A stretch of DNA of 23,924 nt from a virus: IMG/VR virus record IMGVR_UViG_3300034110_001240, positions 1 through 23,924 of that record. One strand, written 5' to 3'. The notes beneath the pieces were generated by a model that searched no databases, was not told the DNA's origin, and saw nothing but the letters and a program-made list of their open reading frames with translations. The translations under genes and the position numbers were made by a program. Of the stretch, positions 1 through 23,924 are shown in pieces; position 1 is the first letter of the stretch; each line of letters opens with the position of its first letter.

Positions 1-135
1 ATGACTATCCAGGCAGAGACACTCGTACAACTGACCAAAGCGCTTGAAAAGCGTGGCATGAAGATGGTGTCAGACGTTCATTTCACTAGAGCGCCTTACC
101 GATACAACCACCGCTGGATCTGCATCGTAGAGTAG
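1..135 (+). CDS. Small hypothetical protein, 44 aa, possibly 5'-truncated by the window edge
   Basis: An open frame starts with ATG at the first base and ends with TAG at 133-135. The 44-residue product begins MTIQAETLVQLTKALEKRG and ends NHRWICIVE. The first half reads as an amphipathic helix and the rest is rich in aromatic and basic residues. Because the window begins exactly at the ATG, no ribosome-binding site can be seen, and this could be the C-terminal end of a longer gene. I do not recognise a family. It lies on the flank of the tRNA-Pro remnant away from the late phage genes, so it is more likely chromosomal or part of a neighbouring element than part of this phage. Confidence is modest because of the short length and missing upstream sequence. 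Confidence 0.4.
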   Translation: MTIQAETLVQLTKALEKRGMKMVSDVHFTRAPYRYNHRWICIVE

Positions 136-212
136 ACATGCTTGTTGCCGGCGCCTGGACAAAGCATCCAGCCGCCGGCGCCGCTCAGCTTCGACTCTTA
201 AAAGCTGCTTGC

Positions 213-443
213 TCAAGCCCAGATGACCGTCTCCGTATTGATCTCCGCCACTTCGGTAGCGTTGAACTGCCGCTGGCGGTGAAGGTCGTCTCGCATGTCC
301 GTAAAGTTGATTTTCTTGATAGTTAGTTCTTTCAGAACCAAGCCCGAAATTCTATAAATGCCGCAGTCCGAACAATCGATAAGTTCGCCGCCATGAGCTT
401 CTTCCGCTACCTTCGCCTCGAGGCCGCATAGATAACATTTCAT
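213..443 (-). CDS. Small protein with two CxxC pairs (probable zinc ribbon), 76 aa
   Basis: The start at 443 is supported by an AGGAG ribosome-binding site eight bases upstream; the gene ends at TGA (213-215). The N-terminal half carries two CxxC pairs: CYLC at residues 3-6 and CSDC at about 24-27, roughly 18 residues apart. That spacing fits a single zinc ribbon. The segment after it (GIYRISGLVLKEL) would form a short strand and helix. The C-terminal half is polar with no recognisable motif. Small zinc-ribbon proteins of this kind are common in Pseudomonas accessory regions and may bind nucleic acid or a protein partner, but no function can be assigned. It is transcribed leftward, like the next gene to the right, from which a terminator separates it. 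Confidence 0.65.
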   Translation of the reverse strand: MKCYLCGLEAKVAEEAHGGELIDCSDCGIYRISGLVLKELTIKKINFTDMRDDLHRQRQFNATEVAEINTETVIWA

Positions 444-561
444 TTTTGAACTCCTGTTTGCCGGTGTTCAACAGATCGTCTCGTCGACAAGGAAGTTTCA
501 ATCGAAAAGCGTCACCAGCGCAGAGCGATTGTGGATCGGATCCTTAACCACGATTCGGCAG

Positions 562-590
562 CAATAAAAAACCCGGCGCGAGGGCCGGGT
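562..590 (-). terminator. Rho-independent terminator after the 74-aa gene
   Basis: On the minus strand the stem ACCCGGC / GCCGGGT (7 bp, loop CCTCGC) is followed directly by TTTTTTATT. It begins 17 bases after the stop codon of the leftward gene at 607-831, which it would terminate. It also insulates the zinc-ribbon gene to the left. Confidence 0.85.
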
Positions 591-606
591 CTTGTGCGAG
601 ATGAGT

Positions 607-831
607 TCATTGCGCTTTTTTCGCGCCGCCGTTGTCGCGGCCCGTCTGGGCATCTTGATCAGAGCCAGGATTGCCAGGTGGAGGATTCCAGTCTTCTGGG
701 CGTTCGTCGGTACCCTGCTTTGGCTCGGAGACAGCCCGCTCCAGACCAGAATCGTGCCCCTCGCCAGATTCAGGCGTTTGCTCGCTTGGCCCTGGATATG
801 GCGCTTCAGGGCCGTTGTTGTCTTCTATCAT
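607..831 (-). CDS. Small acidic, Pro/Gly-rich hypothetical protein, 74 aa
   Basis: Two adjacent ATG codons (834 and 831) follow a GGGAG ribosome-binding site. The second gives the better six-base spacing and is taken as the start; using the first adds one Met. The product (MIEDNNGPEAPYPGPSEQ... to GGAKKAQ) is acidic, dominated by P, G, E, D and S, with no hydrophobic segment or fold-forming pattern, so it is probably disordered. A strong terminator lies just downstream. No family is recognised. The good ribosome-binding site and the terminator argue for a real, separately transcribed gene. Overlapping plus-strand frames here lack such signals. Its position on the far side of the tRNA remnant suggests a chromosomal or neighbouring-element gene. 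Confidence 0.6.
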   Translation of the reverse strand: MIEDNNGPEAPYPGPSEQTPESGEGHDSGLERAVSEPKQGTDERPEDWNPPPGNPGSDQDAQTGRDNGGAKKAQ

Positions 832-970
832 CATCTTCTCCCGTCAGTGGCGCACAGGCTGCGCTTAGTAATTAGAGAAATGTGCAGACAAGGAGTGCGA
901 TTTACTTGACGAGCGGGCATAAAAACACGACACACCCTAAGAAGACAGGTTCCAGAATCATCCTGCCAGA

Positions 971-996
971 AACAACAAAGCCGCTCGAAAGCGGCT
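971..996 (-). terminator. Terminator of the tRNA-Pro transcription unit
   Basis: On the minus strand AGCCGC-TTTCGA-GCGGCT is followed by TTGTTGTTT. It starts 16 bases beyond the CCA end of the tRNA-Pro remnant, the usual place for a tRNA gene terminator. This suggests that the sequence left of 1013 is the original chromosomal downstream flank of the tRNA. Confidence 0.7.
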
Positions 997-1012
997 AAGT
1001 CGTTGAATTGTA

Positions 1013-1059
1013 TGGTCGGGACGGAGTGATTCGAACACTCGACCCCTAGCACCCCATGC
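1013..1059 (-). other. Probable prophage attachment site (att core within the tRNA-Pro 3' half)
   Basis: The conserved stretch runs from the anticodon loop (GCATGGGGTGC, 1049-1059) to the CCA end at 1013. GCTAG on the 3' side of the anticodon stem would pair perfectly with CTAGC, but the window has CTTGC on the 5' side, so the tRNA-like match breaks next to the anticodon loop. Many tyrosine integrases that use tRNA genes exchange strands at the anticodon loop, which fits this break. A second copy of about 47 bp, within an intact tRNA-Pro, is predicted at the other prophage end, outside the window. Confidence 0.6.
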
Positions 1060-1081
1060 AAGCGGACTGATCTACAGCCCG
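1013..1081 (-). pseudogene. Degenerate tRNA-Pro(GGG): intact 3' half, broken 5' half
   Basis: Read on the minus strand, this is a near-perfect tRNA 3' half: the anticodon loop ATGGGGT (anticodon GGG), a T arm GAGTG-TTCGAAT-CACTC, the acceptor strand CGTCCCG, discriminator A and an encoded CCA. The 5' half does not match. The acceptor strand reads CGGGCTG instead of the complementary CGGGACG, the D arm is missing about eight bases, and the anticodon stem CTTGC faces GCTAG with a central T-T mismatch. It should not fold into a working tRNA. The simplest reading is a displaced tRNA 3' end left by site-specific integration, with random phage sequence now standing where the tRNA 5' half would be. 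The alternative, a decayed phage-borne tRNA, is less likely because the 3' half is so well preserved and the terminator follows. Confidence 0.75.
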
Positions 1082-1148
1082 CCAAACCCGAGGCTTCGCG
1101 CCGGGCGCTCGCTGCAACGATGCCCAACCGTGCGCAACCGCGTTTTAC

Positions 1149-1169
1149 AAAGTCACTCGGAAAGTCACT
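1149..1169 (+). repeat. Short direct repeat, AAAGTCACT twice
   Basis: AAAGTCACT occurs at 1149-1157 and 1161-1169 with a 12-base period. The 1082-1269 interval holds no convincing gene. This repeat, and a weaker pair of CAACCG words at about 1124-1139, are the only structure I see between the attachment site and the LexA box. Integrase arm-type sites are one possible reading, but this is inference only. Confidence 0.35.
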
Positions 1170-1269
1170 GAGCCTTTTTGGCACCATCTCCGGCGTCCTG
1201 CCGACCTTCACCAATCCAAACGGCTACAGCTCGTCGCCTCACCCTCGCCCGTTCGCATCGCCTCGATTA

Positions 1270-1285
1270 CTGTATATGCAAACAG
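1270..1285 (+). promoter_or_regulatory. LexA (SOS) box
   Basis: CTGTATATGCAAACAG matches the LexA consensus CTG-N10-CAG with an AT-rich spacer. The flanks extend the match to TACTG...CAGTG. It ends 19 bases before the GTG start of the coiled-coil gene, so a bound LexA would cover the likely -10 element (TGTATA or TATATG, embedded in the box). It predicts that the downstream two-gene unit with SRAP is induced by DNA damage. Confidence 0.82.
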
Positions 1286-1304
1286 TGTTCAGTAAGGCGC
1301 CACC

Positions 1305-1670
1305 GTGGACCCCCTCTATATAGAAGACACCGACGATTGGCTCGGCAACCCGACCCCGCTCGAAACCTGCCGACACCAGCTCAGGATGTACGAGAACGAA
1401 TTCGAAGCGCTCACCCTCAAGCTTGATCGAGCGTTGGCGAATATCGAAGGCCTGGTCAGAGACAATGACGCACTCAGGCAGGAGAGGGATTCTCTCAAGG
1501 CCAAGCTTCAGCACGCCGAAGGGGCTTTGCTGAGCGAGAGGCGAAGATTCGCCGACGTCGAGCACAACAGAAACCATCTGTTCAATGAAAACCAGCGCCT
1601 GTTCAGAGAAGCTCGAGATCGTGAGGAATTAGCATGTCATTGCGAATGCTGCGCCGAAAAAGGTTTGTGA
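1305..1670 (+). CDS. Coiled-coil protein with a Cys/His-rich C-terminus, first gene of the SOS cassette, 121 aa
   Basis: The start is GTG at 1305, with AAGG eight bases upstream, and the stop is TGA at 1668-1670. Residues 1-20 are acidic (DPLYIEDTDDWLG). From about residue 25 to 105 a long heptad-like helix follows, rich in L, E, R, K and N (for example LTLKLDRALANIEGLVRDND), predicted to be a coiled coil. The last dozen residues hold a tight CHCECC cluster that could bind a metal. There is no signal peptide or membrane segment. It lies between the LexA box and the SRAP gene, with a 54-base gap to the latter, so the two are probably co-transcribed and SOS-induced. A role together with SRAP in damage handling is an inference from this arrangement; no named family is recognised. 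Confidence 0.75.
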   Translation: MDPLYIEDTDDWLGNPTPLETCRHQLRMYENEFEALTLKLDRALANIEGLVRDNDALRQERDSLKAKLQHAEGALLSERRRFADVEHNRNHLFNENQRLFREARDREELACHCECCAEKGL

Positions 1671-1724
1671 CGAAGCCAGCCCTTATGGGTCTACGCTGAA
1701 TCAGATCCAGCCGAGGGTATGGCA

Positions 1725-2420
1725 ATGTGCGGACGACTCTCGCAATACAGCGGCATTCACGACTTCGTGGCGGCGCTCAGCATGCCGAACGCGTTCATCA
1801 ACTCGACCGGCGAGCAACCCTTTGAGCGGTACAACGCCGCGCCGACCACTCAGCTCGCCCTCTTCCACCAGGAAGGCGAGTTTCTACACGCCGACATGGT
1901 TCGCTGGGGATGGCGCCCGCACTGGGCAAAAGACCGCGCTGCTCCAATCAATGCGCGCGTGGAGAAAGTCGCACATGGCCCGTTCTTCCGCGCGACCTGG
2001 CCGCACCGGGCAATCATCGCGATCAATAACTGGTTCGAGTGGGTCGATGAAGGCGGGCCAAAGAAGCAGCCCTACCTTATTCGGCACCGCGATCAGTCCC
2101 CAATCCTCTGCGCCGCGATCGGCCAATACCCGAATGAGGAGCATGAGCCCGGCGAGCACGACGGCTTTGTGATCATCACCGCCGACAGCGCCGGCGGCAT
2201 GGTCGATGTCCACGACCGGCGCCCGGTCGTTCTTCCGCCAGAGCTTGCCCGGGAATGGCTGGACCCGGCCACGCCGAAAGAACGCGCCGAACAAATGGTG
2301 CTGCATGAGGGCGAGCCATCAGAGGCGTTCGAATGGTTCAAGGTCGACCGCGCCGTGGGCAATGTCCGCAATCAGGGCCCCGACCTTATCAAGCCGATTA
2401 AAGAAAACAGCCTGTTCTAA
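1725..2420 (+). CDS. SOS response-associated peptidase (SRAP/HMCES/YedK family), 231 aa
   Basis: The SRAP family covalently captures abasic sites in single-stranded DNA through a thiazolidine on the N-terminal Cys, and has autoproteolytic activity. The key residues are visible: Cys2 in MCGRLSQYSG; the Asn of PINARVEK (about residue 78); the Glu of NWFEWVDE (about 105-110); and the His of MVDVHDRRPVVL (about 165). A start at 1719 would give MAMCGR and bury the catalytic Cys. The ATG at 1725 puts Cys at position 2 and is nine bases from GAGGGT, so 1725 is chosen. Length fits the family (about 220-240 aa). The gene follows a LexA-controlled coiled-coil gene and converges on the phage lysis end, its stop overlapping the opposing gene's stop. 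This suggests a phage-borne SOS accessory. Confidence 0.92.
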   Translation: MCGRLSQYSGIHDFVAALSMPNAFINSTGEQPFERYNAAPTTQLALFHQEGEFLHADMVRWGWRPHWAKDRAAPINARVEKVAHGPFFRATWPHRAIIAINNWFEWVDEGGPKKQPYLIRHRDQSPILCAAIGQYPNEEHEPGEHDGFVIITADSAGGMVDVHDRRPVVLPPELAREWLDPATPKERAEQMVLHEGEPSEAFEWFKVDRAVGNVRNQGPDLIKPIKENSLF

Positions 2421-2647
2421 GCCGAACTCAGCGCGCGCAGGCGGTTCTCTGTCGCGTTGTCGAAGATCACGTAGAGCTTGTCGATGGTGGATTCGGTTAA
2501 GGCGCGCGCCGACTCCAGGCCATAGACGAAACCCTCAGCCCTAGCGCCTGCCTTGGCTGCGATAATCATCGAATCGGCACGCGCAATCTCAGCCAGAAGC
2601 TTGTCTGCAGCGCGCTCAATGTTCGGGCTCAGTTCTACACCTTCCAT
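2417..2647 (-). CDS. Hypothetical 76-aa protein at the end of the late operon
   Basis: The start at 2647 has a GGAGG ribosome-binding site seven bases upstream. The TAG stop (2417-2419) overlaps the convergent SRAP stop. The product is mostly alpha-helical and Ala-rich (ERAADKLLAEIARADSMIIA; AGFVYGLESARALTES-like segments) and has no clear transmembrane span. It therefore does not look like a holin, and there is no lipobox or signal peptide to suggest a spanin. It sits 48 bases after the endolysin gene and is probably the last gene of the late transcript. A lysis-related role is suggested only by position. Confidence 0.65.
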   Translation of the reverse strand: MEGVELSPNIERAADKLLAEIARADSMIIAAKAGARAEGFVYGLESARALTESTIDKLYVIFDNATENRLRALSSA

Positions 2648-2695
2648 GTCGCCTCCTGCTTTTTTGGGATCAGCGACAGGATAGCGGTATCCGCC

Positions 2696-3118
2696 TCAGG
2701 GCACATCCTTGAAGAAAACGTGGTGACCGAGCTTCAGCGTCTGCTTGGCCTTCGCCGCCCAGGCCGGCGCCTTGATGCTGGTGGCGTAGTAGTGGGTGGC
2801 CCCGCCGGTGGGATCCGGCACCTTGCCGTCGATCACTTGGTCAGCCGCTACCCGGCACTGCGCCAGCTCGCGGAAAGGGATCTCCTTCACGCCGATCAGG
2901 AACTGGTAGTTCGGGTCGGTCTTGTTCCAGCAGCTGAACTGCCACGGCTTTTGGCACACGCCCGCGTAACCTTCACCCCACCACGACTTTTCCTTTCCAT
3001 CGAACACGCGGTTGCGGATCGTCCAAGCCACGGCGATCTGCCCCGCCGTTCCTTCGCCGCGAGCTTCGCCCCAGATTGTGCGGGCGAGGATGTCGCGGTC
3101 TTTCTCGGTTACTGGCAT
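2696..3118 (-). CDS. Endolysin, SleB-type cell wall hydrolase, 140 aa
   Basis: This is a compact single-domain protein of the SleB/Hydrolase_2 family, which cleaves peptidoglycan glycan strands. Diagnostic features are the N-terminal DRDILARTIWGEARGEG with the catalytic Glu of GEARGE, AVAWTIRNRV, the aromatic/Cys stretch GVCQKPWQFSCWN, and the C-terminal GATHYYATSIKAPAWA-x-K block. There is no signal peptide or SAR helix, so export would need a holin, which I do not see nearby. ATG at 3118 (GGAG seven bases upstream) is preferred over the adjacent GTG at 3121. A terminator stands between this gene and the tail fibre chaperone upstream, so expression may need read-through or its own promoter. 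Confidence 0.9.
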   Translation of the reverse strand: MPVTEKDRDILARTIWGEARGEGTAGQIAVAWTIRNRVFDGKEKSWWGEGYAGVCQKPWQFSCWNKTDPNYQFLIGVKEIPFRELAQCRVAADQVIDGKVPDPTGGATHYYATSIKAPAWAAKAKQTLKLGHHVFFKDVP

Positions 3119-3133
3119 CACTTTTCTCCAGGC

Positions 3134-3158
3134 AAAAAAAATCCCGCTCGATGGCGGG
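3134..3158 (-). terminator. Intra-operon terminator in front of the endolysin gene
   Basis: On the minus strand CCCGC-CATCGA-GCGGG is followed by A and eight T. It lies between the tail fibre chaperone stop (3178) and the endolysin ribosome-binding site. The bases after the U-tract, TGCCTGGAGAAA, recur after the terminator in front of the tape measure gene. Confidence 0.75.
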
Positions 3159-3177
3159 TTTCGGTGTTCGATGCGGC

Positions 3178-3543
3178 TCAGGCTGCGTCGGGGCCGCTAA
3201 GCAAAGGCGCGGCGATGATTTCCGGGATCGGTGGTTCGGCTGGCCATACCGGCGCTTGATACCAGGTAGGCTGAACGGTCACCTTGCCCAGCGCGAACTT
3301 ATAGGTTTTCCACGCTTTGAGCGTGACCAGCAACGCGGCCTGCTCTGCCTCATCCTCAGCCGTCGCCTCTCCCACTTCGATACCGAATCCGATCGTGTCG
3401 ATTCGATCCTGAATGCGGGCAATTTGCGACACCGCTGCACTGTTGCGCGCGGCGAGCTCAGCTTTTGCCAGCGCCAGCGCTTCGGCAGCCTGAACAGCAT
3501 CCTTCATCGCCTTGGTGATCAATTTGCTCCAATCGATATTCAC
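3178..3543 (-). CDS. Tail fibre assembly chaperone (Caudo_TAP type), 121 aa
   Basis: The C-terminal half shows the pattern of phage tail fibre assembly proteins: LVTLKAWKTYKFALGKV followed by a Pro/Trp-rich end (APVWPAEPPIPE), compared with LxAWKxYRxxLxxI and WPxPP in lambda Tfa-like proteins. The N-terminal half is a long Ala-rich helix containing a coil (ALALAKAELAARNS). These chaperones assist trimerisation of the fibre. The start is GTG at 3543 with GGAGG seven bases upstream, overlapping the preceding stop as GTGA. It lies two genes downstream of the fibre gene, the usual location. The nuance is that a 109-aa gene separates fibre and chaperone. Confidence 0.8.
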   Translation of the reverse strand: MNIDWSKLITKAMKDAVQAAEALALAKAELAARNSAAVSQIARIQDRIDTIGFGIEVGEATAEDEAEQAALLVTLKAWKTYKFALGKVTVQPTWYQAPVWPAEPPIPEIIAAPLLSGPDAA

Positions 3544-3869
3544 TTGGCTGCCTCCGTGGGTTGCTCTGGATCCGCCAGTGGTTGCGGCAAACTCACCACA
3601 CCCTCAGGAACACTCAGTAAAGGTTCCGGGTACGCCTGCTCTGGACTGAAATTGATGGGTAGCGGAAGGAAGATTGTGATCTCAAGCTCCCCGCTCTTTC
3701 GATCAACCTGTCCCGCGAACCAGGATGAGCTGATCGCCGTGGCCGGCAAGGTATCGCCCTCTTGAATGGGGGAAAAATCGAAGGTCTCGCCGTTTACCAC
3801 AAGCGCGTCACCGATGCGGACAACGCTCAGTTCGGCGTCACTACGGATGGGTTGCAGATCAATCCTCAT
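3540..3869 (-). CDS. Phage tail-region protein of unknown function, 109 aa
   Basis: Two starts are possible. ATG at 3869 lies nine bases after GGGAG and overlaps the fibre stop as TGATG; ATG at 3878 directly abuts the same GGGAG. The first is preferred. The product (MRIDLQPIRSDAELSVVRIG...) is beta-rich in its first two-thirds, with SWFAGQVDRKSGELEITIFL in the middle, and ends in a Pro-rich acidic tail. The segment VNGETFDFSPIQEGDTLP resembles short proteins I know from Pseudomonas phage tail fibre operons, but no function is established. Coupling to both fibre and chaperone genes suggests a fibre-associated or assembly role. Confidence 0.75.
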   Translation of the reverse strand: MRIDLQPIRSDAELSVVRIGDALVVNGETFDFSPIQEGDTLPATAISSSWFAGQVDRKSGELEITIFLPLPINFSPEQAYPEPLLSVPEGVVSLPQPLADPEQPTEAAK

Positions 3870-4822
3870 CAGAACCATCTCCCAATCGAAAAAATATTGA
3901 ATGCCACGCTCGAAGTAACAGTCGACGATGCCGGGGAGGCGAGAAACAGACTGAACGTGTTGCCGTTGGTGGCTTCTGCCAAGGGGCACCATGCTGCACG
4001 TCCCGCTGCAGAAGGGTCTCGCACTTGAACAAAAAGCAGCGGTGCGGCGGAAAACAATGCGGGCATATTGCCGACTATTGGCCCGGAAAAGCGGTTCGCT
4101 GCCACTGCCGACCAGCCGGGGGTTAGGCTGAGAGTTTGCGCAGTGATCATCAGACCTGATGCAAACTTCACCCATGATCCGGCGCTGCTCGAGCCGGATT
4201 CAAAAATTGCACCAGTAGGAACGCCGGCGTTTTGTGAGACCGTGCCAAGCACTGCCGCTACAGCAGCAGTTCCCAGCCCGAGCCCGGTGCGAGCGTCAGG
4301 AGCATTCTTACCGCCGGTTCCGCCTTGGGCCACAGAAAGCGCTGTGGTCAGAGCCGACAGGGAGTTGATGTCGCTGTTGGCGCCCGATTTGGCCGCGCCA
4401 AGGGTTGATCGCGCAGCGCTCGCATCGGCAGCACTCAACAATCCCTCAATGAAAATTGAAAGATCGTCGATTCCGGTACCGCCCTTGCTGGCCGGCAGAA
4501 TGTCGTAGTTGCCAGTGGTGCCGAGCGCCGCCAGCTTCTCCCCGTAGTTATTGAGGATGGTGCGCACCTGGTCGGACAGGTCCTTCTGGTAGCCCTGCAC
4601 CGGCATGATTGAGTAAAAACCGCCGGCCGCTGTCGGGCCTTCGTAGTTCGGAGAGATCGACAATGCGGTGTTGCTGGCGATGTTGGTCACCTCGTACCAA
4701 CGACCGTCAGGGCCACGAAAGCCGTCGCCGACCCGGCTATTTGCAATGAAGGCAGTGCCGGTACCGATCACCGCATTGGAATTTTGGGTGACAGAAACCG
4801 TTCCCGTCTTGTACCAAGGCAT
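3869..4822 (-). CDS. Tail fibre protein, 317 aa
   Basis: ATG at 4822 is eight bases after AGGA and is preferred to ATG at 4831, which overlaps that site. The N-terminus (MPWYKTGTVSVTQNSNAVIG with VGDGFRGPDGRWYEV) is the virion-attachment module found at the start of many Pseudomonas fibres. The middle holds collagen-like and short repeat motifs typical of trimeric fibres (SKGGTGIDDL, AQGGTGGKNA, ARSTLGAAKSG, ARTGLGLGTAA). The C-terminus ends in a beta-rich tip, closing with FNIFSIGRWF, the region that probably contacts the host surface. At 317 aa it is short for a fibre. It lies in a TGATG-coupled run with the 109-aa protein and the assembly chaperone. Confidence 0.85.
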   Translation of the reverse strand: MPWYKTGTVSVTQNSNAVIGTGTAFIANSRVGDGFRGPDGRWYEVTNIASNTALSISPNYEGPTAAGGFYSIMPVQGYQKDLSDQVRTILNNYGEKLAALGTTGNYDILPASKGGTGIDDLSIFIEGLLSAADASAARSTLGAAKSGANSDINSLSALTTALSVAQGGTGGKNAPDARTGLGLGTAAVAAVLGTVSQNAGVPTGAIFESGSSSAGSWVKFASGLMITAQTLSLTPGWSAVAANRFSGPIVGNMPALFSAAPLLFVQVRDPSAAGRAAWCPLAEATNGNTFSLFLASPASSTVTSSVAFNIFSIGRWF

Positions 4823-4843
4823 GGAATGCATCCTATAAATGGG

Positions 4844-5524
4844 TTATGCGGCTTGTTTTGCAAACACTGCCGGCAGGAAGAAAGCGAAGGGGTTCGATGC
4901 CGCGATAGTGATCGCGTAGAGCGTGCTGTTGGGGAAATCCCACCAGCAATAGAGTTCGCGGGGGATGCCGCTCCCCGAGGTCATCGGCATGCCGAATGTG
5001 TTGAGCAACATGTACTCGTTCTCAGGGAAGCTGAACGGAACGCTGTAGAAGATTCGCGTCAGGCCCTGAGGGGTGGTGTCGTAGCGAACATACGTCCAGT
5101 TCTGGAATGCTCGGGTAAACGTTGCGTTCGGCGTGCCCGGGTCAAACAACAGCTTGCTGGCACCGTCCCACAAACGCATCCCGTATTGAGCGACAGGCTG
5201 AGCCCCAAAGGCGGCAACGAAATAACGCCCATTCAGGCCAGTAACGCTGACGTCGTACGCCCTGACATAGAAGCCAGTCCAGTTGCCCGCAGAGCCGATA
5301 AGGCTCATGCGGCAAAGTCCCGCCACTCCGTTGATAGTGTCCGGCCGCACGAATACAAGCGGTGGTTCTTGGGATGTGACCGGCCGCGCGAACGTGGTAA
5401 CCGATCCAAGCCCAGACTCTTGGTTCGGTGCGTATCGCCCTGAAGCGATAACCATCAGTCGTGAAAACTCTGAATCCAAAGTCACGACGTTATTGTTGTT
5501 TGTGAACTGAACGCCGTAGCTCAT
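4844..5524 (-). CDS. Tail tip-associated structural protein, 226 aa
   Basis: ATG at 5524 overlaps the preceding stop as TGATG with GAGGTG upstream; a GTG at 5533 is a less likely alternative. The N-terminus MSYGVQFTNNNNVVTLDSEF aligns with that of the gene just upstream (MSFGMRIWGADGALQLDENS), so both probably belong to one family of tip accessory proteins. The body is beta-rich and aromatic (GFYVRAYDVSVTGLNGRYFV; AQYGMRLWDGASKLLFDPG), as in virion surface proteins. It has no membrane span despite a hydrophobic end (FAFFLPAVFAKQAA). Its position between the J-like protein and the fibre argues for a distal tail location; the exact role is unknown. Confidence 0.75.
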   Translation of the reverse strand: MSYGVQFTNNNNVVTLDSEFSRLMVIASGRYAPNQESGLGSVTTFARPVTSQEPPLVFVRPDTINGVAGLCRMSLIGSAGNWTGFYVRAYDVSVTGLNGRYFVAAFGAQPVAQYGMRLWDGASKLLFDPGTPNATFTRAFQNWTYVRYDTTPQGLTRIFYSVPFSFPENEYMLLNTFGMPMTSGSGIPRELYCWWDFPNSTLYAITIAASNPFAFFLPAVFAKQAA

Positions 5525-5847
5525 CAGCTCCACCTCATTACTATCAAGCGCATGGTTCCGGAGGACGTGGTGCTCGCCGCGTACGTCCGGGTGTAGTTGT
5601 AGACGCGGACGACTCCGTCGAGCATCTCGGTTTCGAACTGCATCTGGTTCTGCGAATAGGTGCCGATCGGAATGACGATTGCCGTCCCGTTGCCAGGGCC
5701 TACACCGGGAACGGCGAAGTCCTGCGTTCCTTTACTCGCCCCAAGCGCGAAGGTCACCTGGACTGAAAGCGCGACTCGTATCGTGAAAGAGTTCTCATCC
5801 AGCTGGAGCGCCCCATCGGCGCCCCATATCCTCATGCCGAAGCTCAT
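5524..5847 (-). CDS. Small tail tip-associated protein, 107 aa
   Basis: ATG at 5847 overlaps the stop of the tip gene (ATGA), with GGGGGA ten bases upstream; an upstream ATG at 5865 is possible but less natural. The product begins MSFGMRIWGADGALQLDENS, followed by beta-rich sequence (FTIRVALSVQVTFALGASKG; ending TMRLIVMRWS). It shares its first 20 or so residues in pattern with the next gene. Proteins of this size and start are common immediately downstream of J-like genes in Pseudomonas siphoviruses and are thought to decorate the tail tip; no activity is known. Confidence 0.75.
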   Translation of the reverse strand: MSFGMRIWGADGALQLDENSFTIRVALSVQVTFALGASKGTQDFAVPGVGPGNGTAIVIPIGTYSQNQMQFETEMLDGVVRVYNYTRTYAASTTSSGTMRLIVMRWS

Positions 5848-8800
5848 GCGTTCAAGTTCCCCCACTGATAGCGCTTCACGCCGTTCTCATCGAACACCTT
5901 GCCGCCGTTGTTGTTGATGACCTGACGAGCGCCACCGCCAAGTGGGCTGTTCAATTCGAAGTTGCCAGCCTTGTCGATGCGCCAGCCCTGCACCCCGGCG
6001 ATGTAGTTGTCCGACTGGATGAAGAAACCGATCTTGGCGTTTCCGATCGATGCGTCTTTCACAAACAGGGTATTCAGGAAGACCTGCCCGCCCTCCACCG
6101 CAAACGGCACCGATATGGCGCCGCCGGCGATGGTGTTGACGATGGCGAACCGGTCAGCGCTGACCAGGAACTGACTTTGCAGCCCGGCGCCGGTGTTCTC
6201 GATGCCGAGGCCGATGCCGGCTGCGATGTACTGCCCCGTACCTGAGTTGTATTGCATCTTCACCGACCAGCTTGTGGTGATTTTGCCGTTCACGTCATTG
6301 ACGATTGACGTGTTCTGCTCAATCGCCGCCTCTTGATTGCCGACCGTTGTGCTCAGTTGGGTCAACTGCTGAGCTGTTGCCTGCTGGTTTGTAACAACAA
6401 CCTGCTCGAGCTCGGTAATGTTCGCCGCGTTCGCTCCGATTTTTGCGTCGAAGGTCGTTATACGCCTTGCCATTGCCTCGTTCTCGGAGGCTCGAACCTT
6501 CGATTCGGAAGCGATGGCCGCAGTGCTGGTGTGGCTTTTGATCGCGTCCGCGAGATCGCCAGCGCCGTCATCGTCTCGGTAGGAGGCGCGAAGGGCTTCG
6601 AAGGCTGTCGCTTGCGCAGTAACCTCTCCGTCGAGTTCGATGATCTCGGTGGTATTGGTCGCCACCTGCTGGGCAAGGCCGTTTGCCGTCTCGATCGACT
6701 GGCCGACATCCAGCCAGTAGTCAGCATTCGGCGGTGGGGTGTTGATCGGCACCTGCTCGGTCGCTTGGTAGATGCGCCCATCTTCGACCACCATTTGCCC
6801 GGCCTCATAAATCTGGTCAGGCTTGTAAGCTGAGAGGCCATCGAGCGCGTCGATTTGATCCTGGAGGCCGGGAATCTTGTCGATTTCATCAGCGAGCTCC
6901 TGCCCCAGCTCCGTCTTCGTGATTTTTCCACCAAGAGCGGCCAGGTATGCGGAGACATCGTTCGAGGCCTGAGCAGGCACATAGAGAAACGAGCTTTTCC
7001 CGTACGCATTGGAGGAGCGGACGAAATAGTAGTAGTTCTTCCAGAACCCCAGCCCAGTGTGCGTAAAAGAAAGCCCCTGACCCAAGTACTCGGCGTCATT
7101 CGAGGTCGCAGTCGGCGAAGTGCTGAAGAAGTATTCGTAAGTGCCGCCGTTCAGTCCGTTCTGAGAGTTGCTCGGAATCAGCACAATGTTGTCGATCGAC
7201 GACTGCACAACACAGCTTTCCGGAATCGGCGGGCCGTTGATGCTGACGGTGATCGTCACCTCACCTGAACGCGCCATGGGGCCGGCGGCCGCCACGCTCA
7301 TGGTGTAGTTGCCGGACGGCAGTCCATTGATGGCGCACTCCGTCGACGTCGCAGGAACGTTATGCGACTGAATTGCGGTAGTGCCCTGCCGCACGATGAC
7401 GATGTACTCCTTCACCACGCCAGCAGGAGGAGTCCACGACAGGACGCCCTGCGTTACCTCGGCCGTGGTGTCCTGCGTCCACGCGAGATTCGTTGGCGTG
7501 CCCAGTCCGCCGGAAGGCAGATTGATGAAGCCAATGGGGTTATACGGTTGGCCGACGGCGTCGTCGAAGATCGCAGGCTCGTACTGCTTGACTTGAACCG
7601 TGCAACCCTCGCGATCGCCCATCGACCAGTCGGAGACTATGAACTCGCCAAGGATGTTCAGCGACGGCAGGTTTACGCGCACCACACGACCCGGCCGGCA
7701 GTTGTAGCCGGCGAAGTTCATCGGGATGCTGATAGCGCCACCGGCGCGGCGCCGTCGCAGCTCCATGTTCGCCAGGCGCTGCGCTTGGTACGGATTGGTG
7801 ACATAGGAATAGGTCAGCGTCTCCGCCGCCTCACCGCCGTCCTCAACGATCCATTCGGCTACGCTGACTTCCGGGTAATCCGTCTCGGTCCACGACTGCT
7901 CCGGATCAATGAAGGTGCCGCGTACGGTGTTAATTGCCGTGTCATTGGTTGGCTCAGTGCTGCCGGTGACTGTGCCGATCACCATATCCTCGGTGATCTC
8001 GAAGTCGTACGGGCCGTAATAGGCGCCGGCCTGGAACATCCAGCGGCCGCCAACACGGATCAGATGCCCGCCCGACGCTGCTTCCAGCTTCTGGAGAACG
8101 CCGGTGCGCTGCTCGTCCGCGCCAATTACGCAGCCGGTGCGATACCGCTGGCTCGTCGAGCCGTCGGCATTGGTAACGCCTTCGTCACAGACGTTGGCAG
8201 CGCTGGCGAAGGTCTCGAAGACGATTTCATCGTCCGGCACGTTGCAGCGGTTGCGCAGGAACCAGAGCAGATGCAGCGCAGTGTTTGCGCTGTAACCCGC
8301 CGCCCCGGTGCGCGGATCGTAGATATCATTCCGCCCGCGAACCACAAAACGCGTGTCGGGGATACCCGATGGAAACTTCTCCGCGCTGTAACGCAAGGAA
8401 ACCCGCACGTAGGACAGGCCGCGACCGATCTGCGAGTCTTTCCAGTCGGGGCAGTTTGCCTTAAGGAAAGCGTTCACCTGAGTCGGATTGACGACCAGCT
8501 CGTAGCTGGCCAGCGGGCCGAACGCGCCGATCTCTTCCTCGCCGAGGTAGATGTTTTCGAGGGCATCGATTGCGCCCTCACAGAGCACGTACACCAGGTG
8601 CAGCCATTCGCCCTCGCCCTGATCGCCGGACTGCTCCTGCGCCCACACCAGCACGCCCCCGGTGGAGACGCGACCGAGGATGAACCGCACGGGTGCCTTC
8701 GAGGAGCGTACGGTCTGGGCAGACGGCTCGTTGTCGCGCAGGGGCGATTTGGTGTTGAGCTTTTCCTGCTGCTCGGCGGCGTAAAAGGCAAGCGCTGCGC

Positions 8801-8891
8801 CTGCAACCGCGCCCCATGGGTTACCGGTCTGCAAAAATCCTGCTACGGCCCCGACCACAACCGCACCGAGTTTTTTAACGCCGCCGCTCAT
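5844..8891 (-). CDS. J-like tail tip / host specificity protein with DUF1983-type domain, 1015 aa
   Basis: The distal tail protein that recognises the host and closes the tail. The N-terminus has an Ala/Gly hydrophobic stretch (VVVGAVAGFLQTGNPWGAVA, residues about 10-40). Residues about 50-460 carry the lambda J-type core: VRFILGRVSTGGVLVW, DTRFVVRGRNDIYDPRTG, NTALHLLWFLRN and YQAQRLANMELRRRR. Two fibronectin III-like modules follow at about 470-650 (GTPTNLAWTQD; GNYTMSVAAAG). A helical stalk spans about 670-860. A DUF1983-type domain lies at about 868-925 (GQYIAAGIGLGIE, SQFLVSADRFAIV), then IQSDNYIAGVQGWRIDKAG near the end. The start overlaps the previous stop (ATGA), with GGAG six bases upstream. 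The length is close to lambda J (1132 aa). Confidence 0.92.
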   Translation of the reverse strand: MSGGVKKLGAVVVGAVAGFLQTGNPWGAVAGAALAFYAAEQQEKLNTKSPLRDNEPSAQTVRSSKAPVRFILGRVSTGGVLVWAQEQSGDQGEGEWLHLVYVLCEGAIDALENIYLGEEEIGAFGPLASYELVVNPTQVNAFLKANCPDWKDSQIGRGLSYVRVSLRYSAEKFPSGIPDTRFVVRGRNDIYDPRTGAAGYSANTALHLLWFLRNRCNVPDDEIVFETFASAANVCDEGVTNADGSTSQRYRTGCVIGADEQRTGVLQKLEAASGGHLIRVGGRWMFQAGAYYGPYDFEITEDMVIGTVTGSTEPTNDTAINTVRGTFIDPEQSWTETDYPEVSVAEWIVEDGGEAAETLTYSYVTNPYQAQRLANMELRRRRAGGAISIPMNFAGYNCRPGRVVRVNLPSLNILGEFIVSDWSMGDREGCTVQVKQYEPAIFDDAVGQPYNPIGFINLPSGGLGTPTNLAWTQDTTAEVTQGVLSWTPPAGVVKEYIVIVRQGTTAIQSHNVPATSTECAINGLPSGNYTMSVAAAGPMARSGEVTITVSINGPPIPESCVVQSSIDNIVLIPSNSQNGLNGGTYEYFFSTSPTATSNDAEYLGQGLSFTHTGLGFWKNYYYFVRSSNAYGKSSFLYVPAQASNDVSAYLAALGGKITKTELGQELADEIDKIPGLQDQIDALDGLSAYKPDQIYEAGQMVVEDGRIYQATEQVPINTPPPNADYWLDVGQSIETANGLAQQVATNTTEIIELDGEVTAQATAFEALRASYRDDDGAGDLADAIKSHTSTAAIASESKVRASENEAMARRITTFDAKIGANAANITELEQVVVTNQQATAQQLTQLSTTVGNQEAAIEQNTSIVNDVNGKITTSWSVKMQYNSGTGQYIAAGIGLGIENTGAGLQSQFLVSADRFAIVNTIAGGAISVPFAVEGGQVFLNTLFVKDASIGNAKIGFFIQSDNYIAGVQGWRIDKAGNFELNSPLGGGARQVINNNGGKVFDENGVKRYQWGNLNA

Positions 8892-9286
8892 TCAATTCTC
8901 CACGCGGCCAGTGGCTCGCACTCAACCCGGGCCGCGCCGTCATCGGTCGCAGCCCAGTAATCTCCCGCCCAGAACACGGCCATGCTTCGGCCGCCGGGCG
9001 CGTCGTACAGCACGACATCACCGCGCTGGATGAACGGCAGCGGCACCCGGGCAAAGTGTGTATCCCACGCCGCCTCAAGGCTGCCGTGCTGCTTCTTCAG
9101 TTGCCGCTTGGCACCGGTTTCCGTCGTGTACTTGCCCCGGTAGTTCTCCGCCGGATCGACGCCGCACACAGAGGCCGTGCAGTCGGCGGCGAACAGACAG
9201 CAGTCAAATTCGCCCCATGAAAAAGGCCGCTCTTGGGCGGCCTTGATCGTTTCGTTCAGACGGGTTGTCCAGTCTCGGTAGCGCAT
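8888..9286 (-). CDS. DUF6950-type phage tail assembly protein, 132 aa
   Basis: ATG at 9286 has GGAAG six bases upstream and follows the previous stop by two bases. The product (MRYRDWTTRLNETIKAA...) contains FSWGEFDCCLFAADC near residues 24-38, GVDPAENYRGKY at about 43, and FIQRGDVVLYDAPGGRSMAVF at about 90. The layout (early Cys in a FDCC block, later GDVVLY strand) recalls the NlpC/P60 peptidase-like K protein that precedes J in lambda, but I see no clear catalytic His, so hydrolase activity is doubtful. Position directly before the J-like gene fits a tail tip assembly role. The early coding region contains a terminator-like hairpin (9220-9244). Confidence 0.75.
   Translation of the reverse strand: MRYRDWTTRLNETIKAAQERPFSWGEFDCCLFAADCTASVCGVDPAENYRGKYTTETGAKRQLKKQHGSLEAAWDTHFARVPLPFIQRGDVVLYDAPGGRSMAVFWAGDYWAATDDGAARVECEPLAAWRIE
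9220..9244 (-). terminator. Terminator-like hairpin inside the DUF6950-type coding sequence
   Basis: On the minus strand AAGGCCGC-CCAAGA-GCGGCCTT (8 bp, no mismatch) is followed by TTTC, giving a run of five T. It encodes KAAQERPFS at about residues 15-23 of the protein, so it is wholly within the reading frame. It has the form of an intrinsic terminator and would lower expression of the J-like and fibre genes downstream unless ribosomes or an antiterminator prevent folding. Confidence 0.55.
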
Positions 9287-9288
9287 GG

Positions 9289-9891
9289 CTAGCTTCCATA
9301 GGTGAATGTCGGCGCGTCCTTCTTCGAGCCCCAGTAAATGGGCCACTCGGACATCTGGGCGATGGCGTAGAAGAACCGGTCGCCCTGATGACGCGCGCGG
9401 TGGTTTTCGTCGGTGAATCGTTCGGTACCGGTACGGCTCCACTCGGCCATACGGTCAATAACCGGGACGGTGATGCTGTTGCCGTCCTCGCCATTGCCGG
9501 CAAAGGAGAACTTAGCCGCGTCCATCCGGCCGGAGAACAGGATGTCCGCCGCGTAATTGCCGGCCTCGTCGAACACCACGAACATGACTTTGGCCATCCG
9601 CCCACGGCAGCCTCGGACATTGGTTTCCGAAAGGATGTAGGCGTCCAAGCCGCTGAGGGTCAGCTCGACCGACATTGGCGACCCTGAGTTGTCGCTCTCC
9701 TGCGACTGGCTCACCTGGCCGAAATTGCCCACGCCGAGGTACGTGATGCCGTCGATCACCAGATCACCGGTACCTGTGTGCGCGAAGACCATGCCGTCGA
9801 CGAAGTCGAGCTGCACGGCGTACACCGGCATGAAGCGGCCGGTCGCAATGATGTTCACCACGCTCTGGCTGAACGGGAATGCTGATGGCAT
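9289..9891 (-). CDS. DUF2163-like tail hub protein, 200 aa
   Basis: ATG at 9891 overlaps the preceding stop as TGATG, with GGGAGG seven bases upstream. The pattern fits the N-terminal DUF2163-type domain of phage and gene-transfer-agent tail hubs: YAVQLDFVDGMVFAHTGTGD, DGITYLGVGNFGQVSQSQES, VELTLSGLDAYIL, RGCRGRMAKV and ILFSGRMDAAKF, ending near a WPIYWGSKKD segment. Such proteins form or decorate the ring below the tail tube. Its place between the tape measure gene and the J-like gene is where hub genes normally lie. The family call is by pattern and could be wrong at the level of name, less so at the level of role. Confidence 0.7.
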   Translation of the reverse strand: MPSAFPFSQSVVNIIATGRFMPVYAVQLDFVDGMVFAHTGTGDLVIDGITYLGVGNFGQVSQSQESDNSGSPMSVELTLSGLDAYILSETNVRGCRGRMAKVMFVVFDEAGNYAADILFSGRMDAAKFSFAGNGEDGNSITVPVIDRMAEWSRTGTERFTDENHRARHQGDRFFYAIAQMSEWPIYWGSKKDAPTFTYGS

Positions 9892-10475
9892 CAGAACGCC
9901 TCCCTGAATTGGTAGCTGCCGTTGGCGATCACCGGCTTTACGGACATGGCCCAGGTGTCGGTGGTCATGCGCATTTCGGAATATGGGTTGAGGTACTCGA
10001 CGGCGGTACCGGCCGCGAGCGTCCTGCGGATCCGCTTGTTGAGCGACACCGTAACTCTGCCCTGCGCGTTCGCCGACGCTGCATCGGTAACCTCGAACAT
10101 CTCGCCTGCGATGGTGATGTAGTCGCCAGCAGCAAACACCGCAGCATTCGCCGGCGCGCCGCCGATGACCATCGACCGCGCTTGCGCGTTGCCTGTGACC
10201 ACTGAGAGCGCGCCGACGCTGTTGGTGCGCCGGCGCGTGAACGCCGGCAAGTTGAAGGTGCCCATCATTCCGTCAAGCTTCCCGAGGAATGAGGACAGCT
10301 GTCGCTCCTGCTCTCTGGTCAGCAATCCGAAGGTTAAGGTGCACTGCCAATAGGCGCCCGGGTAGCCGACGATCTGCTGGGCATTCGAGAGCGTCGAGGT
10401 GAACGCCCTGCTGTTGTTAACGATGCCCCACGTCATTTCTGACGGGCGCAGCGAAGCCGGCCACGTGAGAGCCAT
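9891..10475 (-). CDS. Distal tail-type minor tail protein, 194 aa
   Basis: ATG at 10475 has AAGGAG six bases upstream and lies 19 bases after the tape measure stop. The product begins MALTWPASLRPSEMTWGIVN, has a central helix-rich segment (LTREQERQLSSFLGKLDGMM) and a beta-rich second half (AAGDYITIAGEMFEVTDAAS; RVTVSLNKRIRRTLAAG). The mix of a beta-rich fold with an inserted helix resembles distal tail proteins of siphoviruses that bind the end of the tube. The first gene after the tape measure is typically a distal tail or lambda M-like protein. A narrower name is not justified from sequence alone. Confidence 0.65.
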   Translation of the reverse strand: MALTWPASLRPSEMTWGIVNNSRAFTSTLSNAQQIVGYPGAYWQCTLTFGLLTREQERQLSSFLGKLDGMMGTFNLPAFTRRRTNSVGALSVVTGNAQARSMVIGGAPANAAVFAAGDYITIAGEMFEVTDAASANAQGRVTVSLNKRIRRTLAAGTAVEYLNPYSEMRMTTDTWAMSVKPVIANGSYQFREAF

Positions 10476-10494
10476 GCAGTACTCCTTAAATTGC

Positions 10495-13404
10495 TTAGCG
10501 CCGCGCGATGAGCTGGCGGATGGTTCCGTTCATTTTCAGGTCGCGCACGACGAGCTCGTAGCCGCCCTTGGCGCCCTGCATCGCCGCCTCGCGCACCATG
10601 TTGACGGTGGCGTCATCTGGTGTGCCTTGGAAGCTGAAGCTCTGGTGGAAGACTGGAGCAGCCGAAGAGCCCGACGAGATTGGGACGACGTTGGAGGTGG
10701 CCGCCGCAGCGGTTGCGCCGACGTAACCGCCATCTGCGTACCCTTTGGCGTTCGCGTTCATGCGCTCGAGGAATTCCCGTGCGCCTGGCTGGCTCACCGC
10801 TTCCTTGCGGACAACGAACTCGCCGCCGTGCACAACGCCCTTCGGCTCGAACTTGCCGCCGTCGCCCGTGTAGCCGCCGTCGGAGAAGCCGAACTTCGAG
10901 CCGTAGCCAGCGGCAGATGCGCCGAGCGTGGAAGACGTTGCGCCGGCAGATCCGGCTGCGAGGCCATTGCCGGCTGAGGCGCCGGCGGTCAATCCGCTGA
11001 AGACGGTGCCGAAGATGCCAACCGCCGCCTGTCGCACCTGGATGCGGATCAGGTCAGCGATGATGCCGTCCGCCAGATCCTTGAACGACAACTTCCCGGT
11101 CTTAACGAACTGGATGATGCCGTCTTCCATGTTGCTGAAGGCATTGGTGAACAGGTTTCGAGTCTGGCCGGCGACATCGCGCGCCTGCTCCGAATAGGTC
11201 TGAAACGCCGACGAAGCACCGAGCGCCCAGTCCGATTGGGCCTTGTCCACGTCCGTGTAGTACTGCTGCTGCATGCCGAGACGGGTTTGCAGCGCTGATC
11301 GGAGGGCTTCGGTTTGCTGGTTGTACAGCTCGGTGCTGCCTGAGGATTTATCGCCTTTGTTGTAGTCATATGTCAGCCGATCCATCTGCGACTGATACGA
11401 CTGCTGGATTTGTTGCTGCTCCTGCAACCGCTGAAGAGCTTTATCCCCCAGTCCTGCGCCGGCCAACTTATCGTTCAACCCGCCTTGCGCAAGCTTGAGC
11501 TGTGAGTTCAGATTCTCCTGGAATGCCAGCAGCTTCTGCGTCTGGTCTGTGGAGATCTTTTTGAGTTCGTTCTCTTTTTCCAGACCCGCGTTGCGCTTGA
11601 GTTGTGCTGTGATCAACTGCTGATTTGCTAAGAGCGACTGCTGGTCCGCAGTCAGAGTTTTCTTTCCTTTGATATCAGCGAGTTCCTGCTCCCACTTGAT
11701 CAGCGCTTGCTGCGCGGCCCCGAGCTTTTGAACGCCACCTCCTTGCGCCCCGATCAACGAATTCTGCTGAAGCAATACCGCGTATTGCTGCTTGGCCTGA
11801 TCGAGAGCTTTTATGCCGGCGTTTTCGGTGTAGGCCTTTGTCTTGGGCTGGCTCTTGTCGAACTTGGCCTGAATGTCAGCAACTACCTTGTCGATCTCCG
11901 CTTGCGACCTTCCTGCCTCGACGCCAAGTTTTCGCGCGTCTGCGATGTCTTTCGCCAGCTTTGCTTGATCGCCAAGTTCCTTTTTCGACAGAGCATTCCA
12001 TTTGCTCTCAGCGGCGATGCGGTCCTGATTCTGCCGAGTTGCTGCGGCGTCAATTTCGGCTTTTGAAGCCGCCACATCACGCTGCTGCTTCAAGGACTTG
12101 AGCTGAGCCTCAATGAATTTTGTCGACTGACTGTCTGGGCCCAGCTCGTCGCTGAAGAAGCTCGACAGAAAGCCTCCGGACTTTCGCCCTTCCAGAACCT
12201 TTTCCAAGTTCGCAATCTCCTGATTCAGATCAGGGAAGAGAGAGCTTTTTACATTGGAATACGCGTTGCTAATCGCGGTGCCGATATCGTTCCAGTCGCG
12301 CTCGACCTCTGAAAGTGAATCGCGATATTTCTTCAGTCGCTCCTGAGCATTTTGGTTCAGTGACTCGCTTAGGGAATCAAGCGCCTCCTGCTTTTTGCCT
12401 TGGTTGTCCAGCGCAACGATTACCTCATACTGCGCGGAGGTGAGCAGCCCATACTGGGCGCTGATCTTTTCGGCTGCCTTGGTAGCGTTGTCGCCCATGT
12501 CTCCCAGAGATTTGGCAACCTCACCTGCACCCTTCCCAGTGAACTCTGAAATTGATGCTGATGCCTCGGCCAGATTTTTGAACTGGACCTGGCTGAGCCC
12601 GCTGCTTGCGGCGAGCGCCACCACGGCGTCTTTGGCCTGAGACAAGTTGCCGGTTATTGTCGCGGTGTCCTTTGAGATTTTCGAAAGACTTGCCGACGTC
12701 TGTCCGGAGCTTGCCGAGCCTGAAAACAGAGCCTTATTGAAGGCACTCGCCTCTTTTTCGGCATCGTAATACACCAGCGCCAGCGCGCCCGCTGCCGATG
12801 CCGCAACAGTGAAAGGGTTAACGAGGCTCAGCAGGTAGCCGCCCAACGCTTTGGAGGCCGCACCAATACCGCCAAACGAATCTTTGATTTGAGCCCCTTG
12901 TTGCAGGAAGACGGTGAGCGGTGCCTGCCCCCCTTGAAGCGAGACGAAAATATCGGAAAATTGAGCGGGCAGCATTCTCATTGCGGCGGCCGTCTGCTTT
13001 GAGGTGTTGCCTGTTCGAGTCATGGAGTCGTTGAAACGGGCGAGCTCGGCGCGTGTCGCACTGATTTTGGACTGATAATCGGTGTAGGTATCGAGGTCTA
13101 GGGTGCCGGAAGCGCGATGACGAGCCAACTCTCGTTCTTGGCGATCAAGCTCCCCAAACTTTTTTGTGAGCGGATCGATTTGACCAAGAAGCGATTCGAT
13201 TTCGTTGCGCTCTGAAGCGAAAGATTTCGTAGCCTTGTCGGCGCTCTTGCCCGCGCTCTCCATTCCGCTGCCGGCCTTCGCCATTGAACGCTGGGTGGGA
13301 ATTCCCAGTGATTCCAGCTCTTCAAGAGCCCTTCGCGTGTCCGCAGCTTTCTGTTCTGCGTCCCGACTATCAATCTCCAAAACCAAGCGCGATGTTTGAG
13401 CCAT
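10495..13404 (-). CDS. Tape measure protein, 969 aa
   Basis: Sets tail length and is ejected with the DNA. The N-terminal third is a coiled coil (about residues 10-130). Residues about 150-215 show the tape-measure core ([20 protein letters not shown]; a hydrophobic [20 protein letters not shown]). Long Gln/Lys/Ala-rich helices follow to about 740. A lambda H-type C-terminal region lies at about 745-790 ([20 protein letters not shown], then [14 protein letters not shown]). A Gly/Ser-rich stretch leads to a final helix ([20 protein letters not shown]). The ATG is preceded by GGAGAAAGGT. Using the common relation of about 0.15 nm per residue, a tail near 145 nm is expected. Its last 25 residues resemble those of the mosaic protein at 16131-16772. 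Confidence 0.95.
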
Positions 13405-13420
13405 ACCTTTCTCCAGGCAT

Positions 13421-13442
13421 AAAAAAACCCGCCGAAGCGGGT
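13421..13442 (-). terminator. Terminator between the SHOCT gene and the tape measure gene
   Basis: On the minus strand ACCCGC-TTCG-GCGGGT, with a stable UUCG tetraloop, is followed by six further T. It starts 15 bases after the SHOCT gene stop and ends 17 bases before the tape measure start. It would end the accessory gene's transcript and also block late transcripts without antitermination. Confidence 0.88.
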
Positions 13443-13457
13443 CATTTGTGCAGGCAT

Positions 13458-13799
13458 TCAGCTCTGCAAGATTTTGGCTTTTTCAGCCTCGTACTCGGCC
13501 TCAGTGAGGAGGCCTTTCTCTTTTAGCCCGCCGAGCCGTTCTATCTTTTGATACTTGTCCTCAGAAGGCTCAGCCTCAGGGCGAACTCTGATTGGTTCAA
13601 TCGGTGCAATGGAAGATGCGGACCACACGATAGAGACCACCCAGCCAATTAGCGTCCAGCCGAGGAACAGGTTCAACAGGAGGATCGAGTTGAAATTTGG
13701 ATGCCGGCGGTGGCGTGCGTTGAGACTTGGCATGAAGTAGACCAAAAACCCCACGAACAACAGGACCAGCAATCCCAGTGGACCGGTATCGTTTTGCAT
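13458..13799 (-). CDS. Superinfection immunity-like membrane protein with C-terminal SHOCT domain, 113 aa
   Basis: Two hydrophobic segments (about residues 7-23, [16 protein letters not shown], and 40-58, [20 protein letters not shown]) flank the polar [12 protein letters not shown] loop. [12 protein letters not shown] is the hallmark of the T4 Imm-like superinfection immunity family, small inner-membrane proteins that hinder DNA entry of related phages. After a charged linker, residues about 87-113 form a SHOCT motif ([20 protein letters not shown]). The RBS is AGGGAGG seven bases before ATG. The gene breaks the chaperone-to-tape-measure order that is otherwise conserved, ends at its own terminator, and diverges from a plus-strand gene, so it is a typical lysogenic accessory gene (moron). 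Immunity function is inferred from the family. Confidence 0.85.
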
Positions 13800-13825
13800 G
13801 CCAAACCTCCCTGATTAATGGCAGC

Positions 13826-13854
13826 AATCTACCACCATCCGCAGGAAGCACCAA
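13826..13854 (-). promoter_or_regulatory. Possible sigma70 promoter for the SHOCT gene
   Basis: On the minus strand TTGGTG and TAGATT stand 17 bases apart, about 27 bases before the start codon. Each matches its consensus only in part (about half and four of six), so this is a weak candidate. A separate promoter would let the gene be expressed in the lysogen. Confidence 0.25.
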
Positions 13855-13929
13855 AACGGGCTGTACGAATCCCCAGTAACGCCATTTCGCTCACCGATAG
13901 TAGCCTCTCGCCTTCACGCAACGGATAAC

Positions 13930-13962
13930 CCCAGTCCTTTGCCTGCAAGCCCAAGGACTGGG
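13930..13962. repeat. 10-bp perfect inverted repeat between the divergent accessory genes
   Basis: CCCAGTCCTT (13930-13939) and AAGGACTGGG (13953-13962) are exact inverted copies separated by 13 bases. They lie 40 bases before the plus-strand 86-aa gene and 130 bases before the minus-strand SHOCT gene. There is no U-tract on either side, so a regulatory operator or a leader RNA hairpin is more likely than a terminator. A smaller inverted repeat, GCGCC/GGCGC, follows at 13966-13981. Confidence 0.55.
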
Positions 13963-14002
13963 ATTGCGCCAATTTCGGCGCGTTTATGACCTGGAGGTCG
14001 CA

Positions 14003-14263
14003 ATGAGCAGCTTTGAGGGAGCCCTGATTACCCATAGGGGCGTCACGTTTGCCGTCGTTATCGTAAAACACCACTACACGTCGTCATCTAGCGCAGCGCA
14101 GCCGGTCCGCGAATCGTTCCAGCCGCACTTTCCAGGAGTGCCCGTTGTTCTTGCGTCACAAGATTCGCGGGGAACCTTCCGGTATCACGGTCGGCAAGAT
14201 CTGGCCAAACTCCTTGCAAGCCTTCACCCTTCGCAGATTCCGTGGCGCAAATACCACACGTAA
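14003..14263 (+). CDS. Accessory protein of unknown function on the opposite strand, 86 aa
   Basis: ATG at 14003 has GGAGG five bases upstream and lies on the plus strand, against all surrounding late genes. The product begins MSSFEGALITHRGVTFAVVI and ends DLAKLLASLHPSQIPWRKYH(T). The middle holds FPGVPVVLASQDSRGTFRYH. It is an alpha/beta protein with no membrane span. The pattern (early ALITxRGVxFAVV, FPGVPxVL, final IPWxKY) matches a small protein I have seen repeatedly in Pseudomonas genomes, but without a known function. It diverges from the SHOCT gene across a 203-base gap. The late transcript would be antisense to it. A competing leftward frame (14088-14309) also has a good ribosome-binding site but less protein-like sequence. 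Confidence 0.72.
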   Translation: MSSFEGALITHRGVTFAVVIVKHHYTSSSSAAQPVRESFQPHFPGVPVVLASQDSRGTFRYHGRQDLAKLLASLHPSQIPWRKYHT

Positions 14264-14285
14264 CTGAGACCATTTCGGACTCGTC

Positions 14286-14333
14286 TCCCGCAGGCGTGAA
14301 TCTATTCATTTTTGCTCCTGCGGGACGTCCCGC
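14286..14333 (-). repeat. Overlapping palindrome and hairpin downstream of the tail chaperone
   Basis: GCGGGACGTCCCGC (14320-14333) is a perfect 14-bp palindrome eight bases after the chaperone stop. Half of it also pairs with a distal copy: TCCCGCAGG (minus strand 14325-14317) with CCTGCGGGA (14294-14286). The two structures exclude each other, and the second encloses an AGGAG-CAAAA-ATG start signal. There is no U-tract. Confidence 0.45.
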
Positions 14334-14340
14334 GTTGTAG

Positions 14341-15068
14341 TTAATCCTCACCACCAGCTAGGCAAACCGCATCCAGCGCAAACATCACATCATCAATCTC
14401 ATCGCGCGGCAGCGGCGACGGGTGCGACTCCAGCCAGTCGGAGATCTCCCGCGCCGACAGTGGGAGCGGGAATGCTCCAGCCATCCCGGCGATGTACCGG
14501 CGGCCGCGAGACACGTTCCGGTACAGGTTGAGCAGGTAGGCAGTCAGCGGGTCATTGTCGGGCTCGCCGGGGATCGCCATCTTCAGGCGCGAGTAGACCG
14601 CCCGGCGCTTCTCACTTTCCCCGCCCCACTCTTGCTCCCACTCGAAGCGGGCGACTGCTTTCCCACCGACTCAGCTCGCTCTTCAGCGGCATCGTTGGCG
14701 GCCAGCGCGCCTTCGCGCAGCACGAAGATGAAGAACTCGATGTTGTTTTCCAGCAGCTCTGCGGCCACTGGAGGGCTGTATTTGATCGGATTGCCGTCGG
14801 CATCCAGCACGCCTTCCCAGTCCTTCACGATGAAGTGACTGAGCAGCATCGCGTGGTTCTGGTGCTCGGTCATTTCGCCGGCGACCACGCCCACCTGGCC
14901 TTCTTCGAACCGCGCGTCGTTGCGCTGGATCCGGCGGCGCATGCGCTCGAGGGCGACTTGATATTCAGGGTTGTCGATGCTGGCCAGCAGGATCTTGGTA
15001 TCTTCGTCGAACTTCGCCCAGCGCTCACCGGCGATCGCCGGCTTCTTCTTGCCCAGTTGCAGAGCCAT
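14341..15068 (-). CDS. Tail assembly chaperone, GT-like -1 frameshift fusion, 242 aa
   Basis: Ribosomes slipping back one base at GGGAAAG (14658-14664) leave the zero frame after codon 137 (SVGK) and continue AVARFEWEQEWGGESEKR... into the 14341-14580 frame (MAIPGEPDNDPLTAYLLNLY ... to GGED, TAA at 14341-14343). The -1 frame upstream of that ATG is open and protein-like (EWEQEWGGES, RRAVYSRLK), and the ATG at 14580 lacks a clear ribosome-binding site, so the lower frame is best read as the T part of a fusion rather than as a gene of its own. The fusion recruits tube subunits to the tape measure. The 105-residue extension is close in size to the lambda T domain (about 144). Confidence 0.85.
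14583..15068 (-). CDS. Tail assembly chaperone, G-like short form, 161 aa
   Basis: Zero-frame product of a lambda G/GT-type gene that binds the tape measure protein during tail assembly. ATG at 15068 has GAGG seven bases upstream. The protein is charged and helical (ERWAKFDEDTKILLASIDNP; YQVALERMRRRIQRNDARFE), with a hydrophobic NNIEFFIFVLREGALAAND segment near residue 110-130. After the slippery site the zero frame yields only a low-complexity tail (SPASSGSKSGAGK...). This is typical: the functional extension is in the -1 frame. The gene follows the tail tube gene, as in lambda. Confidence 0.85.
   Translation of the reverse strand: MALQLGKKKPAIAGERWAKFDEDTKILLASIDNPEYQVALERMRRRIQRNDARFEEGQVGVVAGEMTEHQNHAMLLSHFIVKDWEGVLDADGNPIKYSPPVAAELLENNIEFFIFVLREGALAANDAAEERAESVGKQSPASSGSKSGAGKVRSAGRSTRA
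14658..14664 (-). other. Programmed -1 ribosomal frameshift site, GGGAAAG
   Basis: In the zero frame it reads gtG GGA AAG, the XXXYYYZ register required for tandem slippage to GGG AAA. It is the same heptamer used in lambda G/GT. A second GGGAAAG lies about 44 bases downstream but in the wrong register (GGG AAA G), so only the first can work in this way. Confidence 0.88.
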
Positions 15069-15090
15069 TTCAATTCCTCAACGCCACGCC

Positions 15091-15132
15091 AATAAAAGGG
15101 CTCCCCCGGCCGGCGTTTGAACCGAGGGAGCC
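15091..15132 (-). terminator. Terminator between the tail tube and chaperone genes
   Basis: On the minus strand GGCTCCCTCGG pairs with CCGGGGGAGCC (11 bp with one G-T pair, loop 12) and is followed by CTTTTATT. It lies eight bases after the tube stop. It probably limits chaperone transcript relative to tube transcript, matching the large excess of tube subunits needed in a tail. Confidence 0.78.
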
Positions 15133-15139
15133 AAAGGGT

Positions 15140-16060
15140 TTACGGGGTTGGATCAGCCGCTTCGCGGGTGATGGTCGGGCTGAGCTTGGCGACGGTGTAG
15201 TTCAGCGTGACCTCGATCAGGTCGCGCTTGCCACCGTTCGGCAGCTCGCCGTCCACTTCCACGGCCGGGAAGTTGAACGTGTACTTGTTGCCCAGCGAGT
15301 CGGTGATCGGGAAGACAACGGCGATCGGCGTCCGGGTGAAGGTGTTCTTCCAGATCTCCCACGCGCGCTTCGACCAGGCCAGCGTGATGCTGCCGGTGAC
15401 CGCCGCCTCGGTGGCGATGTGCGCGCCCGGCCCCAGACGATCGGAGCCAAGGCAGCGCTGAGTTTGCAGGCTGTTGTCGAGGTTCACGGTCATGGCCGAG
15501 ACGCAAGCCACGCCTTCCAGCGACTGGCCGTTCACCAGGATCGTGCCGACGTTGTTGTTCGACAGGAACGGGGTGGTGGTCGGCGCATTCGGCGAAACGA
15601 CAATCGGGGTGTCGCCGTCGGTGTAGTCCAGGCACGCCATGTTGAACGTGGCGGTCACCTTGCCTTCCGACGGGATGTCCAGAGCGAAGGTCGAGACGTG
15701 CGCGCCCTTGAACACGCCATAGACGCCGACGTCGTTGTAGCCCTTCGCGATGCTGAAGGTGTGGCGTGTATCGCCCACGCGCAGGACGTCGGCCGTCCAG
15801 ACGCCGTAGAAGGCAGCTTCGAGCAGCTGGTCGAACGAGCCGAACGAGAACTCGGCTGTCAGATCGCCGCCGATATCGATGCTGGTCGCCACCGAGCCTT
15901 GGCTCAGCCGGGTGTCGGTGATTTCGTCGCTGACTTCAGTGTTGACGGTCGGGGTCAGCGCGTTGCCGGTGAGGCGCAGCGTGTCCCAGGTACCGGTGGG
16001 AGTAACGCCGGGCGTCACCTCCGCAATGATGTGGCTTACAACTTTTGCGCCGCTCGACAT
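15140..16060 (-). CDS. Major tail tube protein, 306 aa
   Basis: ATG at 16060 has GGAGA eight bases upstream. The product (MSSGAKVVSHIIAEVTPGVT...) is almost all beta, with tube-protein features: PTGTWDTLRLTGNALTPTVN near residue 20-40, EITDTRLSQGSVATSIDIGG near 46-65, FSFGSFDQLLEAAFYGVW near 70-88, and a regular strand pattern to the end. The pattern fits the phage tail tube family 2 type (Phage_tube_2). It lies between tail terminator and chaperone genes, with hairpins on both sides. The 306-aa length is larger than lambda V (246 aa) and may include a surface domain (about residues 150-230). Confidence 0.88.
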   Translation of the reverse strand: MSSGAKVVSHIIAEVTPGVTPTGTWDTLRLTGNALTPTVNTEVSDEITDTRLSQGSVATSIDIGGDLTAEFSFGSFDQLLEAAFYGVWTADVLRVGDTRHTFSIAKGYNDVGVYGVFKGAHVSTFALDIPSEGKVTATFNMACLDYTDGDTPIVVSPNAPTTTPFLSNNNVGTILVNGQSLEGVACVSAMTVNLDNSLQTQRCLGSDRLGPGAHIATEAAVTGSITLAWSKRAWEIWKNTFTRTPIAVVFPITDSLGNKYTFNFPAVEVDGELPNGGKRDLIEVTLNYTVAKLSPTITREAADPTP

Positions 16061-16084
16061 GGTAAGTCTCCAGATTGCGGTCGT

Positions 16085-16105
16085 AAAAAAACCGCCATTT
16101 GGCGG
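16085..16105 (-). terminator. Terminator in front of the tail tube gene
   Basis: On the minus strand CCGCC-AAAT-GGCGG is followed by seven T. It lies about 25 bases after the mosaic gene stop (16131) and 25 bases before the tube start codon. Confidence 0.78.
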
Positions 16106-16130
16106 CCTGCGATGGGCGAGCGGTTTGCGC

Positions 16131-16772
16131 TCAGCTGGTCTTTCCGAGATCCTTGAGGGTTGCCCGATACCCGAGATTCACGCCTTGCATCACAGCTTCT
16201 TTGATGAGGTCCACTGTCGATATCTTGGCCTTCAGATCTTCGCCGAGCTTCGTGTCGAGAATCTTGTCCGCCAGAAAAGCCGCGACTGCATCGGCGCCTT
16301 TTTCGCGAGCCGCCTCAAACCCGTTCGGCTCCTTGATGGCGAACTGATTGGCGCTGACGAGAAACTGCGAGTCAATACCCAGCCCAATACCGGCAGCCAC
16401 ATACTGGCCATCCACTAATTTGAGTTTGACCGTCCACTCAGGGGCCAGCTTCGCCGCCTGAACGCTGGATTTATCGGCGTGATCCTGCCGGACATACGTC
16501 ACGCCATCGACAACAACGAATGGCCTGGGAAAGTTGCATTGCATGGCGCCAATGTGGGTGGCAATCCCTTCATCAGCCTCGCATCGGGCGATGGATTCGG
16601 AGAGGACGTTTGCCTGGGCAATCTGTTCCAGCGGCGCCAACGGCTCAGAGTCAGATGCCGGCGCGCAGCCAGTCAGTCCGATGACACGAACCACGCCTTC
16701 GATTTCTAACTCTCCGCTTTCTTTGTGGAGCTTCCAACCGGAGACACCCGGCACATAATTTGCGCTCTGCAT
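16131..16772 (-). CDS. Mosaic tail protein with DUF1983-type domain, 213 aa
   Basis: ATG at 16772 has GAGG five bases upstream. The protein looks assembled from parts of other tail proteins in this window. Residues 1-24 (MQSANYVPGVSGWKLHKESG) match the end of the J-like protein (IQSDNYIAGVQGWRIDKAG). Residues about 115-150 (GQYVAAGIGLGID, SQFLVSANQFAIK) match its DUF1983-type domain. The last 25 (LIKEAVMQGVNLGYRATLKD) match the tape measure C-terminus ([20 protein letters not shown]). The J segments appear in reverse order compared with the J-like protein. It lies between the tail terminator and tube genes, an unusual place for such a domain. A role at the tail tip or in linking tape measure and tip is inference. 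Confidence 0.75.
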   Translation of the reverse strand: MQSANYVPGVSGWKLHKESGELEIEGVVRVIGLTGCAPASDSEPLAPLEQIAQANVLSESIARCEADEGIATHIGAMQCNFPRPFVVVDGVTYVRQDHADKSSVQAAKLAPEWTVKLKLVDGQYVAAGIGLGIDSQFLVSANQFAIKEPNGFEAAREKGADAVAAFLADKILDTKLGEDLKAKISTVDLIKEAVMQGVNLGYRATLKDLGKTS

Positions 16773-16780
16773 TTTTCCTC

Positions 16781-17176
16781 TCAGCCGGCGCGAAACCGGA
16801 TGTTGACGTTGATTTGGTAGAAGCCCTCGAACTCGCCGGCGACCACTTGGCTGGCTTCCATGCACTCGAGGTCGCCGGACATCCAGTAGGCGAAGTGCGC
16901 TTCAAGCGCGTCGGCCAGTTCGTTGATGGCTTTGGTTCCGGTGCGTTCCCGGGCGAAGCATTGAATGCTGATCTGCCCGGGCTTGCGGGTGTGCGGTCGG
17001 TCGGCCATGCCAGCCATGAAGGCCGAGGCGTACTGGATATTCAGGCGGCACCAGAGGCCGGTAGCCGGCGGCGTGAACACTTCCGGCTGGTTCGGGTAAT
17101 CGATCCGCGCCTGATCAATGCCAGTGAAGACGACCATGCGTGCGGTGATGAGCGCTCTGATCTGCGTGAAGGTCAT
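16781..17176 (-). CDS. Tail terminator protein (lambda U-like, DUF4128 type), 131 aa
   Basis: ATG at 17176 overlaps the previous stop as ATGA. The start MTFTQIRALITARMVVFTGI, a beta-rich middle (GLWCRLNIQYASAF; GQISIQCFARERTG) and the helix KAINELADALEAHFAYW fit the tail terminator family, which caps the tube after it reaches tape-measure length and binds the head connector. The length (131 aa, lambda U is also 131) and position between the gp10-like and tube genes agree. A pattern-level assignment with good context. Confidence 0.8.
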   Translation of the reverse strand: MTFTQIRALITARMVVFTGIDQARIDYPNQPEVFTPPATGLWCRLNIQYASAFMAGMADRPHTRKPGQISIQCFARERTGTKAINELADALEAHFAYWMSGDLECMEASQVVAGEFEGFYQINVNIRFRAG

Positions 17177-17595
17177 TCTCGATACGCCTCGCTTACGCCT
17201 ATGAAAGAAAGGCCATACACGCCTGCCGGCGCCTGTCGACTAAAGCCTTCCTCTGTGACCTTTTGAGTTGGTCCGTTATAGCCACCATTCTCCAGCCGCT
17301 CCGCATAGGGAAGATTGGTCTGTATGTAGACGACTGTGTAAGGCTCAAGGCCGGAAAGGACCGCACTTCCCTTGTCGAGGGTGTCGCTACCATTCCTGTC
17401 GGTATGTGTCGTTACGGTATAGACCGGGCTTCCGACGCTCACGATGTGGCTACCCCTGAACCTACCGCTATCGACTGGCGACTTGCTGATGACTTCGCCA
17501 AGCAATGCCATGGCTATGACTCGCACGCGTCGAGCAACATCCTGATCGATCTGGTCGGCGAATGCCGTAGGTGGGATGCTCCAGCCCTTGGCCAT
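17173..17595 (-). CDS. HK97 gp10-like tail completion protein, 140 aa
   Basis: ATG at 17595 overlaps the previous stop as TGATG, with GAGG eight bases upstream. Features of the HK97-gp10/lambda Z group are visible: an N-terminal helix (FADQIDQDVARRVRVIAMAL), then ISKSPVDSGRFRGSHIVSVG near residue 36-56, PYAERLENGGYNGPTQKVTE near 96-115, and QAPAGVYGLSFIGVSEAYRE at the end. The SPVDSGRFRGSH and YAERLENG blocks are the family hallmarks. These proteins complete the tail-head junction. No anomaly is seen. Confidence 0.85.
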   Translation of the reverse strand: MAKGWSIPPTAFADQIDQDVARRVRVIAMALLGEVISKSPVDSGRFRGSHIVSVGSPVYTVTTHTDRNGSDTLDKGSAVLSGLEPYTVVYIQTNLPYAERLENGGYNGPTQKVTEEGFSRQAPAGVYGLSFIGVSEAYRE

Positions 17596-17954
17596 CAGAC
17601 TTTCCTCAGCTGGATCTCGTAGTGGGCGCCGGCCGGGTCGGTCTGGACGTTGACCACGTCGAAATTGTTGATCTTGTGGCCTATGTCCGGAACCCCGCCG
17701 ATGATTTCGTTGGTCAGAGCGATCAGTAGTTGGTCGGTGGCGCGGATGTTCACACCGTCGACCTGAGCAATCTTGAAGGCGTCGAACACGCCCCGGCCTG
17801 TGTAGGCGATGACGACAGGGTCGCCCGCCACTTCATTGACCGGATCCCACGTTCCCGGCAGCGTCACGCCGCCACTGAATGGCTGCACTGCGTCCGCTAG
17901 ATCAGTGTCGAAGGCCTCAGCCAGATCAGCTTGGATCTCTTCACGTAGGCCCAT
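17595..17954 (-). CDS. Head-tail joining (head closure) protein, 119 aa
   Basis: ATG at 17954 follows AGGTGA, which also contains the previous stop codon. The product starts with a helix (MGLREEIQADLAEAFDTDLA) and continues as a small beta barrel (GGVTLPGTWDPVNE; VVIAYTGRGVFDAFKIA; YEIQLRKV), as expected for head closure proteins that seal the connector. Similar Pseudomonas phage proteins are sometimes annotated with unrelated enzyme names such as glutamate 5-kinase; nothing enzyme-like is visible here. The position between the connector and gp10-like genes supports the call. Confidence 0.7.
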   Translation of the reverse strand: MGLREEIQADLAEAFDTDLADAVQPFSGGVTLPGTWDPVNEVAGDPVVIAYTGRGVFDAFKIAQVDGVNIRATDQLLIALTNEIIGGVPDIGHKINNFDVVNVQTDPAGAHYEIQLRKV

Positions 17955-17957
17955 GGG

Positions 17958-18347
17958 TCACCTGTACACATTGAAGCTGAAGCCGCTGACACGCCATGGC
18001 GCGAGCAGCCCCAGCGCGAACTGGACCCCATCGGGCAGCGCAGTGGATTTGCTGGTGTCGATCGAGGCGAACGTCTTGCTGGTGGTCACCGATCCGGCTT
18101 TCACCGTCTTGGCTTCCAGCGACCCCTCGGTCTGCTGTTGGTACAGCTTGCCCTCGGAGGCGACAACCGCTAGCTCGGCGCCGGCCTGCTTCACCCCTTC
18201 GGGAATGGCGTCCATATCGACACCGACCAGGTTGAGCGAGGCCAGATAGGCATTTGCCTGCAACACCGCCCGGGCTTTCTTGTCATCTGGAGCCCAAGAA
18301 GGCCCGAGTTCGGCGTCAACGTCCGCCACGGTGATGTAGGTAGCCAT
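17958..18347 (-). CDS. Head-tail connector protein with DnaT-like fold, 129 aa
   Basis: ATG at 18347 has GGAGG four bases upstream. The sequence (MATYITVADVDAELGPSWAP; ARAVLQANAYLASLNLVGVD; VKQAGAELAVVASEGKLYQQ; a Ser/Thr-rich middle; VQFALGLLAPWRVSGFSFNV) matches the phage family labelled 'DnaT-like ssDNA-binding protein'. Despite that label, such proteins occupy the slot of gp6-like head-tail connector adaptors, mainly helical proteins below the portal. The position directly after head genes and before the joining protein supports a connector rather than a replication role. Confidence 0.72.
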   Translation of the reverse strand: MATYITVADVDAELGPSWAPDDKKARAVLQANAYLASLNLVGVDMDAIPEGVKQAGAELAVVASEGKLYQQQTEGSLEAKTVKAGSVTTSKTFASIDTSKSTALPDGVQFALGLLAPWRVSGFSFNVYR

Positions 18348-18368
18348 CAGGCCTCCGCTTGAATGAAT

Positions 18369-18382
18369 GGGGCCGAAGCCCC
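18369..18382 (-). other. Hairpin after the HeH protein gene
   Basis: On the minus strand GGGGC-TTCG-GCCCC, a UUCG tetraloop hairpin, starts five bases after the stop codon and is followed by ATTCATTC, with no real U-tract. A weak terminator or an RNA-stability element. Confidence 0.5.
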
Positions 18383-18387
18383 GGGTA

Positions 18388-18933
18388 TTACTGGTTGGCC
18401 TTCAGCAGTGCGAGCAGCTCAGGCTTCGAGTCGTTGACCTTGTAGGTCACGCCCTTGGCGTCGAGCTGTTCCTTGATCTGCACGACGGTCAGCTCGTCGA
18501 GCGGGTCGGTCGCGGCCGCCAAGCGGTCTTTCTCTGCCTGCGCCAGCAAGTCATCGACCTGCTTCTGCAGCTCTTCCGACTTACTCACAGCAGCATCGCG
18601 AGCATCCGCCAGGTTCTGCATGCCCGACTGAATGCCGGACAGGGCCTGATACAGGCGCATCGCTGGGCCTTCGCCTTCAACAGGATTCAGTACGCCTGCT
18701 TCAAGGCCGGCGGCCAGCGTATTTACTGCGTCGAGCTGCAGAGCCTCGCGGGACGGCTCAGCACCGCCGCCACTGTTACGGCCACCACCTTCTTCGATGC
18801 GCGATCGCGCGTGATCGACGCCACCAGTTTCACCCACGGTCTGCGGGCCGACGGTGATCTCGCCTTCATCACCCGAGAAGCCCCAGCGAGCTTTGATGTT
18901 CGGGTCGATGTGGTTGTCTTTTTTAACGGTCAT
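18388..18933 (-). CDS. Head protein with C-terminal HeH/LEM-type domain, 181 aa
   Basis: ATG at 18933 has AGGAG six bases upstream. The N-terminus (KARWGFSGDEGEITVGPQTV) and a Gly-rich linker are followed by a central coiled coil (LADARDAAVSKSEELQKQVD, about residues 110-145) and a C-terminal helix-extended loop-helix motif (LTVVQIKEQLDAKGVTYKVN, then SKPELLALLKANQ, about 148-181). This SAP/LEM-like motif usually binds nucleic acid or protein. The gene directly follows the major capsid gene, where decoration or head-accessory genes lie. The role on the capsid is inferred from position; the motif is seen in the sequence. Confidence 0.72.
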   Translation of the reverse strand: MTVKKDNHIDPNIKARWGFSGDEGEITVGPQTVGETGGVDHARSRIEEGGGRNSGGGAEPSREALQLDAVNTLAAGLEAGVLNPVEGEGPAMRLYQALSGIQSGMQNLADARDAAVSKSEELQKQVDDLLAQAEKDRLAAATDPLDELTVVQIKEQLDAKGVTYKVNDSKPELLALLKANQ

Positions 18934-18955
18934 GGGTTTCTCCTGGATCAGTGCT

Positions 18956-18982
18956 GCGCGGCGGGCAACTCACCCGCCGCGC
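18956..18982 (-). other. Strong 10-bp hairpin after the major capsid gene
   Basis: On the minus strand GCGCGGCGGG and CCCGCCGCGC pair perfectly around a 7-base loop, six bases after the capsid stop codon. No U-tract follows, so it is not an intrinsic terminator. It would protect the 3' end of a processed capsid mRNA, which may raise capsid yield over the next gene. Confidence 0.65.
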
Positions 18983-18988
18983 GCTCGG

Positions 18989-20017
18989 TTACGGCGTTGG
19001 CGCAGTAACGAGGGAGGTGATGAACGCCATAGGCACCTGCTTGCGAGCGAACTTGCGCTCCCAGTTGGTGGCCAGCGCCAGGTCCGCCCAGTTCGCCGAG
19101 ATCGGGCGAGTGGTGGTCGGGGTACCGGTGATGGTGGCGCTGGTGAACGAGAAGCCCAGCGGATGCACAACGAAGTTGCGACGAGTCCACAGGGTTTCAG
19201 CGCCACCACCGTTACCGCGATCAGGCGTGCGGTCGTATTCCAGGCCATCCTCGCCTTCCGGCTGCTGCTCGGCGTAGCCGATAGCGCCCGGGCCGAAGAT
19301 GATCGACAGGTACTTGGCGGTTGGGCCGGTGCCGATCACAGGCAGACCGTCGTCCAGAACGACCGGCATACCTTGGAAGCGACCGAACTCTGGGGTCTGA
19401 TCCGCAACCGGCGCGAAGTCGATCTGGTTCTGGATCGACAGCTCGGTATGAACCGCCGAGTGCATGGCGATGACGCTCAGGCCGCCCAACTGGCCGGAGT
19501 AGTCGCCCATCGTGCCCTTGGCGCGGATCACTGCCGCCGGATTGATGATGCCGCCGGCGTCTACGACCATGTCGCCGCCATTGGAGGCGATGTTGTCGTT
19601 GTAGATGCCCACTGCGGTGGCAATCGTGCGGCGCTGGGCCACGCGCTGCCAGTAGGAGATCAGGCGACCTGCCACGAACTCCAGCGGGTCTTGCTTGGTG
19701 ATGTTTTTCACCAGGTTCATGCAGTTCCAGCCTTCGTTGAGGTACGCGGCGCGCGCCTGCATGGAAGCACTGGTGACCGACAGCGGTACCGCGATATCGG
19801 TATACACGTCGTTCGAGTAGTTCGACTCGATGGACGCGTCCAGGTCAACCCACCACGGAATGGTGAAGGTGTTCGACGGGCTGGCCAGCAGAGTGGTCAT
19901 ATCCGAGTTGGTGGTCAGGATGCCCGACTGGAAGAACGCGGTGCGCTCAACGGTGTTGACGGTGATGTAGTCGCGCAGCTCATCGCGGAACACGACGTCC
20001 GAGAGAATGGTTGGCAT
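18989..20017 (-). CDS. Major capsid protein (HK97 fold), 342 aa
   Basis: ATG at 20017 has AAGGA nine bases upstream. The start MPTILSDVVFRDELRDYITV, the FFQSGILTTNS and NTFTIPWWVDLDAS blocks, the long mixed middle, and the C-terminal QMxx-like pattern RRNFVVHPLGFSFTSATITG fit a coat protein class common in Pseudomonas siphoviruses. WTRRNFVVHPLGFS-like ends are known from this group. The gene lies immediately after the scaffold, as expected, and before a decoration-type gene. The size (37 kDa class) fits. No N-terminal delta domain is visible; assembly is instead served by the separate scaffold. Confidence 0.88.
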   Translation of the reverse strand: MPTILSDVVFRDELRDYITVNTVERTAFFQSGILTTNSDMTTLLASPSNTFTIPWWVDLDASIESNYSNDVYTDIAVPLSVTSASMQARAAYLNEGWNCMNLVKNITKQDPLEFVAGRLISYWQRVAQRRTIATAVGIYNDNIASNGGDMVVDAGGIINPAAVIRAKGTMGDYSGQLGGLSVIAMHSAVHTELSIQNQIDFAPVADQTPEFGRFQGMPVVLDDGLPVIGTGPTAKYLSIIFGPGAIGYAEQQPEGEDGLEYDRTPDRGNGGGAETLWTRRNFVVHPLGFSFTSATITGTPTTTRPISANWADLALATNWERKFARKQVPMAFITSLVTAPTP

Positions 20018-20031
20018 TGCTGAATTTCCTT

Positions 20032-20727
20032 TTACTTGGCCTCAGCAGCGGCTTTCATGCGCGCGTGCTCGGCGGGGTTGGTTCGGCGAAGCTCTACGCG
20101 CTCCATGCCGGTCATTTGGTCCCACGTTTTGGTGGCCCCGCCACCCTTACCCCCGGCAGCCCCGCCGCCGTTCGCTTGCGTGCCGCGCACCAGTGATGCG
20201 TAGCGCGGCGCTTGCTGGAATTCTTTTGCCAGGTCTTCGAGACTGGCGATGGTCAGGTTGCCGGAGGCGTCCGTGACCTTGACCTGGCCTTCTACGATCT
20301 TCAGGCGGCGCTGGACGAACTCGGCGAGGATCTCGGCGTTTTCGCCGTCGGCGATGCTGCTGGAGACCTTCGAGGCTGCCGACGTCAGGTCGCGTCGCTC
20401 AATGTTTGCGGTCAGTTCGGCCAAGCGCGTACGCTCTTGCTCAAGGGCTTGCTGAGAGCTGGTGTACAGCTGCTCGTATTCGCCGTTCGCTCGCTGCGAT
20501 TCTTCTTGCAGGCGTCGCTGCTCCGCTTCGGCTGCGTCGCGCTTGCGCTTTTCTTCCTTCTTCTCGGTGAGTAGCGTTTGCACTTGGTTGCGCAAGCCTT
20601 CGAGGTCATCGCTGCCCGTAGGCAAGCCCTCAACGAAGAGAACGAAGTCATCGCCCATCGCCTTGTAGAGCGCCTGCATGGCCGCATCGAGCGCTTCGTA
20701 TTCCGCCTTGCTGATCTTGTACTTCAT
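20032..20727 (-). CDS. Capsid scaffold protein, 231 aa
   Basis: ATG at 20727 is five bases after GGGGG; an upstream ATG at 20769 is less likely. The protein has the usual scaffold layout. The N-terminus is MKYKISKAEYEALDAAMQAL. A long charged coiled coil spans about residues 55-125 (LLTEKKEEKRKRDAAEAEQR; QQALEQERTRLAELTANIER). A helical C-terminal region follows, including LEDLAKEFQQAPRYASLVRG, then a Gly-rich hinge (GGGAAGGKGGGA) and a basic end (ERVELRRTNPAEHARMKAAA) that probably contacts the coat protein. The position before the capsid gene is canonical. No protease gene is seen in the window. Confidence 0.85.
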   Translation of the reverse strand: MKYKISKAEYEALDAAMQALYKAMGDDFVLFVEGLPTGSDDLEGLRNQVQTLLTEKKEEKRKRDAAEAEQRRLQEESQRANGEYEQLYTSSQQALEQERTRLAELTANIERRDLTSAASKVSSSIADGENAEILAEFVQRRLKIVEGQVKVTDASGNLTIASLEDLAKEFQQAPRYASLVRGTQANGGGAAGGKGGGATKTWDQMTGMERVELRRTNPAEHARMKAAAEAK

Positions 20728-20769
20728 GTCATCCCCCGGATGATTTGCCGTTGGCTCAGCCTCAGGCAT

Positions 20770-20792
20770 AAAAAAACCGGCTCAAGGCCGGT
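20770..20792 (-). terminator. Terminator between head morphogenesis and scaffold genes
   Basis: On the minus strand ACCGGC-CTTGA-GCCGGT is followed by six further T. The sequence after it (ATGCCTG) equals that after the terminator before the tape measure gene. It stands about 43 bases upstream of the scaffold start codon. Confidence 0.82.
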
Positions 20793-20810
20793 CGTTTGTG
20801 TGGTTCTTTG

Positions 20811-21854
20811 TCAGAGCCCTGCTCGCTCGAAAGCCAGCGGCTCAAGGTCTTTCAGCTGTTGAAGGGTCAGCGTCTTGCCGTTGTCATCCACGAACTTCTC
20901 CAGCGTCAGCTCGCCCTTGGTGAAGAGCGCGTAGCGGTTCGGGCCAAGGATATCTCGCTGGAACGCAGCAGGCTGGCGCGAAAGCCACTCCTGATAGCTC
21001 GTCTTGCTGGAGACCAGCGTGACGCCGTCAGGGCCGATTGAGGGCCGGGTAGAACCGGGAATCTCGCGGGCAAACTGATCTTTCAGCACTGGCAGCGCGC
21101 CTGACCTGCAATTCCAGTGGCCGGGTGGCTTGGGGTCGTCCCATCCGTAGATGTGCTGATCCCTCGCCTGACACATGGCGCTGGTCTTGCTGTCGAGCGT
21201 GGAGATCCAGCGCCAGCCCTGCAGGATGTCGTCGTTGGCCTTGAGCGTTTCCATGCGCGCCGTGCTGGCGACATGGTTGGTCATGGTGCGAACGAGCGAT
21301 GAAGCCTGATCCTGATGCAACTGGTGGATGCTGGTAAGACGCCGACCGATCTGCTGGCTGGTCTCGCCCAGGCTGGAGCCGATTTGAATCTCGCCGATGA
21401 TCTCGGCTGCCTTCTTCGTGCCGAACTGGTCAAGCGCACCGCTGATGCTGATCCGCTGCACACCCTTGCGAGCCTCCAGCAACATCGGGTCAGCCAGTGC
21501 CGCCGCGCTCACCATCTCAGCTGATGGCACGTTGAACTGCACAACGGCCTTAATGACCTTGCCCAGCATCTTGCCGTTGAACTCAGCCTCATAGACCGCG
21601 AACTCGCCGAGGTCGAGCTGAGCTCTGCCCTTCATGTCGTCGTAGATGCCTCGCAAGTCGCCTTGGAGCGTTTCGATCTGCGAGGTATACCGACGCGTGC
21701 CGTAGGCGCTCAGTCCTGCCGCCACGCGAGCCTTCGCCGTATTGATGGCCTTGCTGATGAATGACGCCACCCGCTTCAGGTTGCCGCCGGCGTATCGCTG
21801 GACGTAGACCTGGTGCCGAGTGGTGGCATCCGTCAGATAGCCCTCACTACTCAT
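20811..21854 (-). CDS. Minor head morphogenesis protein (phage Mu F-like), 347 aa
   Basis: ATG at 21854 overlaps the portal stop by eight bases. The Mu F-type signature lies at about residues 190-260: TRMETLKANDDILQGWRWIS-type segment, then STLDSKTSAMCQARDQ and PPGHWNCRSGALPV. The family's Cys, His and Cys residues (MCQARD, GHWNC) are in place. N-terminal helices probably bind the portal. A C-terminal basic/hydrophobic tail follows. These proteins are injected or built into the head near the portal in Mu and SPP1 (gp7). The gene order portal - Mu F-like - scaffold - capsid is the standard one. Confidence 0.9.
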   Translation of the reverse strand: MSSEGYLTDATTRHQVYVQRYAGGNLKRVASFISKAINTAKARVAAGLSAYGTRRYTSQIETLQGDLRGIYDDMKGRAQLDLGEFAVYEAEFNGKMLGKVIKAVVQFNVPSAEMVSAAALADPMLLEARKGVQRISISGALDQFGTKKAAEIIGEIQIGSSLGETSQQIGRRLTSIHQLHQDQASSLVRTMTNHVASTARMETLKANDDILQGWRWISTLDSKTSAMCQARDQHIYGWDDPKPPGHWNCRSGALPVLKDQFAREIPGSTRPSIGPDGVTLVSSKTSYQEWLSRQPAAFQRDILGPNRYALFTKGELTLEKFVDDNGKTLTLQQLKDLEPLAFERAGL

Positions 21855-23310
21855 CCTTCACCTCTGGCGGCTCGTTCGGTTTCAGCGGGTCGTCTTCGCT
21901 ACCCGGCACCGGCGCCTCGCCCTCGCGATCTTCGTCGATGTCGTCATCCGTGCGATCAGACTCCAGCACGCCCGCCTGACGCAGGTTAGTGCGCAAGTCC
22001 TTCTTGGCGATGATGCCCTGTTGCCAGAGCTGCATCTGAGCCAGGATCGACTGAGCATCCATGACCTGATCGAAGAATTCCTGATTGAGCCAGAAGACCG
22101 TCCCGGTCTCGTCGATCGCATCCATCATGAAGCGCTGGGCATCGAACAGGGAAAGCCGCACAGCCTCGGACACGTTGCCGGCGATCGTGCCCAGCACCGA
22201 GTTATCCGAGCTGTACCGGATGCGAACAGCCTCTGCCGTCTCGGCGCCGCCGCCCTGCTGGACGATACGAGCGCCGATCATGAGCATCTGATCTTCCTTG
22301 TCCTTCATCAGCTCGCGGGCCAGTTGCGTTTCGTTGGCCTGCAGCATGATTGCAGTCCCGGACTTGCCGAGGTTGTGGCCCCGGCGCGAACCAATATGCA
22401 TGCCGTTCGGGTTCAGCTTCACGAACTCAGTAGGGTCAATGTCCGTGGTGATGAACAGGCTTGGCTGGGAGCTGATGAAGCCAGACTCTTCCACCGTTGC
22501 GCTGTTGCCGTAATGGAGAATGTTCACCTCGGCCAGGTCTTCGAGCGGCGCCTTGTCGATGCTGGCGTCGTTGTTCTGGGAGCCGAAGAAGTGGAACGGG
22601 ATGTGATCGAATGACTTGCCAGTCTTGTCGGTCGGGTTCGTCTCTACGCCGTCCGGGGTGTCTTCCGTGTACACACGCTGAACGTAATTGCCGTCGATCA
22701 GCATCAGCGCGCGGTATTGATCCTTGGCGGTGAACTCGAACCCGTCAGCCGTGGCTTCGTTGATCTTTTCGTGCAGCACTACCAGAGTCAGCCGGCGTAC
22801 ACCGTCGATCACATCCTCGCGCCAGTTGACGATGCTCTCGGCCGGATAGAAGTGAACGTAGGCACGCGCATTCGCGGCCTGGGCGACTGTGAGAGACGTC
22901 TGACCCTCTGGCAGCTCCACCTTTGGAAAGTCCACCAGCAGCCCGCCACGACCAGTGTCGAGGCATTCGCCGGTTGCCTCCTTGCACAGTTGCTCAAGGC
23001 TGGATCCGTCGCCGCTGACGTTTTCGAGAAGGTAGTCGATGGCCGGAGGCAGTTCGATTTCCGCCGTCTTGCGGAAAACCGCTCCCAGCAGGCCGGTACG
23101 CGTGCGACCGGTGAAGTTGAGGAACATTGCCCGCTTTTTGAGCTGCTCATAGCGCGCGATGTTCTCGGGCGACTGATTGAGCGGGTCAGGCATGGGCAGA
23201 TATTCGTTGTACTTGCGAACCTCTCGCGGCCCGGCTACGCAACGCTTGACCAGCTGCCAACCGGGCAAGGCATCGCTGTACTCCTGCCTGATGGCGCTGT
23301 AGTTGGGCAT
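21847..23310 (-). CDS. Portal protein (DUF4055 type), 487 aa
   Basis: ATG at 23310 has GAGG nine bases upstream. The start MPNYSAIRQEYSDALPGWQL, then VAGPREVRKYNEYLPMPD, RAMFLNFTGRTRTGLLGAVF and ECLDTGRGGLLVDFPKVE are hallmarks of the DUF4055 portal family. IRYSSDNSVLGTIAGNVSEA in the C-terminal third fits its stem/crown helices. A charged, acidic tail (SDRTDDDIDEDREGEAPVPG) ends the protein. It forms the dodecameric channel through which DNA is packaged by the terminase, whose gene lies 11 bases upstream. Complete and of typical length. Confidence 0.92.
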   Translation of the reverse strand: MPNYSAIRQEYSDALPGWQLVKRCVAGPREVRKYNEYLPMPDPLNQSPENIARYEQLKKRAMFLNFTGRTRTGLLGAVFRKTAEIELPPAIDYLLENVSGDGSSLEQLCKEATGECLDTGRGGLLVDFPKVELPEGQTSLTVAQAANARAYVHFYPAESIVNWREDVIDGVRRLTLVVLHEKINEATADGFEFTAKDQYRALMLIDGNYVQRVYTEDTPDGVETNPTDKTGKSFDHIPFHFFGSQNNDASIDKAPLEDLAEVNILHYGNSATVEESGFISSQPSLFITTDIDPTEFVKLNPNGMHIGSRRGHNLGKSGTAIMLQANETQLARELMKDKEDQMLMIGARIVQQGGGAETAEAVRIRYSSDNSVLGTIAGNVSEAVRLSLFDAQRFMMDAIDETGTVFWLNQEFFDQVMDAQSILAQMQLWQQGIIAKKDLRTNLRQAGVLESDRTDDDIDEDREGEAPVPGSEDDPLKPNEPPEVKDE

Positions 23311-23321
23311 TGCATATAGCC

Positions 23322-23924
23322 TCAGAAGGTGAACGTGACAGGAATGTGGGTCATGGTGACGCGCTTGGTCTTGGCGACAGCGAAGTAGCGGAAGGCGTCA
23401 GCAGGGTGAGACGCCCAGTCATGAAGCGGCTTGTCTTTCCAGCAGCCCTTCTTGTCGTCCCACTCTTTGCGGTAGTTCTCCAGCGCGGTGATGCCCTCTT
23501 CGCACTTCGCCTCGTCAAAGGCGCAGAGCCCGAGGATTTCCCGTGCCTGATCAATGCCGTCGTCGACGCCGATCTTCGGCACGACCTGGAACGTCATGCG
23601 GTAGTGCTGGCCGTCGATCTCGTAGCCTTCGCGCGCCATTTCCCGCCGGGTCTTGGCATCGCTGCCAAACTCGCGGTTGTCGATGTCGTGCGGCCCCCAG
23701 TGCTCGGAGTAGGTGTAGCCCTTGTCCTTGAGCACCTTCATGTAGTGCCGCAGGCCTTCCCCGCTGTTCTGGTAGAAGTCGATGACGTGGTACTCGGTGC
23801 CGACCTGACGCACGAACCAGATGGCCGTGGAGTCGCCGACGCCGATGTCCCAGAAGGTCATCACCGGCAGGTGGCTGTTGTCTGGCAGCGTGCCGATGCG
23901 CTGAGCTGCATACAGCTTGGTGAA
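23322..23924 (-). CDS. Terminase large subunit, C-terminal 200 aa (cut by window edge)
   Basis: The frame is open through the right edge (FTKLYAAQRIGTLPDNSHLP...), so the true start and ATPase domain lie outside. The visible part is the RNase H-like nuclease that cuts concatemeric DNA. VMTFWDIGVGDSTAIWFVRQ gives the first catalytic Asp, WGPHDIDNREFGSDAKTRRE the second acidic cluster, and LHDWASHPADAFRYFAVAKT the final Asp near the C-terminus. The FWDIGxxD and HPADAFRY blocks are typical of TerL nucleases. The end lies 11 bases from the portal start, in the usual order. Confidence 0.92.
   Translation of the reverse strand, partial: FTKLYAAQRIGTLPDNSHLPVMTFWDIGVGDSTAIWFVRQVGTEYHVIDFYQNSGEGLRHYMKVLKDKGYTYSEHWGPHDIDNREFGSDAKTRREMAREGYEIDGQHYRMTFQVVPKIGVDDGIDQAREILGLCAFDEAKCEEGITALENYRKEWDDKKGCWKDKPLHDWASHPADAFRYFAVAKTKRVTMTHIPVTFTF

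Follow-up and report, generated by a model that had tools for sequence, protein, structure and literature searches.

A putative LexA-controlled operon of a coiled-coil gene and an optional SRAP gene beside the attachment site of Pseudomonas temperate phages

In a single virus record of 23,924 bases, analysed at its full length and called here the window, we found beside the phage attachment site a LexA box followed by a gene for a coiled-coil protein (CC) and by a gene of the SRAP family. Taken as a whole, the explanation that we consider likely is that of a LexA-repressed accessory operon of the moron type, carried by temperate phages of Pseudomonas and switched by DNA damage, in which CC would be an adaptor and SRAP a protective protein. 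Prophage genes under LexA and SRAP genes in phages are known separately, and in the open-access literature we found no report combining the two. The operon would hold a fixed place, with attP on one side and the end of the late operon on the other; host LexA bound to the box would keep it silent in the lysogen, and the RecA-driven cleavage of LexA would switch it on directly, with the loss of the phage repressor being neither awaited nor needed. The first and constant product, CC, carrying a conserved short N-terminal motif on a long coiled coil, would then work as a dimeric adaptor for a host protein during SOS, and the second and optional product, SRAP, would cross-link reversibly to abasic sites of single-stranded DNA, thus protecting damaged forks of the phage or of the host. 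The sequence supports the box, the genes, their position, their order, their conservation and the intact SRAP, and the binding and repression by LexA, the SOS induction independent of the phage repressor, the activity of SRAP, and the partner and oligomeric state of CC are all predicted. The features of the region are as follows:

1013–1060, minus strand: attachment-site core, the 3' part of tRNA-Pro(GGG), at the junction between host DNA (1–1012) and prophage, recognised by comparison with relatives
1191–1203, no strand assigned: inverted repeat CGGC-GTCCT-GCCG, upstream of the box
1270–1285, plus strand: LexA box CTGTATATGCAAACAG
1305–1670, plus strand: CC gene, GTG start, encoding an acidic coiled-coil protein of 121 residues with the N-terminal motif EDTDDWLGxPTPLE
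1725–2420, plus strand: SRAP gene (YedK/HMCES family, PF02586); an open reading frame from 1719 adds two residues before MCGR
2417–2647, minus strand: open reading frame of 76 residues (phrog_36962, function unassigned), convergent with SRAP and the probable end of the cassette
2696–3121, minus strand: cell-wall hydrolase or endolysin (PF07486, 2.6e-19; endolysin in PHROG), at the end of the late operon and outside the cassette

The box matches at 13 of 16 positions the sequence CTGTATATATATACAG, which we take to be the LexA consensus. It is the sole site in the window with three or fewer mismatches, 100 dinucleotide-shuffled versions of the window contained no such site, and it ends 19 bases ahead of the GTG at 1305, so that the box placed by the preliminary description just before the coiled-coil gene stands. 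A simple scan upstream recognised no sigma-70 promoter, and a recA-like layout, with the box as the 17-base spacer, would make the mRNA almost leaderless, which counts against the explanation that we prefer. The inverted repeat farther upstream recurs in 55 of 161 loci, 49–83 bases before the box, when only the loop GTCCT is counted (other variants, such as GTTCT, exist outside this number), and in phage PseuP_222 it bears a compensating pair change, CGAC/GTCG. As a separate observation, five loci (L004, L006, L049, L051 and L081) have a second LexA-like palindrome, CTGTATTTTCCTACAG (or TTTCCC), about 129–130 bases before CC and upstream of the main box.

The conservation of the box was followed in relatives collected by two scans and from named phages: the viral-contig scan with the CC protein gave 82 relatives (best 80 of 82 used), the genome-contig scan with a CC alignment gave 92 (best 80 of 92 used, every one of these with a Pseudomonas title), and four named phage records matching CC were added to these 160. 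A CTG-N10-CAG box with at least 11 of 16 matches stands ahead of CC in all 76 viral loci considered (from the best 80 of 82, omitting the four with fewer than 40 bases upstream), in 77 of 80 genome loci (best 80 of 92) and in all four phage records, which makes 157 of the 160 loci with enough upstream DNA, with matches ranging from 11 to 14 of 16; it is missing in three genome loci, L101, L120 and L132. Among 3,220 shuffled upstream regions, any CTG-N10-CAG box arose in 2.6% and one of at least 11/16 quality in 0.12%. The spacings come from start codons chosen by a script, some of them (such as 13) reflecting an earlier in-frame start, and the spacing of 101 at L091 is a mis-picked start.

Given that these loci are mutually related, two further checks were made. 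In the first, loci more than 85% alike, with CC shorter than 95 residues or with fewer than 130 bases upstream were set aside (a filter that removed two of the three box-less loci, L101 and L132), and the remaining 44 were aligned without anchoring on the box; TACTGTA...CAG came out as the most conserved stretch, kept in 43 of the 44. In the second, 34 of 40 weak distant CC matches had a box of at least 11/16 no more than 200 bases upstream, and six did not; these 40 were hand-picked from the weaker matches of the genus survey before their upstream DNA was seen, several of them are shortened CC genes or match in the coiled coil only, and at least L253 is the same gene as a member of the first set (L164). 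Of the 21 CTGTATATNNANACAG sites in five genomes, five stand no more than 40 bases ahead of a CC gene and a sixth about 230 bases ahead of one, and the reversed control pattern has no site in the same five genomes. The site is therefore a CTG-N10-CAG sequence just before a gene and conserved in its relatives, as in an operator of the LexA regulon, and the direct LexA control that had been proposed gains strong support, as a prediction, from this conservation across relatives. A side case is L101, where CC is shortened to 80 residues, the box is lost, and a full SRAP still lies 136 bases downstream; gene and box appear to have decayed together.

The flanking bases CCTCGATTA are conserved as well in the 44-locus alignment and could be read by a second DNA-binding protein, as expected if the box served another regulator, such as the phage repressor, and its LexA likeness were a coincidence of similar palindromes. 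We hold this to be very improbable, because the CTG and CAG ends are kept while the centre of the box varies, and because in six of six Pseudomonas genomes the main lexA gene has two boxes of 12–13/16 and recA has one of 12–13/16, and the CC boxes match the consensus as closely as these host operators do.

Regarding the first gene of our proposed LexA-repressed operon, its codons differ from those of 104 relatives mostly at the third position (2884 differences against 1673 and 1464 at the others, in an ungapped comparison), as expected for a real gene. The protein has a pI of 5.1, 72% of its heptad a/d positions between residues 18 and 118 are hydrophobic, and its AlphaFold model is a single helix over these same residues (mean pLDDT 86.9), with residues 1–9 below 50. 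The acidic N-terminal stretch bears the motif, and the C-terminus varies among relatives. Because an acidic motif precedes a coiled coil whose C-terminus varies, we suggest an adaptor, likely dimeric, that would bind a host protein during SOS, and we offer this as a guess. Membership in a named coiled-coil family (HALZ, YabA, ZapB, EzrA, SMC or DndD) was considered and rejected, the best Pfam score being 21.8 bits against a cut-off of 28.1. The matches in Pfam, NCBIfam and PHROG were weak and mostly of generic coiled-coil similarity, with all NCBIfam scores far below the cut-off; PADLOC returned DndD only (0.0048, over the coiled coil), and the PDB gave nothing specific by sequence or by fold, the fold search having zero matches.

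CC is present in 125 of 398 sampled Pseudomonas genomes and in three of 99 genomes of a family-level sample, all three already within the genus sample. Five of 50,697 named phage records contain it, four found by the window CC and one by a distant CC, and two other distant members had no match among these records; a plasmid search found no CC. The annotated copies in phage records carry labels such as “minor tail protein” and “DarA”, which seem mistaken. One 62-kb record (IMGVR_UViG_3300046492_000606) holds two boxed CC genes, L071 and L078, and is probably two prophages in tandem.

The prophage runs rightwards from the attachment core, with its late genes pointing left, and the junction at 1013–1060 is supported by the near-relative record G001, which has a 53-base direct repeat at both ends (1007–1059 and the far end), the whole tRNA-Pro(GGG) at the far-end repeat, and an integrase at 56918–57421, just inside the far end. 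Most prophage records likewise have the integrase at the end far from CC, and from the G001 repeat and far-end integrase it follows that cassette and integrase would flank attP in the circular phage. The window itself, a record of 23,924 bases, shows one of its att sites only. The proposed order agrees with two named phage records, PseuP_222 and VW-6S, in which the integrase is followed by CC and then by lysis and tail genes that run convergently; PseuP_222 has SRAP after CC, and VW-6S has one extra open reading frame between integrase and CC. The prophage-edge location described at the outset is thus confirmed as a location beside attP, with the LexA box and the CC start lying 210–245 bases inside the tRNA-Pro(GGG) attachment site. 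The exact 48-base core occurs in 23 of 182 loci, and ARAGORN found a tRNA in seven of the 40 distant CC loci. A tRNA scan of the window found no complete tRNA, since only a 3' part is present and was recognised by comparison, and an Rfam scan of its first 4 kb found no RNA family. On the host side, positions 213–443 (minus strand) hold an open reading frame of 76 residues resembling a LysW-like zinc ribbon (PF21344, 2.7e-05, just below the cut-off).

The second gene belongs to the SRAP family by a wide margin (PF02586, 7.5e-47, 160 bits against a cut-off of 27.1). The alignment of its product with YedK is full-length and retains Cys2, the INARVE Asn, the NWFEW Glu and the DVHDR His, which we take to be the catalytic residues of YedK; the intact active site of the preliminary description is thus borne out, with a correction of the gene start. 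The start at 1719 reads MAMCGR, and the ATG at 1725 reads MCGR, which leaves the cysteine at position 2 and has a GAGG 8 bases ahead, so the gene is better read as 1725–2420. Among 29 relatives the codon differences are 1425 synonymous against 252 non-synonymous, indicating strong purifying selection, and the protein probably shields abasic sites in single-stranded DNA. Between the CC stop and the SRAP start there are 54 bases, in which no terminator-like site was found, and the two genes are predicted to be co-transcribed.

The pairing of both genes is looser than the small CC/SRAP module at first envisaged. Behind CC, a full SRAP lies no farther than about 290 bases away in 26 of 80 viral loci (best 80 of 82), 17 of 80 genome loci (best 80 of 92) and one of four phage loci, a total of 44 of 164, or about a quarter, and a partial SRAP lies behind CC in two viral, three genome and one phage loci. 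Among the SRAP-less loci that were looked at (26 of 81 loci were inspected), many have CC alone against the late operon. On a CC tree of 143 rows, SRAP presence changes at least 25 times, compared with no fewer than 27 changes, and 33.5 on average, in 100 label shuffles, a rough figure because the tree is a quick search over 90 columns, leaving out L120 and CC shorter than 100 residues; two pairs of CC identical over 60 residues differ in SRAP presence. SRAP is therefore patchy across CC relatives, with CC itself having been the search bait. Since CC and box are kept in most relatives without SRAP, the constant unit is box plus CC, with SRAP being optional and not half of a fixed pair.

As side observations, L021 and L026 retain only the first 22–24 SRAP codons behind CC, which look like signs of recent loss, and L021 then has an opposite-strand open reading frame of 545 residues; in L035, L086 and L154, SRAP lies 2.1–2.2 kb from CC, in L035 among open reading frames at the end of the late region.

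When we searched for recurrent plus-strand open reading frames starting within about 400 bases of CC, using a crude filter, SRAP was the sole recurrent second gene (47 open reading frames in 165 loci, partial copies included). The largest downstream cluster (48 open reading frames) was rejected as cargo and read as the antisense of a spanin gene. The pair recurs elsewhere, as the preliminary description expected, and it does so even in PseuP_222, whose CC is 38% identical to that of the window; moreover, a cysteine-containing CC tail (C..C.EK) coincides with a full SRAP in 26 of 29 loci. All of this would suit a single dedicated DNA-damage complex in which CC recruits or regulates SRAP, and yet we find such a complex quite unlikely, given that most CC relatives lack SRAP, that F116, TC7, Presto, Fyn8 and other phages have SRAP without CC, and that the tail is not required, SRAP being present in 19 of the 136 loci lacking it.

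A LexA box ahead of SRAP is also found with another first gene. In the P. aeruginosa phages F116, Presto and Fyn8 (L166, L168 and L169), a LexA-like box (CTGTATATTCATACAG in F116 and Presto, CTGGATATTCATACAG in Fyn8) stands at the start of an integrase-adjacent operon that closes with SRAP, and lies 36 bases before the MSYSDP start of a phrog_8717 gene of 171 residues. Such a box heads the SRAP operon in four of 13 phage SRAP loci, all of Pseudomonas; LexA control is thus no general trait of phage SRAP and looks like a Pseudomonas habit, presumably reached with two different first genes. Because the slot beside attP holds different first genes in different phages, a host-directed accessory role is favoured over a core phage function.

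These F116-type phages, with their unrelated gene in the CC slot, also bear on the reading of CC as an induction switch. Antirepressors such as Tum and those of the Gifsy phages offer the analogy: CC is a small phage protein, its LexA box stands at a near-fixed spacing, and it is more constant than SRAP, so it might be a LexA-controlled antirepressor that inactivates the repressor of its own or of another prophage, with SRAP as a passenger. We regard this role as unlikely, both for the unrelated gene in that slot and because 25 of 30 CC records also code for an S24-peptidase-domain protein, a candidate self-cleaving repressor (five of the 30 had no match), which makes an antirepressor less probable.

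If our preferred reading of a damage-switched accessory operon is true, an unnamed prophage gene, present in about a third of the sampled Pseudomonas genomes, is switched by the host SOS response independently of the phage repressor, and lysogens would then answer DNA damage differently from non-lysogens. More tentatively, and as a proposal that we ourselves hold to be somewhat doubtful, CC may found a large, undescribed family of SOS-switched Pseudomonas phage effectors, host-directed adaptors on the attP side in prophages of about a third of species, with SRAP gained repeatedly as a means against breakage of abasic, single-stranded DNA in the induced phage or the surviving lysogen. If the preferred reading holds, the cassette would also allow the benefit of SRAP to phages to be tested directly.

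In the open-access literature we found no report of a LexA-boxed phage SRAP in Pseudomonas, nor of the CC family. A 2013 paper (PMC3765255) drew attention to the connection of SRAP with SOS and to its occurrence in temperate phages, and proposed that it acts as a damage sensor and phage lysis switch. A study on a Marinobacter phage proposes that SRAP protects phage replication (PMC8424206), so that the idea of an abasic-site shield for phage SRAP is already published in general form (PMC8424206; related, PMC3765255).

Compared with other phage SRAP loci, the window shares with F116, Presto and Fyn8 the LexA-like box, a first gene, SRAP and the integrase-side position, and differs in which first gene it has, since phrog_8717 is unrelated to CC. 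In TC7, pAN, PHB10, S1, Smp131 and CF418P1, SRAP is near the integrase as it is here, without a LexA box being found within 1.6 kb upstream of SRAP, and PMC8424206 places SRAP near the integrase in Marinobacter phage PS3 too. Boxes lie 637 bases upstream in the Erwinia phage and 1,518 bases upstream in Gifsy-2, with no obvious link to SRAP, and the SPBc2 locus has none, a Bacillus-type box included. Among phages, a place beside attP is thus common for SRAP. With respect to YedK and HMCES, the SRAP of the window is a full-length homologue with the same active-site residues and, unlike them, is phage-borne and has a LexA box and a coiled-coil gene ahead of it. The LexA-controlled antirepressors of temperate phages, 186 Tum and those of Gifsy, resemble CC as small phage genes under host LexA, a control that is predicted for CC, and their setting differs from that of CC in that most CC records encode an S24-domain protein. 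Finally, phages carry morons or lysogenic-conversion genes in the position of the lambda b region, and our cassette, lying between attP and the late operon, convergent with the latter and with its own regulatory site, has the same attP-side arrangement; morons are expressed steadily in the lysogen, whereas this cassette is apparently switched by LexA.

Follow-up and report, generated by a model that had tools for sequence, protein, structure and literature searches.

The stretch of DNA analysed here, hereafter the window, is a 23.9-kb fragment (23,924 nt) of a phage record, in which the structural genes, from terminase and portal through J, are located on the minus strand. The open reading frame under study, ORF X (X), lies between the tail terminator and tail tube genes, exactly where the first-pass annotation had placed it. 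It starts with ATG 16772 behind AGAGGA, the stop of the tail terminator gene is 8 nt upstream, and 70 nt separate its end from the tail tube gene. The following features were found at this junction:

16781..17176, minus strand: tail terminator, upstream neighbour of X (phrog_179, E 4e-38)
16131..16772, minus strand: ORF X, 213 aa, an accessory and probably late cassette of PHROG 18217; its orthologues begin at the same start
16084..16108, minus strand: intrinsic terminator (CCGCC-AAAT-GGCGG-T7) in the gap between X and the tube gene, based on a ten-phage alignment; fold -12 kcal/mol
15140..16060, minus strand: tail tube, downstream neighbour of X (PF18906, phrog_290)

The intrinsic terminator is kept in the window and in nine related loci, regardless of whether X is present or absent. 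Since it stands directly before the tail tube gene, the tube would need antitermination or a promoter of its own. A consensus promoter and terminator scan of the window did not list the terminator at 16084..16108 and is uninformative for X; the same scan gave no promoter for X itself.

For the comparison of X with the tail tip protein J, five module HMMs (A-E) were built from J proteins alone and scanned against 64 short X-like ORFs and 76 J sequences. In the window, the corresponding segments are:

16695..16772, minus strand: X module E, aa 1-26, QSANYVPGVSGWKLHKESGELEI, like J 956-984 (J-derived HMM, E 1.3e-12)
16446..16526, minus strand: X module D, aa 83-109, PFVVVDGVTYVRQDHADKSSVQAAKL, like J 926-957 (J-derived HMM, E 3.2e-3)
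16329..16454, minus strand: X module C, aa 107-148, WTVKLKLVDGQYVAAGIGLGIDSQFLVSANQFAI, like J 868-920 (HMM, E 2.9e-15; PF09327, 8e-12)
16197..16280, minus strand: X module A, aa 165-192, ILDTKLGEDLKAKI, like J 648-684 (HMM, E 6.9e-6)
6840..6950, minus strand: J module A, aa 648-684 (J-derived HMM)
5940..6290, minus strand: J distal stalk C-D-E, the source-type sequence for X (C 6132-6290, D 6021-6116, E 5940-6026)

Pairwise BLASTP aligned X 108-146 with J 870-917 (52% identity, E 5e-10) and X 1-25 with J 958-981 (E 4e-4). The opposite order of these two J segments, described in the first-pass annotation, was thus borne out by BLASTP as well as by the J-only HMMs, and the DUF1983 match noted there in the middle of X was recovered far above the cutoff (45.5 bits vs. 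22) with PF09327 Phage_Tail_Tip, the current name of that family, which covers the distal part of J-type central fibres. The match is limited to columns 20-63 of 139, and the remaining columns are out of order in the relatives. Two J-like pieces, X 83-109 and X 165-192 (modules D and A), had been overlooked.

At E<=0.01, the J-only HMMs matched module A in 29, C in 58, D in 58 and E in 62 of the 64 collected X-like ORFs, while in the shuffled control 4-19 of 1280 sequences matched. The orders found in X were E-D-C-A (22), E-D-C (22), E-B-D-C-A (4) and a few partial forms; J proteins had A-B-C-D-E (60/76), A-B-C-D (10/76) or A-C-D-E (3/76), and none of the 76 displayed an X-type layout. The lone "BCDE" sequence in the X set was a truncated J. 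Independently of the module HMMs, separate parts of the PHROG 18217 profile align to J proteins, and their order along J is the inverse of that in the profile. The J stalk modules are therefore present in X in the reversed order E-D-C-(A), bar a few cases. A simple circular permutation of J is excluded, since E-D-C-A is no rotation of A-C-D-E. Matches of J's last module, F, to X were weak and near the shuffled background, and we do not claim this module. A PDB sequence search with X gave only a weak match, to lambda gpJ (E 0.23).

In J, modules C-D-E of PF09327 follow the hub and FNIII/Ig domains, whereas X carries E-D-C as stalk modules only, with neither hub nor FNIII/Ig domains, and hence is not a J-type central fibre. 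It had been allowed at the outset that such motifs could be generic to many unrelated tail proteins; this is true insofar as C, D and E are common in J-type central fibres, but the reversed order combined with an end resembling a tape measure protein (TMP) is not generic.

That end involves two further segments:

16137..16232, minus strand: TMP-like C-terminus of X, aa 181-212 (TMP C-terminal HMM, E 2.8e-7; predicted long helix 175-208)
10537..10611, minus strand: TMP C-terminal helix resembled by X, aa 932-956 (BLASTP, TMP C-terminal HMM)

The likeness of the last 25 residues of X to the TMP, already seen in the first-pass annotation, was confirmed by pairwise BLASTP (X 185-209 vs. TMP 932-956, E 1e-4) and at the profile level. 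Two C-terminal types of TMP, which is of the lambda gpH type, occur in X-bearing phages, one with "QGAxxGY...RDLK" and the other mixed with "ELxxGGxxxR"-like ends, and the last ~30 aa of X match one of them. The type-1 TMP-end HMM matched 5 X proteins (3e-10 to 7e-7) and the type-2 HMM 23 (5e-7 to 5e-3, with single scores near the shuffled background), all at the extreme end of X. When X ends were aligned with TMP ends by hhalign, type 1 gave 96.9% (E 1.8e-10) and type 2 94.3%, as against 0.2% for the crossed pair. In the reverse search, with an HMM of the type-2 ends of X, the best non-X matches were the C-termini of three long ORFs, at most 4 residues from the end; sequence identifies two of these ORFs as TMPs, and the third (1215 aa, in G015) is taken as a TMP because the TMP-end HMM also matches its C-terminus. 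These profile comparisons suggest that X C-termini often match one of two mutually unrelated TMP C-terminal types. Taken with the J modules, they support the initial description of X as a protein pieced together from permuted tip and tape-measure segments and extend it to the whole family. X itself is several times shorter than a tape measure protein and has no match to the TMP_2 or Tape_meas_lam_C domains.

Searched for as GG[YHF]T[GR], the TMP motif GGYTG was found in 6 X proteins (13,176 residues), vs. 4 occurrences in the 483,841 residues of other ORFs. A cysteine motif, CxCxGG, recurs in X right after module C (CMCCGGPAGFDQK, CMCEGG, CFCSGGYTGG) and at times runs into GGYTG. It is carried by the X proteins of L038 (aa 138-142), L039, L051, L098 and Aurca01, and by the X ends of L005 and L034.

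The PHROG 18217 profile covers aa 1-200 of the 213 residues of X (E 7.7e-29), which places X in this family, and also matches Medea1_0020, Cruim01 gp12 and Aurca01 gp11. The family is recorded there with no function, architecture or relation to J or TMP, and its members are annotated as "hypothetical protein" or "host specificity protein J". No paper describing the X architecture was found in a literature search covering sources other than subscription papers. The family itself was already known as a PHROG cluster.

About 60 proteins, nearly all from Pseudomonas phages, share the X layout. Relatives were found in IMG/VR contigs, in Pseudomonas genomes (9 of 199) and in the cultured phages Cruim01, Aurca01 and Medea1. 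A single-protein search of the genome contigs gave no relatives; an alignment-based search of the same contigs gave 61 loci, many of them J. An insert of ~80 aa (VSVEVASYSKYDLPKNA...ETEEELADRLEKAK) in the long forms of X was found in 52 ORFs, all of them X-like (L034, L037, L044, L100 and others).

Nearly all members with known neighbours occupy one of two sites, namely between the tail terminator and tube genes, or between Q/NinG-like genes and the holin and terminase genes. Half of the family is located before holin, outside the tail operon. In one phage (G016) the terminator-tube junction is empty and X is at the holin/terminase site, and another (G017) bears one X at each site. The tubes of phiPSA1 and MR15 share 92% identity with that of the window; in these two phages there is no X at either site, only J being matched. 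Where X is present, it diverges far more than its surroundings: relative to the window, one phage (G002) has a tube of 100%, a J of 95% and an X of 53%, and another (G014) has 99%, 85% and 46%, respectively. Cassettes are swapped at breakpoints ranging from the terminator gene stop into the tube start. Near-identical operons therefore bear very different X genes or none, and X is an accessory, hypervariable late cassette, its late expression being assigned from gene position.

One could regard such a cassette as a selfish or neutral by-product, i.e., tail-gene fragments dumped by recombination where two sites tolerate them, or a store of sequence for J. Its mosaic content and the cassette swapping would agree with this, but across ~60 members the X ORFs are intact, hardly vary at the N-terminus and keep their modules in a fixed order, and X and J share no DNA beyond chance (below), all of which makes this explanation very improbable.

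An AlphaFold model of X made with 40 aligned sequences had a mean pLDDT of 74 and a pTM of 0.30. In it, E, D and C form short hairpins and residues 175-208 a long C-terminal helix (pLDDT >90); in the monomer the modules are unpacked, as separate hairpins on a string. A Foldseek search of the model against PDB gave no match, because the model is not compact. In the tip lumen of lambda, the C-terminal helix of gpH forms a trimeric coil, and a trimeric beta structure is expected for the gpJ fibre (PMC10721106).

Every X module derives from a part of the virion that is trimeric, either the gpJ fibre or the three-helix coil at the gpH C-terminus (PMC10721106), and it is possible, if doubtful, that X serves as an accessory component of the virion. 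It would then be a small trimeric fibre, or an attachment of the tip or neck, that is built from J-type beta modules, anchored by a TMP-type coiled-coil helix, and tunes or broadens host contact. The packing of X into the tail operon of the window, 8 nt behind the terminator gene, points the same way, and hypervariability is typical of adhesins. Against a fibre stand the half of the family located before holin, away from structural genes, the absence of X in isolated relatives, a C-terminal type that is unmatched to the TMP of the phage, and the lack of a compact fold in the model, although a monomer model cannot judge trimers. The papers on Medea1 and on Cruim01/Aurca01 yielded no proteomics.

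The relation of X to the tail of its own phage bears on several of these readings. X modules gave 51.4% against the J of the same phage and 51.0% against the J of other phages (permutation P 0.27, n=16 phages, two of whose records, G018 and G026, look like one prophage). The longest identical DNA stretch between X and J was 10 nt, and codon-shuffled X gives 10-13 nt. The first-pass proposal that X is a domain kept in reserve for recombination with the host-range gene is thus not supported, there being neither long X/J DNA identity nor a preference for the own J, and gene conversion between X and J was rejected on the same grounds. Likewise, the C-terminal type of X does not track the TMP type of the same phage, and a fit of X to its own TMP was rejected. 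The alternative suggestion that X bridges tape measure and tip loses weight, because isolated relatives lack X, the end type of X is independent of TMP type and half of the family is before holin.

A role as a tail-assembly helper, templating or guarding J folding or holding the TMP end during tip assembly, would account for the resemblance of X to both partners and for its expression, late with the tail genes, at one of the two sites. It is unlikely, because X is dispensable in phiPSA1 and MR15 and does not co-vary with its own J or TMP. Since no fit to these was found, the partner for which X is selected is probably another one. Moreover, the variation of X is accompanied by hardly any change in the J, TMP type or tube of the same phage, which suggests that the partner of X lies outside the virion.

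Tail assembly is the step blocked by two defences described in the literature, Tai (PMC11364771) and Tab (PMC10884400). Mutations that escape Tai map to the C-terminal region of J, and phi80 avoids harming itself only by means of AtiEcA, a late-expressed anti-Tai protein (PMC11364771). Tab activity is tied to the TMP C-terminus and is countered by the late-operon anti-Tab (PMC10884400). The J C-terminal region of phi80, which is identical to that of the Tai-sensitive phages HK106 and HK544, was found to hold modules C-D-E (aa 1046-1157).

Based on the above results, we tentatively prefer the explanation that X is a soluble decoy that shields tail assembly from blockers and is not part of the tail. 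Made late in infection, X would display the J stalk and TMP C-terminal surfaces and soak up the proteins that bind them, most likely tail-assembly blockers of the host or of resident prophages. Its presumed targets are Tai-like blockers aimed at the J C-terminus and Tab-like blockers aimed at the TMP C-terminus; once these are bound by X, the real J and TMP of the phage would be free to assemble. The reversed module order may keep X from co-assembling with J, and the variable C-terminus and spacers could reflect an arms race with varied blockers. The preference for a decoy rests on X mimicking exactly the targets of Tai and Tab, and on its being an accessory, hypervariable gene, presumably expressed late from two unrelated sites, of which one, used by half of the family, precedes holin and the packaging genes. 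The absence of X from viable relatives is counted in its favour, as is the hairpins-on-a-string model, which is compatible with linear display. It is more doubtful, but conceivable, that X founds a class of counter-defence of its own, a dual decoy combining a scrambled linear J stalk with a TMP end, with module shuffling independent of the phage's own tail.

Searches for the defences themselves gave mixed results. Tai-family matches were found in 15 of 199 Pseudomonas genomes, one of them beside the integrase of an X prophage, which also speaks for a decoy. This is a remote Tai-family protein of P. baetica (27% identity; L208:11473-11967, plus strand), adjoining the integrase (L208 9679-11139) of a prophage that bears X before holin; phrog_5483 looks like a broad helical family, and remote matches need not be Tai. 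Of 27 records or genomes that bear X, only 2 had such a match, one of them the prophage just described, which is not above background; general co-occurrence with Tai was thus not found, and this counts against a decoy. The Tab-family search had no match anywhere and is uninformative, and the PADLOC defence models gave no match.

Like X, AtiEcA of phi80 and anti-Tab (JBD26 gp30) are small, accessory, late-expressed and encoded before or within the packaging region, AtiEcA before the packaging module and anti-Tab between the terminase genes. It is by analogy with them that a function is proposed for X, which differs in being larger and modular. AtiEcA and anti-Tab showed no sequence likeness to J, TMP or X, X had no match to their PHROGs (phrog_20632 and phrog_13614, respectively), and tblastn of both on the X loci gave E above 0.4; they were rejected as sequence relatives of any of the three. 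Known counter-defences thus work without such mimicry, which argues against a decoy. Decoys usually keep the native fold of their target, which the reversed order may lose, and the window has X closely fitted into the structural operon, as would be expected of a virion gene; both points also weigh against it. The accessory virion fibre remains the main rival, nearly as likely as the decoy.

The same parts could also serve attack. X might be a dominant-negative weapon, its J and TMP fragments being released or expressed to poison the tail assembly of competitors. Oligomerising J modules and TMP ends would suit this purpose, and tail-assembly interference between prophages is known (PMC11364771, PMC10884400). 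However, X lies in late operons and no promoter of its own was found in the window, so it would be made together with its own J and TMP, to which its similarity is no lower; moreover, expression of Tab and Tai, the known blockers, takes place in the lysogen. We consider this explanation improbable.

If the decoy reading is true, phages carry a modular bait against tail-assembly defences, whose composition would report the tail surfaces that such defences recognise in nature, and X could be used as a lure for unknown Pseudomonas blockers. If X is instead a virion part, it would be an unrecorded tail component with a chain order reverse to that of J, testing how J-type beta modules fold and trimerise. 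Under either reading, a PHROG partly annotated as "host specificity protein J" gains a defined architecture and a testable role.

Several other genes in the window and its relatives are worth describing. A small gene at 13458-13799 (minus strand), between the tail chaperone genes and the TMP gene, encodes Imm_superinfect (PF14373) and SHOCT domains and is probably a superinfection-immunity accessory gene inside the tail operon. A SRAP gene (HMCES/YedK-type) is found at 1719-2420 on the plus strand, opposite to the structural genes. Two adjacent ORFs, 14583-15068 and 14341-14580 (minus strand), occupy the tail chaperone position, and the latter of them matches Phage_TAC_18 weakly; GGGAAAG at 14621 is outside the usual frame for a -1 slip, and a lambda-like G/GT frameshift is unclear. 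In Aurca01 (L011), J appears to be split into two overlapping ORFs, 11093-13885 and 13824-14429, both annotated as tail fiber protein, through a frameshift or a sequencing error near the stalk.
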